45,009 nt of DNA, from positions 1 to 45,009 of the forward strand of contig JAJYPA010000016.1 of assembly GCA_021795795.1 (NCBI GenBank), in the 5' to 3' direction. Below, piece after piece: positions 1-45,009 of this stretch. Source of the stretch: Pseudomonadota bacterium (GTDB taxonomy: Bacteria > Pseudomonadota > Gammaproteobacteria > Halothiobacillales > Halothiobacillaceae). How positions within the stretch are numbered: the first letter of the stretch is position 1; the number at the start of each line of letters is the position of its first letter. Below the pieces are notes generated by a model. It was given only the letters and a program-made list of their open reading frames with translations. It was not told the DNA's origin and searched no databases. Both the position numbers and the translations under genes were made by a program.

Positions 1-111
1 AATTAAAAGAACATAAGGACATAACCAGAACTGTGGCTGGAGCATACTGACCTTTGGATGAGCTTGTGGTTCCCCGTCCTTGAATCACGCTCTCGAACCA
101 TAGGGAATCTC

Positions 112-279
112 TGCACGAATCCGTCCCTGCTTCGTGGTCTCACGCCAGCTTCAGGTTCAAAAACACCTATGTCTGCACACGCCCGAACAGGGTTCCGCAA
201 TTCAAAGACTTTAGTCATTGAGCGGCAGGGCATCCATGTCTTGCACGGGAAGGGCTGCATTTGTGCAGACCTTCCCTGG
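112..279 (+). repeat. Three-hairpin intergenic repeat, copy A
   Basis: Bases 112-279 resemble 11733-11880 over their length, starting with TGCACGAATCC in both. The 79-nt core is 201-279. It holds three hairpins in a row: arms CAAAGAC/GTCATTG (one mismatch), GCAGGGCAT/ATGTCTTGC (two G-T pairs) and GGGAAGGGCTGCA/TGCAGACCTTCCC (one mismatch, loop TTTG). It ends about 80 bases before the efflux operon. Short open frames here are by-products of the palindromes. The rest of 1-361 shows no convincing gene. Confidence 0.8.
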
Positions 280-318
280 ACTTCATACACCAAAAGCCTG
301 TTCAAGAAATTTATACGG

Positions 319-324
319 TATAAT
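319..324 (+). promoter_or_regulatory. Candidate -10 box for the efflux operon
   Basis: A perfect TATAAT lies 38 bases before the TTG start at 362. No good -35 hexamer is found at 16-18 bases; CTGTTC at 298-303 gives only a 15-base spacer. A possible AGGTGA ribosome binding site at 349-354 sits 7 bases before the TTG. The promoter call rests on the -10 box and position only. Confidence 0.35.
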
Positions 325-361
325 TTTTAGAGTATTTTGGCTTCCACCAGGTGATCCGCGC

Positions 362-1819
362 TTGAACTTCAAACACCTCTATCCAAGGCACATTGCCGTA
401 GTCTTATCGGCAGCCTTGATGCTTTCCGGGTGCGCGGCAGTCGGGCCGGATTACCAGAGGCCGACGGTTCCCGTACCGAAAAACTGGCAAACGCCAACAC
501 CAAACGACGCACCCTCCAGCGTCGATAACGCCGGGCTGGCTCGTTGGTGGCGCGAATTCCATGATCCGGTTCTGAATCGGTTGATTGAGCGTGCGTTAGC
601 CAACAACAAGAATCTGAAACAGGCAGAAGCCCGTCTGCTTGAAGCCCGCGCCAGGCGCGGGTTTGCCGAAGCAGATCGATTCCCGACGCTCGGAGCGAAC
701 GCTTCGGCCAACCGCAATGGCAGCAGTCAAGAACTGGGTTTTGGGCTTACCAACAACCAGTACAGCGCGGGTTTCGATGCGCGCTGGGAAATGGATATCT
801 TCGGCGGGAAACGGCGCGCACTTGAAGCGGCCTCGGCACAAGTTGCGGCAAGTGAAGCCGATCTGTCTGCCGTTCAGACCAGTCTCACGGCCGAAGTGGG
901 CGTCAACTACCTGAATCTGCGCGCCTATGCGGCCCGGCTTGCTGTTGCCAAGGCCAATCTCGCCATCCAGACGCAAACCCGTGATTTGGCCCAATGGCGC
1001 TATCAGGCGGGTTTGACCAGTCGCCTCGACATGGAACAGGCAACCTCCGCGCTGGAACAGACCCGTGCCCAGATTCCCGTGCTGGAAACCAGCCTGGCCC
1101 AAACCAAGAACCAGATCGCGATACTGCTCGGCATCAACCCCGAAGACCTGCCCCCATTCGCCACCGCGCCGATTCCCCGGGCCGATGCCATGATGAATAC
1201 GGGTATTCCGGCCGATCTGCTCCGTCGTCGCCCGGATATTCGCCGGGCTGAACGGCAATTGGCGGCGCAGACCGCCCAAATCGGTGTGGCAACGGCCGCC
1301 CAGTACCCGGACTTTTCTCTGGCAGGCAGTATCGGTCTGGCTTCCTTGGCCACAGGCAACCTGTTCACGGCCGCAGCCAGAACCTTCTCGCTCGGCAGTA
1401 ATGCTGCCTGGACGCTATTCGATGCCGGTCGGATTCATCAGAACATCCAGATCCAGAATGCGCTGCAGGCACAAGCGCTGGCTCAATATGAATCCACCGT
1501 ACTGACGGCTTTTGGCGAAGTCGAGAATGCATTGATTTCATATACACGCGAACAAGAGCGTCGTGCCGCATTGACCAAGGCGGTCGCCGCAGCCCAAAGT
1601 GCACAAGCGCTGGCGCAGAGCCAATATGCCGCAGGCCTGATCGACTTTCAGTCGGTGCTCGATACGCAACGGAGCCTGCTGACCCTGCAGGATTTGCTCA
1701 CCACCAGCGAAGCGGCTGTCAGCACAAGTTTGATTCAACTCTACAAAGCCCTGGGTGGAGGCTGGGTCGCGAACCCACCCGCCCCTGACCTCACTTCTTC
1801 TTCGGAGATCACGCCATGA
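362..1819 (+). CDS. RND/ABC efflux outer-membrane lipoprotein (NodT/TolC-like)
   Basis: This is an outer-membrane channel subunit of a tripartite efflux pump. With the TTG start at 362 it has 485 residues, normal for the NodT family, and an AGGTGA sequence sits 7 bases upstream. The first residues form a lipoprotein signal: a basic start, a hydrophobic stretch, then LMLSGCAAVGPDY with the lipobox cysteine. The typical GPDYQRP motif follows. The rest holds two helical outer-membrane-efflux repeats, with RRRPDIRRAERQLAAQTAQIG at the start of the second, as usual in the family. Its stop overlaps the adaptor start in ATGA, so it heads a four-gene operon. A longer frame opens at 218 but runs through repeat copy A and would lack a proper signal peptide. 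Confidence 0.9.
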   Translation: MNFKHLYPRHIAVVLSAALMLSGCAAVGPDYQRPTVPVPKNWQTPTPNDAPSSVDNAGLARWWREFHDPVLNRLIERALANNKNLKQAEARLLEARARRGFAEADRFPTLGANASANRNGSSQELGFGLTNNQYSAGFDARWEMDIFGGKRRALEAASAQVAASEADLSAVQTSLTAEVGVNYLNLRAYAARLAVAKANLAIQTQTRDLAQWRYQAGLTSRLDMEQATSALEQTRAQIPVLETSLAQTKNQIAILLGINPEDLPPFATAPIPRADAMMNTGIPADLLRRRPDIRRAERQLAAQTAQIGVATAAQYPDFSLAGSIGLASLATGNLFTAAARTFSLGSNAAWTLFDAGRIHQNIQIQNALQAQALAQYESTVLTAFGEVENALISYTREQERRAALTKAVAAAQSAQALAQSQYAAGLIDFQSVLDTQRSLLTLQDLLTTSEAAVSTSLIQLYKALGGGWVANPPAPDLTSSSEITP

Positions 1820-3102
1820 GCGCGACCAAACCTCAACCTTCTGCTGGTGCCGAAAGCGCCCGAGCGCCGATTTTCATGCAAAAATCCGGCGGTAGCCGAT
1901 GGAAACGCTGGCTGCTCATCGTGCTGGCCGTCGCCGTTCTGGTCGCCGGATATATGCTGTTTCGAGGGCAGGAAACCAACACGCCCCAATATGTAACCCA
2001 GCCGGTGCAACGCGGCGATCTCACGGTTGAAGTGACGGCGACGGGCACGTTGGCACCGACCAATCAGGTCGATGTGGGGATCGAGGTTTCCGGAACCATC
2101 AAGGAAGTGCTGGTCGACTACAACGATAAGGTAAAGGTCGGTCAACCGCTCGCCCTGCTCGACCCGACCAAGCTCGAAGCCCAGTTACGGCAGTCCACCG
2201 CAGCGCTTGATGCGGCGCGCGCGCGGGTGCAACAGGCCGAAGCCACGGTGCAGGAATCCAAGAGCCAGCTCGCCCGACTGGAGGATGTGCGGAAGATGAG
2301 CGGCGGCAAGGTGCCCTCCAAACTCGAATTCGACAAAGCACAGGCCGCCTATAACCGGGCCAAGGCAGACCTTGCCAGCGCACGGGCCAGCGTTGTGCAA
2401 AGCGAGGCGGTGCAAAACGCCAACCGCACCGATCTTTCCAAAACCGTTGTGCGTTCGCCCATCAATGGCATCGTGCTGAATCGCAATGTGGAACCGGGCC
2501 AGACCATCGCGGCCTCATTCCAGGCACCCGTACTCTTCACACTGGCTGAAGACCTCACGCAGATGGAGTTGCAGGTCGATGTCGATGAGGCAGATGTCGG
2601 TCAGGTCCATGTGGGACAGCCCGCCCGTTTTACAGTGGACGCTTTTCCTGATCGAAATTTCGATGCAAAAGTCACCCAGGTGCGCTACGGCTCGCAAACC
2701 GTTTCCGGCGTGGTGACCTACAAAACCATTCTCAAGGTCGACAACCGGGATCTTCTGCTGCGCCCCGGAATGACGGCCACCGCGCATATTCTGGTCAACG
2801 AAGACAAGAACGCGCTCCTCGTACCGAATGCGGCACTGCGCTTTTCACCGCCTGTGATGCCAACAACCAAAAGTAGCGGCGGTCTGATCTCCAATTTGAT
2901 GCCACGCCCTCCGCGCTCCACCCAGAATTCGATGCAGGCACCGACAGGCAAGGAGCAGCGCGTCTGGATATTGAAGGATGGGAAACCTGAACCGATCGAT
3001 GTCATGACCGGGCAGACGAACGGGATCATGACCGCCATTACGGAAGGTGCGCTGCAACCCGGCACACCACTGATTGTCGACATGAACGAGCAGACAAAAT
3101 GA
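1816..3102 (+). CDS. macA: MacA-like periplasmic adaptor (HlyD family)
   Basis: This is a membrane-fusion subunit that links the inner-membrane ABC permease to the outer-membrane channel. It has 428 residues. One membrane anchor lies near residues 31-51 (WLLIVLAVAVLVAGYMLF). The split lipoyl/barrel-sandwich motif follows (VEVTATGTLAPTNQVDVG and VRSPINGIVLNRNVEPGQ), with a coiled-coil hairpin of about 100 residues between the halves. A beta-barrel domain and a C-terminal membrane-proximal domain complete it. A Pro/Ser-rich insertion near residues 350-380 is a little unusual. Four-nt overlaps on both sides show it belongs to the efflux operon. Substrates cannot be told from sequence; MacA-type pumps export macrolides, peptides or siderophores. 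Confidence 0.88.
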   Translation: MSATKPQPSAGAESARAPIFMQKSGGSRWKRWLLIVLAVAVLVAGYMLFRGQETNTPQYVTQPVQRGDLTVEVTATGTLAPTNQVDVGIEVSGTIKEVLVDYNDKVKVGQPLALLDPTKLEAQLRQSTAALDAARARVQQAEATVQESKSQLARLEDVRKMSGGKVPSKLEFDKAQAAYNRAKADLASARASVVQSEAVQNANRTDLSKTVVRSPINGIVLNRNVEPGQTIAASFQAPVLFTLAEDLTQMELQVDVDEADVGQVHVGQPARFTVDAFPDRNFDAKVTQVRYGSQTVSGVVTYKTILKVDNRDLLLRPGMTATAHILVNEDKNALLVPNAALRFSPPVMPTTKSSGGLISNLMPRPPRSTQNSMQAPTGKEQRVWILKDGKPEPIDVMTGQTNGIMTAITEGALQPGTPLIVDMNEQTK

Positions 3103-3821
3103 GTGATGCGTCCGCACCGACACAAGGCCCCTTGCTTGAACTGGCAGGCGTAACCAAAGTGTATGGCAAGGGCAGCGCGTCCATGCAAGCCCTGCGCGGT
3201 ATCAATCTGGCGATTGAAGAAGGCGAGTTTGTGGCCATCATGGGCGCCAGTGGCTCGGGCAAAAGCACCGCGATGAACATCATCGGCTGTCTGGACACAC
3301 CCACCAGTGGAAACTACCGTTTCCGAGGCTTCGAAGTCGGGCAACTGAACCGCGACCAAAGGGCGCTGTTGCGACGCCACGAACTGGGGTTCGTTTTCCA
3401 GGGTTTCAATCTGCTGGCCCGAACCTCCGCTCTGGAAAATGTCGAGTTGCCGCTGATTTATCAGGGCGTACCGATTGCAGAGCGCCACAATCGGGCACGT
3501 GCGGCACTTGCCGATGTGGGACTGGACGGCTGGGAGCACCATACGCCCAGCGAACTTTCGGGCGGACAGCAACAACGGGTCGCCATTGCGCGCGCCATCG
3601 TGACACGCCCCGCCATCCTCCTGGCCGACGAGCCAACCGGCAACCTCGATACGGCCAGAAGTCAGGAAGTCATGGAAATGATTACCCGCTTCAACCGCGA
3701 CAAGGGCATTACCGTGGTGATGGTGACGCATGAACCGGACATGGCAGCTTATGCGAGGCGTGTCATCCATTTTCGAGATGGCTTGGTCGAAAGCGACACC
3801 GCTCAAACAGGAGCGGCATGA
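3099..3821 (+). CDS. ABC transporter ATP-binding protein (MacB/LolD type)
   Basis: This is the ATPase of the efflux ABC transporter, with 240 residues. Visible motifs are Walker A (GASGSGKS), Q-loop (FVFQGFNLL), the signature [14 protein letters not shown], Walker B (ILLADEP) followed by TGNLD, and the switch histidine in MVTHEPD. The set is typical of the MacB/LolD/FtsE subgroup. In E. coli MacB the ATPase and permease are fused; here they are separate genes, with an ATGA overlap at 3818-3821. It is cytoplasmic and works as a dimer with the next gene product. Confidence 0.93.
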
Positions 3822-5026
3822 TGTTGTGGAATACCTTTCTGCTGGCATTACGCGAAATCAGACGCAACGTGATGCGCTCGTTCCTGACCATTCTCGGCAT
3901 CGTCATCGGGGTCGCAGCGGTGATCGTGATGGTGACGCTCGGCGGCGGTGCCACGGCAAAGGTCAGTGAGCAGATCGCCAGTCTCGGCAGCAACCTGTTG
4001 ATTGCCACACCCGGGAAACGCATGGGGCCGGGACAGATCAGCGGCGCGCCCGCATTCAAAGCGGAAGATGCCGAAGCCATTGCCCGTGAAGTTCCGGGCC
4101 TAGCGGCAATAGCACCCGCCTCCTCGCGCGCCATGACGGTGGTGTACGGCAACCAGAACTGGTCGACAATGGTGAGCGGATCCACGGACGACTATTTCGC
4201 CGCACGGAACTGGACCATACAGGACGGACGCCGATTCAGCAGCAGTGAACTTCGTTCCGGCGCGGCCGTTTGCATAATCGGCGCCACCGTCAAATCCAAG
4301 TTGTTCGGCAGTCAGGACCCGATCGGCGACCGAATCAGGCTGCAAAAAATGGCCTGTCAGGTCATCGGTGTTCTGGATGCCAAAGGCCAATCCACCATGG
4401 GCACGGATCAGGATGATCTGGTGCTGATTCCTCTTCGGACATTCCAGCGCCGCATCTCCGGCAACCTGGATGTGAACATTATTCAGGTTTCTGCCGCCAA
4501 GGGTGTATCGACAGACCGGGTCAAGCGGGATATCGAGCAGATTCTGCGTGAGCGCCGCCATATACCAACGGCCGGGGAAAGCGACTTCAACGTGATGGAT
4601 ATGAAAGAAATCACCAAGATGCTCACGGGAACAACCCAGATTCTGACGGCCCTACTGGGGGCGGTTGCGGCGGTGAGCCTGCTCGTGGGCGGCATCGGGA
4701 TCATGAACATCATGCTGGTGTCCGTCACCGAACGGACGCGTGAAATTGGTATCCGCATGGCGATCGGCGCACTCGAGCGGGAAGTTCTGCTCCAGTTTCT
4801 GGTTGAAGCGATTGTTTTATCCTCGCTTGGCGGTCTGATCGGTATTGCCCTGGCCCTTGGCGGATCAATCGCGCTGGCCAGCGCTTTGCACATTCCCTTT
4901 GTTTTCAATGCAGGAATTGTTGCCCTGGCTGCACTATTTTCAGCCGCTGTGGGGGTCGTCTTCGGGTATTTTCCAGCGCGCAAGGCAGCACGACTCGACC
5001 CCATTGAGGCGCTCCGTCATGAGTAA
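3818..5026 (+). CDS. ABC transporter permease (MacB/FtsX family)
   Basis: This is the inner-membrane permease of the MacA-like pump, with 402 residues. The N-terminus matches MacB permeases (REIRRNVMRSFLTILGIVIG, first membrane helix). A periplasmic MacB-PCD domain spans roughly residues 45-250. A FtsX domain with three helices follows, including the typical GGIGIMNIMLVSVTERTREIG. It ends with the family-typical PARKAARLDPIEALRHE. It is the last gene of the operon. No clear intrinsic terminator is seen right after it; about 700 bases without a recognised gene follow. Confidence 0.92.
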   Translation: MMLWNTFLLALREIRRNVMRSFLTILGIVIGVAAVIVMVTLGGGATAKVSEQIASLGSNLLIATPGKRMGPGQISGAPAFKAEDAEAIAREVPGLAAIAPASSRAMTVVYGNQNWSTMVSGSTDDYFAARNWTIQDGRRFSSSELRSGAAVCIIGATVKSKLFGSQDPIGDRIRLQKMACQVIGVLDAKGQSTMGTDQDDLVLIPLRTFQRRISGNLDVNIIQVSAAKGVSTDRVKRDIEQILRERRHIPTAGESDFNVMDMKEITKMLTGTTQILTALLGAVAAVSLLVGGIGIMNIMLVSVTERTREIGIRMAIGALEREVLLQFLVEAIVLSSLGGLIGIALALGGSIALASALHIPFVFNAGIVALAALFSAAVGVVFGYFPARKAARLDPIEALRHE

Positions 5027-5143
5027 TCGGGTTGACATATCAAGCGCTCGCACGCCTGCCCCATGATGATTCACCGCTTGGTAAGCGTGAGCGATTTGAG
5101 GGATTCGGCTTTCACTATCCTGCACGGAAAACGAGCATAAAAG

Positions 5144-5189
5144 TTATCAACAAAAACTGTGGATAACCTTGGGTATAAAGTTTCCACAA
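5144..5189. promoter_or_regulatory. DnaA-box-like cluster
   Basis: TGTGGATAA at 5158-5166 is the exact reverse complement of the DnaA consensus TTATCCACA. TTATCAACA at 5144-5152 differs from it at one base. TTTCCACAA at 5181-5189 is a weaker relative. A strongly AT-rich tract follows at about 5220-5300. The arrangement resembles small origin or DnaA-control regions, but no dnaA, dnaN, rpmH or rep gene is nearby, so function is open. Confidence 0.4.
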
Positions 5190-5219
5190 GCACAACCCAT
5201 CAAGCAGTTACCGCTTCTG

Positions 5220-5550
5220 GTTATTTTTACACCAACATGACCAATCGAAAATATATACAATAAAATCAATATATTAAATAGACAATGTATATTTTAAGTA
5301 AAGTCGATACGGGAACTTGAATTCCAGCCATGACCTGACTTCCGCTGTGCATAGTTCCAATGCTGTCAATAGAAGATTTTTCGATATAACCAATTTTTTT
5401 GCTTTACTTTTCACCCAAAAAAGGTGGTCGTCACCCACTGATTAAATGACAAATCACCATCGAAAAAGTCGTCGAGACTTTCAATCAGCATTTCTGATAG
5501 AGATTTCTTTCTTGGTACGGCCTCCTGTCCATTATTTATCCTGGTGGGTA
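5220..5550. other. Gene-free AT-rich tract and possible gene remnant
   Basis: Bases 5220-5300 are very AT-rich. From 5411 to about 5500 the minus strand encodes a plausible protein tail (KKSLSEMLIESLDDFFDGD, then a few more residues to a stop at 5411). It has no usable start: its frame runs upstream straight into the hairpins of repeat copy C. It may be the end of a small gene cut off by that element. No family was recognised. Confidence 0.3.
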
Positions 5551-5701
5551 CCTCGAAAAACCCCATCCTTGGGATTTTTCGAGGACGTTCGTCGCGGGAA
5601 GCCCGCGACAAACTCACGCTATTTCAATCGCTTATGCGATTGCGCGGCACCACTTCCATGTGGTGCATGGGCACCTCGAAAGGTTTTTCGAGGTGCCCTG
5701 G
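5551..5701 (+). repeat. Multi-hairpin intergenic repeat, copy C
   Basis: Five hairpins follow one another. The first is 5551-5584, arms CCTCGAAAAA/TTTTTCGAGG. The second is 5591-5609, arms GTCGCGGG/CCCGCGAC. The remaining three form the 79-nt core 5623-5701: CAATCGC/GCGATTG, GCACCAC/GTGGTGC and GGGCACCTCGAAA/TTTCGAGGTGCCC. The core aligns without gaps to copies A and B; the loops TTA and TCCA are kept while the stems differ in a compensated way. Hairpins one and five share the arm CCTCGAAA. It ends 40 bases before the next gene. Confidence 0.85.
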
Positions 5702-5740
5702 TGTCTGTTCGCGCTCTTGCCGTCACCGCCCGCTGCGGCC

Positions 5741-7045
5741 ATGATGAGCGAAACCGTTCCGGATTTAACATACATGGGCTCAATCAATTCACTTTCACCT
5801 TTACTGGTCGCGTTCCTGGAAACGTCGATTTTCGGGTTTCTCATCGGTCTTGAGTGGCACAGTTATCGCCGCGCGGCCAACAAGGATCTGGGTTTTGGCA
5901 CAACGCGCACGCTGACCCTGCTGTCGATTCTCGGCTATGGACTAACCGTCATTGACCCGAGCTTTATCGCCTATGGCGTGGGTTTGCTGGTCATCGGTGC
6001 GTTACTGTCTTTAGCCTACTGGTATCGGCTAACCAGAACTCAGGATGATCGACTCCTGAGCACACTGATTGCACTCGTGGTTTATCTACTCGGCCCACTG
6101 TCTCTACACGGCCCATTATGGCTGCCGATTGTCTTCATGATCGTGGTCTTGCTGTTGCTGGGTGAAAAACCCGGCATCAGGCGGTTTTCGGATGCCTTCC
6201 GACACGACGAAGCGCTGACACTGGTCAAATTCTTCCTGATGGCGGGGGTGATTTTGCCCCTGCTGCCAGATCGCCAGATCGCTGGATTTATCGACGTAAC
6301 CTGGCATCAGGTCTGGTTCGCGGTGATTGTCGTATCGGCGATTTCTTATTTGAGCTATCTGGCCCAAACCTATTTTTTCCCGGAACGTGGCGTCCTGCTG
6401 ACGGGCATCCTCGGCGGCATGTATTCGAGCACGGCAGCCACTGTTGTGCTGGGTAGGCGCGCACAGAAACAGCCCGAACCTCAGGCTCGTCTGATCGGTG
6501 TCGCGGTGTTGCTGGCCACGACAATGATGTATTTGAGACTCTGGGTGCTAATTGTCGTGCTGGGGCATTCACAAACAGCTACCCATCTTGCCGCCCCGTT
6601 CGCCCTGTTGATCCTCAGTACAGCGGCGCTTGCCTTGTGGCAATTCAGAAGGGTGAAGGTGAATGCAGAGCCACAGCCTGAGTTGCCACCCAGCCATCCT
6701 CTCGAATTCTCGACGGCTTTGTTATTTGCCTTCCTGTTTGTATTTTTTGCCACCGTTACGCATTTCGTCGTCACCGACTACGGCGTGAGTGGCTTGCACG
6801 TGCTTTCTTTCATGGTCGGCTTTACGGACATCGATCCCTTCATCCTGTCGCTTTTGGACGGAAAATTTCACGTGAGTGAAAACGCCCTGGAAATCGCCAT
6901 CCTCATTGCGAGCGGCAGCAACAATCTGTTGAAAGCAGGCTATACGGTCGCCCTGTCGCGCAATCCGGCCCTGTTTGGATCAGCAGCCTGGCTGGCCGCG
7001 ACCTTTCTGCTGTCGCTGGGATATATCGCTCTGTTTCTGAGGTAG
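5741..7045 (+). CDS. MgtC/SapB-type membrane protein with DUF4010
   Basis: This is a polytopic inner-membrane protein of about 434 residues with roughly a dozen hydrophobic segments. The N-terminal part has the MgtC/SapB pattern (FLIGLEWHSYRR, then GFGTTRTLTLLSILG). The C-terminal part matches DUF4010 (SFMVGFTDIDPFILSLL and AIASGSNNLLKAGY-like text near the end). The transport substrate, if any, is unknown. The start is uncertain: ATG at 5741 or 5744 gives the best family-like N-terminus, ATG at 5774 is an alternative, and none has a good Shine-Dalgarno sequence. The frame extends back to 5660, but those residues are translated from repeat copy C and are probably not real. Confidence 0.82.
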   Translation: MMSETVPDLTYMGSINSLSPLLVAFLETSIFGFLIGLEWHSYRRAANKDLGFGTTRTLTLLSILGYGLTVIDPSFIAYGVGLLVIGALLSLAYWYRLTRTQDDRLLSTLIALVVYLLGPLSLHGPLWLPIVFMIVVLLLLGEKPGIRRFSDAFRHDEALTLVKFFLMAGVILPLLPDRQIAGFIDVTWHQVWFAVIVVSAISYLSYLAQTYFFPERGVLLTGILGGMYSSTAATVVLGRRAQKQPEPQARLIGVAVLLATTMMYLRLWVLIVVLGHSQTATHLAAPFALLILSTAALALWQFRRVKVNAEPQPELPPSHPLEFSTALLFAFLFVFFATVTHFVVTDYGVSGLHVLSFMVGFTDIDPFILSLLDGKFHVSENALEIAILIASGSNNLLKAGYTVALSRNPALFGSAAWLAATFLLSLGYIALFLR

Positions 7046-7100
7046 CGTGTGTGGACAACCGGTAGGCGCCAAACTCGCTCAAATGAACCGCACATCAGTG

Positions 7101-8573
7101 TCAGCCGGGGTCGCGCTGATACTCTGTCACCAAAGCGCGGATACGTTTCGATAACTCAGCACTCATGTCGGCACGCTCAAACTGCCAGGTCCAATTACCC
7201 GTCGGTGTACCCGGCGTATTGATTCGACCGCTCGAATCACAACCCAGCCAATCGGCCATGGGAATAATGGCTAATTGAGCAACCGAGGCCATGGCCGCAC
7301 GAATAAGAGCCATGGGCATCGGCTCCGCCCTCGACAGTTTCAATTGCTGCTCGAGCACGTCGTACACGTGCGCTTGTGCATCCGGGCTGAGCGATTGCCA
7401 CCAACCCAGCGTCGTATCATTATCGTGCGTTCCGGTATACACGACCGAATCGGCCTGGTGATTCACGGGCAGATAGGGGTTATCGTCATCGCTATCAAAA
7501 GCGAACTGCAGGATGAGCATGCCCGGCATACCGAATGCCTTGCGCAAAGCGGTAACATCTTCGGTGATCACACCCAGATCTTCCGCGATGATGGGCAGAT
7601 CACCGCCGAAAGCCTCGCTCAAAGCTGTCAATAAAGCGGCACCCGGCGCTTCGACCCAGCGGCCATCGATCGCGGTATCGCAATGAGCGGGAATCGACCA
7701 GTACGCCGCCAGCCCACGAAAATGGTCGATTCGCACCCAGTCGAACATGTCGATGTGGCGGGCCATTCGCTGTTTCCACCAGGAGAACCCATCGGCCGCC
7801 ATGCGGGACCAGTCAAAGAGCGGATTCCCCCAGCGCTGCCCGGTTGCGGAGAAGTAGTCGGGCGGAACGCCGGCCACCTTGGTGGGCAAACCTCGTTCGT
7901 CCAGTTGGAAAAACGCCCGATTCGCCCAAACGTCGGCCGAATCACCGGCCACAAAAATCGGCAGGTCACCGTAGATCAAAATACCAAGTTCGTGGGCTTT
8001 CGTGACTATGCGCCGCCACTGGCGATCCAGCAGGAACTGTTCGAACTGTATGGCATAAACTGCTTTCGCATGATCCCGTGCAAAAGCCTCAAGGGAGGCC
8101 GGATCACGATCTCGCCATGCCGGTCGCCACTCAAGCCACGACCGCCCCTGTTCATGGGACTTGATGACCATGAATAAGGCGTAATCATCAAGCCAGTTAG
8201 ACGACGCACGACAAAACTGTTCGAATTCGGCCAACAGGGATGTCAAGGCGCCCTGCCCGGCTCTTCGTTCGGACACCGTGGCGACAGGGTCAAAATCATC
8301 GGGATTGAGCAACAGGGCGTCGGACAGGAATGCCGGGTTGATCGCAAAAGAAGATGCGCACTGATAAGGGGAACCATCCATAAGTGGCGGCCCGAGCGGC
8401 AACACTTGCCAAACAGTCAGGCGGCTTTGGGTCATGAACGCCAGGAATTGATCCACTGAGGGGCCAAAATCACCCGATGGCAGGCTAAATACAGGGGTCA
8501 GAACGCCCGCTCTTCGCAGGGCACAGGGCATTTCAGGCAAATTTTTTTTCTCTTTGGACGACTCTTTACCCAT
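7101..8573 (-). CDS. malQ: 4-alpha-glucanotransferase (amylomaltase)
   Basis: This enzyme transfers maltooligosaccharide units between glucans (GH77) in the cytoplasm, in glycogen and maltodextrin metabolism. With the ATG at 8573 it has 490 residues. The family signatures are visible: SPYQCASSFAINP near the N-terminus, the nucleophile Asp in VRIDHFRG (about residue 283), the acid/base Glu in IIAEDLG (about 331) and the third acid in TGTHDNDT (about 384). The start codon overlaps the stop of the upstream GH57 gene in TAATG, so translation is probably coupled. It is the last gene of glgC-GH57-malQ. Confidence 0.92.
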   Translation of the reverse strand: MGKESSKEKKNLPEMPCALRRAGVLTPVFSLPSGDFGPSVDQFLAFMTQSRLTVWQVLPLGPPLMDGSPYQCASSFAINPAFLSDALLLNPDDFDPVATVSERRAGQGALTSLLAEFEQFCRASSNWLDDYALFMVIKSHEQGRSWLEWRPAWRDRDPASLEAFARDHAKAVYAIQFEQFLLDRQWRRIVTKAHELGILIYGDLPIFVAGDSADVWANRAFFQLDERGLPTKVAGVPPDYFSATGQRWGNPLFDWSRMAADGFSWWKQRMARHIDMFDWVRIDHFRGLAAYWSIPAHCDTAIDGRWVEAPGAALLTALSEAFGGDLPIIAEDLGVITEDVTALRKAFGMPGMLILQFAFDSDDDNPYLPVNHQADSVVYTGTHDNDTTLGWWQSLSPDAQAHVYDVLEQQLKLSRAEPMPMALIRAAMASVAQLAIIPMADWLGCDSSGRINTPGTPTGNWTWQFERADMSAELSKRIRALVTEYQRDPG

Positions 8574-10273
8574 TATTGGCCACGCCGCATCACACCGCCC
8601 GCTTCCACTGCCGAGTTTGCTTCGACGCCAAGACACAGTGGAACAGACAGATTGGCCGGCACATCCGCACCGATAAGCTCGTACAATCGAGTCAACTGTA
8701 AGCGGTACAAGTGGTCGAAATCTCGAACGGCATCGCCCGGGTTGTAATCACCAAACCACCAGAACCAGTCTGAGCCCTCGCAGATAGCCAGTTGCTGGAG
8801 ATTCCGCGCCTCGGTTTGGGCATCCCACGGCCGTATGGACTGAGCTTTCACAAATGCCAGACGTGCCTCAATCAGCATATCCCAAGCCCGGTTCTTGGCC
8901 GCACTGCCGATCCAAGTCGTCAGATTGCCATACACCCAACTCCCCGCAACAAGGTGCTGCAAGGTCTTGCGTTGATAAGTCTTGGTCACCACCTCGGAGA
9001 ACGTGGTGAGTTCGATATCCGGGTGTGTACTCAATCCCTTGTACAAGGCATCCAGAAACCAATAACCATTGTGTGGGTAAAACTCCCAGGCATTTTCACC
9101 ATCGAGAATAATAGAGACCACAGCGTCGTCATTCTGACAATCGTGACGAATCTTCATCAAATGGGCGATAAAGTCGGCAACAGCATCATCTGCATGCCAT
9201 TTCTGGTAGTCGAACCCGATCAGATCGGAGAGACCGTCATCCCTAAAAAAAAGTGCGGGCGACAAAGCATCGAACTGCCACACTCGGTGACGGCAATCAT
9301 TTGCAACCATCTTCTGTTTCTGTAACGAGTGGCTCAGCACTTGATCGCCACTGGCCAACCAAGTGAAACCGGCTTTAGCCAATTCATGCACCGTCGGTTC
9401 GGAAACCGCGCCTTCAGAGGGCCAGCAACCAGTAGGATGAACGCCGAAAAAGCGCTTGAACACAGCAAAACCGTGCTGCAAGTGCCACTGCACACGGTCT
9501 GCGCCACCGGGATAACTCAGGTGCTGCGGCTGCGGGTCATGCGGGCAAGTCTGCTTACCGGCGGTCATATCGAGCAACAACGGCATAATCGGATGCGCAT
9601 AAGGCGTCATGGATAGCTCAACTTGTCCATTTTCCGATAACGCCCGATAGCGAGTAAAGATTCCCGCAATCAAGGAACCTATGAGCGCCAGCAGCTGAGC
9701 GCGCTCATCACTGTCGAACCCGGTGGGCTTGGCCATCAGCTGTTTAACGAGTGTATTTTCAAGACGAACGGTTTCACCCATCCAGGCCAAGTGGTACCAC
9801 ACCGCCAAATCGGCCATGAATTGATCGCTCAGATAATGCCCGTTTTCAGTATTGGCAGAAATTGAACGCGCCAGATCTACCAGATCCCTGAATGGTTCAA
9901 AACGGTTAACCAATCGGTCTTCATTCGCGCGCAGGCAGGCCCGAACAACGGTCATCCGCGCAGCCGAATCGTTAATCTGCGCGGGCTCGACCAAAGCGAC
10001 CAGCAACGGGTCACGCAGCTTGGATATCTCGCGTGTTTCGAGGTATTGCGCGATCTGGACCGAGTAATCGTCGAGTTGTTCGAGCAGGATGGGCACAAAA
10101 TTGACGACTGCGCGCGCGCGCGGGTGACGCTCGAGATGCGCGGCCATATCGACATAGTCCTTGATGGCGTGCAGGTAAGTCCACGGCTGCTGGTAGATTT
10201 TATCCCGAGGGTCTCTGTATTCCGGCTGGTGCATATGCCAGCAAAGAACAACGGGTAACTTCTTGTGTTTCAT
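8573..10273 (-). CDS. Glycoside hydrolase family 57 protein
   Basis: This is a 566-residue cytoplasmic alpha-glucan-active enzyme of family GH57 (alpha-amylase or glucanotransferase type). It opens with VVLCWHMHQPEYRDP, where HQP is conserved motif 1. GCWPSEGAVSEP (near residue 305) and ILDGENAWEFYPHNG (near 405) fit later GH57 motifs. No signal peptide is seen, so the substrate is probably internal glycogen or maltodextrin. Its ATG overlaps the glgC stop in TGATG, and its stop overlaps the malQ start. Exact specificity, hydrolysis or transfer, cannot be read from sequence. Confidence 0.87.
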   Translation of the reverse strand: MKHKKLPVVLCWHMHQPEYRDPRDKIYQQPWTYLHAIKDYVDMAAHLERHPRARAVVNFVPILLEQLDDYSVQIAQYLETREISKLRDPLLVALVEPAQINDSAARMTVVRACLRANEDRLVNRFEPFRDLVDLARSISANTENGHYLSDQFMADLAVWYHLAWMGETVRLENTLVKQLMAKPTGFDSDERAQLLALIGSLIAGIFTRYRALSENGQVELSMTPYAHPIMPLLLDMTAGKQTCPHDPQPQHLSYPGGADRVQWHLQHGFAVFKRFFGVHPTGCWPSEGAVSEPTVHELAKAGFTWLASGDQVLSHSLQKQKMVANDCRHRVWQFDALSPALFFRDDGLSDLIGFDYQKWHADDAVADFIAHLMKIRHDCQNDDAVVSIILDGENAWEFYPHNGYWFLDALYKGLSTHPDIELTTFSEVVTKTYQRKTLQHLVAGSWVYGNLTTWIGSAAKNRAWDMLIEARLAFVKAQSIRPWDAQTEARNLQQLAICEGSDWFWWFGDYNPGDAVRDFDHLYRLQLTRLYELIGADVPANLSVPLCLGVEANSAVEAGGVMRRGQ

Positions 10274-11544
10274 CAGCGCACCATGTGTAAACGTTGTCCG
10301 AGCATGTCCGGCGTCACCAGCACGATCCCATTCGGACTGACCTCAAAACGCTTCTTGTCTTCAACTGGGTCGAATCCGATTTTCATCCCTTCGGGGATGA
10401 CACAGCCTTTGTCCACAACGGCATTCTGAATCTTGACCCCCTTATTGACGATCGCGTTGGGCAAGATCACGGAGCTTTCGACTGAAGCCTGCTCTTTGAC
10501 GATGACATTGGAGAAAAGCAGGGAATGGCGCACCAAGGCACCTGAAATGATGCAGCCGCCGGACACCATGGAATCAACAGCCATCCCGCGCCGATCTTCG
10601 TCGTCGAATACAAACTTGGCGGGCGGCAATTGCTCCTGATGTGTCCAGATCGGCCAGTCGGTATCGTACAGATTCAGATCGGGGGTCACGCCAATCAGTT
10701 CAAGATTTGCCGCCCAGTAAGAATCGATGGTCCCCACATCCCGCCAGTAGGCTTGGGTATTGTTCTGAACATCCCGGAACGGATAAGCGAACACCTGATA
10801 TCGGTTGATCACTCGTGGAATGACATTCTTACCAAAGTCGTGATCCGAATGTGGATCATCCGCATCGTAAATCAGTTGCTCGAACAGAAATTTGGTATTG
10901 AAGACATAGATGCCCATCGACGCCAATGCCTTGCCGGGATTACCCGGTATTTCAGGGGGGGCATCGGGCTTCTCCAGAAACATGTTGACCCGCCCCTCGC
11001 CAGCAACACCCATCACGCCGAATGCCTTGGCCTCATCCACGGGCACTTCGATACAGCCGATGGTCAAATCTGCTCCTTTTTCGACGTGGTAGGCAATCAT
11101 CGGACCGTAGTCCATTTTATAGATATGATCGCCCGCCAGAATGAGAATGTATTCGGCGTCATGGGTTCGCAGAATGTCGATGTTCTGGTACACGGCATCG
11201 GCGGTGCCGCTGTACCATGATTTCTCGTTGATCCGCTGCTGTGCTGGCAGCAACTCCACGAACTCGTTACGAGCCATCCGGTTCGAGCCCCAGGCCAATT
11301 GGACGTGCTTGATGAGCGAGTGGGCCTTGTACTGCGTCAGTACTGCCATGCGTCGGATACCTGAATTAACGCAATTGGATAATGGGAAATCAATAATCCG
11401 GAACTTTCCACCGAAGGGGACGGCAGGCTTCGCTCGCCAATCGGTGAGTTGTTTGAGACGAGAACCACGGCCTCCCGACAAAACCAGAGCCAATGTATCG
11501 CGGGTGATTCGACTGACCAATCGTTTGGGGCTATCAATCAACAT
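10273..11544 (-). CDS. glgC: Glucose-1-phosphate adenylyltransferase
   Basis: This enzyme makes ADP-glucose from ATP and glucose 1-phosphate, the committed step of bacterial glycogen synthesis. The 423-residue length is close to E. coli GlgC. Visible features are the nucleotide-binding loop [15 protein letters not shown] with the downstream [19 protein letters not shown], the GDHIYKMDY region, [13 protein letters not shown], and a C-terminal left-handed beta-helix. The ATG at 11544 is preceded by AAAGGGATATATTT, a good binding site. It starts a leftward operon (glgC, GH57, malQ), divergent from glgB across 732 bases. Confidence 0.95.
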
Positions 11545-11573
11545 AAATATATCCCTTTGTCACACAATTAAGG

Positions 11574-11669
11574 ACACTCTGAACAATTCCATCCTAGAGT
11601 GTTCAGAGGGCGAAAATCAAAAAAGCAGTTTTTGATTTTCTTCATGAACAATCACGTGCGTGATCGTTC
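11574..11669. repeat. Three hairpins in the glgC leader region
   Basis: First, CTCTGAACA (11577-11585) can pair with TGTTCAGAG (11600-11608), and ACACTCT (11574-11580) with AGAGTGT (11596-11602). These two pairings exclude each other. Second, GAAAATCAAAAA/TTTTTGATTTTC (11612-11640) is a perfect 12-bp stem with a 5-base loop. Third, GAACAATCACG/CGTGATCGTTC (11646-11669) has one mismatch. They lie 30-125 bases upstream of the glgC start and just before repeat copy B. Their role is unknown. Confidence 0.6.
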
Positions 11670-11732
11670 GTGGCAGCACACCCTGTGCCGCACGGAATCT
11701 CTGAATTCATCAAAATTTCCCTAAGAAAACTT

Positions 11733-11880
11733 TGCACGAATCCTTCCCTGGCTTCCTGCAGAAACACCCGTGCCTATACACGCCCGGCTCGGATTCAGCA
11801 ATTCAATGACTTACGTCATTGAGCGGCAGGGCATCCATGCCCTGCACATGAAGGTCTGCATTTGTGCAGACCTTCCCTAA
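11733..11880 (+). repeat. Three-hairpin intergenic repeat, copy B
   Basis: This is a close relative of copy A, with the core at 11802-11880. All three stems are perfect or nearly so: CAATGAC/GTCATTG with loop TTAC, GCAGGGCAT/ATGCCCTGC with loop CC, and GAAGGTCTGCA/TGCAGACCTTC with loop TTTG. Bases 11733-11801 are also shared with copy A (TGCACGAATCC, AAACACC, CACGCCCG). It lies between glgC and glgB, about 400 bases before the glgB start. Confidence 0.85.
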
Positions 11881-12276
11881 ATGATCCTCAACTGAAAACG
11901 TTATGGCTTGATGAGCATAAGGAAATGATAGTTGATCACCTGCAATCTAACCTCATTATTCAGGCCCTTCAAGCCATAATCCTATCCTTGGAACATGACC
12001 GTCAAGCCAAAACGAAAAATAAATTTCACATCATTTTCACACGGACCGACTGGTGATCAATTCGTTGGTTCGAACCAAGATCGAAACAGGGTCGGCAAGA
12101 GCGACTCAAGGCTTCAATGCCAGTAATTAATGGACTGTTTTGACTCAACAGTAAATTTCCAGACCACTTACCCGAAGGCCGCGGGCCATGCGAGAGTTGA
12201 ACAGTTTCACCATAAGGGATACCTTTATTCGGGCTGGCCAATTCGAGCAACTCATGCCTACACAAGGAACCCATTG
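11881..12276. other. glgB upstream region, no clear gene
   Basis: An open frame ending at 12056 (about 45 residues after the repeat, containing MIVDHLQSNLIIQALQAII) has no convincing start or family and may be chance or a remnant. A perfect 14-bp palindrome TTGGTTCGAACCAA lies at 12065-12078 and could be an operator. AAGGA at 12264-12268 is the glgB binding site. No clear sigma-70 promoter was recognised. Confidence 0.4.
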
Positions 12277-14442
12277 ATGCACTTAGATTTTCAACCCATC
12301 ATCGAATCGAGAATGCATGATCCATTTTCCTTGCTGGGCCGACATCCACTTGGCGAGGGCAAATGCCGCTTTCACACCTACCAGCCTCAGGCCGAACAGG
12401 TCAAGATATTGAGCACCCAGGGGCAATGGCATAAATTGACTGCCGACGCCGATTATCCCGGTGTTTTTTTTGGATTCTTCGCCGAAGATGCGCTGCCCTT
12501 TCACCCGGTTCTGGAAATAGAAACGGCGGAACATCACAAATACCAGATCACCGATCCCTACAGCTTCGGGCCAGTACTCGGTGAACTCGACCTGCACTTG
12601 TTCGGTGAAGGAAAGCACTACGACCTATGGAAAATACTGGGCGCACACGTCATCACGATTGAAGGCGTTAAAGGAGTTAAATTTGCCGTTTGGGCACCCA
12701 ATGCCAGTCGTGTCAGCGTGGTGGGCGATTTCAACAACTGGGATGGTCGACGCCATCCGATGCGCAGTCGAATCAGCAGTGGTGTCTGGGAATTGTTTAT
12801 CCCAGGCCTATCTGCTGGCGATTTTTACAAGTTTGAAATCAAAAACAGGGATACCCAGGCCACCAGCGTTCGCACCGATCCCTTTGGCCGCAGCTTTGAA
12901 CTTCGCCCCAATACGGCCGCCAAGGTAGTCAGTGACGAGGCGTTCCAATGGACAGATCAATTCTGGTTTAAGGCGCGCGAGCAAAGAGACTGGATGCACA
13001 CCCCGATGAACGTCTACGAAGTTCACTTAGCTTCATGGAAACTGACAGACAAACAATTCCCAACCTATGCGGAATTGGCGGAGCAATTGATTCCGTATGT
13101 CAAAGACCGCGGTTACACCCACATTGAATTGCTGCCCATCACCGAACACCCCTTCGATGGCTCCTGGGGATACCAGACCACGGGTTATTTCGCCCCGACC
13201 TCCCGTTTCGGCACGCCGGAACAATTCAAGCAGTTCGTCAACAAGGCACACGAATCGGGCATCGGCATCATTCTCGACTGGGTTCCGGCTCACTTCCCCC
13301 GTGATGAATTTGCCCTCGCCCGCTTCGATGGAACAGCACTCTATGAGCACGAAGATCCGAGGCGTGGGGAACACCGTGACTGGGGCACCCTGATTTTCAA
13401 TTACGGCCGCAAGGAAGTCAGCAATTTCCTGATTGCTTCTGCCCTGTACTGGATCGAAGAAATGCATCTCGATGGCCTGCGTGTCGATGCCGTGGCGTCC
13501 ATGCTGTATCTCGATTATTCACGCGCGCATGGCGATTGGCTGCCAAACGCCTATGGCGGACGAGAAAACCTGGAAGCCATTGATTTCCTAAGAAATCTGA
13601 ACCATGTGACACAAAGTCGGAACCCCGGTGCCTTGATGATGGCGGAGGAATCCACGGCCTGGCCTTTGGTGTCCAGACCGCCCGAAGTCGGCGGGCTTGG
13701 ATTCGCATTGAAATGGAACATGGGCTGGATGAATGACACCCTGAAATATTTCCAGGAAGACCCAATCAACCGACAATATCACCACAACAATCTGACATTT
13801 GGGTTGCTTTATACCTTCACCGAAAACTTTGTGCTCCCCTTTTCACATGATGAAGTCGTGCACGGCAAAGGCTCGTTGCTGAATAAAATGCCCGGTGACG
13901 AATGGCAAAAATTCGCTAATTTGCGGCTACTCCTGGCCTACCAATGTGCCTATCCGGGAAAAAAACTCCTGTTCATGGGTTGCGAATTCGGCCAGGGCAA
14001 CGAGTGGAATCACGCCACCCAACTTGATTGGTGGATGCTCGAATACAAACTCCATCAAGGAATCAGTCAATTCAGCACGGCACTGAATCATCTATATAAA
14101 AATGAAGTGGCACTGCATTACCATGATTTTGAAGCATGCGGATTCTCATGGAATGATTGCAACGACCGCAAGAACTCGGTTATCAGTTTCTTTAGACACG
14201 CCAAAAACCAGAACATCCTGACCATCCTTAATTTCACGCCCGTCGTCAGAATGAACTACAAAATCGGCCTACCGAATACCGACCAGTTGACTATCGTATT
14301 GAATTCGGACGAGCCCGTTTATGGTGGCTCAGGCACCGCGTTGGATTTAACTCACCATAAAGACAGCCCCCATAATGGTCAAAGTGCCCATATGGAACTG
14401 ACATTACCGCCCCTTTGCGCGCTGATGATCAGAATACACTGA
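12277..14442 (+). CDS. glgB: 1,4-alpha-glucan branching enzyme (GH13)
   Basis: This enzyme forms alpha-1,6 branches in glycogen. It has 721 residues, close to the E. coli enzyme. The order is an N-terminal carbohydrate-binding part ([10 protein letters not shown]), a second CBM48 ([20 protein letters not shown]), the GH13 catalytic barrel and a C-terminal all-beta domain. Catalytic residues fit D404 ([10 protein letters not shown]), E457 (MMAEES) and D525 ([13 protein letters not shown]), nearly the E. coli numbering. The ATG at 12277 is chosen because AAGGA lies 8 bases upstream and the N-terminus then matches the family; the frame extends further upstream. It is followed 16 bases later by glgA. 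Confidence 0.95.
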
Positions 14443-14458
14443 GAGATCACACAGAATT

Positions 14459-15907
14459 ATGAACGTTCTTTTTGCCGCAAGCGAAATGTTCCCGTTGATC
14501 AAGACCGGCGGTCTCGCCGATGTGTCAGGGGCACTGCCCCTTGCGCTGGCTCAAGTGGGCGTGAACGTGCGCATCGTCTTGCCCAGATACGCCCATATCA
14601 GGGCCGAATTGATCGAATCGGAAACCAAAGTCGGCCACCGCGAGATCCTGGGCCAACCCGTAAAAATCAACTTGGCGATCCTGACTACCGGGCATCTGGT
14701 CTATCTGGTCGACCACCCTGTGTTTTCGGCCCGCCAGGGCAATCCCTACATGGGGCCGGACGGCAACACCTGGCACGACAACCCGGATCGGTTCAGCTTG
14801 TTTTGCCGGGCAGTGGTTGCTCTTTCCACCGGGCTGTTCGGGGAAGAATGGATGCCGGATATCATTCACAGCAACGACTGGCAAACAGGATTAATTCCGG
14901 CTCTGCTCTCAGAAAGCAGTTCACCAAAGAACATATTCACCATTCACAATCTGGCCTATCAGGGTGTGTTTGATCGTCCAACCTTCGAACGATTGGGCCT
15001 CCCCTGGTCCTTGTGGCGACCGGATGCACTGGAATACTGGGGCAACATGTCCTTCATGAAGGCTGGGATTGTTTTCTCTGAATTCGTGACCACGGTAAGC
15101 CAAACCTACGCGAAAGAAATCCAGTCACCGGAGTTCGGGTATGGGCTCGATGGGCTCCTCCACCATAAACAGGATCGACTCAAAGGCATCCTCAACGGCA
15201 TTGGTGAAGACTGGAACCCACAAACCGATCAATTGCTTGAAAACCCTTTCAGCGCCGAAGACATGACTGGAAAAGCGATTATCAAGGAAAACATTCAACG
15301 CGAACTAGGCCTGACGATCGACACTAACACACCGCTCATCACCTATGTCGGTCGACTGGTCGAGCAAAAAGGGATCGATCTTCTCATACAAGTCATAGAA
15401 ACCATGACCAGTCCGAAGGTGCAGTTCGCCATTCTGGGCGCGGGAGAACACCGCTTTGAGCATGCCTTGCGCAACCTTGCGGCGAAAAACCCGGATCGGA
15501 TCGCCGTTGTCATCGGTTATGACGAGAAACTGGCGCACCGGCTCGAAGCGGCTGGCGATGCGTTCATTATGCCCAGCCGATTCGAACCCTGTGGCCTGAA
15601 TCAAATGTACAGCCTAAGATATGGTGCTCTGCCGATTGTCCACCGGGTGGGTGGCCTGGCTGATACTGTCACGCATATCACACCAGAAAGTATTAAAGAT
15701 GGTTCAGCTTCCGGTATTGTTATTGACTACCTGGATGTTTCGGCCATCCACTGGGCCATCGGGTATTTCATGGAAATATACAGCGACCAGGATCTATACA
15801 GAACAATTCAGCGACAGGGAATGCAAAAGGATTTCGGATGGATAACCAGTGCTAAAGAATATAAAAAAATTTATTCGATAGCACTCAAGGAACAGGGTTA
15901 TGATTAA
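14459..15907 (+). CDS. glgA: Glycogen synthase (ADP-glucose, GT5)
   Basis: This enzyme extends alpha-1,4-glucan chains from ADP-glucose. It has 482 residues, the normal size. The ADP-glucose-binding KTGGLADV motif has its lysine at residue 15. The second Rossmann half carries YVGRLVEQKGIDLL and PSRFEPCGLNQMYSLRYG, with the catalytic Glu in the latter, then GGLADTV. The gene's end becomes visibly AT-richer. Its stop lies inside the next gene: 15900-15907 are shared, so the DUF1631-like gene is probably translationally coupled. Confidence 0.96.
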   Translation: MNVLFAASEMFPLIKTGGLADVSGALPLALAQVGVNVRIVLPRYAHIRAELIESETKVGHREILGQPVKINLAILTTGHLVYLVDHPVFSARQGNPYMGPDGNTWHDNPDRFSLFCRAVVALSTGLFGEEWMPDIIHSNDWQTGLIPALLSESSSPKNIFTIHNLAYQGVFDRPTFERLGLPWSLWRPDALEYWGNMSFMKAGIVFSEFVTTVSQTYAKEIQSPEFGYGLDGLLHHKQDRLKGILNGIGEDWNPQTDQLLENPFSAEDMTGKAIIKENIQRELGLTIDTNTPLITYVGRLVEQKGIDLLIQVIETMTSPKVQFAILGAGEHRFEHALRNLAAKNPDRIAVVIGYDEKLAHRLEAAGDAFIMPSRFEPCGLNQMYSLRYGALPIVHRVGGLADTVTHITPESIKDGSASGIVIDYLDVSAIHWAIGYFMEIYSDQDLYRTIQRQGMQKDFGWITSAKEYKKIYSIALKEQGYD

Positions 15908-18083
15908 TCGAATAAAGACAAGCACTGAAGAACTAAGAGACGAGCTTGATCGACTCGCCAAGTCGGCCCTGGATAGTGCATTAAACAGCCTGTTTAACGA
16001 GTTAGAGAAGAAGCTGTTTACTCGTGTTGATCACTCCTCAAATCAGCACGATACGTCAGATCTATTCGAAAAAATCGCCCAACTCAAAAACAACAGAAAA
16101 GATTTCGAAGACACGCTTTACTCCGTTATCTCGGAAAGCAATCCGATTCTGAATCAGATCAATTGGGTGAACGTAGTTCAAAACCGATCTCTTGCACTAC
16201 AGATTGAGGACACGATTGCGCATGCCAAGGCAAAGTACGGCATTGAGCACGCGCAGTATGAATCCAGAATCAAAAGTCTGAATCTGACAGATGAAGTAGG
16301 CTTTCCCAAACACCTGTACACCGTATCCTCAATCACCTACGGCTTTATAAAGGCGAGCGGTTTATTCCAGAGTGATATTCGGGACAAACTGATCCATTCT
16401 CTCGGCACCAACGTACTGTACAAGTTGGAACCACTCTATATTTTATTAAATGATCTGCTGATTCAATCCGGCGTTATTCCCGAAGTCAAAAGTAAACGAA
16501 CGCCACAACGATCAGAGCTGGAGTCATTGATCGATGCCATCTCAAACAGCGAGTCGCTCATTCAGGAACAACTGACCGAGCACACAAGGATTTCCTCAGA
16601 AGAAATACAGAGTTTCCTGAAATCATCGGTGGATAATAAAGACATATTCCTGCAGTCAAAATCATCATGGTCACCAAAAAAACTCATTGAAGCGATTATT
16701 GAAGGTTTCAGAAAATCACACCCCAGTCTGCCATCGAAAATTGAGCTCCATAATCATGATCAGGAAATAATAACGCTTGCCGGTGCCATTCTCTCTGATC
16801 TGATCAATAACGACGATATTAACCCGATCATTAAAAATCAGGCGATTGCGTTACAAGCCATCATCCTGCATACCGTATATACGGACGCGGACTTTTTCAG
16901 CAACCTCAAAAATCCAGCCCGTGAAGTGCTCAGCAAATTGGCCATACTTGGCTCAGACCCTTACCTCAGTACCGATGATATAAAAACAATCGCCAATTCG
17001 GTAAAATCATTTATAAGATCAACAACATCCAAGAAAAAACCTGCATTTGATGCGTTATATGAAGAACTGGATACGATCGAAAACAGTGAAATCCATCATG
17101 CCAAGCCCTCGCACAAAGACAAGTCTCAGTTAAGCACTTCAGTAACCGTCAGAAGCCAGAGCCGGATTGACTTCATTATCAATAGCGCTATCGGAGTGGC
17201 TTCGCTCTCTGAAGTAGCCAGTGCCTTTTTGGAGAACGTGCTGAATCCATTCATGGTCCACATTCTCTTGACGCAAGGACGGCAGTGTGATGAATGGAAA
17301 GAAGCACTGAACGCCCTTGACTCCATTATTCAGTTGGAAGTCTCAACCTCCAGCGACATCCGGGATACGTTGATAGTTGAAAGCAAGGTGAAGAAACTGA
17401 TCAAACACCCTGTTTTCGGCGATTCCTTCTTCAAATTGGCGGTACCGAAAACGGCCACTGATAACTATTTTTCCCATCTGAAGGACAAGCGGACTCAACT
17501 GTCACAAATCGAGCAACGCAAGAAAGAAGAACGGGAGGCCCAGATTCCCTTGCGTAGAGAACAACTTAACCAAAAGTTTGTCGTCGCTCAAGTTGAGCTG
17601 GCTGAACTAAAAATGGTATCCATGGTGTCCAGCACTGCTTCGCCTCTAACTCATGAGAATGCCAACGAAGTTTCCGATGAGCGACCTGACGAGCGCTCAG
17701 CAGAAGGCGAAGAGGCAAAGTCAGCCGCCGCCGCACGGGTTAAGGAAACGAAGCAACCGGAGCCTGAACCATCTACTTACGATCAATTGTGCACCGATCA
17801 ACGAATCAAACAGTTTCTGGAACGTCACATTCTAAACAATGAATGGCTTCAGATTTATACATCTAATGATGCTGCGCTAAGGCGTCTGAAAGCCGGCAAG
17901 GTCAATATGGAACTCAAAATTGTCAGTTTCGCCAATAGAAACGGAGAGACCACACTCGTCCTTCCCATTGCCCAATTTATCAGCGATCTATTCGAAAACC
18001 GCAGCAACCCCGTCTTCGACAATCCAAATTACAACAGTGCAAAACAACAGCTTCTGGATACGTTTAAAAATCATAGGGCGTGA
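15900..18083 (+). CDS. DUF1631-like protein, coupled to glgA
   Basis: This is a 727-residue, mostly helical, charged protein without signal peptide or membrane segments. The segment SLGTNVLYKLEPLYILLNDL followed by LIQSGVIP resembles the conserved DUF1631 block, and the C-terminal stretch with MELKIVSFANRNGETTLV resembles the end of that family. The match is recognised by eye and the protein is divergent. A Glu/Ala-rich linker (about residues 560-630) separates the C-terminal domain. The function of DUF1631 proteins is not established. AAGGAACAGG precedes the ATG, and the start overlaps glgA by 8 bases, tying it to glycogen synthesis. Base composition is clearly more AT-rich than its neighbours, which may mean transfer or weak codon selection. 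Confidence 0.72.
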   Translation: MINRIKTSTEELRDELDRLAKSALDSALNSLFNELEKKLFTRVDHSSNQHDTSDLFEKIAQLKNNRKDFEDTLYSVISESNPILNQINWVNVVQNRSLALQIEDTIAHAKAKYGIEHAQYESRIKSLNLTDEVGFPKHLYTVSSITYGFIKASGLFQSDIRDKLIHSLGTNVLYKLEPLYILLNDLLIQSGVIPEVKSKRTPQRSELESLIDAISNSESLIQEQLTEHTRISSEEIQSFLKSSVDNKDIFLQSKSSWSPKKLIEAIIEGFRKSHPSLPSKIELHNHDQEIITLAGAILSDLINNDDINPIIKNQAIALQAIILHTVYTDADFFSNLKNPAREVLSKLAILGSDPYLSTDDIKTIANSVKSFIRSTTSKKKPAFDALYEELDTIENSEIHHAKPSHKDKSQLSTSVTVRSQSRIDFIINSAIGVASLSEVASAFLENVLNPFMVHILLTQGRQCDEWKEALNALDSIIQLEVSTSSDIRDTLIVESKVKKLIKHPVFGDSFFKLAVPKTATDNYFSHLKDKRTQLSQIEQRKKEEREAQIPLRREQLNQKFVVAQVELAELKMVSMVSSTASPLTHENANEVSDERPDERSAEGEEAKSAAAARVKETKQPEPEPSTYDQLCTDQRIKQFLERHILNNEWLQIYTSNDAALRRLKAGKVNMELKIVSFANRNGETTLVLPIAQFISDLFENRSNPVFDNPNYNSAKQQLLDTFKNHRA

Positions 18084-18206
18084 TATAAATCACATGAAAT
18101 CCTGCCACGATCCTGCTGAATAGACTTCTTTAGAGCATAAGTAGAACCAATGTGTTGCGGAACTGCAGTCAAATGAATCTTAGGTATAACAGAGAGGACG
18201 AGCGGC

Positions 18207-18440
18207 ATGAGCAAGCGTGACGAAGATGGGATTACGTCGCTGGTGGCGTGCTTGAACGCCAACCTAGTAGCCTGTAGGACTATTAGAAACAATAGCAAAA
18301 CGAGCTGGGCTAGGGCAGATTTTGCCGCTTTTGCAGGGAAATATTTGGCCCCATTGACCAAAAAAGAATTGAAACATGAGCTTCCATATGGATTTGCAGC
18401 CGATTTACCTAAAGTCCGACAGACTCTCCAACATTTCTGA
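18207..18440 (+). CDS. Small hypothetical protein
   Basis: This 77-residue frame starts at ATG 18207 with AGAGGA 8 bases upstream. It is basic and contains SWARADFAAFAGKYLAPLTK and ends PKVRQTLQHF. No family was recognised. It lies alone between the DUF1631-like gene and the convergent glutaredoxin gene. The good ribosome binding site supports a real gene; the lack of any known motif and its small size argue for caution. Confidence 0.45.
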   Translation: MSKRDEDGITSLVACLNANLVACRTIRNNSKTSWARADFAAFAGKYLAPLTKKELKHELPYGFAADLPKVRQTLQHF

Positions 18441-18462
18441 ATCGCCACGAGTGTACCGTTTA

Positions 18463-18735
18463 TTACGTTCCTGTTTTCCCGAACAGGGCATCAAGCTTCG
18501 GCTTCTGTTCAGCGAAGGTCCCCCATATTGCATTGCCTGCAATAACGGTAACCGGTGCGACACGCACGCCGTAACGGGATTTGGCCTCATCGGCCACACC
18601 GGGGTTAGCCACGCTGCGCTCTTCGAAATCAATCCGATGTTCATTGAGGTAGTTGCGTACGGCAGCACAATCAGGACAACCGGGACTGGTGTAAAGCAAT
18701 ACCGAAGTGCTCGTGGTCTGAGGTGCTGCACTCAA
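18463..18735 (-). CDS. Glutaredoxin-like thiol-disulfide protein
   Basis: This is a 90-residue cytoplasmic thioredoxin-fold protein. LLYTSPGCPDCAAVRNYL carries a CPDC active site, APVTVI supplies the cis-proline, and GTFAEQKPKLDALF is the glutaredoxin-like end. It probably starts at TTG 18735: GGAGG lies 7 bases upstream inside copZ, and TTGA overlaps the copZ stop. It is the last gene of the copper cluster, which suggests a role in copper or thiol handling, such as keeping cysteines of copper proteins reduced. That role is inferred from position. Confidence 0.82.
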   Translation of the reverse strand: MSAAPQTTSTSVLLYTSPGCPDCAAVRNYLNEHRIDFEERSVANPGVADEAKSRYGVRVAPVTVIAGNAIWGTFAEQKPKLDALFGKTGT

Positions 18736-18938
18736 GACTGAACCTCCGCTGTATAGCCTTCACTGGTCACCGCAGAGATGAGTTCGGCCGGGTCCATCTC
18801 ACCATGAACAACTGCGGAACCCGGTTGCAGAGTTACTTCAACATCGGTTACACCCGGCACATCCTTAAGCGCCTTGTTGACGGCGCGAACGCAGTGTTCG
18901 CAGGTCATACCGGTAATTTTTAACTTGATTTCACTCAT
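18732..18938 (-). CDS. copZ: Copper chaperone, heavy-metal-associated domain
   Basis: This is a single HMA (ferredoxin-like) domain of 68 residues with the metal site GMTCEHC near residues 10-16. Such proteins carry Cu(I) in the cytoplasm to CopA-type ATPases. The ATG at 18938 has a GGGGGA sequence upstream. It sits 30 bases after the DUF302 gene and overlaps the glutaredoxin gene by 4 bases, in the same direction as copA. Confidence 0.9.
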   Translation of the reverse strand: MSEIKLKITGMTCEHCVRAVNKALKDVPGVTDVEVTLQPGSAVVHGEMDPAELISAVTSEGYTAEVQS

Positions 18939-18968
18939 TGTTGATCCCCCTGATTCAAAGTGCTTTCA

Positions 18969-19364
18969 TCAACCGCGTACAGCCTCGGCGACGCGCATGA
19001 GTTTTTCACGCACCTCGTGACCGATCTTGTCCACGCCGGGGTGGTTGACCATCCCCAGAACGGATACCGGGTCCATGAATACGACGCTCACCGTGTCATC
19101 CGGTTCGGTGCGCACGACAACATTGCAGGGTAAAAGAGCGCCGATATCCGGTTCGGCTTCCAGTGCCTGATGGGCGAAGTTCGGGTTGCAGGCACCCAGA
19201 ATAATGTATGGCTTTCGTTCGAGCCCTAATTTTGCCTTGAGTGTGGCGGCCACATCGATCGTGGTCAGCACACCAAAGCCTTCCTGCTTCAATGCCTCGG
19301 TAACCATGGGTACGGTTGATTCATAATCTTTCGGGCTGGTGACGGAGAAAACATAAGAACTCAT
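18969..19364 (-). CDS. DUF302 domain protein
   Basis: This 131-residue protein matches the DUF302 pattern: VTEALKQEGFGVLTTIDV, KAKLGLERKPYIILGACNP and LLPCNVVVRTEPDDTVSVV. No signal peptide is visible. DUF302 proteins are common in sulfur oxidisers and near redox or metal genes; their biochemistry is not settled. AGAGG lies 7 bases before the ATG at 19364. It is 11 bases downstream of copA and 30 upstream of copZ, so it is co-transcribed with copper export genes. Confidence 0.87.
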   Translation of the reverse strand: MSSYVFSVTSPKDYESTVPMVTEALKQEGFGVLTTIDVAATLKAKLGLERKPYIILGACNPNFAHQALEAEPDIGALLPCNVVVRTEPDDTVSVVFMDPVSVLGMVNHPGVDKIGHEVREKLMRVAEAVRG

Positions 19365-19375
19365 GGGAAATACCT

Positions 19376-21886
19376 CTAGGTTTTGGGGTGAGACGGGATA
19401 TTGGTTGATTGAGTGATTGGATCTGGTTGGAATGCTTTGAGCCTTTTAAGACGAAGACTATTCCCCAGCACGAACACCGAGGATAAGCCCATTGCCACCC
19501 CGGCCACCATCGGATTGAGATGAATGCCGATCGAAACGGCAACGCCCGCCGCAATCGGTATCAAAAGAATGTTGTAAAAGAAGGCCCAGAACAGATTGCC
19601 GCGAATATTGGAGAGGGTGTGTCGCGCGACTGTTATTGCCGTAACCACCTCGCGCAATTGGCCACGCGTCAGCGTGACATCGGCTGCCTCGATGGCGATA
19701 TCTGTCCCCGAAGCCAGCGCGATGCCGACATCGGCTTGAGCCAATGCAGGCGCATCATTGATACCGTCGCCAACAAATGCAACGCGACGTCCCTTGGATT
19801 GAAGTTCGCTAACCACCCTGGCCTTATCCTGTGGGCGAATTTCCGCGTGTACTTCATCAATACCCAGCATGGCGGCAACCGTTTTAGCGGTCCGCTTCGC
19901 GTCTCCGGTGACCATCGCGATATTGATACCCCGTTGGCGCAAGGCATCAACCACGCTTTTTGCATCGGGTTTGATTCGATCAGCAATCGCCAGCCAGCCG
20001 AGAAACGTGCTATCCGCAGAGACAAATACGGTCGTTTGGCCTGCTTCTTCAAATTGAGCGGCTTCTGTGGAATTCGAGCCGAGATCCACGCCCTCACGTT
20101 CAAGAAAATGGCGGGAACCGACACGCACTTTGCGTCCGTCGATCATGCCTTCGATGCCATCCCCGACGATAGAGCGGAAGTCCTCGGCAGCAGGCAATAC
20201 GACACTTCGCTGTTCTGCAGCAGTCACGATAGCACGCCCAAGAGGATGTTCGGATGCTCCTTCAAGAGCCGCCGCCAAGCGTAGGGCTTCATCGGGCGAC
20301 GGGCCGCCGCTATCCGATACAGTCGGGCGGCCTTCCGTCAATGTTCCTGTTTTATCGAACAGTACCGTATCCACACGGGAAAGGGTTTCCAATGCTTCGC
20401 CTTTGCGAAAAAGCACACCCAACTCTGCTGCACGACCTGTGCCCACCATAATGGCGGCGGGCGTTGCCAAGCCCATGGCGCAGGGACAGGCGACCACCAG
20501 CACGGCAACAGCGGCGACAAGCGCCACACTGACATTGCCGGTCAATACAATCCAGGTAATGAAGGTAATCAGCGCAATGGCCAGCACAACAGGCGTGAAC
20601 ACGCGAACAACGCGATCGGCCAGACCCTGTATCGGCAACTTGCCCGTTTGCGCACTTTCTACCAGCTTGATGATTTGAGCCAGAACGGTATCTCGACCAA
20701 CCGAAGTCGCCTCAATCAGCAAGCGCCCGTCCTGATCGACCGTACCGCCGACGACCTCGTCACCCTGTCCCTTGGCAACAGGTAATGGCTCGCCCGTCAG
20801 CATCGATTGATCGATGTGGGCACGTCCCTCGATCACGCGCCCATCCGTCGGAATACGCTCGCCGGGACGCACGACAAATCGATCACCTTTGTGCAGTTGT
20901 GCCAAGGACACATCCCGCTCAACACCGGATTCATCGAGGATATGCGCCGTTTTCGCCTGCAAATCAATCAGTTTGCGTATCGCGGCGGAGGTTCTGCCCT
21001 TGGCGAGCGCTTCCAGATATTTGCCCGCCAATACGGCCGCAATCACTACTGCGGACGAGTCGAAATAGACATGTCTGGCCTCGACCGGAAACAAGAAGGG
21101 GAAAACCAGCACCAACACACTATAAGCGTAAGCCGCTCCCGTGCCGGTCGCAACAAGTGAGTTCATATCCGGCGAGAGATGACGATAGGCGATAAAGCCC
21201 GGTTTGAAAAAACGTCGCCCCGGGCCGAACAGTACAGCCGAAGCGAGGAGCAGTTGAACCCAGTCCCAAAAATTCGGGAACGGGCTGATTCCAGCCAACA
21301 CGCGCTCCAGCCCGGGGATGAACATGGCGCCCATGGACAAGAACATGATAACCAAAGAGAGTCCGGCAGCCAGAATCACGTCACGCTTCATGGAGAGGAT
21401 GTTCTTCTGCTGACGGTTATCATCCGGCTCCACACCATTGGTGTGGCCATCGGCAAAATCATCGACAAGGCTGGCGCCATAACCCGCCTCTGTCACTGCG
21501 ACGATCAACTCTTCCGGCCCAACCATCGCCGGGATATAGCGAACATGGGCGCGTTCGGTCGCCAGATTCACCACGGCATCCAGCACAGCAGGCAAATGCT
21601 TCAGTGCACGCTCAACGCGCCCAACGCAAGAAGCGCAGGTCATCCCTTCAATAGCGAGATCTATCTCGGCGACAACCGGTGTATAGCCGACATCCCTGAT
21701 GACTTCGACCAAGTCGGCGGGATGCACCTGTTGCGGGTCGAATTGGATCGTTGCCTGTTCAGTGGCGAGATTCACACTGGCGGCAGCCACTCCTGGAAGT
21801 TTGGCTAGACCACGCTCCACTCGCGAGCTGCACGAGGCGCAAGTCATGCCATCTACACCGATATCCAGTTCACTGAATTTGGTCAC
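19376..21886 (-). CDS. copA: Cu(I)-exporting P1B-type ATPase
   Basis: This is an inner-membrane pump that exports Cu(I) from the cytoplasm, with 836 residues. Two N-terminal HMA domains each carry GMTCASC (near residues 13 and 81). Eight membrane helices follow, with the CPC metal motif in [15 protein letters not shown]. The phosphorylation site [11 protein letters not shown], the SEHPLGRAI nucleotide-binding motif and [10 protein letters not shown] are all present. The start is probably GTG at 21886, with no clear Shine-Dalgarno sequence. It heads the leftward cluster copA, DUF302, copZ, glutaredoxin. No copper regulator gene is in the window. Confidence 0.95.
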
Positions 21887-22211
21887 AGTAACCGACGCTC
21901 ACAAGTTAGTACGTAGTTCATAGTTAAAAAGTTCTCTATAGCCAATGGAGAATCCGGTCGTTACGCTAAAAATGCACCTGAGCTCAAGAAACTCCCCTGA
22001 ATCAAGTTCAATTCCCTTACAACGCACATGCTACAGGGAACGACTCCTTGGATTGTTATACTACACATTAGTTTATCAAACCGAATACTGAAAACACGGC
22101 GACCATGATTATCCTCGCACCATGCCGCTTAGACACGTGAGATCAGCAAATCCCAGCTCAAAACGAGGTGCATTACGTCAGGTTCTTCCAGAAAATTCGC
22201 CTGAAGTAAAT
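21887..22211. other. Intergenic region between copA and cbbR
   Basis: These 325 bases hold the copA promoter region and the 3' side of cbbR. TTCCCT and AGGGAA form an inverted repeat (22012-22040) with 17 bases between, too wide for a standard CueR box. On the minus strand TTGATA and TATAAC (22055-22079) look like promoter boxes but are only 13 bases apart. No gene and no clear terminator are seen. Confidence 0.4.
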
Positions 22212-23114
22212 TCAGTGCACGAGGGTCGCCGATTCAGCCAACAGGTAGGTCTTGAAAGCCGATGCCACGGGTGAGAGGAGTTTGTCGCTGCGGTGGACGA
22301 TGAACCAATGACGCATGATCGGGAATCCTTCGACAGAAAGGACGGCCAGCCGCTTGAGCATCAACTCCATTTCCAATGTCTGCTCCGAGATGATCCCCAG
22401 ACCCAACCCCGCCTGAACGGCCATCTTGATCGCCTCGTTACTGTTCATTTGCATGCTTTTGTGGATTTTCAACTCCCTGGCTGAAAAGAAACGCTCCATG
22501 GCGCCCTGCGTACCCGAACCGTCCTCGCGCACGAGAAAGGATTCATTCGCGAGCTCAGCAATGGGTATATCGGATCGGCCGACCCAGGGGTGATCAACCG
22601 GCGCGATGACAACCAGCGGGTTATCCATGAACTGTGTCGCTTCAAGCCCGAGGCCATCGGGCACCTGACCCATGATGGCAAGATCGATCCGGTTTGTAGC
22701 CAGCAACCCCAGCACCTCTGCGCGGTTGGATACCTCAAGGTGAATAGACACCTTGGGGTAACGCCCACGAAACCCTGCCAAAATACCCGTGGCTACCGCG
22801 TTCACCGTGGAGGTTACCGCCACATTCAACTGTCCTTCTTCTGCGCCTTTGAGCCGCGCAAGCGCATTGCCCAGATCACTCAACTGAGCGGATATGTTAA
22901 TGGCCGCGTGTTGAACATTTCGCCCCGCTTCGGTCAGAAATATCTTTTTACCGACCTGCTCGGTGAGTGGCAGTCCCACAAAGGATTCGATCTGGCGTAC
23001 CTGCATGGAAACACCGGGCTGACTCAAATGAAGCTCTTCCGCCGCCTTGGAGAAAGACAGATGCCGGGCCACGGCCTCAAAGACCACCAATTGACGCAAG
23101 GTAAGTCGGCGCAT
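22212..23114 (-). CDS. cbbR: LysR-type regulator of RuBisCO genes
   Basis: This is a 300-residue LysR regulator. The N-terminal winged helix-turn-helix reads LSFSKAAEELHLSQPGVSMQ and is followed by the effector-binding domain. It is divergent from cbbM with 162 bases between starts, the classic cbbR arrangement. CbbR proteins sense metabolites of the Calvin cycle or energy state and activate cbb operons. The ATG at 23114 begins MRRLTLRQLVVFEAVARH, typical of the family. An AT-rich inverted repeat in the shared promoter region is its likely operator. Confidence 0.92.
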   Translation of the reverse strand: MRRLTLRQLVVFEAVARHLSFSKAAEELHLSQPGVSMQVRQIESFVGLPLTEQVGKKIFLTEAGRNVQHAAINISAQLSDLGNALARLKGAEEGQLNVAVTSTVNAVATGILAGFRGRYPKVSIHLEVSNRAEVLGLLATNRIDLAIMGQVPDGLGLEATQFMDNPLVVIAPVDHPWVGRSDIPIAELANESFLVREDGSGTQGAMERFFSARELKIHKSMQMNSNEAIKMAVQAGLGLGIISEQTLEMELMLKRLAVLSVEGFPIMRHWFIVHRSDKLLSPVASAFKTYLLAESATLVH

Positions 23115-23144
23115 TGTATAAGTCGAGCCTTATGCTTTATCTAA

Positions 23145-23167
23145 ATATAATTGATTATTAATTATAT
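23145..23167. promoter_or_regulatory. Candidate CbbR operator
   Basis: ATATAATT (23145-23152) and AATTATAT (23160-23167) form a perfect 8-bp inverted repeat around GATTATT. It fits the LysR T-N11-A type of site and sits 30 bases from the cbbR start and 110 from the cbbM start. TTGATT at 23151-23156 could be part of a cbbM -35 region, but no matching -10 at ideal spacing is clear. Confidence 0.5.
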
Positions 23168-23220
23168 CAGTCGGGTTTTAAAGTGCTTCGGCGTGTTCAG
23201 GGCCTCAATCCTGATTTTTT

Positions 23221-23250
23221 GGGCACCTCGAAAGGTTTTTCGAGGTGCCC
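23221..23250 (+). repeat. Terminator-like hairpin in the cbbM leader
   Basis: A perfect 13-bp stem (GGGCACCTCGAAA/TTTCGAGGTGCCC, loop GGTT) is followed by TTTTC and lies 26 bases before the cbbM ATG. The 30 bases are identical to 5669-5698, the third hairpin of repeat copy C. If the cbbM promoter is upstream, near 23150-23185, the hairpin is in the mRNA leader. It could attenuate transcription, protect the 5' end or simply be a repeat fragment. Confidence 0.75.
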
Positions 23251-23276
23251 TTTTCATAAAACAGAGGAGTTACATC

Positions 23277-24656
23277 ATGGATCAATCTGCTCGTTACGCC
23301 GACCTCAGTCTGAAAGAAGAAGACCTGATTGCCGGTGGCAAGCACATTCTTGTCGCCTACAAAATGAAGCCGAAAGCTGGCCACGGTTACCTCGAAGCCG
23401 CCGCTCACTTCGCGGCAGAATCGTCAACCGGTACCAACGTGGAAGTTTCAACCACAGACGACTTCACCAAAGGTGTTGACGCGCTGGTTTATCACATCGA
23501 TGAAGCCACCGAAGACATGCGCATTGCGTATCCGATCGAACTGTTCGACCGCAATGTGACTGACGGTCGCTTCATGATCGCGTCTTTCCTGACTCTGGTT
23601 ATCGGTAACAACCAAGGCATGGGCGACATTGAATACGGTCAAATGATCGACTTCTACGTGCCAGAGCGTTGCATCCAGATGTTCGACGGCCCGGCGAAAG
23701 ACATCTCCGATTTGTGGCGCATCCTTGGCCGTCCGATCAAAAATGGTGGTTACATTGCCGGCACCATTATCAAGCCTAAACTGGGTCTGCGGCCTGAGCC
23801 ATTTGCCGCTGCGGCCTACCAGTTCTGGCTGGGTGGCGACTTCATCAAGAACGATGAGCCACAAGGCAATCAGGTGTTCTGCCCGTTGAAAAAAGTGCTG
23901 CCGCTCGTGTACGACTCAATGAAGCGCGCCCAGGACGAAACCGGTCAAGCCAAGCTGTTCTCCATGAACATCACCGCCGACGACCATTATGAAATGCTTG
24001 CCCGTGCCGATTTCGCACTGGAAGTATTCGGCCCCGATGCCGACAAACTGGCCTTCCTCGTCGACGGCTTCGTTGGCGGCCCCGGCATGATCACAACGGC
24101 CCGTCGTCAATACCCAAGCCAGTACCTGCATTACCATCGTGCCGGTCACGGCATGATTACTTCGCCATCCGCCAAGCGTGGTTACACCGCCTTCGTTCTG
24201 GCGAAAATCTCCCGTCTGCAAGGTGCTTCCGGTATCCACGTGGGCACCATGGGCTACGGCAAGATGGAAGGCGAAGGCGACGACCGCAACATCGCGTACA
24301 TGATCGAACGGGATGAAGCGCAAGGTCCGGTGTACTTCCAGAAGTGGTACGGCATGAAGCCCACCACACCGATCATCTCCGGCGGCATGAACGCGCTGCG
24401 TCTGCCCGGCTTCTTCGAGAACCTGGGCCACGGCAACGTCATCAACACCGCAGGTGGTGGTTCTTACGGCCATATCGACAGCCCGGCGGCTGGCGCGATC
24501 TCTCTGCGTCAATCCTACGAGTGCTGGAAAGCCGGTGCCGATCCGATCGAGTTCGCCAAAGAGCACAAGGAATTTGCGCGTGCTTTCGAATCCTTCCCGA
24601 AAGATGCCGACAAGCTCTATCCGGGCTGGCGCGAAAAACTGGGCGTTCACAAGTAA
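23277..24656 (+). CDS. cbbM: RuBisCO form II large subunit
   Basis: This enzyme fixes CO2 onto ribulose 1,5-bisphosphate in the Calvin cycle; form II consists of large subunits only. It has 459 residues. Catalytic positions match the form II numbering: K166 in IIKPKLG, the carbamylated K191 in [11 protein letters not shown]287 in LHYHRAGHG and loop-6 K329 in GYGKMEGEG. The ATG at 23277 is set by GAGGAG 7 bases upstream; an upstream extension of the frame runs through the leader hairpin and is not coding. Codon use looks strongly biased towards C- and G-ending codons, as for a highly expressed gene. A terminator follows at 24695. Confidence 0.98.
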
Positions 24657-24694
24657 TCGACGCCCAGACTAATGCAATTCATCACTAATTGCGC

Positions 24695-24722
24695 ACACCC
24701 TCGGCACGCCGGGGGTGTTTTA
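24695..24722 (+). terminator. Intrinsic terminator after cbbM
   Basis: ACACCCTCGGC pairs with GCCGGGGGTGT (one T-G pair, 2-base loop), followed by TTTT. It lies about 40 bases after the cbbM stop. It would separate, or reduce read-through to, cbbQ and cbbO. Confidence 0.8.
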
Positions 24723-24869
24723 CGCCTGACTTATGGCCATCTGGGCCATGTACATACCAAGATGTGTGCATCACCCAGCTTGCTTAATCAATCTCACCAC
24801 CCTTGACCGTCCGCTCAGGACAACCATGTAGGGTTAATCATCCGAGCCAAATTGATAAGGAACCATGCC

Positions 24870-25673
24870 ATGACCGATAAAGATCAATACAAAATTCAGG
24901 CTGAACCCTTTTATCAGCAGCAGAATAACGAAGTCGCCCTTTATGAGGCTGCCTATCGAAATCGTCTGCCCGTCATGGTCAAGGGGCCTACAGGGTGTGG
25001 CAAATCCCGTTTTATCGAGTACATGGCCTGGAAGCTCGGCAAGCCGCTCATCACCGTGGCGTGCAATGAGGATATGACAGCATCCGACCTCGTGGGCCGC
25101 TACCTGCTTGACGAAGGCGGCACGCGCTGGCTGGATGGCCCGTTGACTACCGCCGCTCGTATCGGCGCCATCTGCTATCTCGACGAAATCGTTGAAGCGC
25201 GGCAGGACACCACCGTGGTGATTCATCCGCTGACCGATCACCGCCGCACCCTGCCGCTGGACAAGAAGGGCGAACTGATCCACGCGCATCCCGATTTCCA
25301 GTTGGTGATTTCCTATAATCCCGGCTATCAGACCTTGATGAAGGATTTGAAGCAATCCACCAAGCAGCGTTTTACCGCCTTCGATTTCGATTACCCGGAT
25401 GCCGCATTGGAAACCGAGATTGTGGCCAAGGAAACCGGTTTGGCGTCCGATACGGTCGCCAAATTGGTCAAAATCGGCAACGTGGCGCGCAATCTGAAAG
25501 GTCATGGACTAGATGAAGGTATTTCAACCCGTCTGCTTGTCTATGCAGCAACCCTGATCAAGGACAACGTGTCACCGGTCGATGCCTGCCGCATGGCGCT
25601 GGTGCGCCCGATCACCGATGACGCCGACATCCGCGAAACGCTGGATCACGCGATCGACGCGACGTTTGGCTGA
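24870..25673 (+). CDS. cbbQ: RuBisCO activase AAA+ subunit
   Basis: This is a MoxR-type AAA+ ATPase that, with CbbO, removes inhibitory sugar phosphates from RuBisCO. It has 267 residues, the usual CbbQ length. Walker A is GPTGCGKS (39-46); Walker B is ICYLDEI (about 101-107). The start at 24870 is preferred over 24852 because AAGGAA lies 7 bases upstream. It follows cbbM by 213 bases with a terminator between, so it may have its own promoter. cbbO starts 18 bases later. Confidence 0.95.
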
Positions 25674-25691
25674 ACATAATCGGCGGCTGCG

Positions 25692-27962
25692 ATGAATAAC
25701 ACGCTTTCCCGGGATCAGCAGCTTGATCTTTATTGGACCAAGCTCGACACCCGCTTTCCCCAGGCGCAAGCCGTCTTCGAAGACTGCATGACCGAGGCGC
25801 TCGCCTCTCTCAGTAGCGAAGGGGTTGACGCCTATCTTGAAGCCGCCCGCGTGATAGGCAAACTTGGCCGTGGGGTGGAGCCCATGCTGGCGTTCATGGA
25901 GGAATGGCCCGCAACCGCTTTAGCGGTGGGTGAATCGGCACTCACGGCGGTTATGGACACCATCCGTGTCATGCAAAAATCACCCAACGGCCGGGCCATC
26001 GATCCGTTTATTCGCACACTGGCACCCGTTGCGCGACGGTTGCAATCGGCAGAGCTGCTCCAGGAATATCTGGATATCACGCAGGATCTGATGACGCGAA
26101 CCACCGGCTCGATCCACGGCCACCACACGACATTCCCAAGCCCCGGCTTACCTGATTTTCTGGCCCAGGCACCGAATCTGCTCGGCCAACTCACGCTCTC
26201 GGGCATGAAAAACTGGGTGGACTATGGCATCCGCAATTACAACAATCATCCCGAACGCCAGAAGGATTACTTCAGCCTGCAATCGGCAGACAGCCGCGCC
26301 GTGCTGCAACGCGAACGGCAAGGCACGCTCCTAGTCGATAACGAGCGAAATCTTGATTTGTATCTGCGCGGCTTGTGGCAGGACAGCGAGCATCTGGTGC
26401 CCTACTCCACCGCATTTGATCAAATCCGCAAGCCCATTCCCTATTACGACAAACTCGGCATTCGACTGCCGGATGTGTGCGAGGATCAAAATGGCATCCG
26501 CGGCATCGATCGCTACCGTGCCATTCTGGCGCATATCGTTGGGCACCGCCGCTGGTCCGAAGCGCAAATCGCTGATAACTGGAGCCCTTTCCAGCGCATG
26601 GCGGTCGAGTTCTTCGAAGATTGCCGCATCGACACGCTACTGATTCGCGAATATCCCGGTATGCGGAAACTCTTCCTCGCGCTGCATCCCAAACCACAAG
26701 AGAATGCCTGCGACCCGGAAACCACCTCCTGCCTGCGCCACCGGCTCGCCATGCTCTCACGGGCCTTGCTCGCACCGGATCACGGTTACACGGATGCCGA
26801 TCTCAATGAGTTCGTCGCGCGTTTCCATGCACTGATGGAACAGCCTGCAACCTCGACCAATGAGGTTGCGCACTTGGCGCTGAGCTATGTCGCCAGAACC
26901 CGTCGTCAGAGTGATCAGTTCGCCAAGGTACATTTCGACAATACCGTTGTCGAATACCGTGACGACAATCGCCAACTGTGGAAATTCATCGAAGCGGGTG
27001 ATGAGGAAGAAGCCTTCGATGAACAGCGCAAAATCGAACCGCAGGAAATACAGGGTCTGCCGCCACGTCATTATCCCGAGTGGGATTACGTGAGTCAGAG
27101 CTACCGACCGGACTGGGTAAGCGTGTATGAATCGTTGCATTCCAGTGGCAATGCCGCCGATATTGACCGCCTGCTGCAAAAACATGCGGCACTCGCGAAA
27201 CAGCTCAAGAAAATGCTCGATGCGCTCAAGCCGCAGGACAAGGTGCGTATCCGTTATCAGGAAGAAGGCAGTGAGCTTGATCTGGACGTCGCCATCCGCT
27301 CTCTGATCGATTACAAGAGCGGCGCAAATCCAGACCCGCGCATCAATATGAGCCATCGCACAAACGGCCGCAGTATCGCCGTCATGCTGTTGCTCGATCT
27401 CTCGGAATCGCTCAACGAAAAGGCGGCGGGCAGTGAACAAACCATCCTTGAACTCAGCCAGGAAGCCGTATCGCTGCTGGCCTGGGCCATCGACAAACTC
27501 GGCGACCCCTTCGCCATTGCCGGTTTTCATTCCAATACCCGCCACGAAGTACGGTATCAGCACATCAAAGGCTACAGCGAACGCTGGGACGATGAAGTCA
27601 AAGCCCGTCTGGCGAAAATGGAGGCCGGTTACTCAACCCGTATGGGCGCGGCCATGCGCCACGCCGCCCATTACCTCAGCGCCCAGAAGGCAGACAAGAA
27701 ACTCATGCTGATCCTGACCGACGGCCAACCTTCGGACGTGGATACTTCTGACGATCGGCTATTGATCGAAGACGCGCGTCAAGCGGTCAAGGAACTCGAT
27801 CAACAGGGCATTTTCCCCTATTGCATCAGTCTGGATGCCAGCCTCAAAGAGGGCGATAACGATTACGTGCGTGACATATTCGGCCAGCAGTACACCATCA
27901 TCGACCGTATCGAACGCCTTCCCGAGCGCCTGCCGAAGCTGTTTATGGCGTTGACCAAATAA
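25692..27962 (+). CDS. cbbO: RuBisCO activase VWA subunit
   Basis: This is a 756-residue partner of CbbQ. The N-terminal two-thirds is the CbbO-specific helical part. The C-terminal von Willebrand A domain has a complete MIDAS-type motif DLSES (about residues 569-573), with GAAMRHAAHYL and LILTDGQPSD later. In known CbbQO activases this domain binds RuBisCO and tethers it to the CbbQ hexamer. The ATG at 25692 lacks a strong Shine-Dalgarno sequence and may depend on coupling to cbbQ. The neighbourhood of cbbM suggests the form-II-specific Q2O2 type. Confidence 0.94.
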   Translation: MNNTLSRDQQLDLYWTKLDTRFPQAQAVFEDCMTEALASLSSEGVDAYLEAARVIGKLGRGVEPMLAFMEEWPATALAVGESALTAVMDTIRVMQKSPNGRAIDPFIRTLAPVARRLQSAELLQEYLDITQDLMTRTTGSIHGHHTTFPSPGLPDFLAQAPNLLGQLTLSGMKNWVDYGIRNYNNHPERQKDYFSLQSADSRAVLQRERQGTLLVDNERNLDLYLRGLWQDSEHLVPYSTAFDQIRKPIPYYDKLGIRLPDVCEDQNGIRGIDRYRAILAHIVGHRRWSEAQIADNWSPFQRMAVEFFEDCRIDTLLIREYPGMRKLFLALHPKPQENACDPETTSCLRHRLAMLSRALLAPDHGYTDADLNEFVARFHALMEQPATSTNEVAHLALSYVARTRRQSDQFAKVHFDNTVVEYRDDNRQLWKFIEAGDEEEAFDEQRKIEPQEIQGLPPRHYPEWDYVSQSYRPDWVSVYESLHSSGNAADIDRLLQKHAALAKQLKKMLDALKPQDKVRIRYQEEGSELDLDVAIRSLIDYKSGANPDPRINMSHRTNGRSIAVMLLLDLSESLNEKAAGSEQTILELSQEAVSLLAWAIDKLGDPFAIAGFHSNTRHEVRYQHIKGYSERWDDEVKARLAKMEAGYSTRMGAAMRHAAHYLSAQKADKKLMLILTDGQPSDVDTSDDRLLIEDARQAVKELDQQGIFPYCISLDASLKEGDNDYVRDIFGQQYTIIDRIERLPERLPKLFMALTK

Positions 27963-27998
27963 CCGGACACCCCCGCTTCGCCAATAAAGCCCTCCGCA

Positions 27999-28901
27999 TT
28001 ACACGTTTTCTTGTTCGGGTCGCTCCAGCAGGTAGTCCAGAAAGGCACGCGCGGCCACCGAAAGCTGCCGACCGGCAGGATAGATGGCGCACCATTGCCT
28101 TATGATCGGAAAGCCTTGAACGTCCAAGATTGCAAACTGTCCGGGCTGGTTCAACATGAGCGTGTGGCGAGACAGCGCCGAAATACCGAGCCCGGTCAGA
28201 ATCGCCTGCTTGATCGCCTCGTTGCTGCCCAACTCCAGTCGTGGGCGAATCGTAATTCCCGCTTCGCCAAACGTGCGTTCAATGGCATTACGGGTGCCTG
28301 AGCCTTTTTCCCGCATCAGCCACGGCTCTTCGGCCAAGCGCTCAAGGTTGATGTTTTTCTCTTTGGCCAGTGGATGATCCGGCGCGGCCAGCACGATAAT
28401 GGGATTATTCATGATGGGTGTGGATTCGATTTCCATATCCTCGGGGGGCTGGCCGAGCAAATAGAGATCATCGAGATTATTGGCAATACTCGCCAATACC
28501 TGTTCCTTGTTGGTGACGCGTAAACTCACTTCGATACCGGGGTAAAGTTTAGAAAATTCACCCAATAATCGCGGCGCAAAATAGGATGCCGTGGTAATCG
28601 CCATCAGACGCAATTGGCCCTTCTTCAAACCCTGCCTCTCGGCTACCGACATGGTAAACCGGTCCATGATGCCAAATACCTCACGGGTTGCCTGAGCAAG
28701 CTCTTTTCCGTCCTCTGTCAGGTAGATCTTCTTCCCTACCTGTTCGATCAGAGGAACACCAACCATCTCCGATAACTTCTTCATCTGCATGGACACTGTT
28801 GGCTGTGTCAGAAAAAGCTCTTCGGAGGCGCGGGTAAAACTACCGAGCCGGGCGATGGCCTCGAAAATCTCAAGCTGCCTGAAGGTCGTGTAATGACGCA
28901 T
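27999..28901 (-). CDS. cbbR: Second CbbR-type LysR regulator
   Basis: This is a 300-residue LysR regulator, convergent with cbbO (36 bases between stops). The helix-turn-helix LGSFTRASEELFLTQPTVSM is very typical of CbbR. It differs clearly from the first cbbR of this window, especially in the effector domain (LYLLGQPPEDMEIES and GSGTRNAIERTFGEAG). GGAG lies 6 bases before the ATG. An imperfect inverted repeat (TTATGAAC and GTTATAA) near 28967-28989 lies upstream and could be an autoregulatory site. The target may be another cbb or carbon-uptake operon outside the window; that is inference. Confidence 0.88.
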   Translation of the reverse strand: MRHYTTFRQLEIFEAIARLGSFTRASEELFLTQPTVSMQMKKLSEMVGVPLIEQVGKKIYLTEDGKELAQATREVFGIMDRFTMSVAERQGLKKGQLRLMAITTASYFAPRLLGEFSKLYPGIEVSLRVTNKEQVLASIANNLDDLYLLGQPPEDMEIESTPIMNNPIIVLAAPDHPLAKEKNINLERLAEEPWLMREKGSGTRNAIERTFGEAGITIRPRLELGSNEAIKQAILTGLGISALSRHTLMLNQPGQFAILDVQGFPIIRQWCAIYPAGRQLSVAARAFLDYLLERPEQENV

Positions 28902-29058
28902 ATCTGCTCCTGGTGATCCAAACGACTTTTCCCTGGCGGCTTGGGTTAATGACCGGCCTTCTGAATTATGAACGATTTGCCTGTTATAAGGCAGAGACTG
29001 TCAGCAAGAGCGACCCCAACCGAGTGGTTCGCAGCGCGTGGCCGCAAAGGGCGGGCGC

Positions 29059-29111
29059 AAAAAAAGCCCTCGATGATAATTACCTAATAAAGGGTTATCA
29101 ATCAAGGGCTT
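29059..29111 (-). terminator. Terminator of the tRNA-fMet gene
   Basis: On the minus strand, AAGCCCTTGAT pairs with ATCGAGGGCTT (one T-G pair) across a 26-base loop, followed by a T run. It starts 6 bases after the tRNA 3' end. Confidence 0.75.
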
Positions 29112-29116
29112 AAATT

Positions 29117-29193
<77 letters not shown>

Positions 29194-29377
29194 TCAGTAG
29201 GAGGCATATATTATAGACTTATGAACTGTTGTCAAGGATTGATTTCGATATCCGTCAACACAGGCAGATCATCGATCGGCTCCAGACATCCACGGCATGA
29301 GGTCACTTGAAGCTGTTTGTCCTCCAGACTACCATTCCAGATTATCTTTGGGGGGGTGGCGCAAGAAGAACCTGGGT

Positions 29378-30361
29378 TTAGCCGGATAATCCGCCAGCCT
29401 GCTCCCAATTCCAGGCGTGCGCGATCATGTCGGCCAGATCGGAGTAATCTGGTTTCCAACTAAGCTGTTGTTTCGCCAGAGTAGCATCCGCAACCAAACG
29501 AGCGGGGTCGCCTGCCCGGCGATCCTTGATGAGAACGGGGATTTCCTTACCAGTCACTTTACGCGCCGTTTCAATGACATCAAGCACAGAATAGCCGTCC
29601 CCATTGCCGAGGTTGAATTGCTTGCTTTGCTGATGCTCTTGCAGCCATTCCAATGCCAGCAGATGAGCCGAACAGAGGTCCTGCACGTGGATATAGTCGC
29701 GCAGACAACTGCCATCGGGTGTGTCGTAATCCGTACCGAATACATGGATATGCGACCGGCGGCCAGAAGCAGCCTGTAACACCAGAGGAATAAGATGCGT
29801 CTCGGGATTGTGGCGCTCGCCCAACTCACCTTCCGGATCGGCACCGGCGGCGTTGAAGTAGCGCAGGCACACCGATTTGAGGCCATAGGCGGCATCATAA
29901 TCAGCCAGCAGATGCTCGACCATCAACTTGCTGCGGCCGTAGGGATTGATCGGATTTTGTGGATGAGATTCGTCAATCCGATCTGATCGGGGTTCACCGA
30001 AGGTTGCCGCCGTGGACGAAAAAACAAAATGCCTTACCTGATGGCGCACCATCGCATCCAGAAGATTGAGCGTATTGGCGACGTTGTTGCGGTAGTACTT
30101 GCCGGGATCATCAACCGATTCGCCGACCAGGCTGAAAGCGGCAAAGTGCATAACGGCGTCGAATCGATGGGAATGAAACAGCCGGTCCAGTAGTGCCGTG
30201 TCGGCCATATCGCCAACGATCAATTCGCCGTAGCGCACGGCATCGGCATGACCGGTGGAAAGATTATCGAGCACCACGACACGGTAGCCCGCACGCGCGA
30301 GAAACTTGACCATGTGTGAGCCGATATAGCCCGCGCCACCGACCACGAGTATCGACTGCAT
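29378..30361 (-). CDS. galE: UDP-glucose 4-epimerase
   Basis: This enzyme interconverts UDP-glucose and UDP-galactose for surface polysaccharides. It has 327 residues. The NAD-binding loop is VVGGAGYIGSHMV at the N-terminus. The catalytic site shows SSTAATFG with the Ser/Thr and YGRSKLMVE with Tyr-x3-Lys; VCLRYFNAAGADP is typical of GalE. The ATG at 30361 overlaps the decarboxylase stop in TGATG, so translation is probably coupled. The frame extends a further 18 bases upstream to another ATG, which is less likely. Confidence 0.94.
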   Translation of the reverse strand: MQSILVVGGAGYIGSHMVKFLARAGYRVVVLDNLSTGHADAVRYGELIVGDMADTALLDRLFHSHRFDAVMHFAAFSLVGESVDDPGKYYRNNVANTLNLLDAMVRHQVRHFVFSSTAATFGEPRSDRIDESHPQNPINPYGRSKLMVEHLLADYDAAYGLKSVCLRYFNAAGADPEGELGERHNPETHLIPLVLQAASGRRSHIHVFGTDYDTPDGSCLRDYIHVQDLCSAHLLALEWLQEHQQSKQFNLGNGDGYSVLDVIETARKVTGKEIPVLIKDRRAGDPARLVADATLAKQQLSWKPDYSDLADMIAHAWNWEQAGGLSG

Positions 30362-32622
30362 CAATCGTCCCTGACGCAATCGACAAAGTAGGATTTGACG
30401 TGATCGGCTTCGTCGGCGACCAGACCGTGGACATCGGTTTCGAACCCCGGCAACTGCTTGTTGAACTCACGGGCGAATTTCAGGTAATCGACGATGGTCT
30501 TATTGAAACGCTCACCCGGAATCAATAAGGGAATACCCGGCGGATATGGCGTCACCAGCGAGGCGGTAATGCGGCCTTCGAGTTCATCGATTGGTACGCG
30601 GTCGATTTGCTTGCGCGCCATCTTCGCCCAGGCATCCGCTGGCCGCATGGCCGGTTCCATATTCGATAGATACATCTCGGTCGTCAGACGCGCCACATCG
30701 TTCTTTTTGTACAGGTTGTGCAGTTGCTGGCACAGATCACGCAAACCAATGCGCTCATAACGGGGATATTTGGCGACGAAATCCGGCAGAATCCGCCACA
30801 GTGGCTGGTTCTTGGTGTATTCGTCCTTGAATTGTTGCAGCGCCGTCAGCAGCGTGTTCCAACGACCTTTTGTAATGCCGATCGTAAACATGATGAAAAA
30901 ACTGTACAGGCCGGTTTTTTCGACTACGACGCCGTGTTCAGCCAGATACTTGGTGACCACCGAAGCCGGAATCCCCGTTTCGTCAAAATCCCCATTCAAA
31001 TTCAGGCCGGGCGTAATCAGCGTCGCCTTGATCGGATCAAGCATGTTGAAGCGATCGGTCATCCGCTCGAAACCGTGCCACTCATCATCGGCACAGATCA
31101 TCCAATCGTCCTGCGAACCGACACCCTCTTCTGCAAGAACGTCCGGTCCCCAGACCTTGAACCACCAATCTTCCCCATATTCGGCATCCACCTTGCGCAT
31201 GGCTCGGCGGAAATCGAGCGCTTCGAGAATCGATTCTTCGACCAGTGCGGTGCCACCCGGCGGTTCCATCATGGCCGCGGCCACATCGCAGGAGGCAATG
31301 ATCGCGTACTGTGGCGAAGTGGACGAATGCATCAGATAAGCTTCGTTAAACACGTCGCGGTCGAACAAATGCTGCTTGCTGTCCTGAACCAGGATCTGGG
31401 ACGCCTGCGACAACCCCGCCAGCATCTTGTGCGTGGACTGAGTCGAAAAAATCACCGACTCCTTGCAACGGGGACGATCAGCGCCGATGGCGTGGTAGTC
31501 ACCATAAAAGTCGTGGAAGGCGGCATGGGGCAACCATGCTTCGTCGAAATGCAGGTTTTCGACATAGCCATCCAGCTCGTTCTTGATTTCTTCGACGTTG
31601 TAGATGATGCCATCGTAAGTAGATTGCGTGATGGTGAGAATTTTTGGCGTTTTGTCTTCGGCCAGAGAGGCAAATGGGTGTGCCTCGATCTTCGCCTTGA
31701 TGTTCTCGACCGAGAATTCGCTCTGCGGGATCGGGCCGATGATGCCGTAATGATTCCGTGTCGGCATCATGAATACCGGAATGGCGCCGGTCAGGATGAT
31801 CGAATGCAGAATCGACTTGTGGCAGTTTCGATCGACCACCACGATATCACCCGGCGCCACGTTCGAGTTCCAAACCATCCGGTTGCTGGTCGACGTGCCG
31901 TTGGTGACAAAGAACAGGTGATCGGCATTGAAAATGCGTGCGGCATTGCGTTCGGAAGCGGCCACCGGCCCCGTGTGATCGAGCAGTTGCCCGAGTTCAT
32001 CGACTGCATTGCACACATCGGCACGCAGCAGATTTTCACCGAAGAACTGGTGGAACATCTGCCCTACCGGGCTTTTCAGGAACGCCACGCCGCCTGAGTG
32101 CCCCGGGCAATGCCATGAATAGGAGCCATCGGCCGCATAACCGGTCAATGCGCGGAAGAACGGGGGCGAGAGTGAATTCAGATAAGACCGAGCTTCACGA
32201 ATCACATGGCGCGCCACAAACTCGGGCGTGTCCTCGAACATGTGAATGAAGCCGTGCAGTTCCTTGAGCACCTCGTTGGGCAAATGGCGACTGGTCCGGG
32301 TTTCGCCGTAGAGGAAAATCGGGATGTCGGAATTACGGAAACGGATCTCATGGATAAATTTACGCAGTTGAGCGATAACAGGCAGTTCCTGATCCGGTTC
32401 GTGATTCAGTGTGCTGAATTCCTCATCATCGATGGAAACGATAAAGGCGGAAACCCGACTCTGCTGCTGCGCAAACGAGGCCAGATCGACGTAACTCGTC
32501 ACACCGAGCACTTCTTCCCCTTCCGCACGGATGGCGTCGGCCAATGCACGCACACCAAGACCTGAGGCGTTTTCAGAACGAAAATCTTCATCGATGATAA
32601 CGATGGGGAAACGAAACAGCAT
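30361..32622 (-). CDS. Orn/Lys/Arg decarboxylase (PLP, AdiA/LdcA type)
   Basis: This is a fold-III PLP decarboxylase of 753 residues. The N-terminal wing domain (1-140) resembles a response regulator. The core has GYSxx-like WHCPGHSGGVAFLKSPVG, FVTNGTSTSNRM, and STHKMLAGLSQAS with the PLP lysine near 399. The C-terminal domain includes TPYPPGIPLLIPGE. The length and motifs fit arginine or lysine decarboxylases of the AdiA/LdcA group; substrate is not decided. It could serve polyamine synthesis or acid tolerance, relevant to a sulfur oxidiser that makes acid. It is coupled to galE. Confidence 0.9.
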   Translation of the reverse strand: MLFRFPIVIIDEDFRSENASGLGVRALADAIRAEGEEVLGVTSYVDLASFAQQQSRVSAFIVSIDDEEFSTLNHEPDQELPVIAQLRKFIHEIRFRNSDIPIFLYGETRTSRHLPNEVLKELHGFIHMFEDTPEFVARHVIREARSYLNSLSPPFFRALTGYAADGSYSWHCPGHSGGVAFLKSPVGQMFHQFFGENLLRADVCNAVDELGQLLDHTGPVAASERNAARIFNADHLFFVTNGTSTSNRMVWNSNVAPGDIVVVDRNCHKSILHSIILTGAIPVFMMPTRNHYGIIGPIPQSEFSVENIKAKIEAHPFASLAEDKTPKILTITQSTYDGIIYNVEEIKNELDGYVENLHFDEAWLPHAAFHDFYGDYHAIGADRPRCKESVIFSTQSTHKMLAGLSQASQILVQDSKQHLFDRDVFNEAYLMHSSTSPQYAIIASCDVAAAMMEPPGGTALVEESILEALDFRRAMRKVDAEYGEDWWFKVWGPDVLAEEGVGSQDDWMICADDEWHGFERMTDRFNMLDPIKATLITPGLNLNGDFDETGIPASVVTKYLAEHGVVVEKTGLYSFFIMFTIGITKGRWNTLLTALQQFKDEYTKNQPLWRILPDFVAKYPRYERIGLRDLCQQLHNLYKKNDVARLTTEMYLSNMEPAMRPADAWAKMARKQIDRVPIDELEGRITASLVTPYPPGIPLLIPGERFNKTIVDYLKFAREFNKQLPGFETDVHGLVADEADHVKSYFVDCVRDD

Positions 32623-32754
32623 GGTGGGATTCCTGTGGCGGACGGACAGTGGAACAGTGCATGGCAGCAGTGGACTAACTGGCAGGCATTCTAACGCAGC
32701 AAGGCGTCAATTTTGGGCTTTTTGCATGACGCTTTCTTGAATGATCGAACTATT

Positions 32755-33282
32755 TCAGGCCCGCACCGGCGAAGGCTCTTCGGCTCGATGCAATTCAACG
32801 GGATATTCGATGGCGATGATTTCGGCCTGAACACGGCGCGGCGCGGCTGTCTCCCCCGGCAGATAAAGCACCACCTCGGCATCCAGTGGCTTACCGAGCA
32901 CGGCCTTGGCCAGGGGGGAATCGATACTGATCAGCTGATTGGCCGGATCGATCTCATCGGGCCCGACGAGGCAAACGGTTTGCTCCCGATCGTCTGCGTA
33001 AAGCAGGGTGATGCGGGCACCAAAATAAACCTTGTTCACATCAGTAGGCGGCTGGCGCACCACCTTGATGTCACCCAGCCGTTTTTGCAGATAACGGATG
33101 CGCCGATCGATTTCGCGTAACCGACGCTTGCCATAGATGTACTCGGCATTTTCCGAGCGGTCACCCAGAGCTGCGGCTTCGGAAACCGCCTGCACGACCA
33201 GGCGACGCTCCACGCGCCACAGGTGATCGAGCTCTGCCTGCAAACGGGCATGACCACGGGCAGAAATGACCGCCGTACTCAT
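32755..33282 (-). CDS. greB: Transcription elongation factor GreB
   Basis: This factor rescues backtracked RNA polymerase by stimulating transcript cleavage. It has 175 residues. The N-terminal coiled coil contains the tip motif LGDRSENAEYIYGKRRLREI (acidic D and E at the tip), and the FKBP-like C-terminal domain follows (LVGPDEIDPANQLISIDSPLAKA). YIYGKRRLREIDRR favours GreB over GreA. It lies 28 bases downstream of the DHH gene and 132 upstream of the decarboxylase gene. Confidence 0.94.
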   Translation of the reverse strand: MSTAVISARGHARLQAELDHLWRVERRLVVQAVSEAAALGDRSENAEYIYGKRRLREIDRRIRYLQKRLGDIKVVRQPPTDVNKVYFGARITLLYADDREQTVCLVGPDEIDPANQLISIDSPLAKAVLGKPLDAEVVLYLPGETAAPRRVQAEIIAIEYPVELHRAEEPSPVRA

Positions 33283-33310
33283 CGGTTGCTACCGCTATGG
33301 TTGAAGCCCA

Positions 33311-34474
33311 TTATTTCTTCTGGGCGCCTTTTCTTGGCGGCTGGATGGTGATCATGCTGCCCAACTTGGCCGTAGCGACGGGTGGTGCGGGGTTGATCGT
33401 CTGCTTGATTGATGAAACGGCATGATCCAGATCGCGCAAGCGGTTATCCCGCAGTTCACCGCCCGCCGCGCCCGGATGGCCGCCACCACGGAAGTATTTT
33501 GCCGAAATCGCGCCGGCATCCACGCCGGGATTCGCCCGCAGCGAGAGCTTGCCATTACCCCGAACACCGATCGCCATATCCATTTTGTGGCGTGTCTCCA
33601 TCATGTCCATGATCACGCCGCGCCACACGTCATGCGGCCAGTTGAAGAAAATCCCGGTGCGCACACCGTCGATATCGAGCATCGGCACCGTGGTCTCATC
33701 GAGCACGGACGCGGAAAGAATGTGGAATTTATCGTTGAGCGGCAGTTCGGGATTGTTCAGATCCTGCGCGTCGATGCGGCCGACGAGGAAGTTTTTGCGC
33801 ACGTCATACAGACCGCGCTCGATCGATTCCAGATTCTCGCCGCGTTCATGCGCCTGAAAAAAGTGCTCGATCACGTGGAAGCGGTAACTGCGCTTGATAT
33901 CCGCCAGCGGCGGGGCAAGATGGTCATCCTGCATCACCAGTCCGAGTAGATACAAAGACTTGCGGAACAACGGCTCATCTTTCAGCCAGCGGTCACCCAT
34001 ATCGACGAAATCGGCCCGCAACGCATACTGTGCCCGTTGATCTTCGGGCATCAGATCGGCAACCGCCTCAAACGCAAGCTTGGTGGCACAGCGTTCAGTA
34101 TCGAGGTAGTACCAATCGAATTTGGCTGCGCAATCTGCACCAGTGGCGTGATGGTCGAGCAATTGCAGTGTCGTCGGGACTTTCAGCTTCTTGATGCGCT
34201 TGTCGATCTGCTCGGCCTGATCAAGCGTGAGATTGAGGTCGGTGAGCAGCAAAGATGCCGGTTCACCCGCTTCGATGATTTGCTCGACGATTTTATCGAC
34301 CGCCAGCGGAATATCGCGGTAATCGGCATTAAAGCAGCGCGTCTTGACACCAGCGGCCTTGAGCATGAATTGGGCGCCATAACCGTCGAGGTCGGTATGC
34401 GACAAATGGTAGACCCAGCCTTCGGCGTTGGTGTCTGCAGAATTTTGGGGGCGGATTAGTTTGGGCGTGCTCAT
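33311..34474 (-). CDS. DHH/DHHA1 family phosphoesterase
   Basis: This is a 387-residue cytoplasmic phosphoesterase. The DHH domain has SHTDLDGYGAQ near residue 25, LLLTDLNL and LLDHHATG (the DHH motif) near 110. The C-terminal DHHA1 domain has GGGHPGAAGGE near 330. The family includes nanoRNases and cyclic-di-nucleotide phosphodiesterases; which activity applies is unknown. The C-terminal tail is basic. The start ATG at 34474 lacks a strong Shine-Dalgarno sequence. Confidence 0.86.
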   Translation of the reverse strand: MSTPKLIRPQNSADTNAEGWVYHLSHTDLDGYGAQFMLKAAGVKTRCFNADYRDIPLAVDKIVEQIIEAGEPASLLLTDLNLTLDQAEQIDKRIKKLKVPTTLQLLDHHATGADCAAKFDWYYLDTERCATKLAFEAVADLMPEDQRAQYALRADFVDMGDRWLKDEPLFRKSLYLLGLVMQDDHLAPPLADIKRSYRFHVIEHFFQAHERGENLESIERGLYDVRKNFLVGRIDAQDLNNPELPLNDKFHILSASVLDETTVPMLDIDGVRTGIFFNWPHDVWRGVIMDMMETRHKMDMAIGVRGNGKLSLRANPGVDAGAISAKYFRGGGHPGAAGGELRDNRLRDLDHAVSSIKQTINPAPPVATAKLGSMITIQPPRKGAQKK

Positions 34475-34534
34475 AAATGCTCGTTCAGATTTCTAGAAAT
34501 AATTTTTGAGGTGGCAGTGTAACAGCCTGCCTCG

Positions 34535-34805
34535 CTAGTGTACTGTTTCGCTCTTGGAGGTACTTTCAGAGTCCTCCGAATGCGTCAGGACAAGGCGCCG
34601 TGCGCAGGCAATGGCCAAACCCTTGTTAAGCACGGCAACGCCGTCATGGCGCATTCGGAGCACTCCCATCGGGCGAGCCGCTGGCCGATCATCTGCGGCG
34701 TTGCGCTCGCTTGCAAGGGGGCGGCCATTGCGGCGCGAGCGCGCCTTGCATCTAATCGGCCAGCGACTCGCTGAATGTGCCTCCAAGAGCGAAACAGTAC
34801 ACTAG
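34535..34805. mobile_element. 271-bp MITE-like palindromic element
   Basis: The ends are 29-bp inverted repeats: 34535-34563 begins CTAGTGTACTGTTTCGC and 34777-34805 is its reverse complement with one mismatch. Inside are two further long stems. Arm 1 is CTCCGAATGCGTCA (34574-34587) with TGGCGCATTCGGAG (34647-34660). Arm 2 is 34673-34695 with 34749-34771 (shared core CGCTGGCCGAT). The loops of the two arms are inverted relatives (CAAGGCGC, GCAATGGCC, CCCTTG, CAACGCCG in each). The element could fold as a cloverleaf. It carries no transposase; its open frames mirror each other and are not genes. It lies between cysS and the DHH gene. Confidence 0.8.
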
Positions 34806-34824
34806 TGTTCGAATCAGCCCCCTG

Positions 34825-36189
34825 TTAGCCGCGCCGCCAAGTGGTTTGCCCGGCCTTGTCTTCGAGCACGATGCCAGCGGCCAGCAGTTCATCGCGAATC
34901 CGGTCCGATGCCGCAAAATCCTTATTGGCGCGCGCTTCAGCACGTTCGGCGATTTTCTGTTCAATCGCCTCGTCGCTCAATTGATTCTGCGACGCGGGCG
35001 CCCATTGCAGAAAACTTTGCGGATCGTGCTGACCGAGGTTCAGGATTTCCCCGATGGCCTGTATCGTCGCGGCACAATTCGCGTCCTTGCTGCGGTTCAA
35101 TTCGCTGATCTGCTCGAACACGATCGCCAAGGCTTCCGGCGTATTGAAATCGTCGTCCATCACCTCATGAAAACGGGCCATAACCGCCGGGATGGGTATT
35201 CCATTTTGGGGTGCGTCCTTTATGGCCGTGTACCAGCGTGTCAGACTGGCGCGCGCCGCATCGAGATTCTGATCCGAATAATTCAAGGGACTGCGGTAGT
35301 GACTGGACAAAACGAACAGCCGGATCACTTCCGGGTGATATTGCCGCATCACCTCCGCGACAGTGAAGAAATTGCCCAGGGATTTGGACATCTTCTCTTC
35401 GTTGATCCGCACAAAGCCGTTGTGCATCCAGTAGTTGACGTAATGATGGCCCGTCGCACACTCGCTTTGGGCGATTTCGTTTTCATGGTGCGGGAACTGC
35501 AGGTCCTGCCCACCCCCGTGAATATCGAAGGTCGGCCCCAGTGCGCGGGTCGACATGGCCGAGCACTCGATATGCCAGCCCGGACGACCTGGGCCGAAAG
35601 GCGCATCCCAACTCGGGTCTCCGGGTTTTTCTGCCTTCCAGAGCACGAAATCGAGTGGATCGGTTTTCGCCTCGTCGATCTCGACACGCGCCCCGGCGCG
35701 CAAATCTTCTGGATTGCGGTTGGAAAGCGCACCGTATCGGTCAAACGTGGAGACATCAAAATAAACATCGCCATTGGCTGCGCGATAGGCGTGGCCGCGC
35801 TCGATCAGGCTTTCGATCATCGCCACCATATCGCCGACCGATTCGGTGGCGCGCGGCTCGGCCGAGGGCGGCAGGCAGCCTAGGGCTGCTGCGTCATCGT
35901 GCATGGCTTCGATGTAACGCTCGGTCAGATTACGAATGCTTTCCTTGTTATCGGCAGCACGGGCGATGATCTTGTCGTCGATATCCGTGATATTGCGCAC
36001 GTAGTGCACCTCGTAACCGCTTGCCCTGAGATAGCGGACAACCATATCGAACACAACCATTACCCGCGCATGGCCGATATGGCAGCGGTCATAAACCGTC
36101 ATGCCGCAGACATACATCCCCACGGTTTTGGGTTTGATCGGCACGAATTCACGCTTGGCGCGTGCGTGGGAGTCATAAATAACCAGCAT
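34825..36189 (-). CDS. cysS: Cysteinyl-tRNA synthetase
   Basis: This class I synthetase charges tRNA-Cys. With ATG 36189 it has 454 residues, close to the E. coli enzyme. HIGH is at 37-40 and KMSKS at 266-270. The zinc ligands C28, C209, H234 and E238 are all in place. The frame remains open to 36315, but [18 protein letters not shown] is the family N-terminus. It is divergent from ppiB. The 3' end lies 19 bases from the MITE-like element. Confidence 0.96.
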
Positions 36190-36343
36190 AATGTGACTTT
36201 TCTCGTTAATAGGGCCAAATGTTGCGTGTATGATTGCGACTTTATCGTGCAATCTCAACCCAAAATATGAAAGCAGTCGCGCAGTATGCGAGTTCTGTCT
36301 TTCCTTGCCAAACATCCCTTTTGTTATCTGGAGTAATCAGTAA

Positions 36344-36859
36344 ATGAGCAACCCACAACCACGCGTCGCCCTCACCACCCGTCTTGGCACCATCACTCTG
36401 GAACTGAATGCCGAGAAAGCGCCCGCCACCGTCGCCAACTTCCTGGCCTACGTGGATAGCGGCCATTTCGTTGGCACCATCTTCCACCGTGTCATTCCGG
36501 GCTTTATGGCGCAAGGTGGCGGCATGTCGGCGGATATGGAACAAAAGAAAACCATGCCGCCGATTGCCAACGAAGCGGATAACGGCCTGAAGAATGTCCG
36601 CGGCAGCATCGCCATGGCGCGTACCGGCGACCCGCATTCTGCAACCAGCCAGTTTTTCATCAATCTCAAGGACAACAGTTTTCTTGATTTCACGGCACCG
36701 AACCCGCAAGGTTATGGCTACGCCGTATTCGGTCAGGTTGTCAATGGCATGGCGGTCGTCGATGCCATGGCGACACTGCCTACCGGCCGCCGTAATGGCC
36801 ATAGCGATGTGCCGGCCGAGGATGTGATCATCACTGCGGCAGAACGCGTTACCGCCTGA
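36344..36859 (+). CDS. ppiB: Peptidyl-prolyl cis-trans isomerase (cyclophilin)
   Basis: This is a cytoplasmic cyclophilin of 171 residues without a signal peptide. Conserved positions are visible: [30 protein letters not shown] and [19 protein letters not shown] lies 10 bases before the ATG. It is the first gene of a rightward set with lpxH, pgsA and plsC, divergent from cysS. Confidence 0.94.
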
Positions 36860-36902
36860 TTAATTCCAGAACTTGATCAAGCATATTGAAGGAATGACCC
36901 CA

Positions 36903-37676
36903 GTGGCCGAAATTCTGCTTATAGCCGACATACACCTCTCACCGGCCAATCCGCAGACCGATACATTCGCAGCGCTCATGGCCCGTGCGGCCAAGGCGGA
37001 TGCGCTTTATATTCTCGGTGATCTGTTCGATTACTGGGTGGGCGATGATCAGCCTTTGCCCGATGCGATCGGCCACTCGCTTGATCAACTATCTGCCCTG
37101 CCCTGCAAAAAGTATTTTCTGGCGGGCAACCGGGATTTTTTGGTCGGGCAGAATCTGCTCGATCGAATTGGTGCAGAAAACCTGCCCGATGTATTTCCGC
37201 TGTCCTATCGAGGCGAAACCATCCTGCTTTGCCACGGGGACACGCTCTGCACGGACGATCTCGCCTATCAGGCCATGCGTCAGCAGTTGCGTTCTCCGAC
37301 ATTCCGCTGTGATTTTCTCGCCAAGCCGCTGGCCGAACGCATTGCGATCGCCGAAGGATTGCGCGCCCGGAGCAAAACCGAATCGAGCAGCAAGCCAGAA
37401 GACATCATGGATGTGAATGCCAGTGCCGTTTCAACCCTGATGCAGACACAAGGCGCCAAGGTGCTGATCCACGGCCATACCCACCGCCCGGCCATCCATC
37501 GGTTGGTCGACGGGGGCGCGCGCGTGGTCACGGGAGACTGGTCCACCCACGGCTGGCTGGTTGCACTCAATGCAGATGTGATCACGCTGGAACGTTTTGA
37601 TTCCAATAACACTGAAATCATTGAACGCATCACGCTGTCAGAATCAAGCAAATCAGCAAGGGAAACGACCCGATGA
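36903..37676 (+). CDS. lpxH: UDP-2,3-diacylglucosamine pyrophosphatase
   Basis: This enzyme makes lipid X in lipid A synthesis, as a peripheral inner-membrane metallophosphoesterase. It has 257 residues with the GTG start at 36903. Metal-binding motifs are ADIHLS, LGDLFDYWVGDD, GNRDF, CHGDTLC and HGHTHRP. The GTG is chosen because GAAGGA lies about 9 bases upstream and the protein then begins like known LpxH; ATG 36894 is too close to that site. The stop overlaps the pgsA start in ATGA. Confidence 0.93.
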   Translation: MAEILLIADIHLSPANPQTDTFAALMARAAKADALYILGDLFDYWVGDDQPLPDAIGHSLDQLSALPCKKYFLAGNRDFLVGQNLLDRIGAENLPDVFPLSYRGETILLCHGDTLCTDDLAYQAMRQQLRSPTFRCDFLAKPLAERIAIAEGLRARSKTESSSKPEDIMDVNASAVSTLMQTQGAKVLIHGHTHRPAIHRLVDGGARVVTGDWSTHGWLVALNADVITLERFDSNNTEIIERITLSESSKSARETTR

Positions 37677-38242
37677 CGCTACCGCTCTTTCTCACCTGGT
37701 TACGCATCGCGGCCATACCTTTACTGGTGTTTGTCTATTTATTTGCGCCGTTTGATGCGGCTCGCCCACTTTCGGCCTGGATTTTTGGTCTCGCCGCTGC
37801 CACCGATTTCCTGGATGGCTATCTGGCGCGGCGCTGGAACCAGCAATCGTCGTTCGGTGCCTTTCTCGACCCGGTCGCGGACAAACTCATTGTCGCTGCT
37901 GCCCTAATGCTACTGGTTTATTCGAACGGCGATATTTTGCTGGTGCTTTCAACCATCGTCATCATCGGGCGCGAGATATTCATTTCGGCCTTGCGCGAAT
38001 GGATGGCGGAGACGGGAAACCGGGCTGCCGTCGCCGTATCACAGATCGGTAAACTCAAAACCGTGGCACAGATGTTCGCCATCCTGTTCATGCTGAACTG
38101 GTTCCCGCTCTGGGACGTGGTGCCGGTCTATCAAATCGGCTATTGGTTGCTGGTTGTCGCCGCCCTGCTCACGCTGCTATCCGGATTTCTCTATGGTTTG
38201 GCCGCGTGGCGCGCCGTGCGGGCCCATCACAAAGTGCGCTGA
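37673..38242 (+). CDS. pgsA: CDP-diacylglycerol-glycerol-3-phosphate phosphatidyltransferase
   Basis: This enzyme makes phosphatidylglycerol phosphate in the inner membrane. It has 189 residues with several hydrophobic helices. The CDP-alcohol phosphotransferase motif is complete: D45, D48, G49, A52, R53, G62, D66 and D70 (TDFLDGYLARRW and FGAFLDPVADKL). It overlaps lpxH by 4 bases and is followed 6 bases later by plsC. Confidence 0.95.
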   Translation: MTLPLFLTWLRIAAIPLLVFVYLFAPFDAARPLSAWIFGLAAATDFLDGYLARRWNQQSSFGAFLDPVADKLIVAAALMLLVYSNGDILLVLSTIVIIGREIFISALREWMAETGNRAAVAVSQIGKLKTVAQMFAILFMLNWFPLWDVVPVYQIGYWLLVVAALLTLLSGFLYGLAAWRAVRAHHKVR

Positions 38243-38248
38243 TCGGCC

Positions 38249-39004
38249 ATGTGGTGGGTTCCGCTTCGCACCGCCCGCCTCGTGGCCCATATACTGCGCG
38301 GCAACCACATCACGCAGAGGCAAAATAAACGCGACCCGGCACGGCAAGCCGAACTGGTGCGCGCTTGGCACGAGAAAGTGTTGTGGATTCTCAATATCGA
38401 AATCCATGTGCGGGGCAGCTTGCCCGAAAACGCGCCACAGCTTTGGGTATCCAATCACATAAGCTGGCTGGATATCCCACTTTTGGGCAGTCTCGCGCCT
38501 CATGCTGTTTTTGTTTCAAAACAGGAAGTACGATCCTGGCCAGTCATAGGCAATCTCGCCGCGGCAGCGGGCACGCTGTTCATGCAACGGGGTTCCGGTA
38601 GTGAAGGCGCTCGTCCAGCCATTGCAGAAGGCCTGTTGAGCGGACGACATATCGTGATCTTCCCGGAGGGCACGACGACCGATGGCCACAAGGTGAAGCG
38701 CTTCCATGCCCGGCTGTTTCAAACCGCCATCGATTGTCGGGCATCGGTACGCCCCATCGCCATTCGCTATCGGTTGCCCGATGGCCGACTCGCCCGATCG
38801 GCGGCCTATATCGACAATGACCATATTCTGGGCTCGATCGGTCGCATACTCGCCACACGCAGATTGATCGCAGAGGTCTATCTGCTTGAAACCATCGACA
38901 CACACGAACCAACAACTCGCAACCAGTTGGCCGAGTTGGCTCAACAGCGCATATCCCAAGCAATACACCCGTCAATCAAGCGCCAAACCGACACTAATCC
39001 TTAA
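38249..39004 (+). CDS. plsC: 1-acyl-glycerol-3-phosphate acyltransferase
   Basis: This is a 251-residue membrane-bound acyltransferase of the PlsC family, which makes phosphatidic acid. The catalytic HX4D motif is SNHISWLD, and FPEGTTTDG is the glycerol-phosphate-binding block. There is no multi-span region; only weakly hydrophobic segments are present. The position after lpxH and pgsA groups three membrane-lipid steps. A second lysophospholipid-type acyltransferase role (OlsA-like) is possible. Confidence 0.87.
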   Translation: MWWVPLRTARLVAHILRGNHITQRQNKRDPARQAELVRAWHEKVLWILNIEIHVRGSLPENAPQLWVSNHISWLDIPLLGSLAPHAVFVSKQEVRSWPVIGNLAAAAGTLFMQRGSGSEGARPAIAEGLLSGRHIVIFPEGTTTDGHKVKRFHARLFQTAIDCRASVRPIAIRYRLPDGRLARSAAYIDNDHILGSIGRILATRRLIAEVYLLETIDTHEPTTRNQLAELAQQRISQAIHPSIKRQTDTNP

Positions 39005-39037
39005 TGGTTATAAGCCATTTCAGGTGTTCATCAGCAC

Positions 39038-39066
39038 TTGGAGCGTATACCATCAATTTCTTTAAC
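39038..39066 (+). promoter_or_regulatory. Candidate promoter of the DUF481 gene
   Basis: TTGGAG (39038-39043) and TTTAAC (39061-39066) are separated by 17 bases. Each matches the sigma-70 consensus at 4 of 6 positions. The likely start site is about 15 bases before the gene. Confidence 0.3.
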
Positions 39067-39085
39067 ATGATCAAGGGTTGTTCTT

Positions 39086-39838
39086 ATGCCGATTTATCGG
39101 AAATCTCTAGTCATTCTCCTCACCAGTTTGGGCACATTTGTTTTACTTCTATCGACGGCGCATGCGGCCGAGAAGACAGACAAGAAAACCTCATCCTGGT
39201 CAGGTTCCGCCGAACTCGGTGCATCCGTGTCCACGGGCAATAGCCGGACCAGTAACGTCAATGGGAAGCTTCAGCTCGAGTACGAAAGCGGCCCTTGGTC
39301 ACATCGCTTCAAGCTCAGTAGCCTGCAAGCCAGTGAAGATGGAAATTCAACGGCTAACCGGACCGTTGGAGAATTGTCGACTCATTACGATCTCAATCCG
39401 CGTAACTACGCTTTCGATACGCTCCGCGCGAGTCATGATGCCTTCTCTGGTTACAGCTATCAGGCTGCGATCGCCGCAGGTCTGGGACATAAACTCTGGG
39501 TATCCGACCGGGGGGGCTTGAGCGTCGAAGCCGGCCCGGGCTATCGTCGTTCCAAGTTAATGGACGGGCCGGCAGAGAATAATCTGATCGGTCTGGCCAA
39601 GGGCGATTTCAGCTACAAGATTTCAGAGACAGCAACATTCGAACAGACTTTGCTGGTGCTCGGCGGCGCGGCCAATACGGAACTAGAATCGGTGAGCGGA
39701 CTGAGTGTGAATCTCACCAAAACCATGGCGCTGAAGGTTGCCTATACCGTTCAACACAACACGAATGTCCCGGCCGACAAGAAGAAAACCGATACCTTCA
39801 CTTCGGTCAATCTGGTGTACGCCTTCGGTGACAATTGA
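39086..39838 (+). CDS. DUF481 outer-membrane beta-barrel protein
   Basis: This 250-residue protein has a signal peptide ending AHA|AE (about residue 27). The mature part is rich in alternating beta strands (WSGSAELGASVSTGNSRTSN, a DUF481 hallmark) and ends in YAFGDN. It is related to E. coli YdiY, a salt-inducible outer-membrane protein of unknown function. AAGGG lies upstream of the ATG. It precedes ovoA by 66 bases without a clear terminator. Confidence 0.87.
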   Translation: MPIYRKSLVILLTSLGTFVLLLSTAHAAEKTDKKTSSWSGSAELGASVSTGNSRTSNVNGKLQLEYESGPWSHRFKLSSLQASEDGNSTANRTVGELSTHYDLNPRNYAFDTLRASHDAFSGYSYQAAIAAGLGHKLWVSDRGGLSVEAGPGYRRSKLMDGPAENNLIGLAKGDFSYKISETATFEQTLLVLGGAANTELESVSGLSVNLTKTMALKVAYTVQHNTNVPADKKKTDTFTSVNLVYAFGDN

Positions 39839-39904
39839 AACGCGCACCGTCTACACTCCAGACTTATCTTAATTTCGGGCTTGCTGGCCCCACGGAGTTT
39901 TTGA

Positions 39905-42022
39905 ATGTCCTTTATCTGCCCACCCCGACTGGATGGCACAGATGTGGAAGCAAAGCGTGAAGAAATTCGTGCCTATATGCATACCACAATGGATACCTTT
40001 GAGCGGTTGTTCGGCCTGTTTATCGACGATAGCGTGTTCTACCAGCGACCCGAATCGCTGCGCCACCCACACATATTCTATTTCGGCCATACGTCCGTAT
40101 TCTTCGTCAATAAACTGATTCTTGCAAAATTGCTTCCTGAACGAATCAATCCCCGGCTGGAATCGGTGTTTGCTGTTGGTGTGGACGAGATGAGCTGGGA
40201 TGATCTGAACGAAGCGCATTACGACTGGCCAACCGTCGAGGAAACCAGAGCCTACCGCCAGCAGGTCAGGGCCGCCGTCGATCAGCTCATCCGAACACTG
40301 CCGCTCAGTCTGCCTATTGATTGGGATTCCCCTTTCTGGCCAATCCTGATGGGTATCGAGCATGAACGTATTCATCTGGAAACCTCCTCTGTTCTAATTC
40401 GTCAGACACCCATCGAGTCGGTGCGGCCTCAACCGGCCCACTGGCCGGTCTGCGAGGACGTGGGGCCGAACCATTCAAACGAGCTGATTCCCGTGCCTGC
40501 CGGAAAGGTCACCTTGGGGAAGCACGATCGGTTCTACGGCTGGGATAATGAATACGGTCGCCACGAGGCGCAAATCCCCGCCTTCTCTGCCAGCCGTTTT
40601 TTGGTCAGCAATGGTGAGTTTCTTGAATTTGTTCGGGATGGCGGTTATCACCACGATTCTTATTGGGGTGAAGAAGGTTTGGCATGGCGGCAATTTCGGC
40701 AACCGGAACATCCCATATTCTGGATTGCAGATTCCACACAGCCAAATGGATTCCGCCACCGCACACTCGCAACAGAAATCCCACTGCCCCTGAACTGGCC
40801 GGTCGATGTCAATCAACTGGAAGCCGAAGCCTTCTGTAACTGGTTATCAGCTAAAACCGGTAAAACAATTCGACTTCCGTTCGAAGATGAATGGTATCGG
40901 CTTCTGGATGAAACAGATATCCCCGATCAAGGCGTCTGGGACGGCATTCCTCCGGGCAATATTGCGCTGGGTTATGAGGCCAGCGCCTGCCCGGTGAACC
41001 GCTTCCGGCAGGGGGACTTTTACGATGTGGTCGGTAATGTCTGGCAGTGGACGAACACACCGATTTATCCCTTCGAAGGCTTCGAGGTTCATCCGCTTTA
41101 TGACGATTTCACCACGCCAACTTTCGATGGCAAACACAATCTGATCAAAGGCGGTTCATTCATCAGCACAGGCAACGAAGCGCTCCAGTCGGCCCGCTAT
41201 GCCTTTCGGCGGCACTTCTTTCAACTCGCCGGTTTTCGCTATGTGCACAGCGATTATGTCGAGCGCATTAACGCCAGCGTGTACGAAACCGACGCATTGG
41301 TGAGCCAATACGCCGAATTCGGCTGGGGGTCGCGTTATTTTGAAGTGCCCAATTTCCCTGCCGAATGTGCGCGGCTTTGCCTTGACGCGATGGCAAACAA
41401 ACCCAAACGCCGTGCGCTCGACATCGGATGCGCCACCGGTCGCAGCAGCTTTGAACTGGCAAGCGTGTTTGATGAAGTCACAGGTCTGGATTTCTCCGCC
41501 CGCTTCGTGCGCGTTGCCGAGCAGATGAAAACCGAGGGTCGGATTCGTTATACCTTACCCACGGAAGGTGAGCTGGTCGAATTCCGCGAAGCCACCCTGC
41601 CCGCCCACTTGGCGTCAACACCCGAAAAAGTCAGCTTCTGGCAAGCCGATGCCTGCAACCTTAAACCTCAATTTACCGGCTACGATTTGATTTTTGCCGG
41701 TAATTTGATCGATCGACTCTACGATCCGGGCAAATTCCTGCGCGATGCCGCAGAACGCCTAAATCCCGGCGGTCTGCTGATCCTGACCTCACCCTACACA
41801 TGGTTGGAAGAACACACGCCCAAAGAACAGTGGCTGGGCGGTATTCGTCAGGATGGCGAATCGATTACCAGTTTCGAGGGTCTTTCCCAGCGACTGCAAG
41901 CTCAATTCAGGCTGATTTCCCGGCAGGACGTGCCCTTCGTCATCCGCGAAACGGCGCGTAAATTCCAGCACAGCATCGCGGAGATGACGATCTGGGAAAA
42001 AAAGAATGACCCAAAAAAATGA
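39905..42022 (+). CDS. ovoA: 5-histidylcysteine sulfoxide synthase (OvoA)
   Basis: This is the first enzyme of ovothiol A synthesis: a non-haem iron sulfoxide synthase that joins cysteine to the C5 of histidine. It has 705 residues. The N-terminal DinB-like part carries the likely iron ligands: HPHIFYFGHTS (H62) and IEHERIHLET (H153, H157). An FGE-type sulfatase-modifying domain follows (GKVTLGKHDRFYGWDNEYGR; NVWQWTNTPIYPFEG; GGSFISTGNEALQSARYAFR). The last ~200 residues are a SAM methyltransferase (ALDIGCATGRSSFELA), the domain thought to make the final N-methyl group. GGAG lies 7 bases before the ATG. It overlaps the next gene in ATGA. It is longer than EgtB, which supports OvoA over ergothioneine synthesis. 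Confidence 0.93.
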   Translation: MSFICPPRLDGTDVEAKREEIRAYMHTTMDTFERLFGLFIDDSVFYQRPESLRHPHIFYFGHTSVFFVNKLILAKLLPERINPRLESVFAVGVDEMSWDDLNEAHYDWPTVEETRAYRQQVRAAVDQLIRTLPLSLPIDWDSPFWPILMGIEHERIHLETSSVLIRQTPIESVRPQPAHWPVCEDVGPNHSNELIPVPAGKVTLGKHDRFYGWDNEYGRHEAQIPAFSASRFLVSNGEFLEFVRDGGYHHDSYWGEEGLAWRQFRQPEHPIFWIADSTQPNGFRHRTLATEIPLPLNWPVDVNQLEAEAFCNWLSAKTGKTIRLPFEDEWYRLLDETDIPDQGVWDGIPPGNIALGYEASACPVNRFRQGDFYDVVGNVWQWTNTPIYPFEGFEVHPLYDDFTTPTFDGKHNLIKGGSFISTGNEALQSARYAFRRHFFQLAGFRYVHSDYVERINASVYETDALVSQYAEFGWGSRYFEVPNFPAECARLCLDAMANKPKRRALDIGCATGRSSFELASVFDEVTGLDFSARFVRVAEQMKTEGRIRYTLPTEGELVEFREATLPAHLASTPEKVSFWQADACNLKPQFTGYDLIFAGNLIDRLYDPGKFLRDAAERLNPGGLLILTSPYTWLEEHTPKEQWLGGIRQDGESITSFEGLSQRLQAQFRLISRQDVPFVIRETARKFQHSIAEMTIWEKKNDPKK

Positions 42023-43215
42023 TCACAGAGCCTAAACCTGATTTCACGCAGGGCGTTGACCGAGCCGGTACCGATTGCGTCAAATACGACGCACGTGCGG
42101 CCAGGTTCGGTCGGGCTGATGTCATTCCGCTTTGGGTTGCGGATATGGATTTCCCGGTACCCGCAGCCGTACAAAATGCGCTTGAAGCCCGCGCAGCACA
42201 TCCCGTCTATGGTTATGCAATCTACCCGCCCGAATTTTATTCTGCCATTGGGGGCTGGTTAGCCACCCGTCATGGATGGGATGTCGATACCAAATCCATC
42301 CTGCCCTTGCCGGGTGTTGTAGCTACCTTGAGTTTATTGGTGCATTTGTTCAGTCAACCGGGCGATGGTGTGCTCGTACAAACACCGGTGTATCCCCCCA
42401 TTCATCAAATGCCCGTCAGCCATCATCGGCGCCTGCTGGAAAATACACTGCGCTGGACACCCGAAGGGTATGAAATCGACTGGGACGATTTCACAGCGAA
42501 AGCGCGACAGGCGCGGCTATTCATTCTCTGCTCGCCGCACAACCCGGTTGGACGGGTCTGGCGACGCGAAGAATTGGCACGAATGGCCCAAATTTGTATC
42601 GATGCGGGTGTCTTGATTCTTGTCGATGAGATTCACGCTGATCTTGTGTACGAACCCAATCGGCATATCCCGATTGCCTCGCTCTCGCCCGAAATAGCCG
42701 CCAACTGCATCACACTGAATGCACCCTCCAAAACCTTCAATATCGCTGGGCTGAACACCGCTTTTGCCGTGATTGAAAACCAGGAGCTTCGCCGACAGGT
42801 ACAAGAAAGCGTCATCAATGCGGGTTTGGGTTCCGGCAATGTTTTTGGCATTACCGCATTGATTGCAGCCTACCAATTCGGCTCGGACTGGTTGAACGGA
42901 TTAATGCGTCAACTCGAAGCGAATCGTAATCGGGTATGCCGTATTTTTGCAGCGGAAGATCTGGGGATCAACGTCACTTCGCCCGAAGCGACGTTTCTGC
43001 TCTGGCTGGACTGCCGTGTTCTGATGCAAAGACTCAAGCTATACGATGACGCTGCACTTTCAGATTTTTTTGTCAAACAGGCCGGGTTGGGGCTCAATCC
43101 GGGCATCAGCTTCGGTCAAGCGGGCAGCGGTTTTATGCGGCTTAATATCGGCTGCCCGCCGGATACCCTGACGCGTTCACTCGACCAATTACGAAAGGCG
43201 ATTTTGTCTGCTTGA
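42019..43215 (+). CDS. ovoB: PLP-dependent C-S lyase (MalY/PatB, OvoB-like)
   Basis: This is a fold-I PLP enzyme of 398 residues from the MalY/PatB group. The PLP lysine is K238 in NAPSKTFNIAGL, and VADMDFPVP, CSPHNPVGRVW and DEIHADL are typical. In ovothiol synthesis OvoB cleaves the histidylcysteine sulfoxide to 5-thiohistidine, so a coupled C-S lyase directly after ovoA (4-base overlap) is its best assignment. A general cystathionine beta-lyase role is the alternative. Confidence 0.88.
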   Translation: MITEPKPDFTQGVDRAGTDCVKYDARAARFGRADVIPLWVADMDFPVPAAVQNALEARAAHPVYGYAIYPPEFYSAIGGWLATRHGWDVDTKSILPLPGVVATLSLLVHLFSQPGDGVLVQTPVYPPIHQMPVSHHRRLLENTLRWTPEGYEIDWDDFTAKARQARLFILCSPHNPVGRVWRREELARMAQICIDAGVLILVDEIHADLVYEPNRHIPIASLSPEIAANCITLNAPSKTFNIAGLNTAFAVIENQELRRQVQESVINAGLGSGNVFGITALIAAYQFGSDWLNGLMRQLEANRNRVCRIFAAEDLGINVTSPEATFLLWLDCRVLMQRLKLYDDAALSDFFVKQAGLGLNPGISFGQAGSGFMRLNIGCPPDTLTRSLDQLRKAILSA

Positions 43216-43217
43216 AT

Positions 43218-43793
43218 TTAGCGTGATGCTTTGCGCCAATAGACCATGCTGCCGTCTGCCTCACCCAGTATCCTGGCAAGGATAAACAGCGCATCAGAAA
43301 GCCGATTGAGATACACCGCAACGGGCTCGGTCGAGGCATCTTCTGCCACCAACGCCCATAGATTCCGCTCGGCACGCCGGGCCGTTACACGGGCAATGTG
43401 CGATTGGGCTAGTGTGACTGATCCGCCCGGCAGGATGAACTCCTTGAGGGGCGGCAAACCGGCGTTGCTTTGCTCCACCCATTGTTCTAGCGCATTCAAA
43501 TCCGGCAGCATGGAGCTATCGGCCAGACTCGCCATGGCAATAAAACCGCCCAAGTCGAACAGCGCGTGTTGTTGTACTTCCAGAAACAAATCGAGGCGGG
43601 GGGCATCCACAGGCTTCATGTAACTACGCAACAAACCGATATGCGCATTGAGTTCATCCAGCTCACCCAGAGCCACGACACGCGGGTGTGTTTTTGGAAG
43701 GCGCGCGCCATCCGCCATGCCAGTCATCCCGCCATCTCCGGTTCGCGTGACAATACGTGTAAGGCGGTTTTTGGAATCTGTAGAATCGCTCAT
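43218..43793 (-). CDS. Cob(I)alamin adenosyltransferase (PduO type)
   Basis: This enzyme transfers the adenosyl group of ATP to cob(I)alamin. It has 191 residues from ATG 43793. The family motifs are TRIVTRTGDGGMTGMADG (ATP-binding), GELDELNAHIGLL, and RRAERNLWAL with NRLSDALFILAR near the end. An alternative GTG at 43808 overlaps the upstream stop in GTGA and would add five residues; neither has a clear binding site. It is convergent with ovoB, with 2 bases between stops, and downstream of a membrane protein gene. Confidence 0.92.
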   Translation of the reverse strand: MSDSTDSKNRLTRIVTRTGDGGMTGMADGARLPKTHPRVVALGELDELNAHIGLLRSYMKPVDAPRLDLFLEVQQHALFDLGGFIAMASLADSSMLPDLNALEQWVEQSNAGLPPLKEFILPGGSVTLAQSHIARVTARRAERNLWALVAEDASTEPVAVYLNRLSDALFILARILGEADGSMVYWRKASR

Positions 43794-43804
43794 CAATGAC
43801 CCGT

Positions 43805-44350
43805 TCACGCTGATGGTGGCGACATGGGCATGGAGCCGTTCGTCGGCACATCCGTCGGGTGATTGATTTCATGACCGATCAGCGCCTGAATGGCGTAAAC
43901 CCACATCGCGCCGAGACCGTAAATCAAACCCGCAACAACACCCATATCAACAATGCCACGCCATGGCTGGGGTAGCCAATGGACAGCGACAATCAACACA
44001 ACAATGCCCGTCGTCACCGAAATGGCGACAATACGGCGCTTGCGTGTGGCGTGGATGTATCCCATGCAATACAACGGCGCCAGTAGGACGTGCCACCAGA
44101 CCGGGTTTTGAGCCAGATGAGCCGCACGAGCGACAACCCGGGGCGAAAAACCTTTCTGGAACCCTTTAAAGCCCTCGCCATAGAGCATGAACACCATCCA
44201 GAAGACAAAGAAAGCCATTTCGTACCAGCGCCATGGTTCGTGTGTGGCCTCAAGCGCGAAGGGATAGACCCGATACACCGCCCAACCCAGCAGTGCGGTT
44301 AGCCCCAACACCCCCCACGCCGCGCCGACGCGTCCCCAAAACTTCTGCAT
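43805..44350 (-). CDS. Hypothetical membrane protein, five helices
   Basis: This 181-residue protein has about five hydrophobic segments (near 12-32, 43-58, 82-98, 106-125 and 132-155). It has a basic loop with ATRKRR and a polar tail ending SPPSA. No family was recognised. It is directly upstream of the adenosyltransferase gene, with starts and stops nearly touching, so both are probably one transcript. A functional link to cobalamin is not shown. Confidence 0.75.
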   Translation of the reverse strand: MQKFWGRVGAAWGVLGLTALLGWAVYRVYPFALEATHEPWRWYEMAFFVFWMVFMLYGEGFKGFQKGFSPRVVARAAHLAQNPVWWHVLLAPLYCMGYIHATRKRRIVAISVTTGIVVLIVAVHWLPQPWRGIVDMGVVAGLIYGLGAMWVYAIQALIGHEINHPTDVPTNGSMPMSPPSA

Positions 44351-44533
44351 AATAATCGCCTCTCAATCACCATCCGCGGCTCGGCGCCACGAATGCAATA
44401 TTTACCGGTAAGATGATTTCCGAACTTCTACAATCAAACGGAAACAAGCAGCCAAACTGATCAGAAAAATCCATCGTGGATGTATTCAGATCTTTCGTTT
44501 AAGAAGATAGCGCGAGAAACCATTAGTTCCACA

Positions 44534-45009
44534 ATGAATAAAAATACCCGCCGTCTGTTTTTCCAGCGACTGGCCGCACAACGCCCGAACCCGAAAACCG
44601 AACTGTTATTCGATACTGGGTTCGAGCTCCTGATCGCCGTTATGCTCTCCGCGCAATCGACCGATGTGGCGGTGAACAAAGTCACTCGCCGATTATATCC
44701 GGTTGCCAACACGCCAGAAGCCCTATTGGCGCTGGGTGAGGAACAACTGGAATCTTATCTGAAAACATTGGGTTTATATCGTGCCAAAACCCGCAATGTT
44801 CTAGCCACCTGCCAGATCCTGCTGGAGCAATACGCCAGCGAGGTACCACGCGATCGCGCAGCACTGGAATCGTTACCCGGCGTCGGTCGCAAGACGGCAA
44901 ATGTCGTACTCAATACCCTGTTTCGTGAACCGGTCATGGCGGTGGACACGCATATCTTCCGTGTGGCCAATCGCACAGGGCTTGCGCCAGGAAAAACCGT
45001 GCTCGCGGT
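44534..45009 (+). CDS. nth: Endonuclease III, 5' part
   Basis: This is a base-excision-repair glycosylase/AP lyase that removes oxidised pyrimidines. The window holds the first 158 residues; the gene runs past the end. From the ATG at 44534 the text aligns with E. coli Nth: ELLIAVMLSAQSTDVAVNK, LYPVANTPEALLALG, the helix-hairpin-helix LPGVGRKTANVVL with the catalytic lysine, and AVDTHIFRVANRTG with the catalytic aspartate. The iron-sulfur cluster part lies beyond the window. The start is supported by MNK at the N-terminus as in E. coli. Confidence 0.95.
   Translation, partial: MNKNTRRLFFQRLAAQRPNPKTELLFDTGFELLIAVMLSAQSTDVAVNKVTRRLYPVANTPEALLALGEEQLESYLKTLGLYRAKTRNVLATCQILLEQYASEVPRDRAALESLPGVGRKTANVVLNTLFREPVMAVDTHIFRVANRTGLAPGKTVLA

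Follow-up and report, generated by a model that had tools for sequence, protein, structure and literature searches.

The window, a 45,009-nucleotide stretch of DNA from a relative of Halothiobacillus, carries four copies of an element of ~152 bp with five hairpins, terminal inverted repeats and 4-bp target duplications. We firmly identify this element as a non-autonomous IS5-type MITE. Selection on an RNA fold is well supported, and the loops of two hairpins, H1 and H4, look like the published high-affinity CsrA/RsmA motif, in a pairing that would suit the CsrA dimer. Our main reading, an IS5-type MITE selected as RNA whose H1 and H4 loops would bind one CsrA/RsmA dimer (putative), has in our estimate about an even chance (roughly 0.5).

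Table 1. Element copies, hairpins and flanking repeats in the window.
Feature	Position	Strand	Remarks
Copy A, type A	103..276	-	model R2 match 104-246 on -, 53.5 bits; ends by inverted-repeat search; includes core 201-279
B left target duplication TGGT	5542..5545	.	
Copy B, type B, 153 bp	5546..5698	-	R2 95.2 bits; includes core 5623-5701
B hairpin H1	5551..5584	-	loop 5565-5570 = C[AAGGAT]G on - strand
B hairpin H2	5587..5613	-	
B hairpin H3	5625..5642	-	
B hairpin H4	5647..5666	-	loop 5654-5659 = C[ATGGAA]G on - strand
B hairpin H5	5669..5698	-	contains right terminal inverted repeat
B right target duplication TGGT	5699..5702	.	
TTAA, left flank of tandem pair	11568..11571	.	
Fourth copy, type D	11572..11720	-	R2 66.6 bits; blast family of dispersed copies
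CTAA common to both tandem copies	11721..11724	.	
Copy C, type A, 152 bp	11725..11876	-	R2 107.5 bits; includes core 11802-11880
CTAA, right flank of tandem pair	11877..11880	.	

The first-pass annotation had described a three-hairpin repeat in three 79-nt cores, A to C. The cores are present at the positions given for them (Table 1) and align without gaps. The three hairpins fold in every core (z-scores of -4.5, -7.9 and -8.3 for RNA of the plus strand), and for each core none of 200 shuffles folded as well. All 11 base pairs listed as compensated between B and C have changed on both sides and are Watson-Crick in both. What does not hold is the repeat unit: two further hairpins lie upstream of each core, and the cores are the 3' part of the five-hairpin element. 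Nor are A and B close relatives, as had been proposed; A and C are the close pair, with identities of 69/79 for A-C versus 48/79 for A-B and 46/79 for B-C. Copy A is degenerate, with an extra insert of ~21 nt and no clear target duplication. The fourth copy lies in tandem directly beside C and has degenerate GGA loops. Copy B, folded as RNA, has a z-score of -12.7.

Occupied and empty alleles are present both for copy B, whose site is empty at the same place in relatives (L031/G001, G002 and G010), and for the tandem pair of C and 11572-11720, whose site is empty in L031 and G010. When ends were set by the consensus in genome G144, 52 of 59 copies had a perfect 4-bp duplication, compared with a mean of 10.0 and a maximum of 22 for permuted flanks (2000 permutations). 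For pattern-anchored copies of types C and D the count was 19 of 24 (permuted mean 7.9, maximum 15). Target duplications of the IS5 kind are 4 bp long with the consensus YTAR; those of the element are mostly TTAA, TTAG, CTAA and CTAG (YTAR), and those of type B are 4 bp long but unspecific. With an end search that rewarded TSD matches and a length of 150–153 bp, 76 of 111 copies combined a TIR of at least 12/20, a TSD of at least 3/4 and a length of 145–185 bp, and 35 failed this filter; a search rewarding the TSD but not length placed 37 of 70 copies at 151–153 bp. On the inverted-repeat score alone, 11/16 was reached by 97 of the 111 copies and, in G144, by 81 of 90. Ends guided in this way gave perfect 4-bp repeats in 26/81 and 12/97 copies (permuted maxima 9 and 4), fewer because the near-palindromic YTAR shifts the ends.

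Partner IS ends were compared for types B and A/C/D. The type B end GGGCACCTCGAAAAACC is present in an IS5-family IS, of which G010 has two copies with no clear target duplication. For types A/C/D the IS end found, GGAAGGTCTGATCAAT in G002 with TTAA on both sides, is only similar. Given these like or matching ends in IS5-family IS of the same genus, we conclude that the repeats are IS5-type MITEs. The element is like IS5 IS and IS-derived MITEs in its ends and its 4-bp YTAR-like duplication, and like IS-derived bacterial MITEs in being non-coding and present in tens to more than 100 copies; it is unlike them in having five conserved hairpins, kept loops and stems that covary over many families. 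Narrow probes gave no match in a plasmid set (window 11780-11900 and one L264 element) or in viral contigs (one 27-nt pattern).

The search of related genomes with a covariance model that the first-pass annotation had proposed returned many more copies. The model matches in 67 of 369 Gammaproteobacteria genomes and in 52 of 272 genera, with at least 123 matches in a single genome (G144); copy numbers are lower bounds, since 8 or 9 candidates per genome were scored in the large searches and 150 in smaller ones. The element is present in many proteobacteria, its stem sequences changing and its five-hairpin shape constant. For alignment, 69 passing copies were reduced to 33. Dropping one of these, re-cutting some and adding some by hand gave the 36 sequences of alignment A3, and dropping L175 gave the 35 of A4; A6 has 28 rows, with L244 left out. 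Loop and polarity counts in other genomes cover 29 loci, with two secondary hits left out and L248 unplaced in one step, and sequence-level counts in G144 leave out 33 of its 123 copies.

Over 35 diverse copies, 84.1% of the cells are paired, against 35–45% when the structure is slid along the alignment. Double changes number 284 against 105.6 in shuffles, and compensated change occurs at 25 of the 31 stem pairs; the number of further pair types is not above shuffles (83 vs 80.8; 148/500). The stems of five consecutive hairpins change with compensation, and the H1 and H4 loops stay. This bears out the earlier suggestion that the fold is what is kept: covariation is strong against both shuffled and slid controls, still holds with more copies aligned, and is joined by an excess of G.U on one strand.

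On the strand favoured by this excess, the H1 and H4 loops read C[ANGGAN]G or C[AGGAN]G, with variation mostly at N. In A4 the H4 loop columns are A in 35/35, G in 35/35, G in 34/35 and A in 35/35 sequences, with N free. Both motif hairpins, each with its ANGGAN or AGGAN loop directly on a stem, are present in 56 of 95 Halothiobacillaceae copies and, outside that family's set, in 21 of 29. The 29 copies, which also supply the polarity counts for other genomes, are hits of R2, a model whose training set already had these loops and this strand; on the opposite strand no copy of these sets has both together. H3 carries a GNRA loop in about 6 of the 29 others and in 44 of the 95, the latter counted with an end search that rewarded the usual element length. 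For high-affinity binding by CsrA/RsmE, a passage of PMC4005645 proposes as consensus a stem capped by the hexaloop ANGGAX, and such GGA motifs generally come in pairs according to a passage of PMC4333381.

From the motif only, we infer that the element may bind CsrA. IS5-family transposases would move it as a non-autonomous copy, RNA read from the favoured strand would be what selection keeps, and the H4 and H1 loops would bind one CsrA/RsmA dimer. An insertion transcribed in the favoured sense would add a two-site CsrA target in cis within the transcript; alternatively, the copies summed might act as a CsrA decoy. Selection would act on the spreading source copies, and inserted copies would mostly drift afterwards. 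As the two loops resemble a CsrA docking site, the element may act as a regulatory RNA dispersed by transposition.

Across the 369 genomes there is no association between csrA and the element: csrA matches occur in 59 of 67 element-positive and 253 of 302 element-negative genomes, the eight positives without csrA being drafts. Three element-positive genomes whose stated completeness is 95% or more (G001, G142 and G214, all drafts) have no csrA match. That csrA fails to track the element counts against the main reading and favours an alternative in which the IS5-type MITE needs its hairpins as RNA, but not for CsrA: self-contained stem-loops would keep insertions harmless or stable in transcripts, through RNase processing or mRNA stability, and the loops would be kept for another RNA-binding partner. 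All of the MITE and RNA-fold evidence applies to it. We regard this alternative as rather unlikely, as it does not account for conserved loop letters that coincide with the CsrA motif and vary where that motif has N.

Strand polarity bears on whether the hairpins act as RNA or as DNA. In the 95 Halothiobacillaceae copies, for whose collection the model had been built on the other strand, G.U and A.C mismatches stand at 95:27 cells and 49:25 distinct contexts; the recent burst in G144 shows a weak G.U excess (16:12 distinct events). The strand favoured by mismatches is the opposite of the one used in the first-pass annotation. From compensated stems, kept loops and mismatch polarity taken together, we infer that the element is selected as RNA from that strand. 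Alternatively, the hairpins could be kept as DNA (by binding of transposase or a nucleoid protein, as single-stranded DNA or as a cruciform) or by template-switch correction, with no RNA function. The element does move as DNA, template switching can yield compensated changes in quasi-palindromes, and there is no orientation bias towards genes once the element sequence is cut out. This account is nevertheless improbable: a symmetric process predicts G.T equal to A.C, the same favoured strand is predicted to be the stabler RNA in 82 of the 95 copies, template switching does not keep loops, and the IS5 elements examined by eye lack these hairpins at their ends.

The orientation result comes from codirectional versus opposite upstream genes, 28:20 in G144 and 9:12 in Halothiobacillaceae (24 vs 16 in a cruder earlier count of the latter). 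A first G144 count of 55 versus 24 was an artefact, at least 12 of those ORFs ending at one fixed place within the element; with this bias gone, the reading as a cis leader or 3'UTR element was rejected. The lack of orientation bias also speaks against the main reading. REP-like palindromes that depend on a Y1 transposase (RAYT) for their movement would also be dispersed, intergenic, palindromic and numerous, but we reject them as highly implausible, since PF01797 occurs in one of six element-bearing genomes (absent from G001, G002, G010, G014 and G016) and the element has inverted repeats and 4-bp duplications, which to our knowledge are not expected of RAYT transposition.

The first-pass statement that the repeat matches no known class fails as regards mobility, the element being a MITE, and stands in that no named family was found. 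In Rfam 15, a tRNA is the sole match in the window at gathering score, and no family covers the element; on 17 and 16 further loci, no element was matched at E <= 0.01. Half of copy B gave a sub-threshold gyrA RNA hit (39.2 vs 45 bits), which did not recur in 17 other loci and was discarded. We found no description of this element in the literature. Csr/Rsm sponge RNAs carry several to many GGA motifs and are RNA genes, whereas the element is dispersed and mobile, has two GGA motifs and lacks an Rfam match; the likeness lies in the ANGGA-loop hairpins, which in CsrB and RsmX/Y/Z bind CsrA dimers (passages of PMC4005645 and PMC4333381). TwoAYGGAY (RF01731) and Bacillaceae-1 (RF01690) also have two CsrA-type loops, with CsrA binding proposed from the motif alone in a passage of PMC4333381; the passages on them do not call them transposable, and element copies do not match their models. 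Coxiella QMITE1 and QMITE2 are likewise MITEs with strong predicted folds and are transcribed, but differ by description in having direct repeats (2-4 bp and 7-9 bp) and long palindromic folds (passages of PMC5896051). By main-text term search, CsrA is not mentioned in PMC5896051, nor CsrA or RNA-binding in the MITE review PMC10969869.

If the RNA reading is true, this is a very common, apparently undescribed MITE family selected for RNA structure. Tentatively, it may be an old IS5-type MITE family, found in Gammaproteobacteria and further classes of proteobacteria at tens to more than 100 copies per genome, that acts as a mobile RNA offering a site for a CsrA dimer. Its transposition would seed CsrA sites and shift the free CsrA pool, a possibility to which we give somewhat less than even odds. 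Bacteria would then have their own equivalent of those SINEs that descend from a functional RNA. Mobile DNA would keep supplying two-site targets to a global post-transcriptional regulator, joining two fields that are usually separate. The model and motif can be used as targets in RNA-seq and CsrA CLIP data, and even without CsrA, a five-hairpin MITE with strand polarity makes selection for structure in non-autonomous elements testable.

The repeats in the window belong to an element of a known kind, an IS5-type MITE of about 152 bp that folds into five hairpins. The three 79-nt cores described in the first-pass annotation lie where it placed them and align without gaps, and all 11 column pairs that it listed as altered on both sides between copies B and C are changed with pairing kept. 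Its view of A and B as close relatives does not hold: these are identical at 48 of 79 positions, and the near pair is A and C (69 of 79). Well-kept copies have two further hairpins 5' of the cores, giving the order H1, H2, H3, H4, H5 in the orientation in which the cores were read (+ strand); in that orientation the loops are approximately CATCC in H1, often TTAC in H3, and CATCCATG and variants in H4. H1 and H5 contribute their outer arms as the terminal inverted repeats. In an end search without length reward, 37 of 70 copies measured 151–153 bp. Among the end/sequence classes (types A–E), C/D copies with ends set by pattern were 151 bp (21 of 24) or 152 bp (3 of 24) long, and type E is longer (about 161–171 bp). 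The window holds four copies.

Several copies carry a palindromic insert of 20–40 nt, like GGGCTTGCGCCAGC..GCGTT, within the H1, H2 or H3 loops (besides copy A, at loci L001, L023, L029, L145, L151, L152, L154 and L221), possibly a second, smaller nested repeat. A solo 32-nt hairpin resembling H5 is found in the window, with more solo copies in the related genomes G001, G002 and G010.

Element copies and related features in the window (forward-strand positions)
Feature	Position	Core	Remark
Copy A	103-276	201-279	palindromic insert in H2 region
Copy B	5546-5698	5623-5701	TGGT flank on both sides
Type-D copy	11572-11720		tandem with copy C
Copy C	11725-11876	11802-11880	
Solo H5-like hairpin	23220-23251		identical to copy B H5 (5668-5699); just 5' of RuBisCO large-subunit gene, then TTTT
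Inverted repeat, 35 bp	34535-34805		arms 94% complementary, 201 nt between
Second inverted repeat, within the former	34608-34643 and 34696-34731		

The fold of the element is conserved. In a MAFFT alignment of 35 copies (A4), 84.1% of cells were paired, compared with 34.9–44.7% for slid partners and 66.0% for shuffles, none of 500 of which was as high. Cells altered on both sides and still paired numbered 284 (105.6 in shuffles; 0/500), and two-sided change affected 35 of 42 pairs (30.1; 1/500); the 83 further pair types in A4 were no excess over shuffles (80.8; 148/500). Pairing was 97.6% in H4, 94.5% in H3 (outer stem 53.8%), 70.1% in H2 and 89.6% in H1. RNAalifold on 36 copies returned 31 pairs, 25 of them with compensated change, and the minus strand of copy B is predicted to fold at -95.5 kcal/mol (z = -12.7), a value that none of 200 shuffles equalled.

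The mismatches are polarised towards the strand opposite to the one first read. With stems located by a search handling both strands equally, that opposite strand showed 95 G.T and 27 A.C mismatches in 95 Halothiobacillaceae copies (49 vs 25 as distinct contexts; one-sided binomial 0.0035), and 25 and 3 in 29 copies from 29 other genomes. The former set was gathered mostly with R1, the covariance model of the other strand, so any model bias opposes the G.T excess; the latter was gathered with the opposite-strand model R2 and is hence biased towards this result. The opposite strand was also predicted to be the stabler RNA in 82 of 95 Halothiobacillaceae copies, in 25 of a set of 28, and in 68 of 90 copies of the high-copy genome G144. 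The recent burst in G144 shows a weak G.T excess (29:13 cells, 16:12 distinct), as would fit drift of inserted copies and selection on source copies.

The window, which carries glycogen genes and other proteobacterial markers, most closely matches Halothiobacillus sp. STB_50 (L031) among named loci, at 91–95% across long aligned stretches; equal breakpoints indicate that G001 and L031 are probably one genome. The copy B site is empty in L031/G001, G002 and G010, where the sequence is continuous with a single target copy. The tandem pair containing C is missing in L031 and G010; G002, more divergent there, was left unscored. With consensus-fixed ends, identical 4-bp flanks, mostly TTAA, TTAG, CTAA or CTAG, bordered 52 of 59 G144 copies (permuted mean 10.0, maximum 22), and likewise 19 of 24 type C/D copies had identical 4-bp flanks (7.9, maximum 15); type B has 4-bp duplications that do not follow this consensus. 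G010 contains two identical 1.28-kb IS5-family insertion sequences that end in GGGCACCTCGAAAAACC, the type B end, with no clear target duplication around either, and G002 contains one whose end, GGAAGGTCTGATCAAT, resembles types A, C and D and which has TTAA at both sides. Both transposases exceed the NCBIfam IS5_4 cut-off of 140 bits (307.8 and 298.0). Y1 (RAYT) transposases were detected in one of six element-bearing genomes. Tandem elements are frequent, neighbours sharing one CTAA or CTAG (L165, L177, L147 and the window pair), as if one copy's end were a preferred target for the next. The nested inverted repeats at 34535-34805 are perhaps another MITE.

R1, built from the three cores, matched 12 of 30 relatives, with at least 81 matches in G001. 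R2, built from 35 copies, matched 67 of 369 Gammaproteobacteria genomes (52 of 272 genera; E <= 0.001) and 47 of 398 genomes sampled across the phylum (E <= 1e-6), 42 of these outside Gammaproteobacteria and 34 of the 42 from one family. Its matches reached at least 89 in G001 and at least 123 in G144 (150 candidates scored). Across 80 named loci (1.44 Mb) it matched only one, a Methyloversatilis MAG, twice, which argues against numerous false positives. Rfam 15 gave no element match at gathering score; gyrA RNA (RF01740) matched half of copy B below threshold (5532-5619, minus strand; 39.2 bits, cut-off 45; E 4e-7). A CRISPR-DR34-like repeat near one element (L018, 1334-1369) scored 33.5 bits, just below its 35-bit cut-off. 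We found no description of the family in the openly licensed literature that was searched.

A stem-borne ANGGAX hexaloop has been proposed as the high-affinity CsrA/RsmE consensus (PMC4005645), and such motifs are generally paired, since CsrA is a dimer; two other two-loop RNA families have been proposed as CsrA binders from motif alone (PMC4333381). On the favoured strand, the H4 loop reads C[ANGGAN]G. Its fixed A, G, G and A columns are kept in 35, 35, 34 and 35 of the 35 A4 copies, both N columns vary, and the first N is absent in six (C[AGGAN]G); in a second alignment, A6, the counts are 27, 28, 28 and 27 of 28. For H1 the A4 counts are 29, 34, 32 and 35, six type-D rows being offset by one at the first A. 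The two motif hairpins occur together in 21 of 29 other-genome and 56 of 95 Halothiobacillaceae copies, and at least one of them in 27 and 83; on the other strand a single motif hairpin was seen in 4 of 29 other-genome and 2 of 95 Halothiobacillaceae copies, and never two. H3 is a C-G-closed GNRA tetraloop in 44 of 95 Halothiobacillaceae copies and only about 6 of 29 others, and is thus not a general feature of the element.

The tandem pair of the window sits between divergent glgC and glgB, with its favoured strand running in the sense direction of the glgC leader; CsrA is the classic glgC regulator. By crude ORF calls, copies showed no orientation preference towards flanking ORFs in G144 (90 copies: 28 sense, 20 antisense, 23 convergent, 19 divergent) or Halothiobacillaceae (56 copies: 9, 12, 14 and 13), and csrA is present in 59 of 67 element-positive and 253 of 302 element-negative genomes. 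Both results speak against a simple regulatory role. Within the scope of our searches, the conserved five-hairpin, strand-polarised architecture with its pair of CsrA-type loops is undescribed, and the motif match makes these loops putative CsrA sites, a strong lead.
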